DNA from: Synechococcus sp. M44_DOE_062
GTDB lineage: Bacteria; Cyanobacteriota; Cyanobacteriia; Thermostichales; Thermostichaceae
DNA length: 64,000 bases
Assembly (NCBI GenBank): GCA_015295985.1
Contig: DVDX01000024.1
Coordinates: forward strand, 62,001-126,000
Reading direction: 5' to 3'
Shown: one piece after another, positions 1 to 64,000 of the stretch
How positions within the stretch are numbered: position 1 is the first letter of the stretch
How the letters are laid out: every line of letters starts with the position of its first letter
Notes under the pieces: generated by a model
The model's database searches: none
The model's input: only the letters and a program-made list of their open reading frames with translations
What the model was told of the DNA's origin: nothing
Position numbers and translations under genes: made by a program

Positions 1-299
1 TAGCGTTGATCGCGCTTGTTGTAGAGGGAGCGACCGCCAACAGTGACGGTATCGATAATCGCCATCACCACCGCATCCAGCGGGCGGGTCTGGTTTCCTT
101 GCGGCTGGCGAGCGGCACTGCCTTGGCTGATCAGCACCCACTCGTCGTTGCCAGCCCCCACCGGATCGGCAGCCACAGCGTAATCGGGTTGCGGCTGGCC
201 CTCGAGATCGACGTACTGCACCAACAAGAACTTCACACCCGTCAAGCTGGGATCCTTTTGGGTGCTGGTGACGGTGCCCCGCACAATGGCAATACGCAT
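1..299 (-). CDS. ccmL: Carboxysome shell vertex protein CcmL (3' end off the window)
   Basis: Pentameric vertex protein of the CcmL/EutN family, which caps the corners of the icosahedral carboxysome shell. On the minus strand 99 codons are visible, starting [15 protein letters not shown]; the conserved stretch VGAGNDEWVLISQGSAAR lies near residue 47. The codon entering the window edge begins TA; since family members are about 100 residues long, only the stop codon may be missing. The ATG overlaps the TGA of the preceding ccmK (TGATG), indicating translational coupling. The rest of a ccm operon (ccmM, ccmN) would be expected beyond the edge. Confidence 0.93.
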   Translation of the reverse strand, partial: MRIAIVRGTVTSTQKDPSLTGVKFLLVQYVDLEGQPQPDYAVAADPVGAGNDEWVLISQGSAARQPQGNQTRPLDAVVMAIIDTVTVGGRSLYNKRDQR

Positions 300-640
300 C
301 AGGGACGGGTGAAGGGACGGATGGCATTGACCCCTTCGCGGAACTGGGCCACATCCTCGGTGTAGCGGATGGGCAACACGTACTCCAGGTTTTCGTGGGG
401 ACGGGCGATAATGTGCCAAGACAACAACTGGCCGCCGTTCACCCGCTTCACGGAGTCAATGCCGGCAGCCACCGAGGCTTGCACCTCCGAGACATCCCCC
501 CGCACAATCACGGTGACCCGACCGCTGCCGATTTTTTCGTAACCCACCAGGGTAACGCGGGCTGCCTTGACCATGGCATCAGCCGCTTCCACCACCGCCG
601 GGAAGCCCAAGGTCTCGATCATTCCAACTGCAATAGCCAT
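299..640 (-). CDS. ccmK: Carboxysome shell hexamer protein CcmK (113 aa paralogue)
   Basis: Bacterial-microcompartment (BMC) domain protein forming the hexameric facets of the beta-carboxysome shell; the pore admits bicarbonate and ribulose bisphosphate. The whole 113-residue chain is one BMC domain, with the family start [15 protein letters not shown], the pore-loop segment YEKIGSGR and the C-terminal [14 protein letters not shown] followed by a tail about 10 residues longer than in the neighbouring paralogue. A good Shine-Dalgarno (AAGGAG) lies before the ATG. It is the middle gene of ccmK-ccmK-ccmL, overlapping ccmL by one base. A roughly 70-base block is identical to the upstream ccmK, suggesting recent duplication or gene conversion. 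Confidence 0.95.
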
Positions 641-721
641 AGGTACTCCTTACGCTGAAAGTGAGAGTAGGGTGCGAACTAAAGGGATCTGGGGCAGATC
701 TATCTATGGACTCAGTGGGGA

Positions 722-1030
722 CTAGGTGCGGAACTGCTCCACCGCCTCGGTATAGCGGATGGGCAACACAAACTCCAGGTTTTCGTGGGGACGGGCAATG
801 ATGTGGTGGGAGAGAATCTCACCCCCGCTCACCCGCTTGGCAGACTCCAAACCGGCGGCTACCGAGGCCTGCACCTCTGAGACATCCCCCCGCACGATCA
901 CGGTGACCCGACCGCTGCCGATTTTTTCGTAACCCACCAGGGTAACGCGGGCTGCCTTGACCATGGCATCGGCAGCTTCTACCACTGCCGGAAACCCGCG
1001 GGTCTCGATCATTCCAACTGCAATAGGCAT
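722..1030 (-). CDS. ccmK: Carboxysome shell hexamer protein CcmK (102 aa paralogue)
   Basis: First gene of the carboxysome shell cluster; a 102-residue single BMC-domain protein that tiles shell facets. The ATG chosen gives the conserved start [15 protein letters not shown] and is preceded by GGAG; the frame stays open about 30 codons further upstream but that extension has no family resemblance. Differences from its neighbour concentrate in the last third (for example [14 protein letters not shown] against [14 protein letters not shown]). Unequal paralogues of this kind are thought to mix in shell facets and tune permeability; that is family knowledge, not shown here. Confidence 0.95.
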
Positions 1031-1543
1031 ATCAACTCTCCACTTCTGAACACTCAGTTCCTGAACGTTGTCGAACCCAGCAATAAGGCAAAGGGATCTC
1101 GCTTGTTGAGCTCGCTCCTGCAATCTCCTTTCGATTTCATCAGAGAGATCCTCTGCCCAAATCTCGATTGACAGCTTTTCCCGGCGACACCTACCTCGGC
1201 CACCACAGATCCCTCCCTAGGGGGAAGCCCCAGACTTCAAACTGAAGCCAGAAAAGGTTGTAGGAGCCATCAGGGTTAACCGCAACTGTCACTCAGGTGG
1301 GCAAAGCTGCCAACTCTGAGCTAAGTCCACATCTTTCTTGCACAAAATTGATCATACAAAATCGATTAGGACAGCTCAGAGAAGGGATCCCCGACTTAAC
1401 AAAATGATATCTCCACTTAATCCTAGACGAAAATCAATATTTTTAATTAGCGCGATAGCTTTTTATTAAGAGAAGCAAAAATGTTGTCAGTTTAAAAATA
1501 ATTCTTGACATCTTTTCAACTTTTGTTGTCATCGGCTCCCAGC
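1031..1543 (-). promoter_or_regulatory. Upstream region of the ccmK operon, no gene seen
   Basis: About 510 bases between the end of the ABC ATPase gene and ccmK. The part nearest the ATPase (about 1330-1540) is clearly richer in A and T than its surroundings. It is the obvious place for the operon's promoter on the minus strand, implying a long leader, but I cannot single out a convincing -35/-10 pair or a known regulator site. Open frames here (for example one across 1443-1670) have no protein-like character. Confidence 0.4.
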
Positions 1544-2269
1544 TCATCGGCGCAGTGAGGGGGGCACTTCCAGGCCGTGGGCTTCCATGAGGTCGGCTTG
1601 GCCCATTAGGTGGGCCGGGGATCCCTGGGCCCAGATCCGCCCCTGATCCAACAGGACGACCTGATCGCATACCTCCAGGATCAGCTCCAGATCGTGGGAA
1701 GCCAGCAGAAAAGTATGGGTAGCCTGCTGCAAAAAAACTATCAACCGTCGCCGGGCTCGCAAATCGAGGTTGGCTGTCGGTTCATCGTAGAGCACCAACT
1801 GGGGTTTCATTGCCAGGATCCCGGCGATGGCGACCATGCGCTTTTCCCCACCGGAGAGGTGGTGGGGGGGACGATCGGCCAGGTGTAGAGTGCCGGTCAG
1901 GTGCAGGGCCGCTCGAACTGCAGCCGCAATCTCCCCCTCAGGACAAGCCAAGTTGCGCAGCCCAAAGGCCACATCTTCGGCCACCGATGGGGCAAACAGT
2001 TGGTCGTTGGGATCCTGAAACACCAACCCCACCTGGGGGCAAAACTGGCCGGGCCGCAGCGGCTGGCCAAACAGACTCACCTGGCCAGAGCAGGGGGGCA
2101 ACAGGCCGCAGAGGGTGAGGAACAGAGTGGTTTTGCCCGCGCCATTCGGACCAATCACTCCCAGATGTTGCCCAACCTCGACCCGCAGATCCAGCCCTTG
2201 CAGCACCGGCGGATAACCGGGATAAGCTGCCCACAATTGACTTACCTCCACCGCCGGCACCGGGTTCAT
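1544..2269 (-). CDS. ECF/CbiO-type ABC transporter ATP-binding protein
   Basis: ATPase subunit of an energy-coupling-factor type importer (cobalt, nickel or vitamin class). The 241 residues carry Walker A GPNGAGKTT at 40-48, Q-loop FQDPNDQ at 84-90 (the CbiO/EcfA form), signature LSGGEKR at 138-144, Walker B LVLYDEP at 158-164, a D-loop and the switch His at 192. It follows ftsQ on the same strand after 6 bases, so the two are probably co-transcribed. No EcfT transmembrane or substrate-specific component lies in the window, so the substrate cannot be named; an orphan EcfA serving several S-components is possible. Confidence 0.85.
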   Translation of the reverse strand: MNPVPAVEVSQLWAAYPGYPPVLQGLDLRVEVGQHLGVIGPNGAGKTTLFLTLCGLLPPCSGQVSLFGQPLRPGQFCPQVGLVFQDPNDQLFAPSVAEDVAFGLRNLACPEGEIAAAVRAALHLTGTLHLADRPPHHLSGGEKRMVAIAGILAMKPQLVLYDEPTANLDLRARRRLIVFLQQATHTFLLASHDLELILEVCDQVVLLDQGRIWAQGSPAHLMGQADLMEAHGLEVPPSLRR

Positions 2270-2275
2270 GCAAAG

Positions 2276-3103
2276 CTAGGGCACTTGCAGGTCTTTCCAG
2301 CGCTCCCGGGTGGCCGCAGGGGTAAGTTGCAAGGTGGGCACACTGGGGCTGGTTAAGTCAATATGGACGATATCGTCGGGCGTGCACTCGCAGTAGCGGC
2401 GCAGATCCCGCATTTGGTTGAGGGTCTGAATTTGCAGGGGCAAGCGGTCGGAAATCGGCCCCAGGTAAACCTTGCCCAGCTCAGTGTGCAGGGTAATCCC
2501 CGCTCCCGACTGCCAATCCACTGCCCTAATCTGGATTTCGGATTGCTGCAAAGCCTTGAGCAGCAGCGCCCATTGCTCTGGGGTGTGGTTCTCCCAGCCC
2601 AGCAGCTCCAGCTCAGGCCAAGCCTTGGGGGAATGGTAGGGCTCGGGAGACAGCCAGTTGCCCTGGATATCCACCCAGCCCATTTGGTCGCCCCAGCGTG
2701 CGCGTGCAACGGGTTGCCGTTCCCGCACTTGGACAATTACCCCCACCGGCAGCAGCCGTCGCTGCACCTGGACGCTTTCAAGCGGAGAGGGCCGGGCCGG
2801 GGATCCCAGCAAAGCCCTTTCCAAAACAGCCGGTTGCACCTGCCAAATGTTGAGGGGATACTGCAGAGGCAATTGAGCCCGTATCCAGGCGGGATCGACC
2901 CAGTGGGCCCCTTTTACCTGAATCTGCTCTGGCTGACGAATTTGCCAGTAGGGCTGCCGTAGGCCCAGCACCAGCAGTGTCAGGAGGGCTATCGAACTGC
3001 TCAAGCGCCAGGATCCCTGCCAAAATCGGCTGCGCCGTTGCCGACGCAGAAGCCGCCTGCGCTGCAAAAGTTGTTCACGGGTGGGAGCAGCCAGAAGTGT
3101 CAC
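2276..3103 (-). CDS. ftsQ: Cell division protein FtsQ
   Basis: Bitopic divisome protein that links FtsZ-ring assembly to septal peptidoglycan synthesis. The 275 residues begin with a strongly basic cytoplasmic tail, then one membrane segment around 35-50 (SSSIALLTLLVLGL), then a POTRA domain from about 58 (EQIQVKGAHWVDPAWI) and the beta domain with the RERQPVARARW strand. The start is a GTG behind a G-rich Shine-Dalgarno. Cyanobacterial ftsQ commonly precedes ftsZ; here an ABC ATPase gene follows instead, so this locus has been rearranged relative to the usual order. Confidence 0.88.
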   Translation of the reverse strand: MTLLAAPTREQLLQRRRLLRRQRRSRFWQGSWRLSSSIALLTLLVLGLRQPYWQIRQPEQIQVKGAHWVDPAWIRAQLPLQYPLNIWQVQPAVLERALLGSPARPSPLESVQVQRRLLPVGVIVQVRERQPVARARWGDQMGWVDIQGNWLSPEPYHSPKAWPELELLGWENHTPEQWALLLKALQQSEIQIRAVDWQSGAGITLHTELGKVYLGPISDRLPLQIQTLNQMRDLRRYCECTPDDIVHIDLTSPSVPTLQLTPAATRERWKDLQVP

Positions 3104-3160
3104 GGATCCCCCTTTACCCTATGGCGGGGTGTAGAGATGGGGAAAACTCCATACTTCTAC

Positions 3161-3379
3161 TCAACCCGCAATCTCCTGCACCTGATCTGCGCGCAGCCAA
3201 ACCGTAGGGGTGGGAACAGCCCCAAACTTAATTTGCAGGTAGTCATCTTTGATATCCACCACTTCTCCGGCGGTCTCGAAAACGTAGTTGGGGATAAAAG
3301 AATCGCTCGCCTGCGCTTCTAAACTACCCTCCAGTTTCTCGCGGATGGCCCGCACCAAGGTGCCTCGCTTGATTGCCAT
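3161..3379 (-). CDS. ndhO: NAD(P)H-quinone oxidoreductase subunit O
   Basis: Small peripheral subunit specific to the cyanobacterial/plastid NDH-1 complex, which reduces plastoquinone from ferredoxin in cyclic electron flow, respiration and CO2 uptake. The 72-residue protein shows the family features: basic start [19 protein letters not shown], central [19 protein letters not shown] and [11 protein letters not shown] near the end. The ATG follows a strong AGGAGG. It stands just upstream of ftsQ on the same strand (57 bases apart), possibly sharing a transcript. Confidence 0.93.
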
Positions 3380-3510
3380 TGCTCCTCCTCAAGTTCGGTC
3401 GCGGATTGGTCGGTTCGATAGCAGTTGTATCACGCCTGTCGCTGCCGTGAAGAAGAAAGCTGGGATTCAGCCTCTGGCTCGGCTCTGACGGGGATCAACC
3501 GGAATTTGGC

Positions 3511-3912
3511 CTATTTGCGTCTTAGGCTGCGGGCCATATTGCGGAAGGTATCCATGTCCGATCCCCCTTGACGGCGTGAGCTTACTCCGCTGCTTGAGGT
3601 GGAGGATCCCTGCTCAGAAGCGGTTTCAGGAGTTTTGGCCTGCTCTGTGGACAACTTAACTTTACTGAGGGAAGAGACCTGCTCCACCACCTCCACCTTC
3701 TCCTTGCTGCCGAAATCTTGGAAGGTGTGCTTCACGATCCTGGGGGTGCGCATATATTCAATGTTGCCGAGGGTTTTGGCTTCATCTGGGTCGAGAAAAA
3801 AAGTATTGTCGTTTTTTGCTTTCTTTGGGGTTGGCTTAGCAACAGTTTCCGGTGAGGACGTGGCCGCAGCTTGACCACGCGAGCCGAACAAGCGCCTAAA
3901 GATGCCTACCAT
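3511..3912 (-). CDS. Conserved-looking hypothetical protein, charged and low-complexity
   Basis: Not recognised. From the ATG at 3912 the product is 133 residues: a basic amphipathic start (MVGIFRRLFGSRG), a Ser/Thr/Pro/Lys-rich linker, a more ordered core about residues 48-75 (GNIEYMRTPRIVKHTFQDFG), a Ser/Thr/Gln-rich segment and a basic end (MDTFRNMARSLRRK). The frame is open for 29 more codons to an ATG at 3999; neither start has a good Shine-Dalgarno, and the internal one was chosen because the MVGIF-RLFG opening is typical of small cyanobacterial proteins. No membrane segment or catalytic motif. A nucleic-acid or adaptor role is conceivable but unsupported. Confidence 0.55.
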   Translation of the reverse strand: MVGIFRRLFGSRGQAAATSSPETVAKPTPKKAKNDNTFFLDPDEAKTLGNIEYMRTPRIVKHTFQDFGSKEKVEVVEQVSSLSKVKLSTEQAKTPETASEQGSSTSSSGVSSRRQGGSDMDTFRNMARSLRRK

Positions 3913-4273
3913 GGTCGTTTTGCCTGCAATGGGAAGGAAGTTGAGCCGGACTTGGGCAGGCCAACTGCCCTTGACAAGGTGAAGGCCAAGCCCAGTCATG
4001 AAATAATGTTAAGCCAACTTAGAGCGCCCTGCCCTCCTGGGCAGAAGGTCTTCTAGGCCCGGCACCTCAGGGGGAGAGAGTTTCGACCTCTGGCAAAAGG
4101 TTTGGCTGATGGCGATGTAGCTCATCCCCAAGACATCTCAGGAAGTTCTGGGATCCCTGTAGCCGACTACCATACAACCTACTGCCTGAGAAATCCGTGC
4201 TGGCTCTCTTCTTCCAGTGCCCTCAAGTACTCCAAAATCAGTACCCAAATTGGGATTTGAGCTGGAAGAAGCT
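3913..4273. other. Intergenic region between divergent small genes
   Basis: About 360 bases separating two divergently read hypothetical genes. If the longer starts are used (minus-strand ATG at 3999, plus-strand ATG at 4217) it shrinks to about 220 bases. One HIP-like GGGATCCC sits near 4151. No RNA gene, strong hairpin or promoter pair stands out. Confidence 0.3.
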
Positions 4274-4441
4274 ATGACCATCCGATCAATTGTTGAGGAA
4301 GCCTTCCGAACCCGCTGCTTTACCTCCAGACACGAGACCTTAATTTATCGCCTGTTGCGTGAGCGGCGTTTTGATGAAGCTGACTTGGAAGCATTAGCCC
4401 GCCTCACAGAGGCCATCATCCAGGGGATCGTTCGGAACTAG
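4274..4441 (+). CDS. Small hypothetical protein (55 aa)
   Basis: Not assigned a function. From the ATG at 4274 the product begins MTIRSIVEEAFRTRCFT and ends with a charged helix-rich part (RRFDEADLEALARLTEAII). A GGAAG lies 6-10 bases before that ATG; an in-frame ATG at 4217 would add 19 residues of unconvincing sequence. The helical, acidic/basic character resembles other short uncharacterised cyanobacterial proteins. It stands alone, with no co-directional neighbour close by. Confidence 0.55.
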   Translation: MTIRSIVEEAFRTRCFTSRHETLIYRLLRERRFDEADLEALARLTEAIIQGIVRN

Positions 4442-4866
4442 CTCGGCAAACTCCGCACGCAGTTCGATAGAACCCAATAGGCTTCTTGACTTGAGGCTTG
4501 GGGACGACTAGGAGCCCTGCTCCACAAAAGCTATCTCTAGGCACTGCGGTGTTACTGGCGTCTGCGAAGGCCGGAAAAATAGGTTTCTGGAATTAACAGG
4601 CAGCTTCTTCTGGATAGAAGGGTGCAGCGACATAGCAATGTTAACGAATAGAGTCGCTTCCATCCAGACGGAAGTCCTCGGCTTATGCTCGGCTCCTCTC
4701 TTCTGGAGAGCCAGGAAAGTCTCCTCATCGGCTAGATGCGTTGTCTTAGCTAGCAGTGGCTATATGGCTATACAGTGAAGTAAGAAGTCCAAAAACTCAC
4801 TCCAGGCTCAGATAAGTAAAAACTGCAGTAGAAGCTGTGCCTCCAGATTGGCCTGGCAAGAAAACC
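4442..4866. other. 425-base gap without a recognisable gene
   Basis: No convincing open frame. The first part contains several short imperfect hairpins (for example around 4660-4710, with gtcgcttccatccagacgg and a ctcttctggagag hairpin), but nothing that matches tmRNA, 6S RNA or RNase P RNA as far as I can recall. It may hold a small RNA or a decayed gene; I cannot tell which. Confidence 0.25.
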
Positions 4867-5043
4867 TTACTGCTGCGCTTTTGAGGTGTAGCGTACTTCA
4901 ACCCTGAGGGGAGCACCCAGGTTCAAGGCACTGCCGATGCAACGGGCCAGGATTTGAATGTTAAGCCGCTGATCCAGCGATTCTAAACTTGTTGCAAGGC
5001 GACCTTTGCTTGAGCTGACTATGGGTGAACGCTGTACGCTCAT
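4867..5043 (-). CDS. Small hypothetical protein (58 aa)
   Basis: Not recognised. The ATG at 5043 is preceded by GGGAG at a normal distance, which is why it is preferred to the ATG 40 codons upstream whose extension is AT-rich and not protein-like. The product starts MSVQRSPIVSSSKGRLATS and continues through a probable helix (DQRLNIQILARCIGSAL) into a beta-like end (APLRVEVRYTSKAQQ). One Cys, no membrane segment. Existence is supported mainly by the ribosome-binding site and the amphipathic pattern. Confidence 0.45.
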   Translation of the reverse strand: MSVQRSPIVSSSKGRLATSLESLDQRLNIQILARCIGSALNLGAPLRVEVRYTSKAQQ

Positions 5044-5671
5044 CTTGATAGGCTCCCTATTTTCCCTATTTTGGTGAGGACTGAATGGCCAACTGACTTT
5101 TAGGTAATCCAAACGATAATCCAAAAGGCTATCGAGGAATATCGAAGAAATATTAATCAGCACTGTCTAAGAACCTGCTCTTTAAGGCTAGGATGATTTG
5201 CCCTTCTTGTGCATCGGCAACCCTACGGATTGGTTAGGCAAAGCATCCTCAGACTTTAAGGGATCCCAGGGATCCCACGGAAAAAGAATCTCTACTTTGC
5301 GAAGTGCCCCTGGGTAGAGATGAGGACAACCCAGAAAACTTGCTCTCGGTCACCTGCGCACGCTCACCAACCGCCAAAATGCTCTGCTCCAACTGGCTAG
5401 GGATCCAGCCGCATCAACAGGATTGCCCCAGACCCGCGAGAGAGTTGTGCTGTTTGACGGGTTTGGTCTGCCGCAGCTCCCTGTAAAGAACGGATGTTGC
5501 CGCTCCACAGTTGGGCGTGCGCTATTTCGAGATGATCCCCCTTATAATGAGCATTGGGAATCCGACCGTCCCTGCTGCCCATTCGCCTGGCTGGGTGCTC
5601 TTCACAACCTGCAAAGGGCCAACCGAGCCGCAAAGTCTGGGATAACCGCTGTTACGTTTTGAGAGGAATCC
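5044..5671. other. Upstream region of petE
   Basis: About 630 bases without a credible gene between the divergent 58-residue frame and petE. It contains tandem HIP-like GGATCCC copies near 5260-5278 and the TATAAT box at 5543 annotated separately. Short frames on both strands here are shadows or chance. Confidence 0.35.
5543..5548 (+). promoter_or_regulatory. Candidate -10 box of petE
   Basis: A perfect TATAAT stands 124 bases before the petE ATG. No good TTGACA-like hexamer is found 16-18 bases upstream, so the promoter may depend on an activator or use only an extended -10. The inferred leader is about 115 bases. Confidence 0.4.
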
Positions 5672-6082
5672 ATGTCTGTGATTGTCAACCTGGTGAAGCG
5701 TTTGCAGCTCATCCTGCTCAGCCTTGTGGTTGGGGGATTGGCTGTGGCGTTCTTGTCCAACCCTGCTGCTGCCGAAACCTACATTGTCAAAATGGGATCC
5801 GACAAAGCCCAGTTGGTCTACGATCCGCCTTCTCTCACCATCAACCAAGGGGATACCGTTCAGTGGGTGAACAACAAGGTCTATCCCCACAATGTTGTCT
5901 TCGACAAGGTGCCCGGTGGGGATGCAGCTTTGGCGGCCAAGCTCTCCCACAAGGCGCTGCTTACTGCTCCTAAGCAGGTGGTGGAGTCGGCTTTTGTCGA
6001 TGTTCCTCCAGGTGAGTACACCTACTACTGCACGCCCCACCGCGGGGCCGGAATGGTCGGCAAGATCATCGTGAACGGCTAA
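5672..6082 (+). CDS. petE: Plastocyanin precursor
   Basis: Blue-copper protein of the thylakoid lumen that carries electrons from cytochrome b6f to photosystem I. The 136-residue precursor has a lumen-targeting signal peptide with a hydrophobic core at about 11-30 and cleavage expected after AAA at 32-34. All four copper ligands are present: His73 (YPHNVVF) and Cys120, His123 and Met128 in YYCTPHRGAGMVGK. The Shine-Dalgarno is GAGAGGA. It is a single-gene unit closed by the terminator at 6162-6190. Copper-dependent control is known for petE elsewhere; the sequence here does not show it. Confidence 0.97.
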   Translation: MSVIVNLVKRLQLILLSLVVGGLAVAFLSNPAAAETYIVKMGSDKAQLVYDPPSLTINQGDTVQWVNNKVYPHNVVFDKVPGGDAALAAKLSHKALLTAPKQVVESAFVDVPPGEYTYYCTPHRGAGMVGKIIVNG

Positions 6083-6161
6083 ATCCGCACCCTAGCTGCT
6101 GGGGATCCAACTTTTCGTTTTGCCTTGCTGGACGGGGATCCCTGCTTTTAGCATGAAAGGT

Positions 6162-6190
6162 AGCCCTCTCAGGAGTGGGAGGGCTTTTTA
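6162..6190 (+). terminator. Rho-independent terminator after petE
   Basis: The 7-base stem AGCCCTC/GAGGGCT closes a 10-base loop and is followed by a run of T residues. It lies about 80 bases after the petE stop and before the next plus-strand gene. Confidence 0.8.
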
Positions 6191-6258
6191 GCGAATGAAT
6201 ACGCATCCAACCGGCTTGCCTTTGGGCCGCACAAGTGTAGTCCACAAACGGGTTCTCT

Positions 6259-6489
6259 ATGACCACCAGCGTTAAAGGTTACCTGCTCTTGGCCGTTTCC
6301 TGCCTCAGCGCCATTGCTGCTGTTGGCTCAATTTTCGAGTTGGCCTCCGGCGAGCCGGATTTTGGCGTCGGCACCACCAGTATCATCTTGGTTGTTGCTG
6401 CTCCGTTGGCTGTTTGGCTGTTTCAGGCTGCGGTTGGAGCGGCACGGGCCAGCAATACTGCCGGAAAGGGGAGCAAAAAGAAAAAGTGA
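6259..6489 (+). CDS. Small two-helix membrane protein (76 aa), function unknown
   Basis: The product has two membrane segments, about residues 6-27 (KGYLLLAVSCLSAIAAVGSI) and 40-60 (SIILVVAAPLAVWLFQAAVG), joined by a short loop SGEPDFGVGTT, and a basic tail ending GSKKKK that should lie in the cytoplasm. The arrangement matches a conserved, uncharacterised small membrane protein type found across cyanobacteria. It has no clear Shine-Dalgarno and stands alone behind the petE terminator. Confidence 0.65.
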   Translation: MTTSVKGYLLLAVSCLSAIAAVGSIFELASGEPDFGVGTTSIILVVAAPLAVWLFQAAVGAARASNTAGKGSKKKK

Positions 6490-6525
6490 GAAGACGGTGA
6501 GAGTCCCAGGCAAATGGATATGGAG

Positions 6526-6738
6526 TCAGCGGGTTTGCTTCAAGGAGACTTCTGACTCCCTCTCCATTTCAGTCAGTTGGTGAAACTCCGGCAAGAGCTC
6601 CCGTTTCTGCACAGTTCCAAGAGCTGATTCCAAGCCAGCGGTAGCTAGGGTACAACTGGAGCCAGAACCATTCAGTACGGTCTCGGTAACCTGTCCGTTT
6701 TTGTCAATCCGATATTCCACTTTGATGTACTCAGGCAT
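6526..6738 (-). CDS. DUF2997-like small protein
   Basis: A 70-residue protein beginning MPEYIKVEYRIDKNGQVTE, with SSCTLATAGLESALG in the middle and a Glu-rich end. This order matches the DUF2997 family of small cyanobacterial proteins, often encoded near ferredoxin-type or Ycf35-type genes; neither is next to it here. The ATG at 6738 has a GGAG at a suitable distance; a GTG two codons upstream is the alternative. The function of the family is unknown. The family name rests on recall. Confidence 0.65.
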   Translation of the reverse strand: MPEYIKVEYRIDKNGQVTETVLNGSGSSCTLATAGLESALGTVQKRELLPEFHQLTEMERESEVSLKQTR

Positions 6739-6826
6739 CCGCACTCCACTGGCTACCGAACAACAACGGGTTCTTCTCCATTCTAGTTCTTGCTTCCTTT
6801 TCCTGGGCTAGATCTGGCTGGGCTCT

Positions 6827-7876
6827 ATGGCTTCTGCTCGTCCCCTCTTCCAGGCTGCCAAAAGGGATCTCGGAATCCGGCGAGACCTCGGCTTGGGTGT
6901 GGGGGCATTGGTGTGTGTGGTGCTGATCGGCACCCTCTGGTACCACGGGGTGGAGCAGTGGCCTTGGGTGGAGGCTTTTTACATGACGGTCATTACCCTA
7001 ACCACTGTTGGCTTTATGGAGGTGGAGCCGCTGGGGGATCGGGGGCGTTTGTTTACGGTGGCCTTGATCCTGATGGGGGTCTTGAGCATTGGGTTTATGG
7101 TGAATCGCTTTACGGAGGCCCTCATCCAGGGACATTTTCAGGAAGGGATCCGGCAACGGAAATGGAAGAAACAGATGGAAGCGCTGAACAACCACTACAT
7201 TATTTGCGGTTTCGGGCGCATTGGGCGGCAGGTGGCCCAAGAGTTTCAAGCAGAAGGGGTGCCATTTTTGGTGATCGATCAGTCTGCCGAGGCCATTCAG
7301 GTGGCTCAAGAGCTGGGATACGTGGCTCTCCAGGGGGATAGTACTCTAGATGCCACTTTGCTGGAAGCGCGGGTGCAGCAGGCAGAGGGGTTGATCGCTG
7401 CCCTATCTTCCGATGCTGAGAACTTGTATGTGGTCTTGTCGGCCCGCACCCTGAACCCCCGCATCCGCACCATTGCCCGCGCCAATACGGAAGAGGCTTT
7501 GCAAAAACTGCAGCGAGCGGGCGTTGCCCATGCCATTTCTCCCTACATCACGGGCGGAAAACGGATGGCGGCGGCTGCCCTGCGCCCACGGGTTGTGGAC
7601 TTTGTGGATGGCATCCTTGTCGGTCGGGATCGCACTTTTTACCTAGAGGAGTATGAGCTGGCAGCCCAAGAATGTCCTTATGTCGGGCAAACCCTGCGGA
7701 AAGCCGATTTGCGAAACCGATCCGGAGCTTTGGTGGTGGCAATCCGGCGGGCCGATGGTCAGTTGATCGGTGGCCCCAGTGGAGAAACCCTGTTGCAGCC
7801 GGGGGATCTGCTGCTGTGTATGGGCACTGCGGATCAGTTGCGTCGGCTTGGACAGTTGCTCTATCCACGCCCGTAG
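6827..7876 (+). CDS. Two-helix potassium channel with RCK (TrkA-N/TrkA-C) domain
   Basis: Ion channel of the MthK/Kch type, gated by cytoplasmic RCK domains. Residues 22-40 form the first membrane helix, then a pore helix and filter TTVGFMEV at 59-66, and a second helix at about 75-95. A Rossmann-type RCK domain follows (YIICGFGRIGRQVA from 124), then a TrkA-C domain over the last 100 residues (GALVVAIRRADGQLIGGP). The filter reads TVGF-MEV rather than the textbook TVGYGD; such variants occur in bacterial channels but selectivity is not assured. It lies divergent from the DUF2997-like gene. Confidence 0.85.
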   Translation: MASARPLFQAAKRDLGIRRDLGLGVGALVCVVLIGTLWYHGVEQWPWVEAFYMTVITLTTVGFMEVEPLGDRGRLFTVALILMGVLSIGFMVNRFTEALIQGHFQEGIRQRKWKKQMEALNNHYIICGFGRIGRQVAQEFQAEGVPFLVIDQSAEAIQVAQELGYVALQGDSTLDATLLEARVQQAEGLIAALSSDAENLYVVLSARTLNPRIRTIARANTEEALQKLQRAGVAHAISPYITGGKRMAAAALRPRVVDFVDGILVGRDRTFYLEEYELAAQECPYVGQTLRKADLRNRSGALVVAIRRADGQLIGGPSGETLLQPGDLLLCMGTADQLRRLGQLLYPRP

Positions 7877-7904
7877 CAGCCGTTCTCCACCTGGGTAGCC
7901 TGGC

Positions 7905-8573
7905 TCAAATCCGCCTCAAAATACTGGGGCCATGAGAGTCGGTGCCGCAGGTTTTCAAAAGTCCGTAGGTCTCGGCCAGCTCCTCGGCTTTCTCCGTCAC
8001 TTCCGGGCTAGGGAACCAAATCTCCGGGTTTTTGTAGGCGTAGTAGACCTCAAGGCCGTCTATTCCCAACTCCGCTGCTGCTGGGACGATTTCCTCTGCA
8101 GGCAGCCAATAGCGAAAGGGGTGGGCCAACACCGCCAAGCCTCCTGCCGCTTGAATGGCCTGAATTGCCTCAGCGGCGGACAAGCCGGGAACCTGCTCCC
8201 CTTGGGCAAAGGGATCCAGAACACCAGCGGTGGGATCGAAGCCGTAGCCGAGAATATGCACTTCACAGCCCAACAGGTTTGCGGTGATCTCGATCCCCGG
8301 CCACAGGATGGGGTCGTCGGGGCGATCCAAGTGGGCGCGTGCTTGTTTGTAGCCCTTCAGGGTGTGGTGATCGGTGATGGCCAATCCTTTTAGACCGTGC
8401 CGGCGCGCCTGCTCCGCGAGATCCACCGGATCCATCTGCCCATCGGAACAGCGGGTGTGCAGGTGAAAGTTGTACTGCAAGGGGCAAGAACGGGGGCCGA
8501 CCCTCTGCAGCACCTGCCGCAACTCCACAGCGGAAGCCACCCCACAGGGATCCCGTTCCAAGCTGACAACCAT
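7905..8573 (-). CDS. PHP-domain metal-dependent phosphoesterase
   Basis: Predicted phosphoesterase of the polymerase and histidinol phosphatase fold (TrpH/YciV-like), which uses a cluster of bound metals to cleave phosphate esters or nucleotides. From the ATG at 8573 the 222-residue protein has the first metal motif in FHLHTRCSDGQMDP, then ITDHHTLKGY, GIEI, a His in VLAHPF and the closing GTDSHGP, so the full set of PHP ligands is present. The frame extends 24 codons further upstream, but the shorter start places the CPLQYNFHLHT block at the usual distance. The substrate is not evident. Confidence 0.8.
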   Translation of the reverse strand: MVVSLERDPCGVASAVELRQVLQRVGPRSCPLQYNFHLHTRCSDGQMDPVDLAEQARRHGLKGLAITDHHTLKGYKQARAHLDRPDDPILWPGIEITANLLGCEVHILGYGFDPTAGVLDPFAQGEQVPGLSAAEAIQAIQAAGGLAVLAHPFRYWLPAEEIVPAAAELGIDGLEVYYAYKNPEIWFPSPEVTEKAEELAETYGLLKTCGTDSHGPSILRRI

Positions 8574-8684
8574 AGCCACCCTTGGGTTCTGAAGTTTTAT
8601 TAAGCCTGCCCCCCCATTGTAGCCATGGGCAGGAGACAGTGCCATGTGTCAAAGGCTACTGAGGTGGGAACTTAGAAGGGATCC

Positions 8685-9845
8685 CTAGCCGTGGGCCAGT
8701 ACTTCCTCAGCAGCGCGAGTTCCTGCCCCTGGAGTGAAGTCGCTGTAGCCTACCGTGTGTAAAGCCGACTCCAGAGCAGCCAAGGTCATCAGCACATCGC
8801 GGTCGCTGATGAAGCCCAAATGGCCGATGCGGAAGATTTTGCCCTTGAGGTGATCTTGTCCGGCAGCAGTGGCCAGATCAAATTGCTTCTTCAAGATGCT
8901 GCGAAGGGTATCGGCATTGATCCCTTCGGGAGCCAGCACGGCTGTTACGGCGGGGCTAGCCGCAGATTCTGGATCAACCAAGAGCTTAAGTCCCAGAGCC
9001 TTAACACCAGCGCGGGTGGCTTGGGATAACCTGGCATGACGCCGGTAAATGGCCTCCAAACCCTCTGCCCGCATCATCTGTAACGTTGTTCGCAGGGCAT
9101 AAAACAGGTTCACCGCCGGGGTAAAGGGAGTGGTGCCCTGGTGCAGAGCCTTTTGCGCCAGCTTAAAGCTCCAGTAGTACTTGGGAAAGGTCGAACGCTC
9201 CGCAGCGGCCATGGCCCGTTGGCTTACCGCCACAAATCCCAAGCCTGGCGGGATCATGTAGCCTTTCTGGGATCCCGAGGCCACCACATCCAAGCCCCAT
9301 TCGTCCATCAGCACCGGCATCGCCCCCACGCTGGTGACCCCATCCACTAGGACGAGGGCTTCCCCATGCTCGCGGGCAGCAGCAGCAATGGCTTGGACAT
9401 CGTTGGCTACGCCGCTGGAAGTTTCCGAGTGGGTGAGAATGACGGCCTTGATGGTTTTTTCCCGGTCGGCAGCCAGTTTTTCTTGGAAAATCTCGACGGG
9501 GTAAGGGATCCCCCAGGGGGTTTCCACCCGCTCACACCGAAGGCCAAACTGCTCGGACATTTCTGCCCAGCGCTCCCCAAACTTGCCGTTCACCCCCACC
9601 AAAACCCGATCCCCAGGGCTGAGGGTGTTGAGGATCCCGGCTTCCATAGCGCCGGTGCCACTGGCGGAAAAGACAAACACATCTGAGGTGGTTTGGTGCA
9701 GCCAGCGCAACCCATCGGTGACCTCTTCCAGAATGGCGGTGAACTCTTTGCTGCGGTGCTCGATGGGCCCCCGCGCCATCGCCAGCAGAGCACTCTCGGG
9801 AACGGGAGTGGGGCCGGGGATCATCAATATCAGCTTGTCTTTCAT
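8685..9845 (-). CDS. Class V aminotransferase (alanine/serine-glyoxylate type)
   Basis: PLP-dependent aminotransferase of the serine-pyruvate/alanine-glyoxylate family, which in cyanobacteria converts photorespiratory glyoxylate to glycine; older annotations call it soluble hydrogenase 42 kDa subunit. The 386 residues start MKDKLILMIPGPTPVPESAL, a hallmark of the family, and contain the PLP lysine in GSQKGYMIPPG and the substrate-binding Arg region near the end (KIFRIGHLG). The ATG at 9845 was chosen because upstream codons run toward the tRNA-Cys gene. That tRNA gene is 35 bases upstream on the same strand. Confidence 0.88.
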   Translation of the reverse strand: MKDKLILMIPGPTPVPESALLAMARGPIEHRSKEFTAILEEVTDGLRWLHQTTSDVFVFSASGTGAMEAGILNTLSPGDRVLVGVNGKFGERWAEMSEQFGLRCERVETPWGIPYPVEIFQEKLAADREKTIKAVILTHSETSSGVANDVQAIAAAAREHGEALVLVDGVTSVGAMPVLMDEWGLDVVASGSQKGYMIPPGLGFVAVSQRAMAAAERSTFPKYYWSFKLAQKALHQGTTPFTPAVNLFYALRTTLQMMRAEGLEAIYRRHARLSQATRAGVKALGLKLLVDPESAASPAVTAVLAPEGINADTLRSILKKQFDLATAAGQDHLKGKIFRIGHLGFISDRDVLMTLAALESALHTVGYSDFTPGAGTRAAEEVLAHG

Positions 9846-9879
9846 GCTTGCCCTGCTTGGGATGCAAGTAAGGTTTGAA

Positions 9880-9951
<72 letters not shown>

Positions 9952-10034
9952 CCGCCACTTAGAATCAGAGAAAACGCCTGGCTAGAGAGGACATTGTAGC
10001 CGAAAACGGGATCCTACTTCCAAGCTTTAACGTA

Positions 10035-11075
10035 GTGTCCTGTGATTCTGCTTGGGCCGCGAGAATGGCTTTGGATAGAATCGGCGACTGGGTTAACGCA
10101 ACCCCCAATATGCAACCGGCTGCACCTGCTTCATTCAACCTCTGGAAGGGCCTGCTTGTTTGGAGAGACGAGATCTTTTACCTCTGGGGTCTGCTGGCTT
10201 TGGGGATCCTGCGAGGAACAGTACCAGAAGCAACGCCAAACTGGTTTTTGCCGGCAGTTTTGCTGGCCACCTGGGTTGGGGGAATGGGCTGCTGGGGCTT
10301 AGGCCGACGCGGGCGGGGGTGGGGGCCTCCCTTGCTGATTTTGCTGTTGGGGCTACTGCTTACAGAGACATTGCTGGTGGGCTATCGGGTGCCGCCAGGA
10401 TTGATGCCCACCCCAACGCGGGTGTTGCAGGCCGCCTGGATGGCGCGAGCTGCCCTGATGCGAGATGCAGTGCAAACCTTTGCGCGACAGGCGCTGGTAG
10501 GGTTTGGCTTGGGGGTGGGATCCGGCCTATTGCTGGGGGCGCTCTTGGCCGGTTTTCCCAAAATCGAACAGGGGGTTTTGCCCTATTTGGCAGCCCTCTC
10601 CAGTATTCCCATTCCGGCTTTGGCCCCGGTCATGGTGGGGGCATTTGGCATCGACTGGCCCTCGAAAGCAGCAGTGGTGGCGGTGGTGGTGCTGTTTCCG
10701 GTGGTGCTCAACACGGTGCGAGGGTTGCGTTCGGTGGATCCCAGCCAATTGGATTTGATGCGCTCTTACGGGGCCGGTGCCGGGCAAGTGTTTTGGCAGG
10801 TGCGGATCCCTCAATCTTTGCCCTACATTTTTAATGCCCTCAAGCTGGCGCTCACCTTGGCGATGATTGGATCCATTGTGGGGGAATTCTTTGCCGCTCC
10901 GGGGCTTGGTCTGGGCTTCCGCATCCGGATCGAGGCGGCTCGCTTCAATTTCGACATCGTCTGGGCGGCCATCATTTATGCCACCGTTATCAGCGCCCTA
11001 GCTTATCAGTTGATTGTCATGGTCGAAAAGCGGCTGACTTTTTGGCACAGTTCCTTTCGCTCTGGGAACTGTTAG
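10035..11075 (+). CDS. ABC transporter permease (nitrate/sulfonate/taurine class)
   Basis: Membrane subunit of an ABC importer in the SsuC/TauC/NrtB/ThiX class. Hydrophobic segments fill residues 40-120, and the conserved BPD-permease region covers about 150-335, with the ATPase-contact loop in LDLMRSYGAGAGQVFWQVRIP and the family end GEFFAAPGLGLGFRIR. The extra N-terminal segments make it longer (346 aa) than the usual 250-270. The GTG at 10035 is only one option; ATGs at 10065 and 10110 are alternatives. No ATPase or binding-protein gene adjoins it, so the substrate is open. Confidence 0.8.
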   Translation: MSCDSAWAARMALDRIGDWVNATPNMQPAAPASFNLWKGLLVWRDEIFYLWGLLALGILRGTVPEATPNWFLPAVLLATWVGGMGCWGLGRRGRGWGPPLLILLLGLLLTETLLVGYRVPPGLMPTPTRVLQAAWMARAALMRDAVQTFARQALVGFGLGVGSGLLLGALLAGFPKIEQGVLPYLAALSSIPIPALAPVMVGAFGIDWPSKAAVVAVVVLFPVVLNTVRGLRSVDPSQLDLMRSYGAGAGQVFWQVRIPQSLPYIFNALKLALTLAMIGSIVGEFFAAPGLGLGFRIRIEAARFNFDIVWAAIIYATVISALAYQLIVMVEKRLTFWHSSFRSGNC

Positions 11076-11182
11076 CCCTTAGGTTTCCTAGATATTTAGC
11101 AAAAGGAACAGAATCAAAATACGGACGCCCCTTGAGCCTTAACTTGTCTTTGACATCACCGTATTGCCGCGCAGTTTCAGCA

Positions 11183-12376
11183 TCACATACCAAAAACTTC
11201 CTGCATGCTTAACAGCCGGGATCCCGCCAATCGTTGTAGCCAAGGGGTGAGAAACTCTCGGTTGGCCTTCTGTTGCTGGGGATCCTGAGTTTCCAGAGGA
11301 AAAGGGGCGAGGGCACGCAGGGCGGCAGTGGTGACGCAGAACATGGCTTTCTGGAAGCTCAAGCAGATTTTGACCCGCAGATCCTCCTCCCCACGCGGGC
11401 TGCGGCGGTAGTGTTCCCGCAAGCGAGGGGGCAAGTGCCGCATCATGTCCTGCATCAACAGGGTGGGTGGGATCCCAGCGCTCCCCACCGGCAGGGGATC
11501 GGCATACAGGGCCCCATAGGCAAAATCTGCCTGCTCATGCGGAATCTGACCAGCCTGGGCGTTGTAGGAAACCGTACCCATGAAGGGAAAAGAGCGGAAA
11601 AACACTGCTTCCACATAGGGGATGGCTGTATCCGGCAGGAAGGTCAGCCCTGCTGAGAGAGGAATGATCTCATAGCGCCGGCCCCAGATGCAGGGAGCAT
11701 AGGCGATGGGTTTGCCGGCAGCGGCCACCAGCCCTTGCTGAATGTGGGCCACTACCTCGGGGATGGTGAGGTGGGGTTCTGTCTCAGAGCGCTTGGACAG
11801 AGACAGGAAAATATCGCTCATCACCCGCCAGAACTGGCCCAAGCCGCTGTACATGGCCAGCATGCGCACCTGTTCCAGAGCAAAGTCGGGAAACAGGATC
11901 CCCAAGCCCTGCAAGAAGGGGTTAAAGCGGATTTTGGCTCGGATGGCGGCCTTGGCCCGTTGGACAAATTCGGGAGTATCCAGGTAGCGGTCTAGCCCCC
12001 CTCCCCCATGCCAGAGCATGGCCTTCATGCAGTATTCGGCAAACTCGTAGTTGATGCGGTCATGCCACAGGTAGCGCAGCCATTTGCCCAGGGTAATCTC
12101 GCCGTTGAAATACTTAAACGCCGGGAAGAGCTCCAAAAATTGGTGGTCGGCAATGAAAATCAAGTTGCGAGAATAGGCGTCCAGAACCTCTCCGTAGCTG
12201 TGCAGGATCCCAATCACCTCCAGGCGATGGATCTGTGAATCCGGCAAGAGGGCTCCCCCTGCCTCCAGACGCTGCAAAATCGGACTGATGCGCACCTGAT
12301 CCAGAGGATCCAGGCCCGCCAGGAAAAAATGGGAGAGCGGAAGAGAAGAGCCATCCCGTGGCAAGGTGAACGTCAT
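11183..12376 (-). CDS. CO2 hydration protein (CupB/ChpX-like)
   Basis: Specific subunit of the CO2-uptake form of NDH-1, thought to hydrate CO2 to bicarbonate at the thylakoid membrane using energy from electron flow. The 397 residues match the CupA/CupB family throughout (LRYLWHDRINYEFAEYCM, the WHGGGGLDRYLDTPEF block, APCIWGRRYEIIPLS). The ATG at 12376 is preferred over a TTG four codons upstream. It is the last gene of ndhF-ndhD-cup on the minus strand. No cupS follows, and the NdhF partner looks like the F4 type, so the constitutive CupB is favoured over inducible CupA; this is inference. Confidence 0.85.
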   Translation of the reverse strand: MTFTLPRDGSSLPLSHFFLAGLDPLDQVRISPILQRLEAGGALLPDSQIHRLEVIGILHSYGEVLDAYSRNLIFIADHQFLELFPAFKYFNGEITLGKWLRYLWHDRINYEFAEYCMKAMLWHGGGGLDRYLDTPEFVQRAKAAIRAKIRFNPFLQGLGILFPDFALEQVRMLAMYSGLGQFWRVMSDIFLSLSKRSETEPHLTIPEVVAHIQQGLVAAAGKPIAYAPCIWGRRYEIIPLSAGLTFLPDTAIPYVEAVFFRSFPFMGTVSYNAQAGQIPHEQADFAYGALYADPLPVGSAGIPPTLLMQDMMRHLPPRLREHYRRSPRGEEDLRVKICLSFQKAMFCVTTAALRALAPFPLETQDPQQQKANREFLTPWLQRLAGSRLLSMQEVFGM

Positions 12377-12466
12377 GAGAGGAGCCAACCAGATCCACAG
12401 CTTAGATCTACAGTTTGAGGCATCTAAGACAACAGCAAAAACAGCAGCGGCAAAGTCGAAGGCGCC

Positions 12467-13990
12467 TTAAGAGGAGTCACAGGCCATGAAACAGGTCAAC
12501 TTTCCAACCACACCTTCGGTGGCAGCCGCGCTGAGGGCCACAGATTTCGCCAGATCAGCCGTTGTGGGCTCGATCCAGTGTGTCGCCCAGGCTGGTTGTA
12601 GGCCCAGCACCACCACCAGTGTTGCCAAGACAACAGCCGGCAGCCGTTCCCTCACCTGTTGCCGCGACATAGCTGTGGCCACTTCCGACAGCCGACCAAA
12701 AAAGACGCGGTTCACCATCAGCAGGAAATAGGCTGCCGTCAACCCTGTCCCCATCATGCACAACAAGGTCTGCAGCGGAAACACGGGGAAGCTGCCCCGA
12801 AAGATGGTGAACTCGGCGATAAAGCCCACCATGCCGGGCGTACCGCCGCTGGCCATCACCCCCAGCACCATTAAGCTACCAATCAATGGCAAGCCCCGCT
12901 CTGGGTTAAGCAACCCTTGCAGCAACCTCAGATCCCGCGTGCCGGTGTTGGTGTAGACGGCTCCCACCAGCAGAAACAACAGCGCCGAGATCAGGCCGTG
13001 GCTGACCATCTGGAAGACGGATCCCACCAGGGATAGAGGGGTTGCCGCTGCCGTCGCCAAGAGAATGTAGCCCATGTGGGCAATGGAGCTGTAGGCCACC
13101 AGCTTTTTCATGTCCTGCTGCACCAGGGCGTCCAGGGATCCATACAGCACGTTGACCACCGCCCAACCGGCCAGCCAAGGCCCTGCCTGTTCCCAAGCAT
13201 CCGGCAAGAGCTGCAGGCCAAAGCGCAACAGGCCGTAGGTGCCCAACTTCAAAAGCAGACCCGCCAGCAACACGGAAATGGGGGTGGAAGCCTCCACATG
13301 GGCATCCGGCAGCCAGGTGTGGAAGGGAACCAAGGGGATCTTGATGGCCAACCCCAGCAGAATGGGAACAAGCAACAGGGTTTGTTGCACCAGGGGCAAG
13401 GGGTGAGCCTGCAGGACGGTATAGGTAAAGCTGTGGGCATCGCTCAGCCAACTGAGGCCGAAAAAGCCTATCAACAGTAGGATCCCTGACAGAGCCGTGT
13501 AAATCAAGAACTTGGTGGCTGCATAGGTGCGCTGTGGCCCTCCCCAGATGGCGATGAGCAAATACAGGGGGATCAGCTCCACTTCATAGAACAGGAAAAA
13601 CAGCAGCAAATTCTGAGCCAAAAAAGCTCCGGCCACTGCTGCCGCCAGCATAAGCACCAAGCTGTAGTAGAGGCGGGGCCGCTCCACCTGGCCGCTGGCC
13701 CAAATGGCCATCAGCACCAGCAGCCCGGTCATCACCACCAAAGGCAGGGAGATCCCATCGACCCCCAACTCGTAAACCAAGCCCAACTGGGGGATCCAGG
13801 CCATCGTTTCCGCCAATTGCAGGGATCCCAGATGCGGGTCAAAGGCCAGCAACAGCCCCGCGCTCAGGCCAAACAAGACCCACCCAAACCCCAAAGCCAA
13901 CCTCCGATGGATGCTCTTCCCCGCTCGCTCGGGAATCAACCCAATCCAGATGCTCCCCAACAACGGGATCCCGATCAAAAGGCTCAACAT
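12467..13990 (-). CDS. ndhD: NAD(P)H-quinone oxidoreductase subunit 4 (NdhD4-like)
   Basis: Antiporter-like membrane subunit of the NDH-1 CO2-uptake complex. The 507 residues form about 14 hydrophobic helices of the proton-translocating Nuo/Mrp family; conserved pieces include ELIPLYLLIAIWGG, the Lys-bearing helix in KIPLVPFHTWLPDAHVEA and YSSIAHMGYILL. It lies between ndhF (12 bases upstream) and the cup gene, the arrangement of CO2-uptake operons rather than of the respiratory ndhD1. Assignment to D4 instead of D3 rests on the absence of cupS and the NdhF partner. Confidence 0.88.
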   Translation of the reverse strand: MLSLLIGIPLLGSIWIGLIPERAGKSIHRRLALGFGWVLFGLSAGLLLAFDPHLGSLQLAETMAWIPQLGLVYELGVDGISLPLVVMTGLLVLMAIWASGQVERPRLYYSLVLMLAAAVAGAFLAQNLLLFFLFYEVELIPLYLLIAIWGGPQRTYAATKFLIYTALSGILLLIGFFGLSWLSDAHSFTYTVLQAHPLPLVQQTLLLVPILLGLAIKIPLVPFHTWLPDAHVEASTPISVLLAGLLLKLGTYGLLRFGLQLLPDAWEQAGPWLAGWAVVNVLYGSLDALVQQDMKKLVAYSSIAHMGYILLATAAATPLSLVGSVFQMVSHGLISALLFLLVGAVYTNTGTRDLRLLQGLLNPERGLPLIGSLMVLGVMASGGTPGMVGFIAEFTIFRGSFPVFPLQTLLCMMGTGLTAAYFLLMVNRVFFGRLSEVATAMSRQQVRERLPAVVLATLVVVLGLQPAWATHWIEPTTADLAKSVALSAAATEGVVGKLTCFMACDSS

Positions 13991-14002
13991 GGCTCTCTCC
14001 CA

Positions 14003-15880
14003 TCAATAGGCCAACCCCAGATGGAGCGAATGCAGCAGCCAAGCTGTAACCAACACCACCCCCATGACAATCACCAGCACATAGAGTTGCATCCGCCCCG
14101 ACAGGGTGTACTTGAGGGCTTCGCCGCTGAAGAAAAAGGCCAGGCTCACCCCGTTCACCAAGCCGTCCACTCCGTTGCGATCCAGCCACTCCAATCCGCG
14201 GGAGAGAGCGCCGACCGGTTGCACCACCAGGGCTTGGTAGAGGTGCCCCGTGTAAAAGTCGTGGGCCAGCAGATCCTGCAACTCCGGCCAGGGCAGGTGC
14301 ACCCTCCGTTGGCTCCCCCAGTACAGCCAGCCGCCAATGGCTGCCCCCACCAGTCCAGAAGCCGTCAGCAGGGCCGCTATCCACCTCAGCTCCGGGCTCC
14401 AGTCGGGATAGAGTCCCCACCGCCCAAACAGCCAGGGCATGAGCAAGGTTTGCACCGTCAGGATACCCATGGGCAGGGCCATCAACCAGCCTACCTCAGG
14501 GGCCCGGCGGGTTTTGGGTTGCGGGGATCCCTGAAAGACTAGACCAAACACCCGCGCCAGGTTTAGAGCCGTCAGCCCGTTTACCCACAGCAGCACCCCC
14601 ACCAGAGCCGGTTGCAAAACGCCATACACCAGCGCCAGGCGAGTCAGCGTCCAAAAGCACCCCAGGGGCAGCAGGGCCACCATTCCCAGGGATCCCACCG
14701 CAAAGGCGGCAACCGTGGCCGGCATACGGCTGCGCAACCCTCCCAATTCCGTCAGGTTTTGGGTAGCGGTGGTGTAGATGAGGGATCCCGCTCCCATAAA
14801 CAGCAACGCCTTAGCCAGGCCGTGCATCAGCAGCAACTCCAGGGCCAGCTCCGGCTGCTGCATTCCCACCGCCACAAACACCAACCCCAAGTAGGCACTC
14901 GTGGAGTAGGAGAAGGTGCGCTTGATATCGATTTGCGCCAAGGCCACCAGGGATCCGCCCAGGGCTGTGATTGTGCCGATGGCCACCAAGACCCCATCCG
15001 TAATCGGCGACAGGGCCAGCAGCGGCTGCAGCTTAATCAGCACAAAAGCCCCACAGGCCACCACCGCCGAATTGCGCAGGATCGAGGCCGGGGTGGGCCC
15101 CTCCATCGCCTCGTCCAGCCACAGGTGCAGCGGAAATTGAGCGCATTTGCCCAAAGGGCCCGCCATCAAGGCCAAGCCCATCCAAGCTGCCCAGGTGGGA
15201 TCCAAGCTGGCTGTAGCCGCCCAGTCCCGCAGGTCGGAAAACGTCAAGGCCCCGGAAAAGTTGGAAACCGCCACCACCCCCATCAGCAGCAGCAGATCCC
15301 CTACCCGCTTGGTTAAAAACGCATCCCGCGCCGCCGTCACCACCAGAGGCTGAGCGTACCAAAAGCCCACCAGCAAATAGGTGGAAAGGGTGAGCATCTC
15401 CAGCAGGGCATAGCTGAAAAACAGCGAGTCGCTAAGGGCGATCCCTGTCATTCCCCCCTCGAAAAAGCCCATCAGAGCAGCAAAGCGACCCAGACCCCAG
15501 TCCTTATCCAAATACCCCAGCGCATAGATCTGGGCCAGCAAGCTCAAACCGCTGATCCAGACGACGGCCCCTATCGTCAGGGGCGAGATCTCCAAAGACA
15601 GAGTTAAATCCAAATCGGCCACCCGAAACCAGGGGTAGTTCAGGATTTGGGGATCCCGACCCCAAACCTGCCGCAACAGCCAAAGGCCATGAGCAAAGGC
15701 CGCCAAGGTCAGAAGGATGTTGAGGTAAGCTGCCGGACGCGGGCCACTGCGCTTGACCCAGCCCGTTGCCCAGGGAATGGCCAAAGCTGTTCCCGCCCAC
15801 CCATAGCAAGGGATCCACCAACTGCTCTCCAGCCCCAAAAGGTTTGACATCATTAAATGTCCCAAAAGGTTTGACATCAT
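14003..15880 (-). CDS. ndhF: NAD(P)H-quinone oxidoreductase subunit 5 (NdhF4-like)
   Basis: First gene of the CO2-uptake operon; a large antiporter-like NDH-1 subunit of up to 625 residues with many membrane helices. Diagnostic stretches are GFFEGGMTGIALSDSLFFSY, TKRVGDLLLLMGV, PLHLWLDEAMEGPTPASI and YSTSAYLGLVFVAVGMQQ. The LEMLTLSTYLLVGFWYAQ region agrees with NdhF4 as I recall it. The start lies in a perfect 27-base tandem duplication, so the encoded N-terminus is either MMSNLLGHLMMSNLLG (ATG at 15880) or MMSNLLG (ATG at 15853); the inner start gains a GGGA at Shine-Dalgarno distance from the duplicated copy. Confidence 0.9.
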   Translation of the reverse strand: MMSNLLGHLMMSNLLGLESSWWIPCYGWAGTALAIPWATGWVKRSGPRPAAYLNILLTLAAFAHGLWLLRQVWGRDPQILNYPWFRVADLDLTLSLEISPLTIGAVVWISGLSLLAQIYALGYLDKDWGLGRFAALMGFFEGGMTGIALSDSLFFSYALLEMLTLSTYLLVGFWYAQPLVVTAARDAFLTKRVGDLLLLMGVVAVSNFSGALTFSDLRDWAATASLDPTWAAWMGLALMAGPLGKCAQFPLHLWLDEAMEGPTPASILRNSAVVACGAFVLIKLQPLLALSPITDGVLVAIGTITALGGSLVALAQIDIKRTFSYSTSAYLGLVFVAVGMQQPELALELLLMHGLAKALLFMGAGSLIYTTATQNLTELGGLRSRMPATVAAFAVGSLGMVALLPLGCFWTLTRLALVYGVLQPALVGVLLWVNGLTALNLARVFGLVFQGSPQPKTRRAPEVGWLMALPMGILTVQTLLMPWLFGRWGLYPDWSPELRWIAALLTASGLVGAAIGGWLYWGSQRRVHLPWPELQDLLAHDFYTGHLYQALVVQPVGALSRGLEWLDRNGVDGLVNGVSLAFFFSGEALKYTLSGRMQLYVLVIVMGVVLVTAWLLHSLHLGLAY

Positions 15881-15887
15881 TAAATGT
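15834..15887. repeat. Perfect 27-base tandem duplication over the ndhF start
   Basis: Units 15834-15860 and 15861-15887 are identical (each runs from cccaaaagg to aaatgt). Each carries an ATGATG on the minus strand, so the duplication doubles the ndhF initiation region in frame and adds nine codons. Confidence 0.95.
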
Positions 15888-15955
15888 TAAATAAAACGGA
15901 AAACTGGATCCAACGGAAATCAGTCAGGGCTTTGAATCGCTCGTTCTCTTCTATT

Positions 15956-17173
15956 TCACGATATGCCTGGCTCAAACGGTTCCAAAGTCGGGCCGGATGG
16001 CCGGAGCCAATCTCGAAGTTGAGCGGCAATGCGCCGAGCAGCTCCTGGGGATCCCATGCGGCGGCGTCCATGGGCCTGCAACTCAGCCGCGTAGTTGGGA
16101 TCGGCGGCCAGGCGTTCCAGAATCCGGCCAACCACAGCGGGAGCTTGCTCCACTGAGGTCAGGTGGACGGCGGATCCCAAAAGACGGGTCTGGGCTTCGG
16201 CAAAGCGCGGGGTAAACTGCGGCCCCTCTCCCGGCAGGGTTACCACCGGTTTTCCCAAGCCCACACACTGCTCAGTAGCCGTTCCCGCCATAGCCAGCAC
16301 CACCGTTGCTCGTTGGGCACAGGCACCGAAGTCCCCCCAAACCAGAAGCACATCGCTGCGCTGAGATGGGATCCGAGCCTGAAGTGGGTCTCGTTCCAGG
16401 TTGGGGCTGAGGGCAGCATAGACTTGCAGCTCCGTTGGGAGCCGCTCCACCACCTGCATCATCAGGGCCCAGTTGCGATAGGCTTCCGGCGGACGGGATC
16501 CGGGCAAGAGCAGCAAGGCCGGTCGGTGGGGATCCAAAGGCAATGCCCCGCGTGGCTCCAGGCCATCCATCATCGGGTTGCCCAGGTAGAAGGCCCTCAA
16601 GCCCCGTTTTTGCAAAGCAGTAGCCGTCAGCTCATCCCGCAAAAAAGAACCCAGGCAGCGCTTGTGGGCCATCAGCCAGCGCTCCCAGGGCAGGTAATCG
16701 GAAATCGGCTGCCCAAAAGGAATCCAAGAGCGTCGGTAGGGCCCTCGTTCATCTCGCCAGTAATAGTCGGACTTGGCCGTGCCCACAAAGGCGTAAGGGA
16801 TCCCACTCCACCACGCCATCAGCAAGGGCACAATATCCCCCACGGCCAGCACCAAGTTCCTCTGTGCTGCTGCCCGGCGAACCAACGCCAATTGCCGCCC
16901 CGTCAGCCCCAGCAAACCGGCCCGCAAATCCCGCCACAACTGCCGCCAGTCCTGATAGATAAACCCCCCCGACGGCATCACCTGGGCAACGGGCAGCAGT
17001 GGGATCCCTTGGCGTTGGTAGGCTATCCCTTCTCCCACAATCGGCAAGGCTTGCACCGGGATCCCCAGTTGGACTAGGGCAACGGCAACTCGACTGCCCA
17101 CCTCATCTTCCCCGTGTCCATTGCTCAAACACAGCACCTGCGCTGGATTCTTCAGATTCCATTGGGTTCCCAT
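15956..17173 (-). CDS. Lipid-A-disaccharide-synthase-related glycosyltransferase
   Basis: A 405-residue GT-B fold protein of the cyanobacterial LpxB-related family (I recall it as TIGR03492). The N-terminal domain shows CLSNGHGEDEVGSRVA and GDIVPLLMAWWSGIPY; the C-terminal domain has the LLLLPGSRPPEAYRN phosphate-binding loop and the donor-site motif MAGTATEQCVGLGKPVVTLP. Whether it acts on lipid A or another glycolipid is unknown. The ATG at 17173 replaces a TTG six codons upstream. It reads toward ndhF with an 75-base gap and could be transcribed into it. Confidence 0.8.
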   Translation of the reverse strand: MGTQWNLKNPAQVLCLSNGHGEDEVGSRVAVALVQLGIPVQALPIVGEGIAYQRQGIPLLPVAQVMPSGGFIYQDWRQLWRDLRAGLLGLTGRQLALVRRAAAQRNLVLAVGDIVPLLMAWWSGIPYAFVGTAKSDYYWRDERGPYRRSWIPFGQPISDYLPWERWLMAHKRCLGSFLRDELTATALQKRGLRAFYLGNPMMDGLEPRGALPLDPHRPALLLLPGSRPPEAYRNWALMMQVVERLPTELQVYAALSPNLERDPLQARIPSQRSDVLLVWGDFGACAQRATVVLAMAGTATEQCVGLGKPVVTLPGEGPQFTPRFAEAQTRLLGSAVHLTSVEQAPAVVGRILERLAADPNYAAELQAHGRRRMGSPGAARRIAAQLRDWLRPSGPTLEPFEPGIS

Positions 17174-17274
17174 AGCTTGCCGTAGGCGCAATCTGGGTTG
17201 AATGAAGAGGGATCCCCCAGCTCACCAGAAATCTCCTCATAGAATAGAGCCAATCCGAGCAGGGAACCGGGGAG

Positions 17275-17610
17275 ATGATTCGAAATGAGCGACAACGAGC
17301 CAAGCTTATTGCGGCGGTAGAGGCCCTTCAGCTCGAAGGCCCCTACTTTGTAGAGGAGCGCCTCACCCGCCATCGTGGCCCCTTCTTGCGAGCAGTGAAG
17401 GATGCACCCGTCGGTGGAACTTGGTGGGAGATCCGCTATTTTCCCGCCTGTGAGCGCTACGCTTGGGCCTACCTGCCGGAAGGGACTGGCCCGCGATCCT
17501 TTGCCTGGGGACACACGCCCCAGCAAGCCTTTCTTAACGCCCTGTGGCATCGCCCCCTTTCTCCCCAAAGCCAAGAACAGCCTCAGGGAAACCACTCCGA
17601 TTTACAGTGA
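17275..17610 (+). CDS. Hypothetical protein (111 aa)
   Basis: Not recognised. The sequence looks protein-like: an N-terminal helix (RQRAKLIAAVEALQLEG), then a run with many aromatic residues (GGTWWEIRYFPACERYAWAYLP) and a Gln/Ser-rich tail. It contains no membrane segment. Its ATG adjoins GGGGAG, rather close for a Shine-Dalgarno, with GGGAA further back. It is divergent from the LpxB-related gene, about 100 bases apart. A long opposite-strand frame covers the same bases, but this strand is favoured by composition. Confidence 0.55.
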   Translation: MIRNERQRAKLIAAVEALQLEGPYFVEERLTRHRGPFLRAVKDAPVGGTWWEIRYFPACERYAWAYLPEGTGPRSFAWGHTPQQAFLNALWHRPLSPQSQEQPQGNHSDLQ

Positions 17611-18011
17611 AAATAAACATTAAGACATTAAGCAACTCTCTGCCCACGTGTAGGGCTGCCTCTAATCGCCGATTGACTGCTCACTTTGCTGAACGGTTCT
17701 GCACACCCTGAGGTACGAACGCTATGGAGCTATATCTTCCAACACCTGCTAGTATTTGGAGAGCCGGTAGGTCAGTCTGTGCTCTTGGGGTTTAAGACCG
17801 AGTTGGTGTCAAACAACAAGCGACATACCCCAAGCTTTGGGGGAATTGGCGCCTGCGGAGACTCCTCTGGCGGTGGGATAGGTCTAAAGCCTGCTGCTAA
17901 TCATGGGTTGCTGAAGCAGGAAGAAAGCAACAACACTGAACAAAAATCTGTTTTGTTGGGACTCCGTCCCGCTGGCGCGAACAGTGTTGTGTAGGTCTTT
18001 CGGAGCGGAAC
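17611..18011. pseudogene. Gap upstream of thiE, possible decayed transposase (tnpB) tail
   Basis: No intact gene. One frame ending at a TAG near 17880 reads QTTSDIPQALGELAPAETPL, which resembles the variable tails after the catalytic part of some cyanobacterial IS200/IS605 TnpB proteins; the match is from memory and weak. Closer to thiE is a strong inverted repeat (ACAACACTG near 17932 and CAGTGTTGT near 17985) enclosing a smaller GGGACTCCGTCCC hairpin, compatible with a mobile-element end or an RNA leader. No CTGAGA signature of a TPP riboswitch was found. Confidence 0.25.
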
Positions 18012-19058
18012 ATGAAACCGCAGGCCGTTGCCCGTATTCTGGATGCCAACCTCGATCGAGCTCGTGAAGGACTGCGGGTGCTAGAAGAGTGGTTTCGTTT
18101 CGGCCTGGAAGAGGGAAAGCTCTCTGCCGAATGCAAGGCCATGCGCCAAGCCCTGGCCCGCTGGCACAGCGATCCCCTGCGTTTGGCCCGCGATACCTCC
18201 GCTGATCCGGGCACCCAGATCTCCCACCCCCAAGAGGAGCAACGGCGGGATCTCCGCCATCTCTTGCAAGCCAATTGCAGCCGTGTGCAAGAAGCCCTAC
18301 GGGTGCTGGAAGAATACGGCAAGTTGGCCGAGTCCAGCCAATGGGTAGCGCCCGGCCTGGCCAAGCTGGCCAAAGACATGCGCTATCGGCTCTATGTCCT
18401 GGAAAGTGAACTGCTGGGCGGATCCCTGCGGCAGCATCTCCTGACAGCCCATCTTTACTTGGTGACCAGCCCTGTGCCCCACTGGCTAGAGGTGGTGGAA
18501 AAGTCCCTGCGGGGTGGGGTGACCCTGGTGCAATATCGCCGCAAGAACCTCCCCGATGGCGAGATGCTGCGGGATCTCAAGCAGTTGCGGCAACTGTGCA
18601 ACCGCTACCAGGCGCTGATGATCGTCAATGACCGCGTGGATTTGGCTCTGCTCAGCCAGGCAGATGGGGTACACCTGGGCCAGACGGATCTGCCGGTGGC
18701 CGAAGCCCGACAACTGCTGGGATCCCAGCGGCTCATTGGCCTGTCCACCACCAATGCTGAAGAGTTGGCCCAAGCCCTGAACAGCGACGTGGACTACATC
18801 GGCGTCGGCCCCGTTTACCCCACCCCCACCAAAGCGGAGAAACCCCCTGCCGGCCTAGAGTACGTGCGCCTGGCTGCCGAGAAAGCTCACCTGCCCTGGT
18901 TTGCCATCGGTGGCATCGATCCCCACAATCTATCCGAAGTGCGTCAAGCTGGGGCCACCCGTGTAGCCGTGGTGCGTGCTTTGATGGAAGCTGCCGATCC
19001 CACCCAGACTGCCCGCACCATGCTGGCGGAACTGCAAGAGATCCCTGCCCTATCCTGA
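18012..19058 (+). CDS. thiE: Thiamine-phosphate synthase with N-terminal extension
   Basis: Joins hydroxymethylpyrimidine diphosphate and thiazole phosphate to make thiamine phosphate. The 348 residues have two parts: an N-terminal helical domain (about 1-135, with LDANLDRAREGLRVLEEWFR and a second similar VQEALRVLEEYGK) typical of cyanobacterial ThiE, and the TIM barrel from about 145. The barrel has VTLVQYRRKN, the diphosphate site IVNDRVDLALLSQADGVHLG, and GVGPVYPTPTK with the catalytic Ser/Thr region. It is a single gene, with ycf46 100 bases downstream on the same strand. Confidence 0.93.
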   Translation: MKPQAVARILDANLDRAREGLRVLEEWFRFGLEEGKLSAECKAMRQALARWHSDPLRLARDTSADPGTQISHPQEEQRRDLRHLLQANCSRVQEALRVLEEYGKLAESSQWVAPGLAKLAKDMRYRLYVLESELLGGSLRQHLLTAHLYLVTSPVPHWLEVVEKSLRGGVTLVQYRRKNLPDGEMLRDLKQLRQLCNRYQALMIVNDRVDLALLSQADGVHLGQTDLPVAEARQLLGSQRLIGLSTTNAEELAQALNSDVDYIGVGPVYPTPTKAEKPPAGLEYVRLAAEKAHLPWFAIGGIDPHNLSEVRQAGATRVAVVRALMEAADPTQTARTMLAELQEIPALS

Positions 19059-19160
19059 AGCTCAACCGTGGGCGTTTCGCTGCTCCACTAACTGCTCCAA
19101 ATGGTTTCTGACCCAAGTAAAAGCAAAATGAGGATCAGGATGTTCTAAACTCCAGAGGCG

Positions 19161-20786
19161 ATGACAGAAGCCGCCAGAAAACCAAACTCAAACAGCAGGG
19201 ATCCTGCCCTGGTCGAGATCCCGGCGGAGCTGCAAGCAGGGCTGGTGACAGAGCTGGACTTGATGATCCGGGCCCGCTACCCCCTTATTTACTTAGTCTC
19301 CCCAGAAGAAGAGCCTGCCGATGCCCTGCTAACCCAAGTGGCCAAGCGGACAGACCCGCCGCGGCAACTGTTGTTCTGGGACTTGGTACGGGGCTGGCAG
19401 GATACAGGCGAGGATCGCGGCTCCATCATGGCGGCTCTGGGGCGGGTGTGGCGCTCTGCCCCCAACGAGGACACCCTTTTTGTGCTGCGGGATCTGCACT
19501 TTGTGTTGCGCAATGCCACCAGCGACAAAAACGCTCCCATCATCCGGGAGCTGAAAAACCTCAGCCGCGAGCTGAAGCGCACCCGCAAGATGCTGATCCT
19601 GCTCAGCCACACCCTGGAAGTGCCCAGCGACCTGGCAGAGGAGATCACCGTCCTCGACATTCCCTTGCCCAACAGCGAAGAGATCAGCCGCCTCATCCAG
19701 CTCTATGTGGCTCCAGATAAACTCAAGCTCACCCCTCTGGCCCGCGAGCAACTGGTCAAAGCTTGTCAAGGGCTGAGCCGAGAGCGTATCCGCCGCGTTT
19801 TGGCCCGCGCCTTGGCTGCCAAGCAGGAGGTCAACGAAGCCGATATCGACCTGGTGCTGGAGGAGAAAAAGCAGGCCATCCGCCAAACCGGCATCCTGGA
19901 GTTTTTCACCGCCCGCGAGACCCTCAAAAGCGTGGGGGGCCTGGATAACCTCAAGGCCTGGGTGCGGGTGCGCCAGGAAGCCTTTACGGAAGAGGCGCGT
20001 CGCTATGGCCTGCCCAACCCCAAGGGCGTACTCCTGGTCGGGATCCAGGGCACCGGCAAATCCCTATCTGCCAAGACCATCGCCAATGAGTGGCGGCTGC
20101 CTCTGCTGAGATTAGATGCTGGGCGTCTGTTTGCTGGCATCGTTGGCGAGTCGGAAAGCCGAGTGCGGCAGATGATCCAACTGGCGGAGGCGATGGCCCC
20201 CTGTGTGCTCTGGATCGACGAGATCGACAAAGCCTTTGGCAACATCACCAGCAGCGCCGATGGAGATTCCGGTACCAGCCGCCGGGTGTTTGGCAGCCTG
20301 ATTACCTGGATGCAGGAGAAAACCAGCCCTGTTTTCATTGTGGCCACCGCCAACAACGTGCCGCTGCTGCCGCCAGAGCTTTTGCGCAAGGGTCGCTTTG
20401 ACGAGATTTTCTTCTTGAACCTGCCCACCCACGCCGAGCGTAGGGAGATCTTCCGGGTGCATTTGCAGCGGTTGCGCCCCAGCCGCCTGCGGGAGTTTGA
20501 CCTAGAAGCCTTGGCAGCCGCAGCTCAGGATTTCAGTGGCGCCGAGATCGAGCAAGCCATTGTAGATGCCATGTACAACGCCTTTGGGGGCAGTGGCAGC
20601 GGCGCTCGGCGGGACTTTACCCAAGAAGATATCCTGCAGGCCATCCGCGAAACCGTACCCTTGGCCTCGATTGCCCGCGATCAAATCGAAAGCCTCAAGT
20701 GCTGGGCCGCCCAAGCCGGTGCCAGAACAGCCTCTCAAGATGCCCAAGTGCTGCAGGAAATGAAGCAGTGCTTTGCCTCTTCGTAG
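19161..20786 (+). CDS. ycf46: AAA+ ATPase Ycf46
   Basis: Cyanobacterial and red-plastid AAA+ protein. In Synechocystis it has been linked to CO2 utilisation and photosynthesis regulation (established in outline; the mechanism is unknown). The 541 residues contain a degenerate N-terminal P-loop-like domain (about 30-180) and a classical AAA domain from about 255: Walker A GIQGTGKS near 294, Walker B VLWIDEID near 349, sensor 1 region FIVATANN, arginine finger in LLRKGRFDEIFF, and a C-terminal lid ending in DFTQEDILQAI. Absence of membrane segments suggests a soluble protein. It sits downstream of thiE with a 100-base gap. Confidence 0.92.
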   Translation: MTEAARKPNSNSRDPALVEIPAELQAGLVTELDLMIRARYPLIYLVSPEEEPADALLTQVAKRTDPPRQLLFWDLVRGWQDTGEDRGSIMAALGRVWRSAPNEDTLFVLRDLHFVLRNATSDKNAPIIRELKNLSRELKRTRKMLILLSHTLEVPSDLAEEITVLDIPLPNSEEISRLIQLYVAPDKLKLTPLAREQLVKACQGLSRERIRRVLARALAAKQEVNEADIDLVLEEKKQAIRQTGILEFFTARETLKSVGGLDNLKAWVRVRQEAFTEEARRYGLPNPKGVLLVGIQGTGKSLSAKTIANEWRLPLLRLDAGRLFAGIVGESESRVRQMIQLAEAMAPCVLWIDEIDKAFGNITSSADGDSGTSRRVFGSLITWMQEKTSPVFIVATANNVPLLPPELLRKGRFDEIFFLNLPTHAERREIFRVHLQRLRPSRLREFDLEALAAAAQDFSGAEIEQAIVDAMYNAFGGSGSGARRDFTQEDILQAIRETVPLASIARDQIESLKCWAAQAGARTASQDAQVLQEMKQCFASS

Positions 20787-20908
20787 GGAGGATGTAAAGC
20801 TCTGGATTACTTGTGTTCAGCCGATTTTGTCGAGAAGTTCTCTTGATTGCTTTATTGCAGTAGTCCCCATGCTACCTTTCTCTCGGAGAGCCAAGAGGGA
20901 TCCCGGCA

Positions 20909-21151
20909 ATGGCTACTGAGCAAGTGATACTGGACATTCCTGAAGCTATTCTGCGGGGGCTGCAGAATAGTACCTATGAGCGTATTGGCGGCATCGTGCG
21001 AGAAGTTGCCTCTAAGCGAGTAGTGGCTTGGCTGAGAGAAACTGGGGCCTCAACACTCGAAACCAGTATTGGTGTAGGGATCCCTGGACTAGACCCCATT
21101 AATGTTATCAACGGAATAATTGTTAAATTCAGCTACGGCAGATCCGTCTAA
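20909..21151 (+). CDS. Hypothetical protein, likely 5' part of a frameshifted gene
   Basis: An 80-residue product starting MATEQVILDIPEAILRGLQ, with NSTYERIGGIVREVASKRVVAW and GVGIPGLDPINVINGII. The frame stops at 21151, but the frame one base back is open from 21127 and continues without a break into the next gene (LKLVDISEKLQTILGLTQF before its TTG start). A loss of one base between about 21124 and 21150 would explain both pieces as one protein of roughly 425 residues. Base composition is more AT-rich than in the flanking ycf46 and purD. Confidence 0.6.
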   Translation: MATEQVILDIPEAILRGLQNSTYERIGGIVREVASKRVVAWLRETGASTLETSIGVGIPGLDPINVINGIIVKFSYGRSV

Positions 21152-21186
21152 AGCTAGTCGATATTAGCGAAAAACTACAGACTATC

Positions 21187-22179
21187 TTGGGTCTAACTCA
21201 ATTCAACACTGCACTGGGGTTGACCAACCTAGGATTATCTGCCATTGGCTTTGCAGTTGTTATCTCTAAGCTGAACCAGATAGATTACAGAATCAAGGAT
21301 CTCCAGTCATCTATCTTAGAACTTCAAGAGAAGATAGATAGATTGTCCATTGCTAAAATTAAATCTGCAATTGACGTTGCGGAAGTAGCTTTGAGAATGT
21401 CTTCTTCAAGTAATCGGAAGCGATTGGTAGCTGAGGTCATTCAGCCCCTGATCGAAGCCGAACATTACTATCAGTCCGAGTGGGATTCTGACTGGAATAA
21501 GCGTGGCGGTATTATGGGACGGGAGTACATTCTAATTCTATCTTTAGCCTACATTACTGAGGTCAAGTGTTATCTGGAGCTTGAAGAGCATGAGATGGCT
21601 CTCAAGCGTCTAGCTGAAGCTGAAGAGACTGTAAGACCTCGTATCAAGAGTTATGTTAAGCATTTACTGACTAAGAATCCATCGGGATATCTTCATCTTG
21701 CCTGCAAAGGGGTTAATCTGTCAGATATTCTAGAGATTCTTAAGTACATAACAGGAGAGTTGGATACAGATAAGCTATTTGACCAATACTTGCGCAAATC
21801 TATTTTTAACTGTAAAGACATTGAATCTTGGATTGAAAGTATTCCAGTGGGATCTAGAAATGCTGCTCTAGCTCACATTAAACCATCTCTGGTTGGCAAG
21901 GATTGGGACTTTTGGGCTTATCTGCCTTGGAATACTTCTGCTCGCAAGGAAGCCATCTTCGAATTGTTATCTCAGACATACAAAGTCATAGAGGTTATTC
22001 ACTCCATGATTGAGTTGGATAGGAGACTAGAAGGTTACAGGTACGAGATCAGCGAAATGAGCCGTCTTGGCCTCAGCTATCAGGAATGGAAGAAACTAGT
22101 TCTGCCACCTGAGAACCTCGATAATAATTCCAACTCCAAAGTTTTGCTACTTCTGCCAGGACATGACCTTCCCACCTAG
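21187..22179 (+). CDS. Hypothetical protein, likely 3' part of the same frameshifted gene
   Basis: The 330-residue frame can only start at a TTG at 21187. It shows a hydrophobic stretch (about 8-30, GLTNLGLSAIGFAVVISKL), then a coiled coil (IDYRIKDLQSSILELQEKID) and a long helical domain with many charged residues. This order (beta-rich head, hydrophobic segment, coiled coil, helical domain) resembles an uncharacterised cyanobacterial family that I recall only by pattern. It is AT-richer than its neighbours, consistent with transfer. It could be translated separately by coupling, but no Shine-Dalgarno is visible. Confidence 0.6.
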   Translation: MGLTQFNTALGLTNLGLSAIGFAVVISKLNQIDYRIKDLQSSILELQEKIDRLSIAKIKSAIDVAEVALRMSSSSNRKRLVAEVIQPLIEAEHYYQSEWDSDWNKRGGIMGREYILILSLAYITEVKCYLELEEHEMALKRLAEAEETVRPRIKSYVKHLLTKNPSGYLHLACKGVNLSDILEILKYITGELDTDKLFDQYLRKSIFNCKDIESWIESIPVGSRNAALAHIKPSLVGKDWDFWAYLPWNTSARKEAIFELLSQTYKVIEVIHSMIELDRRLEGYRYEISEMSRLGLSYQEWKKLVLPPENLDNNSNSKVLLLLPGHDLPT

Positions 22180-22584
22180 CAGTGTCTGAGGGTGGACTGA
22201 TGCCCTTGATTTGAACTGTTGCTGGATTCTCTAGCCAGACAGATGTAAGTCTTCGCGTCAGGGCTCAACTGGAAGTGGACATAGGGATTCTGTTTTCCTC
22301 AGTTTTGAGGATGAAGAAACTCCAGCCAAACAGCCCTTGGCTCTTTCCTCGGCAATTATACTCAATTTGGCGGGCCGACATGGCTGCAACAGTTAAGTGA
22401 GCTGATGCGGGATCCCTCTCGAGGGGGGAGAGGCTCAGCTCAGCAACATCCGTGCTTAGTCAAAGCAGAGGGTTATTGTTGAGGAATCTAAAGTAAGGTT
22501 GAGCTTTTGATATTATCGTTGCCATCTTGTTACCGAAAGCGCTATCGTCTAAGCATCAAAGCTTTTTTCAAAACTGCTTTATGG
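22180..22584. other. Gap without a recognisable gene
   Basis: About 400 bases between the split hypothetical gene and the hairpin after purD. One palindromic HIP-type cluster lies near 22409 (gggatccctctcgagggggg). No tRNA, conserved RNA or credible frame was found. Confidence 0.3.
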
Positions 22585-22611
22585 GCCCTAGAGGAGCGAC
22601 CCCTCTGGGGC
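22585..22611. terminator. Strong hairpin between convergent genes
   Basis: A 10-base-pair stem (GCCCTAGAGG with CCTCTGGGGC, one G-T pair) closes a 7-base loop. A pyrimidine-rich TTCTTC follows on the plus strand but there is no long U tract, so it may act as a bidirectional terminator between the plus-strand hypothetical gene and minus-strand purD. Confidence 0.5.
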
Positions 22612-22651
22612 TTCTTCTATCCAGCTCCACCTAAGCGGGCAATGGATGGCT

Positions 22652-23947
22652 TTATGGGGTAGGCACCATTCCTCGGCGGATGGCAGGCCCCAGGGCGTGG
22701 CTGCCAATGTCGGAACGATAGTAAGCCTTGGGAAACTGCACTTGCTCCACGGCTGCGTAAGCTTGGCGCAGGGCCTCGGATAAGGTTGCCCCTTGGCCGG
22801 TGAGGCAGAGAACGCGCCCACCATCGCTCAGGAGTTGCTTGCCCGCCTGGCGGGTACCCGCGTGAAACACCAACGCCCCTGTAGCAGCAGCTGCATCCAA
22901 GCCGGAGATGGGGATCCCTCGCTGGTAGGCATCGGGATAGCCGGGGGCTGCCATCACCACGCAGGCAGCGTAGCCGGGCTTCCACTTGAGCTGGATTTGG
23001 GCCAGCCGACCCTCGATGCAGGCCAGCAGGACCTCGTCGAGAGGGTTTTCCAGCAAGGGCAGGATGACTTGAGCCTCGGGATCCCCAAAGCGGCAGTTGT
23101 ACTCCAACACGTAGGGGTCCCCAGCGGGCGTGATCATCAAACCGGCATAGATCACCCCCTGGTAGCGGATGCCCCGCCGTTGCAAAGCCTCCAGAGTGGG
23201 ATCCAGGATCTGGGTCTGAATGCGGGCCAACAGTTCTGAAGTTACCAGGTGATCGGCAGGGGCATGAGCTCCCATGCCACCGGTGTTGGGGCCGGTATCG
23301 CCCTCGCCAAGGCGCTTGTAGTCCTGGGCAGGTAGCAGCGGCACACAGATCTGGCCATCGGTCAGGGCCAGCACCGACACCTCTTGGCCGGGGATAAACT
23401 CCTCAATGAGCACCTGCTCGCCTGGCTTGGCCAGGGCAGCCTCCAGAGCTTGCACGGCTTCTTCCCGATTTTGGGCAACGGTTACTCCCTTGCCAGCAGC
23501 CAGCCCGTCCTTCTTAATCACCACGGGAAAGCTGCGGGAATTCAGGTAGGCCAAAGCCTCTGACAAGCTGGCAAAGCCGGCAGCGCGAGCGGTCGGGATC
23601 CCGGCCTCCTGCATCAGTTGCTTGGCCCAGAGCTTGCTACCTTCCAACTGGGCGGCCACGCGATTGGGCCCGAAAATGGGCAGGCCCTCGGCTTGAAAGG
23701 CGTCCACAATCCCCTGCACCAAGGGCAGCTCTGGCCCCACCACCGTCAGGCGGATCCCTTGTACAGTAGCAAACCGCACCAGCCCTTCAATGTCGGTGGC
23801 CGCCAAAGCCACGGATTGACAGCGGGGCATCTTCTGCATGCCGCCGTTGCCGGGGGCACAGTAGACCCGAGTAATCTGGGGAGACTGCAACAGCTTCCAG
23901 GCCAGGGCGTGTTCTCGCCCCCCAGATCCGATGACCAGAGCCTGCAT
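22652..23947 (-). CDS. purD: Phosphoribosylamine-glycine ligase
   Basis: Second step of purine synthesis: ATP-dependent joining of glycine to 5-phosphoribosylamine. The 431 residues are full length. They begin MQALVIGSGGREHALAWKL (N-domain nucleotide fold), followed by GPELPLVQGIVDAF, the ATP-grasp part with VIKKDGLAAGKGVTVA and IEEFIPGQEVSVLALTDG, and the C-terminal EYNCRFGDPEAQVILPLL that carries the metal ligands. It is single on the minus strand, 102 bases downstream of the glycosyltransferase gene and perhaps co-transcribed with it. Confidence 0.96.
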   Translation of the reverse strand: MQALVIGSGGREHALAWKLLQSPQITRVYCAPGNGGMQKMPRCQSVALAATDIEGLVRFATVQGIRLTVVGPELPLVQGIVDAFQAEGLPIFGPNRVAAQLEGSKLWAKQLMQEAGIPTARAAGFASLSEALAYLNSRSFPVVIKKDGLAAGKGVTVAQNREEAVQALEAALAKPGEQVLIEEFIPGQEVSVLALTDGQICVPLLPAQDYKRLGEGDTGPNTGGMGAHAPADHLVTSELLARIQTQILDPTLEALQRRGIRYQGVIYAGLMITPAGDPYVLEYNCRFGDPEAQVILPLLENPLDEVLLACIEGRLAQIQLKWKPGYAACVVMAAPGYPDAYQRGIPISGLDAAAATGALVFHAGTRQAGKQLLSDGGRVLCLTGQGATLSEALRQAYAAVEQVQFPKAYYRSDIGSHALGPAIRRGMVPTP

Positions 23948-24049
23948 AGTGTGCTATTCCACCGTTTCTAAACCCAGCTTGCCTGTCTTCCGAACATCCC
24001 CCATTAGACCATGTTCTTGCCCCATTTCTGGGGTGTTGGCACCCTCCAG

Positions 24050-25225
24050 TCAGTGGACAGCAAGAGAACGGCCCCGCCAAGTCCAGTTGCGTCCGGTGGT
24101 GGTGCGGATGGCGGAAGCCAAGATGATGGCTGCTGTTGCCCAACCTCCCACTGCTGTTAGCCACCAGTAGTGCAGGGGCAGATGCGCCCAATGCTGAAGC
24201 AGGAGCCGGATGGTCAATTGGGCCAGGATCCCTGTCAAGCTGGCCAACAGCACCCCCAGGGATCCCGTGACCACAGCCAGGATTACCCCCAACCAGGGCA
24301 AGCTGCAGATCCCCAAGACTGTGCCCATTGCCAACACCGCCAAGACCCAGTTGCGCTCCAGGCCCAGGAACCAGTTTTTGGTCCACCCTTCCCAAAGGGC
24401 AGCCCCGTTGGCATACATGCGGCTGCGCACCCGCAACCCTCCCAGGCAAATTCGCAGGCCCAACCCCTGGGCTTTGATCCGTTGCCCCAGGGCCACATCC
24501 TCGATGACCACATCGGCCACTCCGGCGTGCCCGCCAACTTGCTCGTAGGCAGAGCGCCGAAACAGCATGAAGGGGCCAAAGGCAAAGGCTTTGGAGCTTT
24601 TGGGATCGTTCACGGCGGCAAAGTTGTAACCCACCGCCAGGATGGTCATCATGATGGGTTGCACCAGCCACTCCGCCAGGCAACCGCACAGCAATTGTGG
24701 CCCCACACTCACCAAGCCACTGCCGCTCTCCAGCAAATGTCCCAGGGCTGCTTCAATGGCGCCGGATCCCAGCCGCACGTCGCAATCCAGAAACAGCAAG
24801 TAGTCCGCTTCTATGCGGGCGACAGCTTGGGTACAGGCCCAGTTTTTGCCCACCCACGTTCGGTCTTTGGGACGGGGATCCCCTTTGAGCAGATGCAGGC
24901 GTGGATCTTGCCGTTTGGCAGCCAGGGCTTGCGCCAGATCCCAAGTAGCATCCGTGGACTCATCATCCACCAGCCACACCTGCAAAGGGGCAGAAGTGCT
25001 GTCCAGAATGCTGCTGAGGCAGCCCACCACGTTTTCGGCCTCATTGTAGGCGGGCACAATCACCGCCAGCCGCTCCATTCCAGCCGCGATTTCCCCTGCC
25101 TGTTCCGCCGGGGGATCCCTCAGCCAGGGGGAAGCCCGCAACGCTCGCCCCAGTTGCAGGGCCACCAGGGCAATCGCCAGAGCTGTTAAGGATAGAATCC
25201 CGGTCAGGATCTCTCGGGTTCCCAC
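24050..25225 (-). CDS. Membrane-anchored family 2 glycosyltransferase
   Basis: A GT2 enzyme of 391 residues: an N-terminal membrane segment (8-28), the GT-A domain from about 52 (LAVIVPAYNEAENVVGCL), the metal-binding aspartates in FLDCDVRLGSG, the acceptor-side VIEDVALGQRIKAQG, and three or four C-terminal membrane helices (about 290-375). The layout is that of carotenoid or hopanoid glycosyltransferases such as CruG of myxoxanthophyll synthesis, but the sequence alone does not fix the acceptor. The start is a GTG behind GGGAGG. It is followed by purD. Confidence 0.8.
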   Translation of the reverse strand: MGTREILTGILSLTALAIALVALQLGRALRASPWLRDPPAEQAGEIAAGMERLAVIVPAYNEAENVVGCLSSILDSTSAPLQVWLVDDESTDATWDLAQALAAKRQDPRLHLLKGDPRPKDRTWVGKNWACTQAVARIEADYLLFLDCDVRLGSGAIEAALGHLLESGSGLVSVGPQLLCGCLAEWLVQPIMMTILAVGYNFAAVNDPKSSKAFAFGPFMLFRRSAYEQVGGHAGVADVVIEDVALGQRIKAQGLGLRICLGGLRVRSRMYANGAALWEGWTKNWFLGLERNWVLAVLAMGTVLGICSLPWLGVILAVVTGSLGVLLASLTGILAQLTIRLLLQHWAHLPLHYWWLTAVGGWATAAIILASAIRTTTGRNWTWRGRSLAVH

Positions 25226-25301
25226 TCCTGCTTCCCTCCCTGCTTAGACTTGTTCGAAACGGATTCCCACCTCTGCCCTAGCTCTGGGATGGCCCAGTTT
25301 T

Positions 25302-26591
25302 CTAAGCAGACAAAACCCCCTCTACGATATCGCTATAGGGCCGGGGAAAGATCAGCCAAACCTGGCGCTGGGTTTCCACCAAGGCCCGCACCAAAGGGGA
25401 AAGATGGGCAATTTCTTCATAGCCGCGCTCGGTTTTGAGCTGGATCCCTTGGTCATAAAAGCTATAGCCCTGGACATGGGCAGAGCGGATGCCCAAGTAA
25501 CTCTCGGGATCCAGCCCATCCCGCAGCATTTTGGCCTGCACGGCAGCCACCAGGGTTTGGCGTTGTTCGTCAGATAACTGGGTAATGTTGCGGGCCTTAA
25601 ACAAATCCCGCTCCAAGTAGCGCCGCGCCAGATCCGCCAAGATGGGATCCTTCCCCGACATAGCCCAGAGGCGCATGGGGTAGCTGAAGATTACATCATC
25701 GGCAGCCAAGTAGAGGGGGAGCGGCAAGTCGAAGGGATCCCCTTTTTGGGCCGCCAGTGAAGCCCAGCACCAGGCGCTGAGGATGGGATCCAGCTCAATT
25801 TCCCCCCTTTGCAGGAGCACCTCTGCCCGCTTGAACAGCCGATCCAAGATGAAGCGGGCGCACAAGCTTTTGGGATGTTGGTACACCTGGGTGTACATGA
25901 AATAGCGCACCACCAGGTAGTGCTCGATGGCCCCCAAGCCTTTGCGAGCCGGGATGGACAGGGATCCCGTCTCCGGGTCGTAGTCCAGCACCGTCAGGAT
26001 GCGGTCCAAGTCCAGGTGGCCGTATTGGGCACCCGTGAGCAGGCTGTCCCGCATCAGGTAATCGAAGCGGTCGCAGTCCAGTTGGCTGGAGATGAGCTGC
26101 CCCACCAGCGGCAGGGGAAACTGCTTTTGCAACACCTGCTGCATCTGGGCCGGCAGTTGCGGGTCAAACTCCGCCAGCAGCGTCCTCACCTGGGGATCCT
26201 CCTGGAGAATGCGGGCCGTCCAAACCTCGTGCCGGCAGCCGAAGATCTCTTCTCCGGCATGGCTAAAAGGGGCATGGCCAATGTCGTGCAGCAGAGCCGA
26301 GGCCAGGGTTACCGCCCGATAGGGACGCAGCTCTGGGTGGCGATGGGCCAATTTGTCGAACAGCCGCCGCGTTACCTGCAGCACCCCCACCGAATGGGTA
26401 AAGCGGGATCCCTCCGCCCCGTGGAAGGTAAAAAAGGCCGTGTCCAACTGGCGGATGCGGCGCAGCCGCTGAAAGGCCGGTGTATCGATCAAGCGAATGA
26501 GCAGAGCCTCAACTGCGTCCCCTCCATTCAGGCTGATGGCGCCATGCAGGGGATCGTGGTAGGTGCGGGACTTGCAAAACCGCAGCGGCAT
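25302..26591 (-). CDS. HD-domain phosphohydrolase (SAMHD1/dGTPase-like)
   Basis: A 429-residue HD-superfamily hydrolase. It starts KSRTYHDPLHGAISL, then shows the substrate-side RLRRIRQLDTAFFTFHGAEG, a first His in RFTHSVGVLQVT, and the catalytic HD pair in ALLHDIGHAPFSHAGE with a distal Asp in SSQLDCDRFDYLMRDSLL. That order of motifs is shared by deoxynucleotide triphosphohydrolases and the related YdhJ/SAMHD1 group. The actual substrate is not known. No operon partner: the gene upstream is divergent and the one downstream is about 75 bases away. Confidence 0.85.
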   Translation of the reverse strand: MPLRFCKSRTYHDPLHGAISLNGGDAVEALLIRLIDTPAFQRLRRIRQLDTAFFTFHGAEGSRFTHSVGVLQVTRRLFDKLAHRHPELRPYRAVTLASALLHDIGHAPFSHAGEEIFGCRHEVWTARILQEDPQVRTLLAEFDPQLPAQMQQVLQKQFPLPLVGQLISSQLDCDRFDYLMRDSLLTGAQYGHLDLDRILTVLDYDPETGSLSIPARKGLGAIEHYLVVRYFMYTQVYQHPKSLCARFILDRLFKRAEVLLQRGEIELDPILSAWCWASLAAQKGDPFDLPLPLYLAADDVIFSYPMRLWAMSGKDPILADLARRYLERDLFKARNITQLSDEQRQTLVAAVQAKMLRDGLDPESYLGIRSAHVQGYSFYDQGIQLKTERGYEEIAHLSPLVRALVETQRQVWLIFPRPYSDIVEGVLSA

Positions 26592-26733
26592 ACTCCCACC
26601 ATACCTCGCCGATTTTGGGATCCTTGGTTAGCCTGTCTGGGGGTGCTCTCCACCTCACCCGATCCATGCCCAGTTTCTTCAGGAGCCAAGGTACCCCTTG
26701 GAGCCCACTTTTGCATTCCTCTCCCTGCAAAAG

Positions 26734-27753
26734 ATGCCAGCGCTCAGACCCCGGAAAACCCGACCCCAAGACAACAAAACGGCTGGGCTGCTCTTCCTCT
26801 CCCTGCTGATTTTGATCCTCGGTTTGGGGCTAGCCGCCTGCTCTGCCCGTTCTGAATCCCCGATACCCGGTGTGCCCAGCCCGCCCACCCTCACCCGCTA
26901 TGTTGCCCTGGGAGCCAGCGATGCCGTTGGCTTCAACGCTTCCATCTCCTGTGATGGCCCAGCCAATGCTGCCGGCAGCCGACCCCAGCGCTCAGAGCCG
27001 TTGGACTGCCCCAATGGAACGGGCTATGTGCCCCGCCTGGCCCGGTCTTTGCCGACGCCGGTTGAGCTGGTCAATTTGGGCCGTTCGGGAGCGGTGCTCA
27101 GCCCCGCCATTCAAGCCCTGCGGCAGGGGATCCCCGCCAATTTGCTGCAGGACCAAGTGCCGCGCATTCCCCCCGATGCCACCCTCATCACCATTTGGGT
27201 AGGCGGAAACGACACCAACGCCATCGCTCTGGCAGCAGCTCAACAGGCTCTCCGAGGTGAGGATCCCTTGCCCTTCATCGAGCAGCAGATCCGACAATTC
27301 GCCGCCGATTATCAAACCCTACTGCAGGCGGTGCGTGCCCGCGCCCCTCAAGCTCGCCTGGCGGTGGCCAACCTGCCCAACCTCGCCCTGATTCCCCTAG
27401 GTCAGCAGCAGCCCAGCAGCCTGCGCCAACTGCTCTCCCTGGTCTCGGTTGGCCTCACGCAACGGGCCATCAACCCCTTGAGCCAACAGGGGATCCCAGT
27501 GGTGGACTTGCTCTGTGATCCCCGCTCCTACCGGCGCGAGTCCTTCTTTCCCGGCCCGCTGGCTGACGGGTTTCACCCCAACGACCGGGGCTACGCCGAT
27601 TTGGCCGATGCCTTCTTGAGCGCCCTTCGGCAACCGCTCCCTCCCCAAACCCGCTGCCCTCCCTTCAGCGAGACGGGATCCCTGCAACGAGATGCAGCGG
27701 CAGAGTCCGCCCTCCGCAGTTTTCTCAGCGAGGGATACAGACCGGCACAGTAG
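26734..27753 (+). CDS. SGNH/GDSL-family hydrolase lipoprotein
   Basis: An exported esterase or lipase-like hydrolase of 339 residues from the ATG at 26734 (a TTG 12 codons earlier is possible). After a basic start come a hydrophobic signal sequence and a lipobox LGLAAC, so the mature protein should be lipid-anchored. Catalytic blocks: VALGASDAVGFN (block I, with Ser in GASD), LGRSGAV (block II), WVGGNDTNA (block III) and DGFHPNDRGYADLA with the Asp-x-x-His pair (block V). Divergent from the HD hydrolase gene; it converges on rnj. Confidence 0.85.
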   Translation: MPALRPRKTRPQDNKTAGLLFLSLLILILGLGLAACSARSESPIPGVPSPPTLTRYVALGASDAVGFNASISCDGPANAAGSRPQRSEPLDCPNGTGYVPRLARSLPTPVELVNLGRSGAVLSPAIQALRQGIPANLLQDQVPRIPPDATLITIWVGGNDTNAIALAAAQQALRGEDPLPFIEQQIRQFAADYQTLLQAVRARAPQARLAVANLPNLALIPLGQQQPSSLRQLLSLVSVGLTQRAINPLSQQGIPVVDLLCDPRSYRRESFFPGPLADGFHPNDRGYADLADAFLSALRQPLPPQTRCPPFSETGSLQRDAAAESALRSFLSEGYRPAQ

Positions 27754-27778
27754 GATCCCTGCCCTCGGCAAGGGATCC
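27753..27778. other. Palindrome built from two HIP-like motifs
   Basis: GGATCCCTGCC and GGCAAGGGATCC are near-perfect inverted copies around a 3-base loop, directly after the stop of the SGNH gene and facing rnj. It could stop transcription from both sides, although no U tract follows. Confidence 0.5.
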
Positions 27779-27820
27779 CAAAGGCGCTCAGAAGATCCAC
27801 CCATGGAGAACGGGCCAGTT

Positions 27821-29656
27821 TTAGGAAGCAGCCACAGCCGTCGAGGAGCGCCGCCGCCGGCCCAGAGCACTCGCTACCGGTTCCGGTTGGGTTTCCACAC
27901 CCAGAGAAGGCACGGACTCCTCTTCAGGGGATTGCACAAAAACCGCCACTGTGGGCCTCCCGGGCAATTGTTCTCGCAAGAAACGGCGCACCACCCGCTC
28001 CACTTCGCCCTTAAGGCCGGCCCAGTCGATGTCCAGGCTGCCCCGCTCCAGGGAGCGAGCAAATTGAGGCCACGCTTGCCGAAGGGTGTTTTCCAGAAGG
28101 GGTTTTAGGTCGGATCCCTTGAGGTGGTTGCCTTCGCCTGCCAAGCCAAAGGTCTGCACCTGTGGGGTGCAGAGCAACTGGCCGCTGCCGTCCAGGCTGA
28201 TCACCACCGTCACCATGCCATCTTTGGCGATCTGCTGCCGCTCCTGCAGCATCTCATCCATCACCACCCCATCATGGGAAGCGGCGATCATTTGCAGACC
28301 AGAGGGGACGCGGCCCGTGATGGCAATGCGCTCCCGGTTCACCTCCACCACATCCCCGTTGTCGATGATCACGATGTTTTCCCGCGGGATCCCCATGCTC
28401 ATGGCGGTTTCGGCGTGCTTGACCAGCATGCGGTATTCCCCGTGGGTGGGGACAAAGAACTTGGGGCGGGTGAGGGCGATCATCAGCTTCTGGTCTTCCT
28501 GGCAGCCGTGGCCGGAAACGTGCAGGCCCTTGTCCTTGCCGTAAATGACATTGGCTCCCAGCTCCATCAGCTTGTCGATGACCCGCGAGACCGCGATTGT
28601 ATTGCCAGGGATCGGGTTGGCCGACCACACCACCGTGTCGCCTGGCTTGATTTGCAACTGCGGGTGTTCGCCGTTGGCAATGCGGGTGAGAGCAGCTAGA
28701 GGTTCTCCCTGGGATCCGGTGGTGAGGATGATCACCCGGTCATCTGGCAGGCTGTTGATCACATGCATCGGCTGCAGGGTTTCGTCCTTGCAGCGGATAT
28801 AGCCCAAGCGCCGCGCATGAGCCACCACGTTCAGCATGGAGCGGCCCAGCAAAGACACCACCCGACCTTGCTGTTCGGCAATCTGCAGCACCAGGTTGAG
28901 ACGATGCACCGAAGAAGCAAAGGTGGTGATGATCACCCGCCCCTTGGCTCCGGCAATGGCCTTGGTGAGACCCGGCACCACAGAAGCTTCGGAAGGGGTG
29001 AACCCCGGCACTTCCGCGTTGGTGGAGTCGCTGATCAGGCAGAGCACTCCCTTTTCCCCATGTTCGGCCAACCGCTGCAGGTCAAAGTACTCCCCATCCA
29101 CGGGGGTGTGGTCGATCTTGAAGTCACCGGTCTGAATAATGACGCCCACAGGCGTGTGCAGAGCCACCGTAAAGCTATCGGCAAAGGAGTGGGTGTTGCG
29201 AATGAATTCGGCAAAAAAGTGCTTGCTCAGGGGAACAATCTCGCGGGGGCCAACGGGGCGCAGCTCTGTGCGGTTGAGTAGGCCCACTTCCCGCAGTTTC
29301 TCTTCCAGCAACGCCAGCGCTAATCTGGGGCCGTAGATGACCGGAATATCGAATTCCCGCAGGTGATAGGGGATCCCGCCGATGTGATCCTCGTGGCCGT
29401 GGGTAACCACCATCCCCCGCACTTTGTCCCGATTTTGCTTGATGTAGGTCATGTCCGGCAACACGATGTTAATGCCGTGCATGCTCCCATCGGGAAAAGC
29501 CAAACCGGCATCCAAGAGGATAATGTCATCCTCGTAGCGGAAGGCCCATGTGTTTTTGCCAATCTCCCGTTCGCCGCCCAGCGGAATCATCTGAACGGAA
29601 GAGGTGGATTGCGGGGTTACAGAACGAGAAGCAACTGAAGAACGTGGTGTTGGCAT
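27821..29656 (-). CDS. rnj: Ribonuclease J
   Basis: Metallo-beta-lactamase family ribonuclease with 5'-3' exonuclease and endonuclease activity in mRNA decay and rRNA processing. The 611 residues show the metal motif HGHEDHIGGIPY (about 85), a further His in RNTHSFADS, Asp in IQTGDFKIDHTP, the beta-CASP domain with TTGSQGEPLAALTR and SGHGCQEDQ, and a C-terminal domain ending in a low-complexity tail longer than the Bacillus enzymes. It is downstream of dapA on the same strand after about 230 bases, the gene order known from other cyanobacteria. Confidence 0.95.
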   Translation of the reverse strand: MPTPRSSVASRSVTPQSTSSVQMIPLGGEREIGKNTWAFRYEDDIILLDAGLAFPDGSMHGINIVLPDMTYIKQNRDKVRGMVVTHGHEDHIGGIPYHLREFDIPVIYGPRLALALLEEKLREVGLLNRTELRPVGPREIVPLSKHFFAEFIRNTHSFADSFTVALHTPVGVIIQTGDFKIDHTPVDGEYFDLQRLAEHGEKGVLCLISDSTNAEVPGFTPSEASVVPGLTKAIAGAKGRVIITTFASSVHRLNLVLQIAEQQGRVVSLLGRSMLNVVAHARRLGYIRCKDETLQPMHVINSLPDDRVIILTTGSQGEPLAALTRIANGEHPQLQIKPGDTVVWSANPIPGNTIAVSRVIDKLMELGANVIYGKDKGLHVSGHGCQEDQKLMIALTRPKFFVPTHGEYRMLVKHAETAMSMGIPRENIVIIDNGDVVEVNRERIAITGRVPSGLQMIAASHDGVVMDEMLQERQQIAKDGMVTVVISLDGSGQLLCTPQVQTFGLAGEGNHLKGSDLKPLLENTLRQAWPQFARSLERGSLDIDWAGLKGEVERVVRRFLREQLPGRPTVAVFVQSPEEESVPSLGVETQPEPVASALGRRRRSSTAVAAS

Positions 29657-29888
29657 ATGGGTTTAGATCCTCAACAGTAAAAAAACAAAAACAGAAACGG
29701 GCACAAGCTATCCCCAACAAGGCTGTGGGTGAAAGCTGAACTCAGCCGCCGCAACTTATCGATTTCCCCAGCCGGGAAAGAGCTTTTCAGGGAAAAAGCT
29801 ACCTACCCACAGGTCAGACGCCACAAAAGAGCCCCTTGTAAACCCTTGCAAACTCCGGCCATAGCGGAAGCAAAACCTAAAAATGCAA

Positions 29889-30809
29889 TCATGAAACCTT
29901 CGTCGTCATTTGCTCGGATCCCTTCGATTCAGCCAGTAGGCCCATCTCTTCAAGTACCTGTCGCAAAACCTGCAGGGAATTGGGCTGCAGGGGCGCTAGG
30001 GGAAGGCGTGCCCGACCCACTCGCCAGCCCTGCATCTCCAATGCCGCCTTAATCGGAACCGGGTTGGTCTCGATGAACAAAACCTTGAACAACGGAAACA
30101 AACGCAGGTGGTGGGCCAAAGCTTGATCGTGTTGCCCTCTGATGTAGCTTTGGATCAGTTCCTGCAACTGCAACCCAATCAAGTGGCTGGCTACACTAAC
30201 CACACCGCTACCTCCCAAGGACAGGAGTGGCAGCGTCAAAGAGTCGTCTCCCGAATAAATGGCAAAACGCGAGGGAGTGAGCCGCCGAATTTCCGAAGCT
30301 GTGTCCATTATACCACTGGCTTCTTTGATGGCGACAACCGTTTCCAGTTCTGCCAATTTCGCCACGGTCTCCGGCTGTAGACTGGCTCCTGTGCGACTGG
30401 GAATGTTGTACAGCAAGATGGGCAGGTCACTGGCTTGGGCAATGGCTCTGAAGTGCTCATAAAGGCCGGCCTGGGTAGGCTTGTTGTAGTAGGGCACCAC
30501 CTGCAAAGAGCCGTCCAAACCCAATTGAGCGGCCTTTTTTGTGGCTTCAACGGCCTCACGGGTGGAGTTGGATCCCGTGCCGGCAATCACCTTGGCCCGA
30601 CCGGCCACGGCATCTCGCACCACGCGGAACAGCTCGTATTCCTCTTGCCAAGTCAGGGTGGGAGACTCGCCCGTAGTGCCGCAGACCACCAAGCCGTCGC
30701 TGCCGTGGGTTACCAAGTAATCGGCCAAACGAGCGGCCTCATCGTAGTTAAGCTCCCCCTCCTCGGTAAAGGGGGTAACCATGGCCGTCAGCACTCGACC
30801 GAAGTTCAC
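29889..30809 (-). CDS. dapA: 4-hydroxy-tetrahydrodipicolinate synthase
   Basis: Condenses pyruvate with aspartate semialdehyde in lysine and diaminopimelate synthesis. The GTG start at 30809 gives [14 protein letters not shown], the usual beginning of the family, and is preceded by GGGGAG; the frame runs upstream to an ATG at 30889 but that extension is not family-like. The protein of about 306 residues has the GTTGESPTL block, the catalytic Tyr in [11 protein letters not shown] and the Schiff-base Lys in VVAIKEASG. The next gene downstream is rnj. Confidence 0.94.
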
Positions 30810-31046
30810 CGACTGCTTCTCCCCACCAACCACACCAATCTGATGATTCAACCTGACGATCCAGATGAGACCAGTTTGTTTCTCCATCATACCTGCCTTT
30901 GTGTCAGGGATCCCGCTCACCTGCCCTGCCAAAGCCCAGTTTGCCCCTCACCCGCTTGCCACAGGCCGAATGAAAGGGAGATAACAAAGAAGACAGACCG
31001 TTTGAATACGGAATGTATATCTACTTACCGACACTTGAGGATCCCT

Positions 31047-31673
31047 ATGGACGCCCTAACTGCCCTGAAAGAGCGCATTTCCGCCGACAAGTTTGATCCC
31101 AGCCGCCGTCTATCGGAAGCGGAGATCCGAGAGCTGGTGGCCTATGCCATGGAAGCCCCTTCTTCCTTCAACATTCAGCACTGGCGGTTTGTTGCAGTCA
31201 CCGACCCAGAGGACAAAGAGCGCCTCAAATCTCTGGCCTACAACCAACAGAAGGTGGCAGATGCGCCGGTGGTGTTGATCATCCTGGGGGATTTGCGGGG
31301 GTATGAGAAACTGCCGCAGATTGTGGAGCGAACGGTTGCTGCCGGGATCCTCTCCCCCGAAAAAGCGGAAGGCTGGGTGAACATGGCCCAGGCAACCTAT
31401 CTCCACAATCCCACCTTGGCACGGGATGAGGCGATTCGCTCTGGGGCGATGGCTGCCATGGCGCTGATGATTGCAGCCCAGGCCAAGGGTTTGGTGAGCG
31501 CGCCGATGATCGGCTTTGATCCGGAAGGGGTAAAGCGGGAGTTTGGGATTTCCGACCGCTACGTGCCGGTGATGCTGCTGGCGATTGGATACGCTGCGCC
31601 GGGCAACTGGCCCCGCAAGCCTCGCTTGGGGGTGGATGAAGTTCTGGCCTTTGGGCGAGGGCGGGAGTTTTAG
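31047..31673 (+). CDS. Nitroreductase-family flavoprotein
   Basis: A 208-residue FMN-dependent oxidoreductase of the nitroreductase fold, expected to be a soluble dimer. The start [18 protein letters not shown] follows GAGG. FMN-binding elements are the family [16 protein letters not shown] near residue 34 and the [16 protein letters not shown]-type helix followed by [16 protein letters not shown]. The physiological substrate is not evident. It is divergent from dapA and converges with trpD. Confidence 0.88.
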
Positions 31674-31730
31674 CCCCGGACTCAGGTGGGATCCCTGCCA
31701 GCCATGGAATGCTCTGGGCTCCTATCGGCA

Positions 31731-32762
31731 TCAAGCCTTGAGAAAACGAACCAACTGTTGCAGGCGGTCCCAGGCGGCGCCACTGGCGACAATCTCGCGG
31801 GCTTGGGCGATCCCGGTTCTCCAATCGGGGGCTACTCCGGCCACCTGCAAGGCCAAAGCAGCATTCAAGGCCACCACATCCTGCTGGGCAAGCGCCCCAG
31901 ATCCCTGCAGAACTTGGGCGAGGATGGCGGCATTTTCCTGCAGATCCCCTCCTTTTAGAGCTAGGGTGGGTGCTGCGGTGAGGTCATAGTCGCGCGGGTT
32001 CAAGACTTCCGTCCGTACCGACCCGCCGCAAAGCACGCCCAAATCCGTGGGCTGATCCAGCCCGGCCTCATCGAGACCTTCGCGGCTGTGCAACACAATG
32101 GCCCCTTCCCGTCCCAACAGGTGCAGAGCCTCTGCCATCACCGGCACCAGCTCCTGGGCATAAACCCCGATCACCTGACGGTTGGGATAGAGGGGATTGA
32201 CCAAGGGCCCCAACAGGTTAAAGATGGTGCGAACTTTTAGGGCCCGCCGATAGGGGATCACCGCCCGCATGGCTGGGTGCCACTGGGGAGCAAACAAAAA
32301 GGTGATGCCCACTTCCGCCACAGCCGCCCGCACCCGCTCTGGCTCAGCGTTGAGGTTCACCCCCAGGGCTTCTAGCACATCCGCCGAGCCGACTTTGCCA
32401 GAGGCCGAACGATTGCCATGTTTGACCACTGGGATCCCGGCTGCACTGACCACAAAAGCCACCGCCGTGGAAATGTTAAAAGTGCCGGCCCCATCGCCGC
32501 CGGTGCCACAGGTATCCACCAGGAGCGGCAAGTCCAGCGGGGATCCCAGTGAAGCCCGCTGCAGCACCCGTGCCATTCCGGCCAGTTCACTGGCGCTGAC
32601 TCCCTTGGCTTGCAGGGCCGCCAGAATCGCCCCCGACACCACATCTGGCACTTGGTTCTGGAGCCAACCGTTCATCAACTGTTCAGCTTGGGCTTCGCTT
32701 AGCGATTGCCGATCCAGCAACTGCCCCAAAAGCTGTGGCCAAAGGTCAGCCGTTTCTGTCAT
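31731..32762 (-). CDS. trpD: Anthranilate phosphoribosyltransferase
   Basis: Second step of tryptophan synthesis: transfer of phosphoribose to anthranilate. The 343 residues are complete. Markers are the PRPP-binding [18 protein letters not shown], the [21 protein letters not shown] stretch, and [19 protein letters not shown] in the C-terminal domain. It is a single gene not linked to other trp genes here, as is common in cyanobacteria. trmFO diverges from it about 170 bases upstream. Confidence 0.96.
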
Positions 32763-32933
32763 GGGTCGGGATCCTGGGTGTCAGCGGGTACTCATAGTAG
32801 CGTATCCCGCCTCTGGGTCACTTGCCTCGTGCAGGTCGGGCCATGCTGATGATTGGTATAGTGGGTCTGACCTGGGCCGTTTCCGGCCTTAGCAGGGTGT
32901 GTTCCATTCTTCTCTTCCCTCCCGGAGGTTGCG

Positions 32934-34313
32934 ATGAACCCTCCAACTAACCCAAGGGCTTCCAGCCCGCTTGCACGAGCGGGAGCCTTTGCCCCCATCC
33001 ATGTTGTGGGCGGGGGGTTGGCGGGGACAGAGGCCGCTTGGCAAATTGCCCAGTTGGGAGTGCCTGTCATTCTTTCGGAGATGCGCCCCGTACGCCAGAG
33101 CCCGGCCCATCACACCGATCAGTTGGGGGAGCTGGTCTGTAGCAACTCCTTTGGGGCTGCGGCTAGCGATCGGGCAGCAGGGCTGCTCAAGGAAGAACTG
33201 CGACAACTGGGATCCCTGGTGATTGCGACAGCGGATTGCCATGCGGTGCCGGCAGGAGGGGCATTGGCGGTGGATCGGGCTCGCTTCAGTCAGGCTCTTA
33301 CGGAAGCCATTCAAAACCATCCCCGCATCACCCTGCGCCGGGAGGAAGTAACGGAGATCCCGGAGGGCATTGCCGTCCTCTGTACCGGCCCTCTGACCAG
33401 TGACTCCCTGGCCAAGGCGCTGCAAGCTTTTACGGGCCTGGAGTACCTGAGCTTTTTCGATGCTTCTAGCCCCATTGTTACCGGGGATTCCTTGAACCGG
33501 GCGGTGGTGTTTCAGGCTTCCCGCTACGACAAGGGGGAGGCAGCCTATCTCAACTGCCCCATGACGGAGGCGGAGTACGAACGGTTCTGGCGGGCGTTGG
33601 TGGAGGCGGAGCAGGCACCCCTCAAGAATTTTGAACGGGAGGAGCGCAAGTTTTTCGAGGGCTGCTTGCCGATTGAAGAAATGGCGCGACGGGGCAAAGA
33701 CACCCTCTGTTTTGGCCCCTTGAAGCCGGTGGGGCTGGTGGATCCGCGCACGGGATCCCGTCCCTATGCGGTGGTGCAGTTGCGGCAAGAGGACAAAGCA
33801 GGGCAGTTGTGGAACTTGGTGGGCTTTCAAACCAACTTGAAATGGGGAGAACAGCAGCGGGTCTTTCGTCTCATCCCTGGCCTGGAACAGGCGGAGTTTG
33901 TTCGCTTTGGGGTGATGCACCGCAATACGTTTCTGAATTCGCCCCAGCTTTTGTGGCCGACCTTGCAATTTCGTCGCCGACCCACGCTGTTTGCCGCCGG
34001 CCAGTTGGTGGGCACTGAGGGCTATGCCTGTGCGGTGGCAGGGGGATGGTTGGCCGGACAGAACGCCGCCCGCTTGGCTCTGGGGTTGCCCTTGATCACG
34101 CTGCCCCCCGAAACGATGATGGGATCCCTGTTTCAATTCATCAGCGGCGCGGATCCCAAGCATTTTCAGCCGATGCCGGCCAATTTTGGACTGTTGCCGG
34201 ATTTGGAGGGGCGCAAGCTTCGCAACAAGCAGGAGCGCTATGGCCGTTACCGGGATCGCGCTTTGGCTGCTCTGAGGGCGACTGGGTTGGTGCGTCAGGT
34301 GCAAACCGCCTAG
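32934..34313 (+). CDS. trmFO: Methylenetetrahydrofolate-tRNA (uracil-54-C5) methyltransferase
   Basis: Folate- and FAD-dependent enzyme making ribothymidine at position 54 of tRNAs. The 459-residue protein has a short N-terminal extension, then the dinucleotide motif [14 protein letters not shown], the family stretches [24 protein letters not shown] and [14 protein letters not shown], and ends with a [17 protein letters not shown]-type FAD contact. The ATG follows a strong GGAGG. It is divergent from trpD and followed by ackA on the same strand (109 bases). Confidence 0.96.
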
Positions 34314-34422
34314 GGGAGACCCAGGCTGGAGCGTGTTGCCAACGGTTGCAGTCCGAAGTCAAAGTCGAGATTGAGCATTAACTTGAGTTGATGAGCCTTG
34401 CGAAGGCCGACGAAGATACACT

Positions 34423-35634
34423 GTGAATATTCTGGTCGTCAACGCTGGTTCCAGCAGCCTCAAATCCTCCCTATTTCTGACGGTTGAGGGAAGGGTGGAG
34501 GCCACGCCCATCTGGCAAGCCCAGGTGGATTTCACCTACAAGCCGGGGGAGGCCCTCATCCAGACTCGTCGGCGAGGCGGTGGGTGGGAACCTTTTCCCT
34601 CCACTTCACCCGAGGGGGGGATCGGCCAGTTGGCCCCGCTGTTTCAAAGCCTCTGGCAAGGGGAGGGATCCCTGCTTGCGGAGGTGGCTGAGATCAACGG
34701 CGTCGGCCATCGGGTGGTGCATGGGGGATCCCTGTATCGGCAGCCCACCCTAATTACACCGGAGGTGGAGCGGGCAATTGAGCAACTGATCCCCTTGGCT
34801 CCAGCCCACAATCCCGCTGCACTAGCCGGCATCCGTCTGCTGAGTCAACTGTTGCCAGGGATCCCCCAGGTGGCCGTTTTCGACACCGCCTTCCACCAGC
34901 AAATGCCCCTGGCCGCAGCCCTCTACCCTCTCCCCTATGCCTGGGCTGAACAAGGGATCCGCCGCTACGGGTTTCATGGCATTAACCACGAGCATTGCGC
35001 CCGTCGCGCTGCTGAGATCTTAAACCGACCCCTGGAAGAGTTGCGGCTGATCACCTGTCACCTGGGCAACGGCTGTTCGTTGGCAGCCATTCGCGGGGGC
35101 AGAAGCGTGGATACCACCATGGGCTATACCCCTCTGGAGGGCTTGATGATGGGATCCCGGTCGGGGTCGGTGGATCCGGGCATTTTGATCCATCAGTTGC
35201 GCCAGGGCATGAGCGTGGATGAACTGGATCGGATCTTGAACCGAGAATCAGGGCTGAAGGGCGTTTCCGGCCTAAGCAGCGACATGCGGGTTGTGTTGGA
35301 GGCGATGGAGGCAGGCCATGTCCGGGCAGAGCTGGCTTTTGATCTGTTTGTTCACCGTCTGCGCGGCCAGATTGGGGCGATGCTCATGAGCTTGGATCGG
35401 CTGGATGCGCTGGTGTTCTCCGGGGGGATTGGGGAAAACTCAGCGCCGGTGCGGGCGGCAGCCTGTGCAGATCTGGGTTTTTTGGGGATCCAGATCGACC
35501 CGGTTTTGAATGCCGGATCCCCCCGCAACTGCGACATCAGCACCTGCGATGCTCCGGTACGGGTTCTGGTGATCTCAGCCCAAGAGGACTGGGCCATTGC
35601 CACAGCCTGCCAAAGCCTTTTGCAAGGGGAATGA
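34423..35634 (+). CDS. ackA: Acetate kinase
   Basis: Interconverts acetyl phosphate plus ADP and acetate plus ATP; in dark or anoxic mats this supports fermentation. The 403-residue protein starts at a GTG with [14 protein letters not shown], and has the catalytic surroundings [35 protein letters not shown] and the C-terminal [14 protein letters not shown]. No pta gene adjoins it. The next gene is a lipoprotein 115 bases downstream. Confidence 0.96.
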
Positions 35635-35749
35635 GCGAAGGATCCCAGGCTGCTTCTTGCCAGGTTCTCTCCCTTCCACCCACTGGCTTGGTGGAGACAA
35701 ACCCCAGACAATAAGCTCAAAAAAGAAAACCTTTTGGGGTGGAGAGGAG

Positions 35750-36226
35750 ATGGCGCAACAGATGCAACGAAAGAATGAAAGGATCCCTGTGCTGGTGCTG
35801 CTGAGCAGTGTTCTGGTGGGGTGTGGGAGCACAACCGGCAGCAGCAATCCTCTCCCCCTGCCACCTCCCATACCTGCTCCGTCCCTCACCATTACCGATC
35901 TCTCCCCGCGCACCGTCTCGGTGGGGCAAACTCCAACCTTTGTGGTGTCTTTCCGGGTAGAGGCCCCTGCCGGGATCCGGGGTTCCAATGCCTTTTTGGC
36001 TTCCGTCACCACCCCACTGGGCAATTTCGTAACCCTGGGAGCTTTCGATGCCGCTCAGTTGCCCGGCTGCTTTGTTGGGGCGACCACCTGCACCGTTACA
36101 GGGCTGACCCTGACCCAGAATCGCTTTACCCTCACTCAGACAGGATCCCATCAGCTCACCATCAGTGTGTTCGATCGGCAGGAGCGGCTGGGCAGCGGCA
36201 GTTTCCCATTTACCGGAGTGCTTTGA
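35750..36226 (+). CDS. Small lipoprotein, function unknown
   Basis: From the ATG at 35750, which is preceded by GGAGAGGAG, the 158-residue precursor has a basic start (MAQQMQRKNERIP), a hydrophobic stretch and lipobox VLVGC, then a Pro-rich spacer and a beta-rich domain with the pattern of an immunoglobulin-like fold (LTITDLSPRTVSVGQTPTF, TLTQTGSHQLTISVFD). Two Cys (PGCFVGATTC) may form a disulfide. Longer upstream starts were rejected because they overlap ackA and destroy the signal sequence. Confidence 0.7.
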   Translation: MAQQMQRKNERIPVLVLLSSVLVGCGSTTGSSNPLPLPPPIPAPSLTITDLSPRTVSVGQTPTFVVSFRVEAPAGIRGSNAFLASVTTPLGNFVTLGAFDAAQLPGCFVGATTCTVTGLTLTQNRFTLTQTGSHQLTISVFDRQERLGSGSFPFTGVL

Positions 36227-37086
36227 AAAGGGTTCGGATAAAGACACAGGGGATACCATAGCTATAGCTATTCCAGCTTAAGGTGAGGCACTTGGGCTAC
36301 TGGGAAAAGCCTTCTGGCTCACTGCACTATTGCTATGCCTACGGCACCCTGGCGGGAACCGCAACGCTGACGGGACGACGCGACCAACACTTTAGGTGTG
36401 GGTGCAGTGTCTTAATTTGAATCGAAATGACCATAATCTTACAGGGATCCCTAGAAATTCAAAACTCTAGACCCTACCTTCCAGTCAGACTTCTGAATTC
36501 TCCGGCCAAGGGATGAGGTCACTTCAGTCAAACTTGAACAGTCTTGCCGTTCCTGAGGGGATCAGGTTTTATCGCTTCAAATCGGGCGAGGGTAAAGTCG
36601 AGTGTAAACAAAAGTGTCGGCCTTGTTTTGCAAGCCTCAGAATAAAGTTGAGACCTCCACTGATCCCTCGGTCTTGACCCTCTCCCGACCAAAGTCGGGG
36701 GATCCTTACACAGTCCCCAAACGGACTTGTAACGGTGTGGAGTCGATGAGATCAGGATCGGACCCCTATGCTCGTAGACTTTGACCTGTAGTTGCTCTCA
36801 ATTGCAGTGAAACAGCTTCGGATCCCAATCTCCCCTCTCCCCTGGTGGCAAAGAGACTGGACGTACTCGCCTGTGGAATGTGGAGCGTCTGGGCACTGTC
36901 TCCGGCAGGAACGTGATTCGGAGAGCCCAACTGAGGTGATCTCGATCAGCACGAGCCTCTGGTCGGGGGAATAGGTTACAGTTATCCAAAAAGATAACAA
37001 TTTTGACGAAAAAGACATCTTCTGCTTTCCCCAAGCTGACCTTTCGATAAGCTGAAGCCGATCACAGGGAATGGAGGCGCTGAACG
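36227..37086. other. Long gap with a dispersed repeat and probable gene remains
   Basis: 860 bases with no intact gene. The first part holds copy A of a dispersed repeat (36329-36428). Near 36670-36690 is the hairpin CTCCCGAC-caaa-GTCGGGGG. Between 36790 and 36975 a short frame (PVECGASGHCLRQERDSESP) looks like decayed coding sequence and might be the tail of an IS200/IS605 TnpB, but this is weak. The part directly before the FHA gene should hold its promoter. Confidence 0.4.
36329..36428 (-). repeat. Dispersed repeat, copy A
   Basis: Read on the minus strand, this matches the plus-strand sequence at 60747-60863: cgattcaaa, ctgcacccacacc, gttggtcgcgtc, cagcgttgcggttcccg and agggtgccgtaggcatagc occur in the same order. 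Copy A lacks part of the cgcgtc micro-repeats seen in copy B. Confidence 0.85.
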
Positions 37087-37644
37087 GTGGAGAATGAGAT
37101 CCTGTGTCAACTCACTCTGGAATGGACTGAAGCCGACCGGCGTCGATCTCAAACGGTTTCGCCTGTCCCCTCTAAGCTGGTTACCATTGGACGGGATCCC
37201 GGCTGCGATGTGGTGCTCCACGACCCAACTCGCTCAGTCTCAGGAATTCACGCCGGGCTTTATTGGGATCCGAAGACCTTAAGCTTCCACATTCGCAACT
37301 TAACTCGGGATCGGTTGCCTCCTAAGCAACCCAACCCCGTCTGGGTGAATGGCCGAAAAATCATTCAGGAAGAGCTTGCGCTTGAGACCAATAGCCAAAT
37401 TCAATTGGGGCGTGTTGTGCTGAGCGTGAAGTCTATAGAAGTTGCCAGGAGGAATCAGGGGGATCCCCTCAGCCGCGGCACTTTGGACACCCTCAGGGTG
37501 AGATGCAGCCGCCTAGAAAACCCTCACTACCTGCCCCCGGAATATCAGGGTCAGAATTGTCCCTACTGCGGGCATTTGGTCTTGAGCGCTACCTTGGTGA
37601 TCCCTCCTCCAGAAGTTGGTAAAGCCCCGCAATCTCCTGCCTAG
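37087..37644 (+). CDS. FHA-domain protein
   Basis: A 185-residue protein with one forkhead-associated (phosphothreonine-binding) domain over about residues 25-115: the GR of TIGRDPGCDVVL, a Ser-x-x-His site (SGIHAGLYW), and the NG of VWVNGRKI. A C-terminal part with Cys residues (RVRCSRLENPHYL and NCPYCGHL) may bind zinc. The start is a GTG. It is followed 156 bases later by a larger FHA-oxidoreductase gene on the same strand, so both may read phosphorylation by the same Ser/Thr kinase; no kinase gene lies in the window. Confidence 0.8.
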   Translation: MENEILCQLTLEWTEADRRRSQTVSPVPSKLVTIGRDPGCDVVLHDPTRSVSGIHAGLYWDPKTLSFHIRNLTRDRLPPKQPNPVWVNGRKIIQEELALETNSQIQLGRVVLSVKSIEVARRNQGDPLSRGTLDTLRVRCSRLENPHYLPPEYQGQNCPYCGHLVLSATLVIPPPEVGKAPQSPA

Positions 37645-37800
37645 GGCAACGATTCTTCCCACGGATCCCGGCGGCTGATCTAAGTCCCTGAGGGACTGAA
37701 AAAAGGGATCCCAGACAAACCCCAAGGTGACCTGTGAGGTCGCGTTGTTCTGGGTTTCCTCAATGGCCTCGTCATGACTCTATAGAGGTGAGCAGAAGCT

Positions 37801-39834
37801 ATGCAAATTCAACTGAGCTGGGAAGATCCCATCACCGACGAACAGCAGGAGCTGATCTTTCCGTTGCCCCTCGCTTTGGGCAGAGAGCTGGCCCAATTGC
37901 CGCAGGAATGGCAGGGGCAAGAAGTGGCACGGGCTGTGTTTGCCAGCCAGGAGATCTCCCGTTACCACGCCCTCGTTTATCTCGGTGAAGATGGCCAGGT
38001 CATCTATGAAGATCGCAGTGCCAACGGCAGCCGCATCAATGGAGAAAAAATCCGGCAGGCACGCCGGGTGCTCCAGGGGGGGGAAGTGGTGGAGTTTGGC
38101 CCCTACAGCATCACCGTTAGTTTGGTGTCCCCCAGGGATCCCAATGCCACCCTTTTGACCGGCACCCATCGCGGTACCCCTACCCTCCTGCTAGAGCCTC
38201 GCACCGACCTGATTCGCCCGGCCACCCAACCCGACACTGCATTTGAGGTTCCCCCGGCTTCCACGGTGGTTTTCGCCCCAGAGCAGCTTCCTGAAGTGCG
38301 GGCCAGCTCGGATTTTCCCCCGCCGGATTTGTTTCGAGCCGAGCAAATTGCCCTGAGTGCCCTCAAAGCCACCGGACTGCCTGTGGAGGAGACCCTCTAT
38401 TTGGCCTTGGGCGGCGGTATCGGCAGCTTTGTGTGGGTGGATACCCTGCGCATTTACGGGGTCAGACCGGAGCACATCCGCGTCATCAGCATTGCCCGCA
38501 AACCCTACGAACGGTATGAGCGGCTTTTGACCAACTGCCAGATCCCCCGCTGGAAGCGAATTCGCTCTGGCTCCGATTCTTGCCCGGATAACATTTGGGG
38601 CTGGCCCGGCTATGCCCTGCGAGATGCTTGGCGTTCCTTTTTCTCGGGCCGAGTGTTGGAGGCGCTCGGTTTTTTGTGGCAGGTGTTTAGCGAGCCTTTA
38701 TTGGCAGATACCTATACGCCACGGGCGGGGGATGTATTTGCCTCGATGGATCGGGAGGCAGCCCGAATTGGTTGGGAGCAAATGCTGCGTTACGGCCATA
38801 TCCGCGCCATTCGCAAAACGGAGGATGGGCGATATGTGGTGGCCTATTCAGCAACGCGGCCTGGCCATACAGATCACCGCTTTATGGTGGCCAAGTATCT
38901 CCATTTGGCAACTGGATATCCGGCCATCAAACTGCTCAAAGATCTGCAGGAGTTTCGCGAACAAACAGGAGATTTGAGATCGGTGGTACATGGCTACGAG
39001 CCCCATGATCACGTTTATGAGCAGTTGGAAAAACAAGGCGGCACCGTCCTAATTCGGGGATTTGGGATCGTTGCCTCTCAGGTGATGGAGCGCCTCTACG
39101 AAGCCCGCAAAGTCAACCCCCGCATCTCGGTGGTACATCTGAGCCGTGCGCCCAAAGGTGGCAATCGCTTCGGACGGGCCAAACGGGCAGTGGATAACCA
39201 TTGGGAGTTTCAGCCCTTCAACTGGCCCAAGGGCACCTGGGGAGGGGTTCTGCGGGCCAAATTGGAAGCGGCGACCCCCCTAGAACGGCGCGAATTGCTG
39301 GAAGCCTGGGGCGGCACCACAACAGCGAGTCGGCGGAAGTGGCGGCGGATCGTGCGGCAAGGGCTGCGGGAAGGCTGGTACTCGATTGTGTTTGGCAAGG
39401 TGGAGCTGGTGGTTCCCGGCGACAAGGGTAAGCCGGTGACCTACATTCGCGGTACCCACAACAACACAGAATTGAAGGTGGAGGCAGATTTTGTTATCGA
39501 CTGTACGGGCTTGGTTTCGGATCCCATGACCAATCCTCTCCTCAACGACCTAATTACCCACTACAATCTGCCCCTCAATCCCCACGGACGCCTGCACGTT
39601 TCCAACGATTTTGAGCTGGCGGAGATGCGCAACCGGGATGGGCGGATGTACGCTGCCGGGATCATCACCTTGGGCGGGCCCTATGCGCCGGTAGATACGT
39701 TTTTGGGCTTACAGTACTGTGCCCATCGCTCGGTGGAGCACCTGGCCCGACTGCGGGCACCGGGGGTCAAAGGTCTAGAAGGGATCCGATCCCTGTGGCA
39801 ATGGTGCAAGTGGGCCTTGAACATCAGCCCCTAG
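37801..39834 (+). CDS. FHA domain fused to an FAD/NAD(P)-binding oxidoreductase-like domain
   Basis: A 677-residue protein. Residues 20-108 form an FHA domain (GRELAQ, SRYHALVYLGEDG, NGSRINGE). After a Pro/Thr-rich linker comes a dinucleotide-binding fold with LALGGGIGSF (about 202-210), IRVISIARKPYERYERL, a second nucleotide-binding stretch (IRGFGIVASQ near 422) and the flavoprotein-like VIDCTGLVSDP near 565. This resembles the monooxygenase or FAD-NAD-binding type of the YdhS/FAD_NAD_binding group, but no substrate can be named. The fusion suggests phosphorylation-dependent control or docking of a redox enzyme. It is followed by a small membrane protein gene. Confidence 0.75.
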   Translation: MQIQLSWEDPITDEQQELIFPLPLALGRELAQLPQEWQGQEVARAVFASQEISRYHALVYLGEDGQVIYEDRSANGSRINGEKIRQARRVLQGGEVVEFGPYSITVSLVSPRDPNATLLTGTHRGTPTLLLEPRTDLIRPATQPDTAFEVPPASTVVFAPEQLPEVRASSDFPPPDLFRAEQIALSALKATGLPVEETLYLALGGGIGSFVWVDTLRIYGVRPEHIRVISIARKPYERYERLLTNCQIPRWKRIRSGSDSCPDNIWGWPGYALRDAWRSFFSGRVLEALGFLWQVFSEPLLADTYTPRAGDVFASMDREAARIGWEQMLRYGHIRAIRKTEDGRYVVAYSATRPGHTDHRFMVAKYLHLATGYPAIKLLKDLQEFREQTGDLRSVVHGYEPHDHVYEQLEKQGGTVLIRGFGIVASQVMERLYEARKVNPRISVVHLSRAPKGGNRFGRAKRAVDNHWEFQPFNWPKGTWGGVLRAKLEAATPLERRELLEAWGGTTTASRRKWRRIVRQGLREGWYSIVFGKVELVVPGDKGKPVTYIRGTHNNTELKVEADFVIDCTGLVSDPMTNPLLNDLITHYNLPLNPHGRLHVSNDFELAEMRNRDGRMYAAGIITLGGPYAPVDTFLGLQYCAHRSVEHLARLRAPGVKGLEGIRSLWQWCKWALNISP

Positions 39835-39968
39835 CTTGCCGACATTGGGCAAAACTTCTGGATTGTTCAGATGTTTTTGGTTATCAACGCTATTCCACAC
39901 GTAAAACATTGGCGGCACACCATGGCCATTCCCCATCGCGTTAACCTCATAAAAGGGGTATTGCGCTG

Positions 39969-40003
39969 AGCCCTAACTCTTCTCTACCAAAGGGAGAAGG
40001 GCT
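39969..40003. repeat. Stem-loop with CCC-TTCTC-GAGAAGGG pattern
   Basis: AGCC and CTTCTC pair with GAGAAG and GGCT across a short loop, with a 5-base bulge. It lies between the FHA-oxidoreductase gene and the membrane protein gene and resembles a short hairpin sequence often seen between cyanobacterial genes. It has no U tract. Confidence 0.4.
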
Positions 40004-40087
40004 GGGGGTGAAGGCCAGAAGATTCCCTCGACCGAGAGCGAAATAGATCCTGATGATCTCAATCGGCAAAACTGCTGGAGGATAAAG

Positions 40088-40540
40088 ATGACTCCGACCC
40101 TGATTGGCCGCTGGCAAACTCGTGTTTTTTTATTGGCCACCGTTGGTGTTTTGGCAAGTTTACCCTTTTATTTTGGGATCACCGGACATAGTGGCAGCCT
40201 CACCTATTTTTGGGTGCTGCTCTACGTAGGTCTGTTTGGCTGTGTTTGGGATGTTGTTTATAACTACCTGATGGGGTGGATGTGGGATCACGATTGGCCT
40301 GGGATCCTTCAGCTTTTGGCCGGCATTTGGGAAGGGCTTTTTTTGGGTACAGTCCTGAGGGTGGTGGGTCTGCCTCATATCCCAACCCAACGGTTTGACT
40401 TGGGAGATTTCATTCTCCACTACAGTGTGGTCTGGGTTTGCCTTTACCTCAGCGCCTGGGTGGTGATGCGCATTTTGTTTCCCCGCTGGCGCTTTCGCGG
40501 TGGAGAGTGGCTGGGGCCATGGCCGCGCTCCGGCAGCTAG
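40088..40540 (+). CDS. Small integral membrane protein (150 aa)
   Basis: Not recognised. It has four hydrophobic segments at about 13-30, 40-62 (YFWVLLYVGLFGCVWDVVYN), 72-95 and 112-136, with many Trp residues and the motifs NYLMGWMWDHDWPG and HIPTQRFDLGDF in the loops. It lies on the same strand after the FHA-oxidoreductase gene (about 250 bases), and may form a functional unit with the two FHA genes. A role as membrane partner of the oxidoreductase is only a guess. Confidence 0.7.
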   Translation: MTPTLIGRWQTRVFLLATVGVLASLPFYFGITGHSGSLTYFWVLLYVGLFGCVWDVVYNYLMGWMWDHDWPGILQLLAGIWEGLFLGTVLRVVGLPHIPTQRFDLGDFILHYSVVWVCLYLSAWVVMRILFPRWRFRGGEWLGPWPRSGS

Positions 40541-40662
40541 AGAGGGGATCCACTGCCGCTAGAATCGGGCTGGAAGATCTCCCCGGATAAGTCTGTGTTT
40601 TGATCAGGTTCTGTACAGGCTAAGGGGAGTCGAGACTTGTTGCTGAGCCAGATTTTTGCCCC

Positions 40663-41598
40663 ATGCAAGCCTGTACCCTGATTGCCCGCGCCAAGATCAA
40701 CCTCTACCTGGAAATCCTCGGATCCCGTCCTGATGGGTATTCAGAGGTGGCGATGGTGTTGCAGAGCGTTCATTTGGCGGATCGCTTGCAGTTGAAGTGC
40801 CGTCCTCACGGGATCCACCTCACCTGCGATTGCCCAGAAGTGCCCACAGATGCCCGCAACCTCGCCTATCGAGCGGCTGAGCTACTGCAAAAAGAGTGTC
40901 ACTCTTCCGCCGGGGTGGAGATTCACATCGAAAAGCACATTCCGGTGGCAGCAGGTTTGGCAGGCGGCTCGGCTGATGCGGCGGCGGTTTTGGTGGGGTT
41001 AAACCAACTGTGGGGGCTGGGCCTGACGGTGGGAGAGCTGCAGAGCTTGGCAGCCCGTCTGGGATCCGACATTCCCTTCTGTGTCCAGGGGGGAACGCAA
41101 CTGGCCACCGGGCGCGGGGAAGTTTTGGAGCCGCTGGCCGATTGGGAAGGGATCCCTGTGCTGCTGGCCAAGCCCAAACACCTGGGGGTTTCGACTGCCT
41201 GGGCCTATCAAGCCTTTCGTTCTCGTCGGGAGAGCTTGGGAGCAAATGCCCCATCTGAACCCGCACTGCCCACCTTGCCGCAGGCGTTGGCGGCTCTCAG
41301 CCGTCAGGATCCGCCGGCATTGGCCAGGAGTTTGCGCAATGACCTGGAACAGGTGGTTTTGCCAGAGTATGCGATTGTAGGGGAGCTGCGCCAAGCTCTT
41401 CTCTCGGCGGGGGCACTGGGATCCCTGATGTCGGGGTCGGGGCCAACGGTCTTTGGGATCATGCCCAGCCTGGAGCTGGCCACTCAAGCACGGGACACCC
41501 TGCGTCGCCAGTTTCAGAATGTAGAGTTTTGGGTTACGCAGTTTGCCCCTACCGGGATTCTGCTGCAGCCGGATCCCTGTAGCCTCAGTCCCACCTAG
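40663..41598 (+). CDS. ispE: 4-diphosphocytidyl-2-C-methyl-D-erythritol kinase
   Basis: GHMP-family kinase of the MEP isoprenoid pathway, supplying carotenoid, phytol and quinone precursors. The 311-residue protein starts with ARAKINLYLEILGSRPDGY, contains the ATP-binding motif PVAAGLAGGSADAAAVL (about 91-107) and the C-terminal GSLMSGSGPTVFG. Full length. It is followed by accC about 170 bases downstream. Confidence 0.95.
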   Translation: MQACTLIARAKINLYLEILGSRPDGYSEVAMVLQSVHLADRLQLKCRPHGIHLTCDCPEVPTDARNLAYRAAELLQKECHSSAGVEIHIEKHIPVAAGLAGGSADAAAVLVGLNQLWGLGLTVGELQSLAARLGSDIPFCVQGGTQLATGRGEVLEPLADWEGIPVLLAKPKHLGVSTAWAYQAFRSRRESLGANAPSEPALPTLPQALAALSRQDPPALARSLRNDLEQVVLPEYAIVGELRQALLSAGALGSLMSGSGPTVFGIMPSLELATQARDTLRRQFQNVEFWVTQFAPTGILLQPDPCSLSPT

Positions 41599-41766
41599 GT
41601 TGTCGGCTAGATTGGTCGGATGCGGGATCCCCACCAGTCTTCTCTGCTCTTCCCTCGACTCGGCATAGTAGTTAATAGTAGTTAGGATAAGCATCTGAAT
41701 TTGACTTTGTGTTCACAGACCGCTGGCTTCGGCGGTCGATCCATCTCTCTGCTCTGAACCTCCCTC

Positions 41767-43119
41767 ATGCCGCCCATCACCAAGATCCTGATCGCCAACC
41801 GGGGTGAGATTGCCCTGCGCATCATCCGCACCTGTCAGGAAATGGGGATCCGCACCGTGGCCGTTTACTCCACCGCGGATCAGAACTCTCTGCATGTCCA
41901 ACTGGCGGACGAGGCCGTTTGCGTAGGAGATGCCCCGGTGGCCAAAAGCTACCTCAACATCCCCAACATCATCTCGGCAGCTCTCACCCGCGGGGCTACT
42001 GCCATTCATCCGGGCTATGGGTTCTTGGCGGAGAATGCCAAATTTGCCGAGATCTGTGCCGACCACAACCTAATCTTCATCGGCCCCTCGCCAGAGGCAA
42101 TGCGCAAAATGGCCGACAAAGCCACGGCCCGCGAAACCATGCAAGCGGTGGGGGTGCCGACCGTGCCCGGCAGCCGCGGGTTGATCACTTCGGATGAAGA
42201 GGCAGTGAAGCTGGCGGAGAAAATCGGCTATCCGGTGATCATCAAAGCCACAGCCGGCGGCGGGGGTCGCGGTATGCGGGTGGCTAAAGATGCCCAGGAG
42301 CTGCTGAAGATGCTGCGCACCGCCCAGGGGGAAGCCCAAGCGGCCTTTGGCAACGGCGGGGTTTACTTGGAGAAGTTCATCGAGCGCCCCCGCCATGTGG
42401 AGTTTCAGATCTTGGCGGATAGTCAGGGCAATGTGGTGCATCTGTACGAGCGGGATTGCTCCATTCAACGGCGACACCAAAAGCTGTTGGAAGAGGCCCC
42501 CAGCCCGGCTTTGACAACCGCTCTGCGCAGCCGCATGGGAGCAGCGGCGGTGAAAGCGGCCAAGGTGGTGAACTATGTGGGAGCGGGCACGGTGGAGTTT
42601 TTGCTGGATAAAAACGGCCAGTTTTACTTCATCGAGATGAACACCCGCATCCAGGTGGAGCACCCGGTTACCGAGATGGTGACAGGACTGGATCTGATTG
42701 CCGAGCAGATTCGCATTGCCCAAGGTCAACCCCTGACCTTTCGCCAGAAGGATGTGGAGCTGCGGGGCCATGCCATCGAATGCCGCATCAACGCTGAGGA
42801 TCCCAAGCAGCAGTTTCGGCCTTGCGCCGGCACGATCAGCGCCTATTTGCCCCCTGGGGGGCCGGGGGTGCGCATGGACTCCCACATCTACACCGACTAC
42901 ACCATTCCCCCCTATTACGATTCGCTGTTGGGCAAGTTGATTGTCTGGGGGCCTAACCGGGCGGCAGCCATCCGCCGCATGCAGCGGGCTTTGGGGGAAT
43001 GTGCCATCACGGGGGTGCCCACCACGATCCCTTTCCACCAGCAGATCCTGCGCCACGAGGCTTTTTTGAGGGGCGAGGTGTACACCGACTTCATCGCCCA
43101 ACATTTGATGCCGGGGTAG
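41767..43119 (+). CDS. accC: Biotin carboxylase subunit of acetyl-CoA carboxylase
   Basis: ATP-dependent carboxylation of biotin carried by AccB, the first half of malonyl-CoA formation. The 450 residues are complete: [19 protein letters not shown] at the start, the ATP-grasp glycine loop [13 protein letters not shown] near 163, the HRDVEFQ-type segment [20 protein letters not shown], and the catalytic [18 protein letters not shown]. It stands without accB, as usual in cyanobacteria. A recombinase gene follows after about 70 bases. Confidence 0.97.
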
Positions 43120-43191
43120 GGGCCGAGTCCAAGCTGAAGGTTGCTCACAGGGGAAGGATAGAGTGGGTTGAGGGTTGCCAGTAGGCCAAAG

Positions 43192-44172
43192 ATGAAGGAT
43201 CCCCGACCTGCCCAGGCTCGACAGACTCAACCGAGGGGCCCTGCTCCCAGTCTCAGCCATCTGGTGGCGCAATTTTTGCAGGAGCGGGAGCGGGATCTGG
43301 CCCCAGCCAGTCGCCGTACCTACTGCATTGCTCTAGAGCAGTTTGCCAAAACTTGCCCGGTGCCGCTGCCCCAGGTGCAGCCCGCCCACGTCCAGTCCTT
43401 TTTGAACAGTTTGAAAGGGCGACCGTTCCAAAGCCGCTCCGGCCAGTGGATCCATCCGCCTGCTTCTCCAGCCACCTACAACCTCAAGCGGTTGGCCTTG
43501 CAGCAATTTTTTGAATGGGCCAGCCAACGGGGCTACCTTCAGGATCCCCTGCCCACCCAAGCCATTCGACCTGCTCGCCTGCCCGCTCGTTTGCCTCGCG
43601 ATCTGGATCGGTTGTTGCTGCAGCGGGTGTTGCAGCGGGCCCAAAACCATTCTCTGCGCTATGCGGCTTTGATTCGCCTGATGCTGGAGTGCGGGCTGCG
43701 GGCCCAGGAGCTGTTGGACTTAACCGTTCAAGATTTTCAAATCAGCCCTGAGGGATCCCTGTTGGAAGTGCGCTGTGGCAAGGGGAGTAAACCCCGCGCC
43801 GTGGCAGTAGGGGATCCCCTCTCCGAGCTGTTGCAGCAGTATCTGAGCCAAGAACGGGGCCCGTGCGCGCCGACGGATCCCTTGTTTGTCTCCCAATCGC
43901 GCTGCTTGGCCTACCGAGGCCGTCCCCTCACCTACGATGGCCTGCGGCATATTGTGCTCAAGCTCACCGAGCCTGAGCCGGGACATCAAACCCCCCACCA
44001 GTTTCGCCACAGTTTTGCCACCTTGTTGCTGGATCGCGGCCTTGCCCCCGAACACATTCAGCACTTGCTGGGCCATACGACTGCCGCCATGACAATGCGC
44101 TACACTCAGCGGGCCAATCTAAGGGCAGCCATTGCCCATTCCCGCGAGATCTTGAATCAGGGCTTGGTTTAG
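43192..44172 (+). CDS. XerC/XerD-type tyrosine recombinase
   Basis: Site-specific recombinase of 326 residues. The N-terminal SAM-like domain (about 20-115, FLQERERDLAPASRRTYCIA) is followed by the catalytic domain with Arg in LMLECGLRAQELLDL, Lys in VRCGKGSKPR, the His-x-x-Arg of TPHQFRHSFATLLL, the second His in HLLGHTTAAMTMRYT and the Tyr nucleophile in MRYTQ. It may be a chromosomal Xer protein resolving dimers or an integrase left by a mobile element. The J-domain/HNH pair lies just downstream on the other strand. The ATG is preferred over a TTG eight codons upstream. Confidence 0.87.
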   Translation: MKDPRPAQARQTQPRGPAPSLSHLVAQFLQERERDLAPASRRTYCIALEQFAKTCPVPLPQVQPAHVQSFLNSLKGRPFQSRSGQWIHPPASPATYNLKRLALQQFFEWASQRGYLQDPLPTQAIRPARLPARLPRDLDRLLLQRVLQRAQNHSLRYAALIRLMLECGLRAQELLDLTVQDFQISPEGSLLEVRCGKGSKPRAVAVGDPLSELLQQYLSQERGPCAPTDPLFVSQSRCLAYRGRPLTYDGLRHIVLKLTEPEPGHQTPHQFRHSFATLLLDRGLAPEHIQHLLGHTTAAMTMRYTQRANLRAAIAHSREILNQGLV

Positions 44173-44336
44173 GGATCCCTGGCTGTACTATGGCCTCTAT
44201 CGTTTCAAGTGAGACAGACGCGAATTGCTCGCAGAAAGAAGGATCCCCAAAAAGAAATCAAGGATCCTCAAGTACGGACAAACCTGACTATGGTGGTTGG
44301 AATGACCTGAAAACAACCGATAACCAATGGATTATT

Positions 44337-45350
44337 TCAAGTTACACGCTCGAGAGGAATGTAGAGCACATGCTCTCTCCCCTTGCCAATGGGCAACTGC
44401 TGACCAAGGCTGGCCTTCTGTTGTTCCAACCAGATGATCAGGTTTTTGTTCTCAGGATAGTATTCCAAAACATACTTGATGAAGTCATCAATTGTACATG
44501 GCTCGTTGAAACCTCCCATCCACTGATGAAAGTGGCTATGCACTTCGCTGGCTATAGTAATCAGGTTGGAGAGATTTGCTGCAAGCTTTGGATAGTGCGC
44601 TTCAGAGTAGAGATGGTGAACCGTTAGGCTACTGGCTGCTTTTCGAGTAACTCTACAGAGATTTTTATCCCTTCTCCTTGCAAGCTCTTTTGCTCTTTCT
44701 ATCTGCTTTTGTCGATCCTGGATTGTCTTGACGATTGCCTGAATCTGAGGTTCAATGCATTCGCCAACATCTCGACACCAGTCTTTTCTGTGGTTTTGCT
44801 TGAGGACTTCTACCATAATCTTAGCAAGCTCATAAACGCCTCGCAAAGAGAGGTAGACAGTTTCGTCGTTGCCAAAGCGTGTGTAATGAACGTCTTTGAT
44901 GAGTTTACTTTGTTTTGATGCAATCTCAAGTGCTTTCTTAAGGTAGTCAGTTCGAGTTCCAAAGATCGTCACAACATCTCGAAGAGATAGCCAAAACTGA
45001 TCTTGTCTTCTGACCAAAGAGGAGCTGTTTTCGAGGATCCTATGATCCACCAGAGCTTTCTGCTTCTTGCGATGCTCTTCCTTGAACCAACTCCTAATGC
45101 TTGTATCTGTAGAGTACTTACGACCTTGCTCTGATCTAGACCTTAAAAAGGATAAAATGGCGTAAGCACCAGACTGCGTGTATTCTCTCAGCCCCGAACT
45201 TCTGTTGATAACACGATAGTCTTTACCTTCCACCAGTTCCCACTCATCATCAGGGATACTGTCAAAGTAGGCTTCAATCTCCCTGAGTTCCTCGAGGCTG
45301 ATACCCAAAAATTCGGCGAGCTTGTTTGAAGAAACATAGACTATAGCCAT
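44337..45350 (-). CDS. HNH-nuclease-like protein paired with a J-domain protein
   Basis: A 337-residue protein. Residues 228-275 look like an HNH (beta-beta-metal) nuclease: Cys232, the HH pair 245-246 in LTVHHLYSE, Asn 259/262 in ANLSNLI and His 271/273 in EVHSHFHQW. The first 190 residues are helical, with two similar-looking stretches (YTQSGAYAILSF and YLSLRGVYELAKI), perhaps DNA-binding or antirepressor-like. The ATG lies inside the end of the J-domain gene (ATGGCTATAG overlap), so the two are coupled. Base composition is AT-richer than the neighbours, suggesting transfer. Function unknown; a defence or mobile-element role is inference. Confidence 0.7.
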   Translation of the reverse strand: MAIVYVSSNKLAEFLGISLEELREIEAYFDSIPDDEWELVEGKDYRVINRSSGLREYTQSGAYAILSFLRSRSEQGRKYSTDTSIRSWFKEEHRKKQKALVDHRILENSSSLVRRQDQFWLSLRDVVTIFGTRTDYLKKALEIASKQSKLIKDVHYTRFGNDETVYLSLRGVYELAKIMVEVLKQNHRKDWCRDVGECIEPQIQAIVKTIQDRQKQIERAKELARRRDKNLCRVTRKAASSLTVHHLYSEAHYPKLAANLSNLITIASEVHSHFHQWMGGFNEPCTIDDFIKYVLEYYPENKNLIIWLEQQKASLGQQLPIGKGREHVLYIPLERVT

Positions 45351-45943
45351 TGCTCAAATTTCTCCGTAAGGCTTTTGTAGAAGAGGGTCAACCGCTGGAA
45401 AATCTTTTCATCCCCGGTTGGAGAATCGGGATGGTAGATCTTGCTCAGGCGATAAAAAGCAGCTTTGATGTCTTCATTGGTAGCTCGATCAGGGTCAAGT
45501 CCAAAAACCCGCCATGGCAAGTCGTACTTGAAGATGTTGACCCCGTTGATGCAGCCATACCCCTCTTCCCCCTCTTCGTTGGGAAGGATCCCGATGTGCT
45601 GACGATAAATGCGCTCCAAGTCGTCTATGTTGGATAAGCTCAGCTTGCCCATGCCGCTGGTTGCCAGTTTGAAGCTGGCTGACTTTCTCAGCTCGGCTGC
45701 GTTTCTAACACCAAAGTGGTTGTAAATCGCTTTCTGCAGCTCTTTGACAGACAACCGAGGCGGTGGCTGTAGCTGCCTGACCACAAACCGCGCAAAATTC
45801 TCCAGGAGTTCCTTAGAGATGCCGTAGGTATCCGAAAGGCGCTGGATTTCTGCAGCAATCGCCCCTTGCGGATCGGGCTTGGTCTTCTCACTTGAGGTTG
45901 CCCTGGTTGTTTTTGGTTTTGTGCTGGCGGCTTTTTTGGACAT
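45341..45943 (-). CDS. Protein with C-terminal J domain (DnaJ-like co-chaperone)
   Basis: A 200-residue protein. The N-terminus is basic and Thr/Ser/Lys-rich (MSKKAASTKPKTTRATSS), followed by a helical central region (about 28-120). The last 60 residues form a J domain in which the diagnostic His-Pro-Asp is intact (KIYHPDSPTG, 171-173), preceded by YDLPWRVFGLD and FYRLSKIY. J domains stimulate DnaK ATPase and recruit it to clients; at the C-terminus this suggests a dedicated recruiter rather than a general DnaJ. It has a good Shine-Dalgarno (GGGGAAG) and overlaps the HNH-like gene by 10 bases. Confidence 0.8.
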   Translation of the reverse strand: MSKKAASTKPKTTRATSSEKTKPDPQGAIAAEIQRLSDTYGISKELLENFARFVVRQLQPPPRLSVKELQKAIYNHFGVRNAAELRKSASFKLATSGMGKLSLSNIDDLERIYRQHIGILPNEEGEEGYGCINGVNIFKYDLPWRVFGLDPDRATNEDIKAAFYRLSKIYHPDSPTGDEKIFQRLTLFYKSLTEKFEQWL

Positions 45944-46196
45944 AGCTTCCCCTCAAGTCAGTGATGCCAAGTGTAGATCCGCACAAAACTCATAGGCTGT
46001 CTGCGAATTTATCTACACAATGAGGCAGACAATTCTAGACCAGAGTAACAATGCTGCCGGTACCTGTAAAGCTTTGCATCACATAGGCTGCACCATGCCG
46101 ATGCTCAGTTGGATGGCTTGGTGTGGGGAGCAGATCTGCTCCTTAGCAGTGAACGGATTTCCGGCTACTTTTCAGCGCTAACTTGGGGCTGCCCTT

Positions 46197-46622
46197 TCAG
46201 CTTTTGGGGATCAGCCGCTTCGGACAGGCAGCACGGATGTGGGATTCGCTTAGGTCGGGCATGAGAGCCAAGGCCCGTTGGGCATCAATTTGCGCTTCGC
46301 ACACCGCCTCCAACACCTGTTCGGCCATCAAGGAAAGGGGCATATCGGCGGTTTGTTCGGGATCGGTATCCAGGGAAATTTGTCGAACTCCCACAGGGGG
46401 GGATGGCAACACCGGCGGAGCTGCCTGCGGGGATAGGGTGGTGGAAGTGCCCACCTCCAACTGCGCTTCTGCCAGGGCCACACCGCGCCCCACCATCACC
46501 AGGGATCCCAGCAACAGGAGCCATCCCAGCCCACGCACCCCCTTGCCCGACTGAGTCGGATGCTTCTGCCGTTGCTCAAGACTGCTGATGGGTGTAGCCC
46601 TGTTAAACCTAACACCGAGCAT
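46197..46622 (-). CDS. Small exported hypothetical protein
   Basis: A 141-residue precursor with a basic start, a membrane/signal segment (about 31-50, GLGWLLLLGSLVMVGRGVALAEA), a Pro-rich linker and a helical C-terminal part with two Cys (LEAVCEAQIDAQRALALMPD and SHIRAACPKRL) that could form a disulfide. The Shine-Dalgarno (GGAGAGGTG) before the ATG supports the start. No family was recognised, though this Cys-helix-Cys end looks like other cyanobacterial periplasmic proteins. Confidence 0.6.
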   Translation of the reverse strand: MLGVRFNRATPISSLEQRQKHPTQSGKGVRGLGWLLLLGSLVMVGRGVALAEAQLEVGTSTTLSPQAAPPVLPSPPVGVRQISLDTDPEQTADMPLSLMAEQVLEAVCEAQIDAQRALALMPDLSESHIRAACPKRLIPKS

Positions 46623-46744
46623 GTCACCTCTCCAAAGCCACCCCTTTGCTTAAGATATCCAACCCAATTTGAATTTGCAGTAGGCTATCGTTGTCCCTCC
46701 AGGTAGCACCTACCCGCTCCCAGACTTTGCCTGCTGCACCCTCT

Positions 46745-47380
46745 ATGGCCCGCCTATCCCAAGAGCTAGCCCGGTTTTCCCGCCTTCCCGACAGCCCAGA
46801 GCAACCCGAACCCTCCCCGGAAGGGTCGATCTGCATCGAAGACATTCTGAAACTAGCCGGTGAGCGCAGCTTTGGCTTGTTTCTGGCGATCCTTTCTTTC
46901 CCTTCTGCTCTGCCCCTGCCAGCTCCTGGCTATTCCACTCCCTTTGGTGTGTTCATTGTGTTGCTGGCTCTTCAACTGGTGGCAGGGCGAACCACCCCTT
47001 GGCTGCCGAAATGGGTGTTGCAGACCTCTGTTGAACGGAAGCAATTTCAAAAGTGGGCCCAGGCCGGGATCCCGTGGCTGCAGCGTATTGAAAACATTGC
47101 CCGTCCCCGCTGGCGGCAGCTCTGCACCACACGGCTTGGCCAAGTCTGGCTGGGCACCTGGATTGGCTTGATGGGGATTTCCATGATCATCCCCGTTCCA
47201 GGCACCAACACCCTGCCGGCGATGGGGGTTTTCGTCACCGCCTTTGGCCTCCTGGAAGAAGACGGGATCCTGTGCAGCTTGGGATCCCTGATCTGTGTAG
47301 CAGGAGGACTGCTGACCACTTCCATTTTGATCGGCCTGTGGTTGGGGGGAACAACCCTTTTGGATTGGCTGGGGAGATAG
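46745..47380 (+). CDS. ExoD-family exopolysaccharide synthesis membrane protein
   Basis: A 211-residue membrane protein of the ExoD family. A soluble start (SICIEDILKLAGERSFGLFL) leads into the conserved ILSFPSALPLPAPGYSTPFG segment and hydrophobic helices near 75-95, 145-165 and 180-205, with MIIPVPGTNTLPAMGVFV. ExoD proteins are linked to exopolysaccharide production, but their molecular role is unclear. The ATG at 46745 was chosen over a TTG 18 codons earlier. Convergent with the SLH protein gene. Confidence 0.8.
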   Translation: MARLSQELARFSRLPDSPEQPEPSPEGSICIEDILKLAGERSFGLFLAILSFPSALPLPAPGYSTPFGVFIVLLALQLVAGRTTPWLPKWVLQTSVERKQFQKWAQAGIPWLQRIENIARPRWRQLCTTRLGQVWLGTWIGLMGISMIIPVPGTNTLPAMGVFVTAFGLLEEDGILCSLGSLICVAGGLLTTSILIGLWLGGTTLLDWLGR

Positions 47381-47415
47381 CCGTGCCGACACCGCTTTTC
47401 CCGGCCTTGCACCGG

Positions 47416-48636
47416 TTAGCGGGATGTTCGGGCCAGCGCCAGATCCTGAGTGAGGCGCAACTCGATCACCTGATTGGGATCCAGCACCACCACCTGCGGC
47501 GCCGTTACGTTGCCAATTACCGCCCCGGCCACCCCCGCCCCCAGCACTTCTTCTGTGGCAATGGCATTGTCTCCGGTTACCAAGCCGAGAATGGCGCCCG
47601 CTGCCGCGCCGATAGCTGCATCCTGAATGATTTTGCCTGTGGTGGTGTAGCGGGGATCCTTGACATCGTGGATGATGTCCGATTGGGCAGCCAAGGGAAA
47701 CAGTTGGTTGTTGACGATAATGCTTTCCGCCACAAAACGGGTGCCCCCTGGAGCCGGCTCAAAGCGGCCATCCACCCGAGAGCCGAAAGGCACCAGAATA
47801 TCTCCCTGGGCATTGCGAATCGGGTTGCGGACGATCAAAGACATGGGCCGGGTTTCGTTGGGAGCAATGAAGAGGCGCTCGTTGAAGGGGGTGGTGGTTT
47901 GCATCAAGGTGCCCGCCGCCAGCGTGGAAAGACGCAGGTCAAAGCCCGGCTGGGAGCCGGAGAGGGATCCCCCTGGGTTTTGCGCCACCAAGGATCCCCG
48001 GTTGAGCATGGCCTGGTGGGTGAAGGCTGCCACCTCGGCACGGGTGGCAGGGCGGTTGGGTTCCAAGAGCAGCGGGTCTGGATAATTAACGATCAACCCG
48101 GCGCGGTTGGCCGCCGCAATTTGGGCCAGGGCCCAATTGGGGATGGCTGCCGCATCTCGGTAGCGGCTAAAGAGATCGCTGGGCTGAGCGGCTGGGATTG
48201 CTCCCGTGTTGCCAATGGCGTTGGTCAAAACCACCAGCGCTTCGGTGCGGGTAACGGGCTGTTCCGGACGGAAGGTGCCATCGGGAAAGCCTGCCACCAA
48301 GTTGTTGGCTGCTGCCGTCGAGATGGCGCTGGCTGCCCAGTGGGTGGGGGGCACATCCCGAAAGCCAATGAAGGTACCGGAGGTATTGCGAAGGCGGAAG
48401 GCGGTATTGACAATGGTGGCAAACTGAGCGCGAGTAACCGGCTCATTGGGGCGGAAGGTACCATCGGGGAAGCCGTTCAACACTCCCTGAGCGGAGAGGG
48501 TCTCAATGTAGGCTTGGGCCCAGTGGCCAAAGGTGTCGCGGAAGGGGGCGGCCATGGCCACCTGGCAGTGGATACCCAAGACAGCTCCCGATAGGAGTAT
48601 GCCTGCTGTCCGTGAATTTAAAAGAGAGGGAAACAT
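47416..48636 (-). CDS. SLH-domain exported protein
   Basis: A 406-residue protein with a signal peptide (cleavage near AMAA, about residue 30) and three S-layer-homology repeats at about 31-85, 90-145 and 150-215 (NGFPDGTFRPNEPVTRAQF, AGFPDGTFRPEQPVTRTEAL, YPDPLLLEPNRPATRAEVA). In cyanobacteria SLH domains anchor proteins to the peptidoglycan-linked layer. The C-terminal half has a beta-rich part and a Gly/Ala-rich stretch (IGAAAGAILGLVTGDN, GAGVAGAVIGNV) similar to glycine-zipper segments. Role: cell envelope, details unknown. Confidence 0.82.
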   Translation of the reverse strand: MFPSLLNSRTAGILLSGAVLGIHCQVAMAAPFRDTFGHWAQAYIETLSAQGVLNGFPDGTFRPNEPVTRAQFATIVNTAFRLRNTSGTFIGFRDVPPTHWAASAISTAAANNLVAGFPDGTFRPEQPVTRTEALVVLTNAIGNTGAIPAAQPSDLFSRYRDAAAIPNWALAQIAAANRAGLIVNYPDPLLLEPNRPATRAEVAAFTHQAMLNRGSLVAQNPGGSLSGSQPGFDLRLSTLAAGTLMQTTTPFNERLFIAPNETRPMSLIVRNPIRNAQGDILVPFGSRVDGRFEPAPGGTRFVAESIIVNNQLFPLAAQSDIIHDVKDPRYTTTGKIIQDAAIGAAAGAILGLVTGDNAIATEEVLGAGVAGAVIGNVTAPQVVVLDPNQVIELRLTQDLALARTSR

Positions 48637-48899
48637 CGTTCATTCACCGAGTTGTCGTAGTGCCCATCGCTGGGTCAATGGCTACTTTTATTCTGGCTAT
48701 TTCCTCAGTGATGACAATGGCTAAAACCCTTGCTCTGTGGTAACTTGAGCATTTCTAACCCAAGATTTGCAGCAAAACGCAACTGCAGAGGATTGATAAG
48801 GAAACTCCCAAATCTCTGTCGCGTCAGTGCTGCCTATCCATCACACCCAAGCCTGGCCACTCTTGAAGGTAATGGGGGAGCAACAACTATTGACTGGAT

Positions 48900-50192
48900 T
48901 CACGGGATCCCAGCCAACTGGCGGGCTGCCAGGGCGAGAAGCTGAGTCAAAGGGATCCCTTGCAGGACTTCTGCCGCAAAAGCGCAGGTGAGAAGTTGCC
49001 TGGCCTCAGCTTGGGGAATACCCCGGCTTTGCAGGTAAAAGATCTCTTCCGCCTCCAGTTGGCTGACGGTGGCCCCGTGGGCACACTTAACGTTGTCGGC
49101 AAAGATCTCCAGTTGCGGCTGGGTATCAACCCGCGCTTTGGGCCCCAGGAGCAGGTTGCGGTTGGTCTGGGCGGCATCTGTCAGTTGGGCTTCTCGGCTC
49201 ACCAGAATCCGCCCGCTGAAGACCGCATGGGCTGCCTCGCCCACAATGCACTTGTGCAATTGGCGGCTGCTGCCGTGGGGGGCCTGATGCACCAGGCGAG
49301 AGTGGGTGTCGCTGTGCTGGGATCCCTTCAGCAGTGTTAGCCCCTGCAGTTGGGTGTGGGCCTGGGCTCCGGCTTGGGTGATCTCCAGGTTGTGGCGGGA
49401 AAAGCGGGATCCCCACTGAATTGCCTGGAGGCGGTAGTGGCTGTCGCGGCTTTGGCGCACGGCAGTCTTGTTGATGTGGAAGGCTGAGGATCCCTGCCTT
49501 TGCAGGATCACATGGTGCAAACGGGATCCCTCTGCCAGGGCAATCTCCGTAACCGCGTTGCCAAAGGGGATCCCAGATCCCAGGGATACATGATCTTCGA
49601 TCAGCGTAAGAGAGCTGTGGGCCTGCAGAGACAGCAGGCAGCGGGGCTGGGCCAAAACGGCCTCTCCCTCAGGAGCCACCGTTATGAACAGCAGGTGCAG
49701 CGGCAAGGGAACTTCCTGGCTTGGCTGTAGGCCAATCTGGATCCCATCTCCCAGATGAGCGGTGTTGAGGGCCGTAAACACATCTGTCTTGGCCAGCGTT
49801 TGCAGCAGTTCCCCTGGGGCTTGGGCTAAAGGGATCACCTGCAAAGCAGTGGGCAGGCCGCTTAAATCAGAAAGCTGGGGGGCAAAGTAGCCATTGACAA
49901 ACACGGCGCGGCTATGGCTGGTTTCCGGCCAAAGCCAGGGTTCTAGGGTTACCGCATCCAGAGCCGGATCCGCCGCGACAGCCAGGCGAAACTCGTGGGC
50001 CAGCAGCGGCGAGAGATCGCTGTATTTCCAATCTTCTTCCCGTGGGGTCGGGATCCCCAGTTCGGCCAGTTGGGCGCGGGCCTGCTGCCTGAGGGTGGTG
50101 TAGGGATCCTGCCTTTCCGGGATTTGGCCGAGGATGTGCTCCAGGAAGAGGCGGCTCTCTGGGGCGAAAGGTTTGGGCAAGGTGGCGCTCAT
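48900..50192 (-). CDS. sufD: Fe-S cluster assembly protein SufD
   Basis: Scaffold partner of SufB in the SUF iron-sulfur assembly complex (SufBC2D). The 430 residues are complete, with [17 protein letters not shown] near 47, the beta-helix core ([34 protein letters not shown]) and [21 protein letters not shown] near the end. Its ATG overlaps the TGA of sufC (ATGA). The cysteine desulfurase gene sufS, usually next, is not present downstream; an SLH protein gene follows instead. Confidence 0.95.
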
Positions 50193-51004
50193 CCCTCTTC
50201 CTCCCGCCGAGATGTTGCGGCTGCCGATTCTTGGCCCAACTGAGTTTTGATCCAGTCGTAGCCCCGTTCTTCCAGCTCCAGCGCTAGGGTCTTGTCCCCG
50301 CTGATGACGATACGCCCCCCTTCCATCACATGCACGTAGTCGGGGGTTACATACTCCAGCAGGCGTTGGTAGTGGGTGATCAAGAGCATGGCATTCTCAG
50401 GGCCGGCCAGTCGGTTGATGCCGTGGGCCACAATGCGCAGCGCGTCGATATCCAGACCGGAATCCGTCTCGTCCAAAATGGCCAGCGTGGGCTCCAACAC
50501 CGCCATTTGCAGGATCTCGTTGCGCTTTTTCTCGCCGCCGGAAAAGCCCTCATTCACAGAGCGCTCCAAAAAGACGGGATCCATTTTGACAATATCCAAC
50601 TTTTCCCGCACCAGGTCGTCGAAATCCAAAGCATCCAGTTCCGGCTGATCCCGATATTTCTGACGAGCGTTGTAGGCGGCGCGCAGGAAATCCAAGTTGC
50701 TCACCCCTGGGATTTCGATGGGGTATTGAAATGCCAAAAAGATCCCCGCCCAGGCCCGCTCTTCCGGCTCCATCTCCAAGAGATTTTTGCCCAGGTAGAG
50801 GATCTCTCCCCCCGTCACCCTGTAGTCAGGGTGGCCGGCCAGGATCTTGGAAAAAGTGCTTTTTCCAGAGCCATTGGGGCCCATGATGGCGTGGATTTCT
50901 CCGGCGCGAATTTCCAGGCTCAACCCCTTGAGAATGGGAGTGCCGTCAATCTCGGCGCTGAGATCTCGAACGGATAGGATGACAGGGCTGTTTTCGCGGA
51001 GCAT
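50189..51004 (-). CDS. sufC: Fe-S cluster assembly ATPase SufC
   Basis: ABC-type ATPase that powers the SufBCD scaffold. The 271 residues have Walker [13 protein letters not shown] (about 42-50), Q-loop [12 protein letters not shown], the SufC-type signature [10 protein letters not shown] and Walker [13 protein letters not shown]. The C-terminal tail is rich in Ala/Ser/Glu. It overlaps sufD by four bases, and is separated from sufB by the mscL gene, which is unusual since sufB and sufC are normally adjacent. Confidence 0.96.
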
Positions 51005-51113
51005 GGTTAGACTCTAGGGTTGACACCGAAGGGCAGGAACTGGAAAGTTCAGGGATCCCTAATCAGGTTTAGATTTTGGGCTGAAGGGATCCTCTACAGA
51101 TCTATCGATCTGT

Positions 51114-51512
51114 CTAATGGAAGCGGCGATTGAGGATATCCCGAATCTCTGTCAGCAAAACCACTTCTGGTGGGGGCAATGTGGGAGGAGATTCTTCCTC
51201 CTTTCGCTGTAAGGTGTTGATTGCTTTCACCAGCAAGAAGATAGCAAAAGCGATAATCACAAAATCAAACACAGCTTGCAGAAAGCCGCCGTAGTTAATC
51301 GTAACTGGATCTTCAGGACTTCCACCGATTTTCCAGACCAAGTTCTGGAAGCTCACCCCACCAATCATCAAGCCTAAAACCGGAGTAAACAGATCGGCTA
51401 CAAAAGAAGTCACGATCTTTCCGAAAGCACTTCCAATAACAACGCCAACAGCCAAATCTAAGGCATTGCCCCGGCTGATGAACTTTTTGAACTCCTCCAG
51501 AAATGCCCTCAT
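51114..51512 (-). CDS. mscL: Large-conductance mechanosensitive channel
   Basis: Pentameric pressure-release channel opening on hypo-osmotic shock. From the ATG at 51512, behind AGGAG, the 132 residues start FLEEFKKFISRGNALDLAVG, the conserved N-terminal helix and first membrane segment, then GGVSFQNLVW, and a second membrane helix (FLQAVFDFVIIAFAIFLLV) with a charged cytoplasmic helix (LTEIRDIL). It sits between sufB and sufC on the same strand, where no functional link to Fe-S assembly is expected; it was probably inserted by rearrangement. Confidence 0.93.
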   Translation of the reverse strand: MRAFLEEFKKFISRGNALDLAVGVVIGSAFGKIVTSFVADLFTPVLGLMIGGVSFQNLVWKIGGSPEDPVTINYGGFLQAVFDFVIIAFAIFLLVKAINTLQRKEEESPPTLPPPEVVLLTEIRDILNRRFH

Positions 51513-51756
51513 GGGGAACTTCTCCTGCCTAGCCTTATCGTTCAAAACTCCTTAATTATCCCCTCTCCCCCCCTGCATCCATGCACTGTTTGCAACGTCG
51601 CCAAGCCCTTGGGCCGCCTCTGGCTCTGGGGGATCACAGCCCTCTGCCTTGGGAGTTACCTAACCCCTTACCCTTCTCCTGAAAATGGCAGCGCCTGCTC
51701 CCACTGCGTGTCAGCGGACTCGCCCACTTGCTCAGCTTCGCATCGGGAGCAATCCC

Positions 51757-53193
51757 CTAGCCGACGGATCCCTCTAACTTCAGGCTCAGCAACCGATCGG
51801 CTTCTACGGCAAACTCCATCGGCAATTGGTTGAACACCTCTCGGCAGAAGCCGCTGATGATCATGGACACGGCATCTTCCATGCCAATCCCCCGCGACTG
51901 GAAGTAGAACAATTGCTCTTCTCCAATCTTAGAGGTGGAAGCTTCGTGCTCCACTTTGGCGGTGTTGTTTTGCACCTCGATATAGGGGAAGGTGTTGGCG
52001 CTGCACTGATCCCCGATCAACATGGAATCGCACTGGGAAAAGTTACGGGCACCTTCCGCTTTCGGCCCGATCTTGACCAAGCCGCGGTAGCTGTTTTTGG
52101 AGTGCCCAGCCGAGATCCCTTTGGAGATAATTTTGCTGCGGGTGTTGCGGCCCACGTGAATCATCTTGGTGCCGGTATCGGCCTGCTGGTAGTTGTTGGT
52201 TAGGGCAACCGAGTAAAACTCCCCCACCGAGTTTTCCCCCACTAACACGCAGCTAGGGTACTTCCATGTGATGGCCGAGCCGGTCTCCACTTGCGTCCAA
52301 GAGATTTTGGAGTTTGCTCCCTGACACAGGCCGCGCTTGGTTACAAAGTTGTAAATGCCCCCTTTGCCGTTTTCATCGCCGGCATACCAGTTCTGCACCG
52401 TGGAGTATTTAATTTCGGCATTGTCTAGGGCAATTAACTCCACCACCGCCGCATGCAGTTGGTTGGTGTCGAACATGGGGGCAGTACACCCTTCCAAGTA
52501 GCTGACGTAGGATCCCTCGTCGGCAATGATCAAGGTACGCTCAAACTGGCCCGATTCGCCGTTGTTGATGCGGAAATAGGTGGAAAGCTCCATTGGGCAG
52601 CGCACCCCTTTGGGCACATAGACAAAGGAGCCATCGCTAAACACCGCCGAGTTCAGCGCAGCGTAGTAGTTATCGGCAATGGGAACCACACTGCCCAAGT
52701 ACTTGCGCACCAGCTCTGGATACTCCCGCAGCGCCTCTGACATGGAGCAGAAAATCACGCCTTCCTTGGCCAGCTTCTCCCGGAAGGTGGTGGCTACTGA
52801 GACGCTGTCGAAAATGGCATCCACCGCCACATTGGCCAGCCGCTTTTGCTCGGACAACGGGATCCCCAATTTCTCGAAGGTCTCCAACAGCACCGGATCC
52901 ACTTCGTCCAGGCTCTTTTTCTTCTCCTTCACCTTGGGGGCGGAGTAATAGACGATGTTTTGGTAGTCGATGGGCGGGTAGCTGACGTTGGGCCAGGTGG
53001 GCTCGCTCATCTTCAGCCACTGGCGGTAGGCCCGCAGGCGGAACTCCAGCATAAAGTCCGGCTCCCCTTTCTTGGCCCAGATCTGCCGAATCACCTCTTC
53101 GTTCAAGCCTTTGCCAATCGACTCGGAGGGGATGTCGGTTACAAAGCCGTACTTGTAGGGCTGGTTGACCAGGGCGCGGACACTTGTAGACAT
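51757..53193 (-). CDS. sufB: Fe-S cluster assembly scaffold SufB
   Basis: Core scaffold of the SUF system, where the nascent Fe-S cluster is built. The 478 residues show the family pieces [57 protein letters not shown] with the conserved Cys, [18 protein letters not shown] and the C-terminal [19 protein letters not shown]. It is the first gene of the cluster, divergent from sufR with a 179-base intergenic region containing a SufR site. mscL follows, then sufC and sufD. Confidence 0.96.
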
Positions 53194-53252
53194 GGATGGC
53201 TCTCGGATAGTGACAGGGTAGAAACGCGACCAAGCTAGATGGCCAAATAAAA

Positions 53253-53266
53253 CAACAGAGTTGTTG
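53253..53266. promoter_or_regulatory. SufR operator (CAAC-N6-GTTG)
   Basis: The sequence CAAC-AGAGTT-GTTG lies in the sufB-sufR intergenic region, 60 bases before sufB and 107 bases before sufR. CAAC-N6-GTTG is the inverted repeat reported for SufR binding in Synechocystis. It overlaps a wider palindrome ACAAC-AGA-GTTGT. I found one site only; a second is known in Synechocystis. Confidence 0.75.
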
Positions 53267-53372
53267 TTTAACTAATCCTCAGGTTACTTTAGCAATGATC
53301 CCGTTGTCAAAATAGCAGTGAGCTGTGCTGGCAGCGGCAGCCGATTAACCCAGTCTAACCAGGAGGGCGAGG

Positions 53373-54089
53373 GTGGACAGCGCGCGCAAGATCACCGGGC
53401 AAGTCGCTCAACCCGCTTCGAGTAAGCAGGCCATCTTGGTCTATCTGCGCAAGGCGGGGCAGGCCAACGCCCAAACTCTGGCAGAGCACCTGCGCATTTC
53501 TCCCCAGGCCATCCGCCGTCATCTCAAGGATCTGGAGGCAGAGGGGTTGATCCAACATATCGCTCAACCCAACGGCCTAGGCCGCCCCCAGCATCTCTAT
53601 CAGCTCAGTCCCTTGGGAGAAGAGCAATTTCCCGCCAGCTACGATGAGTTTGCCCTTGGTCTGCTCAACACCCTGGCCGAAACTCTGGGATCCGAACAGA
53701 TGGGATCCCTTCTCCACCACCAGTGGCAGCGCAAAGCCCGGGAGTATCAGGCCCAACTGGGATCCGGATCCCTGCGGGAGCGGCTGGAGCGCTTGGTGCA
53801 GTTGCGCCAGGCGGAGGGTTACATGGCGGAGTACTACCCCTATCCTGCCGACCTGACTGTGCCGATGGCAGCAGAGGGATCCGAGCCTTATGTCGAGCAG
53901 TATGTGTTGGTCGAGCACAATTGCGCCATTGCCCAGATTGCCCACACCTTTCCCAGCGTCTGCGGCCACGAGCTGGAGATGTTTGCTGCTGCCTTGCCCG
54001 ATTGCCGAGTAGAGCGCATCACCTGGCAGGTGCAGGGAGAACACCCCTGCGGCTACTGGATTGCCAAGCCGGCGGCTCGGTCGGCTTAA
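53373..54089 (+). CDS. sufR: Fe-S-responsive transcriptional repressor SufR
   Basis: Repressor of the suf operon that senses its own [4Fe-4S] cluster. The 238 residues have an N-terminal winged helix (about 18-75, VYLRKAGQANAQTLAEHLRISPQAIRRHL) and a C-terminal domain carrying the conserved cluster Cys residues: NCAIAQIAHTFPSVCGHE (C-x13-C), then DCRVERITW and HPCGYW. The GTG start follows AGGAGGG. It is divergent from sufB, as in other cyanobacteria. Confidence 0.95.
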   Translation: MDSARKITGQVAQPASSKQAILVYLRKAGQANAQTLAEHLRISPQAIRRHLKDLEAEGLIQHIAQPNGLGRPQHLYQLSPLGEEQFPASYDEFALGLLNTLAETLGSEQMGSLLHHQWQRKAREYQAQLGSGSLRERLERLVQLRQAEGYMAEYYPYPADLTVPMAAEGSEPYVEQYVLVEHNCAIAQIAHTFPSVCGHELEMFAAALPDCRVERITWQVQGEHPCGYWIAKPAARSA

Positions 54090-54149
54090 GACTTCCCGCC
54101 GGTCTCTCCGCCAGGAAACCGGATCCCTGAGGTGTCAAGCGAGGTTTTT

Positions 54150-54330
54150 TCGGGTATAGTTATCTCGTACAGGTTTTAAGTTTGCTCTCCGCATGGTCTG
54201 GCGCGCTTCCTTTTTTGGCTACTTTACCTTTCCCTGGCAACGACCAGGGCGGAAGGGTGGCGCGTAAACTAAAGACCTAGGTTTACCCGAGTCAGTCCTG
54301 AAGCCCTGAGCCCAGCGCCAGGGCTTTTTT
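54150..54330 (+). ncRNA. Structured leader or small RNA before the DAHP synthase gene
   Basis: A TATAGT box at about 54154 is followed by a highly foldable stretch: gcgcgcttcc pairs with ggaag-n4-gcgcg, enclosing the hairpin CCCTGG-caacga-CCAGGG at 54232-54249; a second palindromic block lies at about 54266-54285; and a rho-independent terminator ends it at 54330. The total is about 160-170 bases. It could be a transcription-attenuating leader of the aroF/G gene or an independent small RNA; it may also be part of the sufR 3' region. No known riboswitch family was recognised. Confidence 0.4.
54302..54330 (+). terminator. Rho-independent terminator between sufR and the DAHP synthase gene
   Basis: Stem AGCCCTG/CAGGGCT with an 11-base loop is followed by six T residues. 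It lies 49 bases before the DAHP synthase start, so it either ends the upstream RNA or acts as an attenuator. Confidence 0.8.
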
Positions 54331-54378
54331 GATGGCTCGACGACCCCATCTACTCACTTGCACACTAAGGACAGTTCC

Positions 54379-55449
54379 ATGCCCCCCCAAACCGACAATT
54401 GCAACATCCAAGAGGTGACTCCCTTGATTGCCCCTGCTGCTGTCAAGGCCAAGCTGCCCCTTACGGAAACGGCAGCGCAAGTGGTGCTCTCCACTCGGCA
54501 AGCCATCCGCGACATCATCCACGGACGGGATCTCCATCGCTTGGTGGTGATCGTCGGCCCCTGCTCCATCCACGATCCCGCAGCGGCTCTGGAGTATGCC
54601 CATCGCCTCAAGCGGGTGGCCGACCAAACTCGGGAGCACCTGGTGATCGTTATGCGCACGTATTTTGAGAAACCCCGCACCACGGTGGGCTGGAAGGGCC
54701 TAATCAACGATCCCCACCTGGATGGTTCCTGCGACATCGCCACCGGTTTGCAACTGGCCCGCTCCATTCTCTTGCAGATCAACGAGCTGGGCCTGGCCTG
54801 TGCCACCGAGATGCTGGATCCGGTGACCCCTCAATACACGGCGGATCTGGTGAGCTGGGCGGCCATTGGCGCCAGAACCATTGAAAGCCAAACTCACCGG
54901 GAAATGGCCAGCGGTCTCTCCATGCCTGTGGGCTTCAAAAACGGCACCGATGGACGGCTGGAAATTGCTCTCAATGCCATCCTCTCCGCCAGCCATCCCC
55001 ACAGTTTCCTGGGCATTGGCCAAGATGGCATGACGGCTTTGGTAAAAACCACCGGCAACCCGGATCGGCACATTGTGTTGCGGGGGGGAGGGGGCAAGAC
55101 CAACTATGGCCCGGAAGATGTGGCGCGGGCAGCGTTGCTAATGAAGGATCAAGGGATCCCTCGCTCGGTGATGGTGGACTGCTCCCATGACAACTCCCAC
55201 AAAAATTACCGCAACCAGGGATCTGTCTGTCGGGCGGTGCTACAGCAGTACCAGGCGGGACAGCGGGCTTTGATGGGACTGATGCTGGAGAGCAACCTCT
55301 ATCCGGGCAAGCAAACCTGGCAGGAGGGGGCACCGCTCCAGTACGGGGTTTCCATCACCGATGGCTGCATCGGCTGGGAAGAGACGGAAGATCTGTTGCG
55401 GGAGATGGCGGCGACCGTAGAGGGAAGAGCGTTGGCCCTCAGCCGCTGA
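54379..55449 (+). CDS. 3-deoxy-7-phosphoheptulonate synthase (class I)
   Basis: First step of the shikimate pathway: phosphoenolpyruvate plus erythrose 4-phosphate to DAHP. The 356-residue protein is of the AroF/AroG/AroH class. Markers are LVVIVGPCSIHDPAAALEYA, VMRTYFEKPRTTVGWKGLIN, the metal/PEP site GARTIESQTHREMAS, RGGGGKTNYGP and MVDCSHDNSHKNY. The ATG follows AAGGA. Feedback type (Tyr, Phe or Trp) cannot be read from the sequence. A terminator-bearing structured leader precedes it. Confidence 0.94.
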   Translation: MPPQTDNCNIQEVTPLIAPAAVKAKLPLTETAAQVVLSTRQAIRDIIHGRDLHRLVVIVGPCSIHDPAAALEYAHRLKRVADQTREHLVIVMRTYFEKPRTTVGWKGLINDPHLDGSCDIATGLQLARSILLQINELGLACATEMLDPVTPQYTADLVSWAAIGARTIESQTHREMASGLSMPVGFKNGTDGRLEIALNAILSASHPHSFLGIGQDGMTALVKTTGNPDRHIVLRGGGGKTNYGPEDVARAALLMKDQGIPRSVMVDCSHDNSHKNYRNQGSVCRAVLQQYQAGQRALMGLMLESNLYPGKQTWQEGAPLQYGVSITDGCIGWEETEDLLREMAATVEGRALALSR

Positions 55450-55594
55450 GGGACGGGGATCCCGGAGTCAATTTGTTAAAGAATCAAAAAGGAAATGGGG
55501 ACAAGGGGCAACCTGCTCCTAGGGTCGAGCCAAGGTTTCGTTGTTTTGTCAGGCCCTATGGGATGGGGTCTCCAGGTCGAGCTTGGAGGATGGG

Positions 55595-56041
55595 ATGGAG
55601 CTACAGATCCCCACCAGTGTTAGCAGCGACGGTCAGCAGCCCTATGCGGATCCCGATCGGATCCCGCGGCAACCCCCTGAGCAGTTGCGGGATCGGCTGA
55701 TTGTTTCCGGCCTGCGCTACTACGGTTATACCGGTCTTGATGAGGCGGAACGGGCTTTGGGGCAATGGTTTGAGGTGGATTTCGAGTTGTGGGCGGATCT
55801 GCGCCCGGCTGCTCTCAGCGGCCAATTGTGCGATGCCCTCGACTACCGTTCCGCGGTGGCCGGGATTGCGGAACTGGTGAAAAGCAATCAGTTTGTGCTG
55901 ATCGAGAGTTTGGCGGAGGCAATTGCCGAAATGGTGCTGCGGGAGACAGGGGCCAGCAAAGCTAAGATCCGATTGACCAAGTGTCATCCCCCGATCCCGG
56001 AGCTGACGGGGCGGGTTACTGTGGAGATTGTTCGCCCCTAG
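55595..56041 (+). CDS. folB: Dihydroneopterin aldolase
   Basis: Folate pathway enzyme making 6-hydroxymethyl-dihydropterin. The ATG at 55595 follows GGAGG and gives 148 residues, of which the first 32 are a non-conserved extension; the family core starts at RDRLIVSGLRYYGYTGLDEAER with the substrate Tyr and Glu region and continues to LDYRSAVAGIAELV, LIESLAEAIAEMVL and the Lys of the KAKIRLTKCHPP stretch. It is followed by miaE after 30 bases, with the histidine kinase behind, so the three may form one unit. Confidence 0.92.
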   Translation: MELQIPTSVSSDGQQPYADPDRIPRQPPEQLRDRLIVSGLRYYGYTGLDEAERALGQWFEVDFELWADLRPAALSGQLCDALDYRSAVAGIAELVKSNQFVLIESLAEAIAEMVLRETGASKAKIRLTKCHPPIPELTGRVTVEIVRP

Positions 56042-56071
56042 AACTTCTCTTAACCCTTTCCTGCCGACCTC

Positions 56072-56653
56072 GTGCTTGCTCTAGAACTTGCTTCTCGTAC
56101 CTCTAAGGACTGGATCGAACAGGCCACCCGGCACATCGATCTGGTCTTGCTAGACCATGCCAACTGCGAGAAAAAAGCAGCGGGCAACGCCCTCAGTTTG
56201 CTGTTTCGCTACCCGGCTAATGGGCGTTTGGTGGAAACCCTCTCGCCGCTGGCGCGGGAGGAGCTACAGCATTTTGAGCGGGTGCATCGCCACCTGCAAC
56301 GGCTGGGGATCCCCATTAAGCCCTTGTCGGCTGCACCCTATGCCGGTCGCCTCAACCAACACCTGCGCCGCTCTGAGCCGGAGCATCTGTTGGATACCCT
56401 GCTGGTGGCAGCCATCATCGAGGCCCGCAGCCACGAACGCTTGGGCCTGCTTGGGATCCATGCGCCTGACCCAGAGTTGCGGCAGTTTTACCTCTGGCTG
56501 GCGGCTGCGGAGGAGCGCCACTGGCAGCTTTATTTGGATTTGGCGTTGGAGCAGTTTCCCGCCGATCAGGTGCAGGAGCGGCTCGATACCCTGCTCCAGG
56601 TGGAAGCCGAGATCTTGTCCACCCTTCACCCCGAACCTCGTGTTCACAGCTAG
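56072..56653 (+). CDS. miaE: tRNA 2-methylthio-N6-isopentenyladenosine hydroxylase
   Basis: Non-haem diiron monooxygenase of the ferritin-like fold, hydroxylating the isopentenyl group of ms2i6A37 in tRNA. The 193 residues contain the diiron Glu/His motifs in REELQHFERVHRHL, IEARSHERLGLL and AAAEERHWQLYLDLA, and the early NCEKKAAGNALSLLFRYP block. The GTG start is 30 bases after folB. A histidine kinase gene starts 34 bases downstream. Confidence 0.92.
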   Translation: MLALELASRTSKDWIEQATRHIDLVLLDHANCEKKAAGNALSLLFRYPANGRLVETLSPLAREELQHFERVHRHLQRLGIPIKPLSAAPYAGRLNQHLRRSEPEHLLDTLLVAAIIEARSHERLGLLGIHAPDPELRQFYLWLAAAEERHWQLYLDLALEQFPADQVQERLDTLLQVEAEILSTLHPEPRVHS

Positions 56654-56687
56654 CCCCACTCCGTTCTTCCCCCGCGGTGCAGCTCCC

Positions 56688-58037
56688 ATGTTCCAAGCGA
56701 CGCGGCAGTGGTTGGCCTTTTGGTATACGGCAGTTACGGCGGTGTTGCTGCTGTTGTTTGCCGGCAGCTTCTATTGGTACGTGCAGTCAACCCTGATCGA
56801 GCGGGTGGACGATACCCTTGGCCATGTGGTGGAAATTGTCGAGCGGTCTTTGGTGGTGGATGAGAGCCTCTTGGATCCGCAGCAGGCCCGCCACAGCTTG
56901 GAGGCCAGCTTTCGGGATGATCCCAGTACCCTAGAGGACGACCACATCGACTTGGAGTGGTTTAGTCCTCAAGGAACGCTCATCTGGTCCACGGTGCCCG
57001 GCGGGATCCCTGCCCCCCTGTTGACCGAGGGATCCCTGCACACTGCCCGCATCGCCCCTGGGTATTGGCTGCGCCAGTTTACCGAGCCGATCATAGCCGG
57101 TGGGAAGCTGCTGGGCTACCTGCGGGTTAGCCATCCCTGGTTTGAGGTGAGCAAGCCAACGCAACAGTTGATCCGGGATCTTTCCCTTTGGGTGGTGGCC
57201 GGCTTGACGAGTGTGGGAGCTATTGGCTGGATGCTCTCCGGCTTGGCCATGCAGCCCATCCGGCAGTCTTACCAGCAGCTCAAGCAATTTACCGCCGATG
57301 CCTCTCACGAGCTGCGCAGCCCCTTGGCCAGCATTCAAACTGCGGTACAGGTGGCTTTGGCAGATTCCCAATTGGATGCTGACACCCGTCAGCGCTGGCA
57401 GATGGTGGAGCGGCTGTGCTTACGGCTGGGTCGCCTGGTGGATGACCTGCTGTTTCTGGCCCGCCACGACAGCGGTATGGCGCCTTTCCAACCCCGTTGC
57501 TCTGCGCTGGATGCTCTGCTGCTGCAGGTGGTGGAAGAGCTGCAGGGCCTGGCCAACCAAAAACAGATCCGCTTGAAGCTGGAGATTGCTGCCCCTGAGA
57601 GCGGGACGGAACCTTCTCCCGCCCAAGTGGATCCCTTCGGTTTTTGGGGAGATGAAGATCAATTGGCCCGCCTGTTTACCAACCTGATTGAAAACGCCCT
57701 TCTCCACACTCCCCCCCAAGGAGAGGTGCAGGTGAGGCTAGAGCAACGGCTGCGCTCTGGATCCCCAGAGCTGGTGGTGCGGGTACAAGATACCGGGCCA
57801 GGGATCCCGCCTCAGGCTCTGCCCCATGTGTTTGATCGCTTTTATCGGGCAGATGCGGCTCGCAGCGGGGATCCCGGTCGCCTCTCAGGGTCGGGTTTGG
57901 GGCTAGCGATTGTTAAAAGCATTGCCCAGCAGCATCAGGGCCAAGTGCAGGTGGAGAGCAAGCTGGGCCAGGGATCCCGCTTTGAGGTGATTTTGCCACA
58001 GCGGCAGTTGGAAATCTGTACCCCAGAGAGGGTCTAA
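56688..58037 (+). CDS. Sensor histidine kinase
   Basis: A 449-residue membrane sensor kinase. Membrane helices lie at about 12-32 and 163-183 and flank a periplasmic sensor region of about 130 residues; then come a short HAMP-like linker and the kinase core: H-box FTADASHELRSPLASI, N-box LFTNLIENALLHTPP, G1 VQDTGPGIPPQAL, F-box DRFYRADAAR and G2 GSGLGLAIVKSIAQQH. It resembles the RppB/NrsS type of cyanobacterial kinase. The long upstream frame is shared with miaE and was rejected. No response-regulator gene adjoins it, so it is an orphan here. Confidence 0.88.
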   Translation: MFQATRQWLAFWYTAVTAVLLLLFAGSFYWYVQSTLIERVDDTLGHVVEIVERSLVVDESLLDPQQARHSLEASFRDDPSTLEDDHIDLEWFSPQGTLIWSTVPGGIPAPLLTEGSLHTARIAPGYWLRQFTEPIIAGGKLLGYLRVSHPWFEVSKPTQQLIRDLSLWVVAGLTSVGAIGWMLSGLAMQPIRQSYQQLKQFTADASHELRSPLASIQTAVQVALADSQLDADTRQRWQMVERLCLRLGRLVDDLLFLARHDSGMAPFQPRCSALDALLLQVVEELQGLANQKQIRLKLEIAAPESGTEPSPAQVDPFGFWGDEDQLARLFTNLIENALLHTPPQGEVQVRLEQRLRSGSPELVVRVQDTGPGIPPQALPHVFDRFYRADAARSGDPGRLSGSGLGLAIVKSIAQQHQGQVQVESKLGQGSRFEVILPQRQLEICTPERV

Positions 58038-58345
58038 AAGTGCTCTGGAAAACAGACAGTCCTCGGTTAATGTGCTAGTTTTAAGCCAAAGCTTGACTGA
58101 GTTTTATTCAGAACCTTACTAGAACCTGATTAGCCCAGTTGAACTGGATTTTTGGGTGTTAAAGATCTTTCCTTTCCAGATTTAAGAATTTCTCTTTTTC
58201 CTGGATAAAACGGCAGAGATGGGATCGGATCCCAGGCTCTTGCTTTTCTCAGCCGGCTGCTGAGCTGTTGATTGGGTGATGAGTGAGTGCAGTCCGCCCG
58301 CGCAGCCCCACACTTTCCCATTGCATCCTTTGCCAGGAAAACGTT
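58038..58345. other. Gap with AT-rich promoter-like sequence
   Basis: About 310 bases between the histidine kinase and the CBM20-fusion gene. The middle (58070-58210) is AT-rich and should hold the promoter of the downstream gene. The left end overlaps no gene. A frame on the minus strand across it has no protein character. Confidence 0.3.
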
Positions 58346-60646
58346 ATGTACCGCTTCCAGGTTCGCGCCACCACCCAGCCGGGCGAGCAAATTGCCCTGG
58401 TGGGATCCAGCACAAAATTGGGCTCCTGGGATCCCTGCCGATGCATCTGGCTGCAAACGGATCCCGCTCATTATCCGCTGTGGTGGGTGGAATTGCCGTT
58501 GAGCCCAGCAGATGGCATACCCGGCCCGCTATTGCCCCATAGCGGGTGTTCAAAAGAAACTCCTCGAGTGGAGTACCGGTATCTGCGGGTTCAAGCCGGT
58601 GGGGAAGTGATCTGGGAATCTGCCGATGTCAATCGCTGGGTGCCTCTTGAACCGGAACCTTTACCGGCAGTTTTGATTGTCGAGGATGGGGAGTTTGGCC
58701 GGATCCCTGCCTATCCTTACGGCTATTTTGCCGATCCCATTCCTGAGGTCGAACCTGAAAATTCGCAAGGGCTAAAAGTCGTTATTTTGGGCAGTTCTGT
58801 TGCCCTGGGGTGCAGCGCCTGGCTGTTGCGAGGTTGGGCTTGGCTGTTGCAGAAAGCTCTGCAAGAACGCTATGGCCATCAAGTGCGAAATCTCTCTGAA
58901 CTGGGGGCCAATGTCAGCCAAACTCTATCGCGCTTTGAGCAGGTGGTGATCCCTGAACGTCCTGATGTTGTTATTGTTGCCTTATCTTTGGGAAATGAAG
59001 GGTTGGCGTCCGCCTTGCCCCAGCATCGCCGCGCCCTGCAGAGGCGGTTTGAAAACGGCCTGCAACGGCTGATTCAGCGAATTCAAGACATTGGGGCTTT
59101 GCCAGTTCTGGGAGGGGTTTATCCCCATGCAAACTACGGCCCGGAACAGCATCTTCTTTTGCAAGGAACTCAGCAAAGAATGCTCGGTTGGGGATGCCCT
59201 GTGTTCAATTGGCTGCCTCATTTGGACGATGGACAGGGCCGCTGGAAACCAGACCTTGCTTTTGACCCAGCTCACCCCAATTCCAAGGGTCATCAGGTCA
59301 TGTTTGAGGCCATCGATCTTTCGCTTTTGGATCCCGACCAAGTTAAGTTGGCTCGAGAAAAGCTCACTCAACCCATTGGGGAACGGGTCATTTTTGCAGA
59401 TGAGCACGGTTTTTGGGTAGCTGTGGAAACAGGCAAAAACCAATTTCGCATTGTGAATATCACTCCTTATCCTTATGCCATCACGCCCACTTGGCAATCT
59501 TTGCAAACCGCTTTTCAAAAAGCATGTCTACAGCCGGGTCTGTATGTTGGCAGAAGTGATGAAAGGACAGGAGATGTAACCTTATATCCCCTTTCCATAC
59601 AAGAAGATGGTTCGGTGCAAACCCCCCTCTCCATTCCTGCAGATGCCGATCTGGTCTTCTCCCCAATAGCCCAGTTCTTTTCCTCAGAATCAGTAGAAAC
59701 GATCTTTGAGGATGGATCGTTGATCCTTCTCAAGCTCAGTGGCTCCTCAGAAGGCTCTTCTGATCCCATGCCTCGCCTGTGCGTGATCAACCAGAGCAAT
59801 CACGAGTACAACATCCACCCCATGTGGAAGGAAGTGCGGGCCGCTCTCAAAGCCATGCCGGTGGGTGTTTACGAAGATCCGAGCCACCGCGAAGCTCTCT
59901 TCCGAACCCTGATGATTGGGGAAGGCGGCCTCGAAAGTCGGGTAAAGGCTGCTCCTGGGTCGGTCATGCTGCTGGAATACGTCTGCAAATTGTCGGATGT
60001 TCATCGCGTTGCCATTGTACCGTTAGGGGATCGCTGCGCGGTGCGAATGCTGCTTTACAAGTTGGAATATGACGGGCCTGCCTTTCCTTTTGATTTGACG
60101 CGCACCAGCAATTTGGCCGATGTGGCCGATATGATCCACAACGAGTTTCAAGGCATGTGGGATCCGCAATATTTGCACTACAGCCCTGAAGATAGGCGAA
60201 TTTATCACAGCAAGTGGACGGGCCTCTCCTTTGGCCATGAAGTGGAAGAAGGGGAAGATCCACTTCAGAATATGGATCCCATCTACGAGCGAATGCGAAC
60301 TCGCTACACTGCTCGCGCCAAGCGCTTTATGCATGTTTTGGAAAAAGCCGATAAAGTCTTGTTTGTGCGCACAGGAGGTTGCCGGCGAGAGGCCGTTGTT
60401 GACTTGATGGATAAGCTGGCGGCTAAGCGTAGGGGCAAGCCTTTTCTGTTGCTGATTATTTCCCTTCAGTCTTCTGATGAGTTTGCCGGGATCCCCAATG
60501 TTATTCATTATGAGATGGAGTTGAATCCCGACCGCATGTGCGCAGATCCTGAGCATTGGAAGTACTGCACAGGTCTGATGAGGGATATTCTCCATTCTTT
60601 GGGGGTCTCTACCCGAAATCTCTTTTGGTGCCCCCCACAACTGTAG
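58346..60646 (+). CDS. CBM20 - SGNH hydrolase - DUF1796 fusion protein
   Basis: A 766-residue protein with no signal peptide. Domain order: starch-binding-like CBM20 (about 1-110, ATTQPGEQIALVGSSTKLGS, NRWVPLEPE); SGNH hydrolase (about 140-330) with LKVVILGSSVALG, SLGNEGL and the Asp-x-x-His of FDPAHPNSKGHQ; two similar 85-residue units (from about 366, NITPYPYAITPTW, and about 477, NQSNHEYNIHPMW); and from about 555 a DUF1796 putative papain-like domain (VPLGDRCAVRMLL, FPFDLTRTSNL). The first SGNH block reads GSS instead of GDS. The start ATG follows AGGAAA. Likely role: cytoplasmic polysaccharide-associated hydrolase, unproven. Confidence 0.75.
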   Translation: MYRFQVRATTQPGEQIALVGSSTKLGSWDPCRCIWLQTDPAHYPLWWVELPLSPADGIPGPLLPHSGCSKETPRVEYRYLRVQAGGEVIWESADVNRWVPLEPEPLPAVLIVEDGEFGRIPAYPYGYFADPIPEVEPENSQGLKVVILGSSVALGCSAWLLRGWAWLLQKALQERYGHQVRNLSELGANVSQTLSRFEQVVIPERPDVVIVALSLGNEGLASALPQHRRALQRRFENGLQRLIQRIQDIGALPVLGGVYPHANYGPEQHLLLQGTQQRMLGWGCPVFNWLPHLDDGQGRWKPDLAFDPAHPNSKGHQVMFEAIDLSLLDPDQVKLAREKLTQPIGERVIFADEHGFWVAVETGKNQFRIVNITPYPYAITPTWQSLQTAFQKACLQPGLYVGRSDERTGDVTLYPLSIQEDGSVQTPLSIPADADLVFSPIAQFFSSESVETIFEDGSLILLKLSGSSEGSSDPMPRLCVINQSNHEYNIHPMWKEVRAALKAMPVGVYEDPSHREALFRTLMIGEGGLESRVKAAPGSVMLLEYVCKLSDVHRVAIVPLGDRCAVRMLLYKLEYDGPAFPFDLTRTSNLADVADMIHNEFQGMWDPQYLHYSPEDRRIYHSKWTGLSFGHEVEEGEDPLQNMDPIYERMRTRYTARAKRFMHVLEKADKVLFVRTGGCRREAVVDLMDKLAAKRRGKPFLLLIISLQSSDEFAGIPNVIHYEMELNPDRMCADPEHWKYCTGLMRDILHSLGVSTRNLFWCPPQL

Positions 60647-60746
60647 GTGTTCTAAGTAAGTTTAAGAGATTGTCCCTCACACCCAATCCTCTTTCCAAAA
60701 TTAGGAGAGAGGATCTTGATCTCTGTAAGCTGTTTCACTGTATTGG

Positions 60747-60863
60747 CATTTCGATTCAAACTAAAACGCTGCACCCACACCGAAAACGTTGGTCGCGTCT
60801 TCGCGTCGTCGCGTCCTCGCGTCAGCGTTGCGGTTCCCGTCAGGGTGCCGTAGGCATAGCAAT
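60747..60863 (+). repeat. Dispersed repeat, copy B
   Basis: Plus-strand copy matching 36329-36428 in reverse. It carries extra cgcgtc micro-repeats (about 60795-60824). From about 60824 to 60910 the unit GCGTTGCGGTTCCC...CCGTAGGCATAGCAATA is repeated about two and a half times in tandem. Confidence 0.85.
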
Positions 60864-60990
60864 AGCGTTGCGGTTCCCCTGCCGTAGGCATGGCAATAGC
60901 GTTGCGGAGCAATAATACGTGGGGTCAGAAGGCTTTTCCTCAATAGTCCAGACCTCTTACCCCAACGTGAAATGACGACAATTTGAAAGA

Positions 60991-61086
60991 ATGACTGCTG
61001 CTGTAGCGATCAAACCAAATCGACAATCATGGGCAACCGATGAGCCAAAGCAAAAGTGGGAAGAACTCCAAAGTGTTCAATTCTAG
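60991..61086 (+). CDS. Possible very small gene (31 aa)
   Basis: A short frame starts at ATG 60991 (preceded by GAAAGA) and reads MTAAVAIKPNRQSWATDEP then KQKWEELQSVQF to a TAG at 61084. It is polar and has no membrane segment, and lies just upstream of tRNA-Thr, which is read the other way. It could be a chance frame or the remaining start of a larger lost gene. Confidence 0.25.
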   Translation: MTAAVAIKPNRQSWATDEPKQKWEELQSVQF

Positions 61087-61088
61087 AA

Positions 61089-61161
61089 AGCTGATGATCG
61101 GACTCGAACCGACGACCTGCTCATTACGAGTGAGCTGCTCTACCAACTGAGCTACATCAGC
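61089..61161 (-). tRNA. tRNA-Thr (CGT)
   Basis: A cloverleaf is seen on the minus strand. The acceptor is GCTGATG/CATCAGC, the D-arm is GCTC-AGTTGGTA-GAGC, the anticodon stem is GCTCA/TGAGC with loop CTCGTAA (anticodon CGT, reading ACG Thr), and the T-arm contains GTTCGAGTC. The discriminator is T; CCA is not encoded. Confidence 0.94.
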
Positions 61162-61227
61162 AGCGCTTTTAACTGAGGATCTAATGGGAGAACCCGTAGG
61201 CCCACCACTGGGCCTATCAATTCTAAC

Positions 61228-62838
61228 TCATCCTTGCCTCACTCGGGATCCCCAGCGCCATAGCCCCAAAGACAGCCCCAATGTTAGCCACGCCAGCCAA
61301 TCCCCCGTGCAATTGTAGAAAGTTGTCTCAGAACGCCGCTTCACTTCTCCCGTGATCACCCCCCGCTGAAAGATGGGGCCGACCTGCTGGAGCCGACCTG
61401 AGGGATCCACCACCAAATTGCCGCCTGTGTTGTTGACAAACACCACACTACGCCGATTTTCCACAGCCCGGAAAACCGAAAGTTTGCCATGCAGCATCGG
61501 CCAGTGGCTATTGCCAAACCAGCTATCATCCGAGATCACAATCAAAGACTCGGCGCCGCGACGGGTTAAAGTTCGGCTGGGCGCAGGCAACACGCTCTCC
61601 AGACAGATCATCACCCCCAAAGGCCCGAAAAGCTCCCCTCCGTCCAAAGGTCGATAGCCATCCGGCGAGGGCACATAGCGCCCCGACTCGAAATAGGGAA
61701 AGATCCACTGCTTGCCAAACCAATCCAGTAAGTTGCCCTGGGCGTCAAACAGCAGGGCTGTATTAAAAAATCGCTGCTGCTCTTCCGGCAAATGGGCTGT
61801 GCGGGGATCCGGCTCTGTTGCCCCTGTAATCAAAGCCCCTTCTGCTGGCAGAATTGCTTGCATCGGCTCCATCACGTAGGGTTCCAGGCCGGTGTTCAGC
61901 AGTCGTGCCCGCAGCGCCCCCTCCGGCCAAACCACCAACTGTGCCCCGGCAGCCACCCCCTGGGCAGAAAGCTGATGCAGCTCCCGGTAGCGCTCCAAGC
62001 GGTAGTCCCAACTGCGATCCGCTTCCAACCAAGCCACCTGCTGCACTGCCCCCACCCGAAAGCTGGGATCCCTGTTTTCAACGACCAAGGCATCGAAGTA
62101 GGCCAGGCGCACGTTTCCATAAGCCAAGACCAGCCCCGTCAACCCTAGGCCGCAGGCGAGCGTACTCCAGAAATCCCTATTCCTGAGCATCTCACCCAAA
62201 AGGTTTCCCAAGGATCCCCCAGCCGCCTGCCACCGGCTAGAAATCTGCCTGCTCACCTGCCAAAGAACCCCATTGACGAACACGGCAAAAAAGGTAACTC
62301 CCCAGATCCCTGTAACATCAGCTACTTGGATCCCGAGGGGCCAGTCGAACAACAGGGATCCCCAGTGGAAAGGGATGGGCCACCAGAGCAAGCCCAACAA
62401 CCCATCCAAGCCTGTCCAGACTGTGGCCAAACCCAGTGGACGCGCCCAAGCCGGCAGGGGGCGACTCAGCTCCAAGCTCAGGAGCGTAGCGGTGGTGAAA
62501 AAGAGAGGAATCAGGGGAGCCACCACCACACCCCCCAGGATTTCCCAGGCGCTCAACACCTTAACTGAGAAGGGATCCACCCAGAAGGCGTATAGGCACA
62601 CCCAAAACCAGAGGCCATAGGCCAAACGCCACCGCGCCCGCCCTTGCCGTTGTTCGCACAGGTCAAACAGTGGGGCTAGGCCCAGCAGCGCTCCCGGAAA
62701 CCAGTGCAACCAGCGGTTAGGGGATCCCAAACAGAGCAGCAGGATGGTCAGAGCCATCAGCCAGCGGGATCCCTTGCCTGGGTTTCTCTTGTGGGGCAGA
62801 TCCTGCTGTTGAGTTGAAGATTTCAGTTCCAGCTTCAT
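61228..62838 (-). CDS. lnt: Apolipoprotein N-acyltransferase
   Basis: Adds the third acyl chain to the N-terminal Cys of lipoproteins in the inner membrane. From the ATG at 62838 the 536 residues give a basic start, about seven membrane helices (40-230) and a periplasmic nitrilase-like domain with the catalytic Glu in VVWPEGALRARLL, Lys in WFGKQWIFPYFESG and Cys in GVMICLESVLPAPS. The frame extends 13 codons further to a GTG inside the adjacent mobile-element end, so element insertion has probably replaced the native upstream region. The window holds two clear lipoprotein clients. Confidence 0.92.
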   Translation of the reverse strand: MKLELKSSTQQQDLPHKRNPGKGSRWLMALTILLLCLGSPNRWLHWFPGALLGLAPLFDLCEQRQGRARWRLAYGLWFWVCLYAFWVDPFSVKVLSAWEILGGVVVAPLIPLFFTTATLLSLELSRPLPAWARPLGLATVWTGLDGLLGLLWWPIPFHWGSLLFDWPLGIQVADVTGIWGVTFFAVFVNGVLWQVSRQISSRWQAAGGSLGNLLGEMLRNRDFWSTLACGLGLTGLVLAYGNVRLAYFDALVVENRDPSFRVGAVQQVAWLEADRSWDYRLERYRELHQLSAQGVAAGAQLVVWPEGALRARLLNTGLEPYVMEPMQAILPAEGALITGATEPDPRTAHLPEEQQRFFNTALLFDAQGNLLDWFGKQWIFPYFESGRYVPSPDGYRPLDGGELFGPLGVMICLESVLPAPSRTLTRRGAESLIVISDDSWFGNSHWPMLHGKLSVFRAVENRRSVVFVNNTGGNLVVDPSGRLQQVGPIFQRGVITGEVKRRSETTFYNCTGDWLAWLTLGLSLGLWRWGSRVRQG

Positions 62839-62869
62839 CACCTCAATAAAAAATTTAGCCTCTTTGGGA

Positions 62870-63085
62870 AACCCCACGGGGATTGAACACGCCCCTGCCG
62901 ACGGCTCCTCTCCAGAGTAGCGCTCTGGCAGCAGCCGGGAACATCTCCTGGAGTACAGGACTCCTACTGCGTAAACTACCCGACACCGACCGCTAAAGCG
63001 GTACGGTGCGGGCTTTTAGTAGCCCTGAGCTTGTAATGCTCTGCAAGAGAGCAAAACAAGCCCGTTCGCGAAGCGAGCCGTAGGC
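62870..63085 (-). ncRNA. Putative omega-RNA / right end of an IS200/IS605-type element
   Basis: Downstream of the tnpB remnant the minus strand holds a chain of hairpins: GCTTGT..GCTCT/AGAGC..ACAAGC (about 63025-63065), CACCG-t-ACCGC/GCGGT-CGGTG (about 62980-63010), GGAGT/ACTCC, CCAGAG-cgcta-CTCTGG (about 62915-62935), and the end GCAGGGGCGTGTTCAATCCC closing near 62870. In active TnpB systems such an end is transcribed as the guide RNA scaffold and the guide lies just past the element boundary, here the sequence directly before lnt. That role is inferred from the family. Confidence 0.45.
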
Positions 63086-63569
63086 TTAACCTCTAGGCTG
63101 GTTTACAGCAGCCCCAAGTATGGCGCTCCGCGCCGCTGCGCGAATGGCAATCATATTGGCCCCATTCAAATCCGCATCTCCTTCCCATCCACAGTGCCCA
63201 CACGTAAACTTCTTCCCACTGCGGCAGGACTGTTCAGGGTCAGGATGAATGTGCAGACACTTGTGGCAAGTTTGACTACTGTATCTGGGATTCACCAGCA
63301 CCACTCTCACTCCTGCTTGCGCGGCCTTGTAGCTAATGAAGCTACGAAGCTGGTAAAACGCCCAACGGTTAGCCCGCCTACGCTCTGTTGTAGAGCGAGG
63401 TGCTTGATTGATGCGTTCCCGTATCCCTGTCAAGTCCTCTAAAGCAATGACACTGTGCGTGGCCTTTGCCCTGGAGACGATGGTCTTAGAGATGCGGTGG
63501 TTCACCCACGTTGTTGCTACGCAACGCTGCCGCGACGAGCTTGCAAGAAACGGTCAGGACTTGGGTCAT
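63086..63569 (-). pseudogene. tnpB: Internally deleted TnpB (RNA-guided nuclease family) gene
   Basis: The start survives at 63569 as MTQVLTVSCKL, a typical TnpB N-terminus, but after about 12 codons the sequence jumps to the C-terminal third in another frame (NHRISKTIVSRAKATHSV from 63505). That part still has the RuvC Glu in ALEDLTGIRER, the Cys4 zinc finger (CHKCLHIHP, CGHCGWEGD) and the last RuvC Asp in DADLNGANMI. Around 250 codons, with the first RuvC Asp, are gone, so it cannot be an active nuclease. About nine codons (IRAAARSAI) come from a palindromic repeat inserted in frame at 63122-63148. Confidence 0.75.
63122..63148. repeat. Small palindromic repeat inside tnpB remnant
   Basis: GGCGCTCCGCGCC followed by GCTGCGCGAATGGC forms a GC-rich palindromic insertion. 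A related hairpin GTTCGCGAAGCGAGC lies at 63064-63078. Both disturb an otherwise typical TnpB end (GANMIA...LGAAVNQPRG). Confidence 0.6.
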
Positions 63570-63742
63570 AGCTCTATGATACTTCAACAGGGCGCATTCC
63601 TGCCGACCCTGACCCTACGGGTACAGTGCGGGGCTCCTGCGCTGCTAAGCTGAATCTAAAGCTGTGTTAACATTTTGCATAATTTCAGGGGGCTGGCACC
63701 TTCCGGCTTGGGTTAGGGATCCCGTCAGCGGTGCGTAGCACT

Positions 63743-64000
63743 ATGGGCAAGGTTTTGGTTTTGAATGCCTCCTACGAGCCGCTCAACATCACCAGTTGGC
63801 GCAGAGCGGTCGTTCTTTTGCTCAAGGGCAAGGCCGAGCAAATCGAGCACAATGGCCGAGTGGTGTACGGCAACATTCCTTTGCCCACCGTCATTCGCCT
63901 GCGCCACTATGTCCACGTTCCCCATAAGGAGATCCCGCTCACGCGCCGCAACGTCCTCTACCGGGATGGGCACCGTTGTCAGTACTGCGGCTGCTTCGGC
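63743..64000 (+). CDS. HNH endonuclease, 5' part
   Basis: 86 codons are visible before the window edge. The start MGKVLVLNASYEPLNITSWRR, then AVVLLLKGKAEQIEHNGR and the last visible DGHRCQYCGCFG form the N-terminal part and first Cys pair of the cyanobacterial HNH endonuclease type of about 165 residues; the HNH motif itself must lie past the edge. The function is unclear; it is often a conserved housekeeping gene in cyanobacteria. Confidence 0.85.
   Translation, partial: MGKVLVLNASYEPLNITSWRRAVVLLLKGKAEQIEHNGRVVYGNIPLPTVIRLRHYVHVPHKEIPLTRRNVLYRDGHRCQYCGCFG

Follow-up and report, generated by a model that had tools for sequence, protein, structure and literature searches.

A paired J-domain and HNH-nuclease-like gene module in cyanobacteria with a possible role in genetic conflict

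Chaperone-linked defence and HNH effectors are each already known. The toxin-antitoxin-chaperone system CmdTAC has a demonstrated antiphage role (PMC11618068), and bNACHT25, an antiphage protein of E. coli, cannot sense phage without DnaJ and the contact that DnaJ makes with DnaK (PMC12169576). Conflict systems around the GAP1-N2 GTPase have been predicted that include a DnaJ domain and HSP70 (PMC7159879), and packaging with injection has been predicted for the polyvalent proteins of phages (PMC5512222). In E. coli the J gene cbpA (1062855-1063775) overlaps the next gene, cbpM (1062550-1062855), which encodes a small, MerR-like protein able to bind the J domain (PMC4063869). The locus described here combines a J-domain protein with an HNH-type protein. 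For this combination, which the initial annotation had called outside the textbook, Pfam, NCBIfam, PHROGs, PADLOC 2.0.0 and the literature searched gave no matching system. Assignment to a known antiphage system of PADLOC 2.0.0 was rejected, as the two genes do not match the models of any one system.

The pair lies in a 64,000-nt stretch of cyanobacterial DNA (genome G000), the whole of which is referred to as the window. Both open reading frames occupy the positions on the minus strand where they had been placed from the outset (Table 1). The ATG of the HNH gene falls within the stop region of the J gene, which confirms the overlap first described, and translational coupling across it would be expected. 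Across homologous loci the distance from the J stop to the HNH start usually lies between -37 and +14 nt, and a few loci are spaced more widely (38-101 nt). The pair is also AT-richer than its surroundings, as had been claimed, with a GC content of 46.9% where the window as a whole has 57.4%; of 312 sliding windows as long as the pair, just 7 reach so low a value.

Table 1 Positions of the paired genes, their predicted domains and the adjoining recombinase gene in the window.
Feature	Position	Strand	Description and basis
J gene	45341-45943	minus	200 aa, ATG start; open reading frame; first gene of pair
HNH gene	44337-45350	minus	337 aa; open reading frame; second gene of pair; tandem winged-helix/HNH protein
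Gene overlap ATGGCTATAG	45341-45350	minus	10 nt; from sequence
J-protein N-terminal helical region, residues ~25-142	45518-45871	minus	Model, conservation; holds invariant NG 133-134
J domain, residues ~143-199	45347-45517	minus	Pfam; model helices 156-170, 179-199
HPD motif, residues 171-173	45425-45433	minus	Sequence; invariant in J alignment A2
Winged-helix-like domain 1, residues 1-76	45123-45350	minus	Model; profile match to domain 2
Winged-helix-like domain 2, Bro-N-like, residues 112-186	44793-45017	minus	PF02498 sub-threshold; model; profile match to domain 1
HNH core, residues ~228-290 (C232, T235, H245, H246, N262, H271, H275, C285)	44481-44669	minus	phrog_119/phrog_144, conservation, model
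Tyrosine recombinase (Xer-type)	43168-44172	plus	Adjoins pair

The adjacency of a Xer-type recombinase, as noted at the outset, is real, but the gene is unrelated to the module. A Xer-like gene is present in 8/8 genomes of the family that were searched, at other positions and including five genomes without the module, and its adjacency to the pair is common to the three module-bearing congeners. As a core gene that also sits at module-free loci, the recombinase is therefore not part of the module, and its proximity reflects local gene order. Congeners that lack the module show rearrangement at its locus, and a dedicated empty site was not obtained for the genus of the window. The recombinase gene itself is found at differing loci in congeners, with strong gene-order shuffling in the genus.

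The J domain proposed at the C-terminus of the first protein, with its intact HPD, stands. PF00226 matches residues 145-194 above the Pfam cut-off (E 3.2e-7; 30.8 bits compared to 27.8) and is matched by 28/28 family members, and the HPD, the motif that stimulates Hsp70, is present in every full-length J homologue aligned. Besides the HPD, the invariant residues in the alignment are NG 133-134, R114, E123, G128 and P143. The AlphaFold2 model (pLDDT 82) places helices at residues 25-40, 44-58, 66-77, 82-87, 89-94 and 106-117 of the N-terminal region, and a Foldseek search of this model against the PDB retrieves the J domains of Sis1, DnaJA1 and DnaJ (probability 1.00, E 0.04-0.2). The N-terminal region gave no Pfam match, DnaJ being the only Pfam family common to the members, and the protein gave no match to the PADLOC 2.0.0 models. 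In one genome (G135; L083, 7434-8099) a portion of the N-terminal region seems to occur twice in the J gene.

The second protein matches the phage families phrog_119, annotated as 'HNH endonuclease' (E 3.6e-8, spanning residues 128-286 from the second winged-helix domain to the HNH), and phrog_144 (E 1.7e-6). When E values up to 1 are allowed, 9/26 family members match Pfam HNH_2, the best with 2.9e-4, the window protein itself giving no match to HNH_2, and the PADLOC model REase_II for type II restriction enzymes matches weakly (E 3e-5). In an alignment of 42 rows the near-invariant positions are C232 (41/42), T235, H245 (42/42), H246 (42/42), N262 (41/42), H271 (40/42), H275 (41/42) and C285. 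Most of the HNH residues first proposed (C232, H245/H246, N262, H271) are conserved; His273 is not, as residue 273 is variable and mostly Glu, and the conserved histidine is His275. The AlphaFold2 model, built on 11 aligned sequences and of moderate quality (pLDDT 75.7, pTM 0.47), does contain the HNH-like core first proposed, with strands 242-246 and 263-267 and helix 268-278 forming a strand-strand-helix core. Judged from alignment and model, the protein thus has the core, the HH/N/H residues and the metal-site residues of an HNH nuclease, and cleavage itself is predicted.

Ahead of this core, the model shows a helix-helix-strand-strand-helix arrangement at residues 8-72 and again at 118-182, each followed by a long helix; in the first, helices span 8-15 and 19-31, strands 45-49 and 54-57, and a further helix 59-72. 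The two segments match each other in profile-profile comparison (probability 94, E 1.2e-7) and neither matches the HNH segment; they therefore represent a duplicated winged-helix-like domain in front of the nuclease. A match to Bro-N (PF02498; E 0.002, 19.2 bits compared to a cut-off of 25.6) remains below the Pfam threshold and membership in the BRO/antirepressor family was rejected on this basis. Foldseek found no significant match of the whole HNH model in the PDB, where only weak winged-helix matches of MerR, RacA and MarR type appeared; among viral models, the matches are antirepressor, KilA-N and HNH proteins. A second phrog_119-like HNH segment is present at 63923-64000 of the window (G000:C10:125923-126111, plus strand) and extends past its edge.

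When profiles of each protein were compared with 386 Cyanobacteriota genomes, 30 full-length HNH loci were found in 28/386 genomes, and the J gene lies directly upstream on the same strand in 30/30 of them. J loci number 32 full-length and one truncated; full-length J genes without HNH occur in two genomes (G022 and G121), and HNH without J occurs as fragments only (G080, G221 and G237). Within the picocyanobacterial family, 29 of 151 genomes have the J gene and the HNH gene adjoins it in 27 of these 29 (24/26 newly fetched loci plus G304, G314 and G276), while the two exceptions are a J protein resembling viral ones (G485) and a fragment (G428). Pairing is far beyond chance and supports the view of an obligate pair, with overlapping genes that would be translationally coupled. 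Only J and HNH recur across the module neighbourhoods compared, and a third conserved neighbour gene was not found at module loci. One genome (G157) has a J-gene relative beside dnaK; this gene, which has lost both the J domain and HNH, lies just upstream of dnaK (L073, 6970-7389) and is probably a deletion remnant. The survey covered Cyanobacteriota together with one contig scan of all phyla using single-sequence patterns, in which matches were in cyanobacteria only; the pair may exist elsewhere.

Both genes are under purifying selection. Pairwise dN/dS is mostly 0.08-0.23 (0.18-0.23 for the HNH gene among three congeners), and the two values above this range belong to the pair L085/L103, with 0.26 for J, where changes are very few, and 0.48 for HNH, where the pair is recombinant. 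The distance matrices of J and HNH are correlated (Mantel r 0.77; 0/2000 permutations as high), which is consistent with co-inheritance, shared ancestry alone also contributing. Constraint of this kind, together with a chromosomal location and plasmids without matches, could point to host housekeeping, for instance in DNA repair, or with the J protein and a DNA-binding nuclease regulating a response to heat shock or to DNA structure, but with presence in only 28/386 genomes, absence from close congeners, variable islands and domain exchange, a patchy, island-borne, domain-swapping module does not resemble a core function, so this role is very improbable.

The pair is patchy and moves between loci as one unit. 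In the family of the window the module is present in 3/8 genomes and missing from close congeners. Two modules of the same genus (L085 and L086) share 89-100% identity per 90-bp window with unrelated flanks, and another two loci (L088 and L095) have just 1.74 kb in common, a stretch that begins 115 nt before J and ends 9 nt past the HNH stop. Module loci are unrelated between genera, with one locus shared within the picocyanobacteria and variable in sister genomes. There, the left flank and module are common to several species, while homology goes no further than the HNH stop codon, after which the cargo differs; one sister genome (G489) has 180 bp in place of an entire 6.4-kb stretch and another (G474) has other cargo at the site. 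The pair forms the left edge of a variable accessory island in these genomes (L001-L010, L098, L099), which is empty or holds other cargo in L220 and L221, cargo turnover beginning at the HNH stop codon. A convergent gene lies directly 3' of HNH at six loci in several lineages (L001, L002, L005, L098, L088, L094), encoding predicted RNases of NYN/LabA type or similar, of differing families; NYN Pfam matches number 4 among 132 neighbour genes. tRNA-linked integration was rejected, as no tRNA was found in the 38 loci scanned, with a tmRNA at one. An origin from plasmids or isolated phages was likewise rejected after tblastn: the HNH protein had no match in 72,556 plasmids and 50,697 phage records, the window J protein none in the same plasmids, and one picocyanobacterial J protein none in the phage records.

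Exchange also takes place inside the module. Between L085 and L103, with flanks 96-100% identical, dS is 0.74 for HNH residues 1-75 and about 0-0.16 for the rest of the gene, and between L084 and L100 the HNH gene has a dS above 1 compared to 0.32 for J. Domain 1 or the whole HNH gene has thus been swapped while J was retained. Shifting selection on target choice would be expected to leave such a pattern, which recombination without selection may also produce.

Our best explanation, a tentative one, is a horizontally moving two-gene conflict module in which a DNase of HNH type is gated by the J protein and Hsp70, most likely directed against phages or plasmids. J proteins hand clients to Hsp70, so binding of the nuclease by J and remodelling by Hsp70 would be the simplest model; the binding of CbpM to a J domain and the reliance of bNACHT25 on DnaJ and DnaK offer concrete precedents for it. 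The two tandem winged-helix domains would choose or hold DNA, and the dedicated co-chaperone would bind the nuclease through its N-terminal region or its J domain and bring in host DnaK/Hsp70. Hsp70 would alter the fold or oligomeric state of the nuclease, either holding it inactive or remodelling it to an active form, and coupled translation would ensure that the nuclease is never produced without its J partner. Infection could then load the chaperones or deliver a competing J module, tipping the balance and releasing the nuclease on invading or host DNA. That full-length HNH is never seen without J fits a restraining J protein as well as an activating one. Contact between the proteins and recruitment of Hsp70 are what we infer, as are cleavage of DNA, the trigger and a role in defence. 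In a plain count of neighbouring genes, a recurrent defence family was not found around the module among the first 25 of 91 PADLOC families. The earlier suggestion of a defence, toxin-control or element-maintenance module holds in that this is a mobile, conflict-type module unmatched in the libraries and literature searched; which of the three roles applies we infer.

The main rival is a selfish homing-type cassette, because the cassette moves and the cargo boundary lies at the HNH stop. The HNH protein would cut cassette-less alleles, recombination would copy the cassette in, and J would aid folding or loading; neighbouring cargo would turn over since cutting and repair go no further than the HNH gene. 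The HNH protein is closest to phage HNH endonuclease families, and almost identical modules sit at unrelated loci, their homology breaking off near the HNH stop codon. Both speak for such a cassette, and movement with exchange at the HNH boundary would fit a selfish endonuclease too. In phages, nuclease genes have been described at boundaries of genetic exchange (PMC10448857). However, neighbourhoods are unrelated between genera, without the conserved cognate insertion site of a homing endonuclease, HNH relatives were not found in the phages, plasmids and viral contigs searched, and J is as conserved as the nuclease. To our knowledge, free-standing homing genes need no J partner. A homing cassette, including its account of cargo turnover, is unlikely.

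A toxin-antidote addiction pair serving its own maintenance would have J and Hsp70 keep a toxic nuclease from folding or acting, and a cell that loses the pair would be left with the nuclease set free. The antidote-first gene order with overlap agrees with this, as does the survival of J alone where the full-length nuclease never occurs without J, though these orphan counts (2 vs 0) are too few for significance. In TAC systems a chaperone can form part of the antidote (PMC11618068, PMC9098466). The order of the genes fits a type II toxin-antitoxin system, the toxicity of the second gene being putative, but the pair differs from small type II toxins in protein length (200 and 337 aa) and in its tandem DNA-recognition domains, and we regard this reading as distinctly doubtful.

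Viruses provide a further line of evidence. In all, 27 contigs of uncultured viruses contain the J module, and among the matches listed no HNH gene lies beside it; HNH relatives were not found in the viral contigs searched. While cellular copies of the two genes are not regularly separate, as a linked pair would have it, the presence of the J module in viral polyvalent proteins without HNH means that the J half is not exclusive to the nuclease. The viral J-bearing proteins are long, with LPD1 (polyvalent-protein-associated) or Zeta-toxin domains, the gene following one of them is MuF-like (L143), and other viral contexts look like head-tail gene clusters; they are predicted to be virion-delivered polyvalent proteins. 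Within L141-L167, J modules sit inside large polyvalent or virion-region proteins (e.g. L142:2673-5471, L161:4518-6635 and L163:4377-5537), many of which have a repeated CxTGYxCGxxCI cysteine motif. The top identity between viral and picocyanobacterial J is 62%, and in the tree the viral modules nest within picocyanobacterial J, with L141 and L161 beside Cyanobium-type J (94/95); the tree is midpoint-rooted and does not prove the direction of transfer. The viruses with J copies apparently infect related cyanobacteria, and the J protein of one picocyanobacterial assembly (G485), related to the viral ones, ties the virus group to picocyanobacterial hosts, though it may stem from a phage contig that was binned with the metagenome assembly. 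If the pair were chaperone-gated nuclease immunity of a kind not represented in the libraries searched, cyanophages might counter it with a virion-delivered polyvalent J-module copy, as decoy or replacement antidote, a scenario that we consider speculative and rather unlikely.

Should a chaperone-gated conflict module be correct, immune nucleases would be under a private Hsp70 co-chaperone, directly linking proteostasis and DNA defence, a link with few cases so far (bNACHT25 with DnaJ, CmdTAC with a SecB-like chaperone). A tandem winged-helix/HNH protein with an exchangeable first domain would represent a modular DNA-targeting nuclease, and in the J copies of viruses there would be a new route of counter-defence as well as a ready handle for experiments. 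Even in a selfish cassette, an obligate J partner for an endonuclease would be unusual.

Compared to described systems, the HNH protein shares its core and residue pattern with phage HNH endonucleases (phrog_119, phrog_144) and HNH_2, but differs from the phage enzymes in its two tandem winged-helix-like domains, its obligate J partner and its cellular, chromosomal site. Type II restriction-modification was rejected as the general case, there being no dedicated methyltransferase beside the nuclease: an m5C methylase lies beside the module in one genome only (G131), the single such locus in the neighbour scan, and a search for m5C methylases in congeners G177 and G388 and in G276 found none. 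At the G131 locus (L096) the module lies between an m5C methylase and a second copy of it that is nearly identical but broken (7075-8181 and 11702-12767). With the viral J modules, phage polyvalent proteins (PMC5512222) have in common LPD1 or Zeta-toxin domains and the MuF neighbour, although the main text of that study is without DnaJ and the cellular J-HNH pair itself is not a polyvalent protein. The GAP1-N2 systems have another effector and architecture, and the HNH pair is not described there (PMC7159879). bNACHT25, which is NLR-related, relies on housekeeping DnaJ and has neither a dedicated J gene nor an HNH protein. The likeness to CbpA-CbpM lies in a J gene with an overlapping downstream gene, and CbpM is among the weak Foldseek matches of the HNH model (probability 0.47, E 0.94); CbpM is without a nuclease, unlike the HNH protein, and homology between the two was rejected (hhalign probability 2.5), leaving a structural lead only. 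TAC systems including CmdTAC resemble the pair in coupling a chaperone to a harmful enzyme, but they use a SecB-like chaperone and a separate antitoxin, whereas the module described here, with two genes and no third conserved neighbour, was not counted among them and brings a J-domain protein to the putative nuclease instead.
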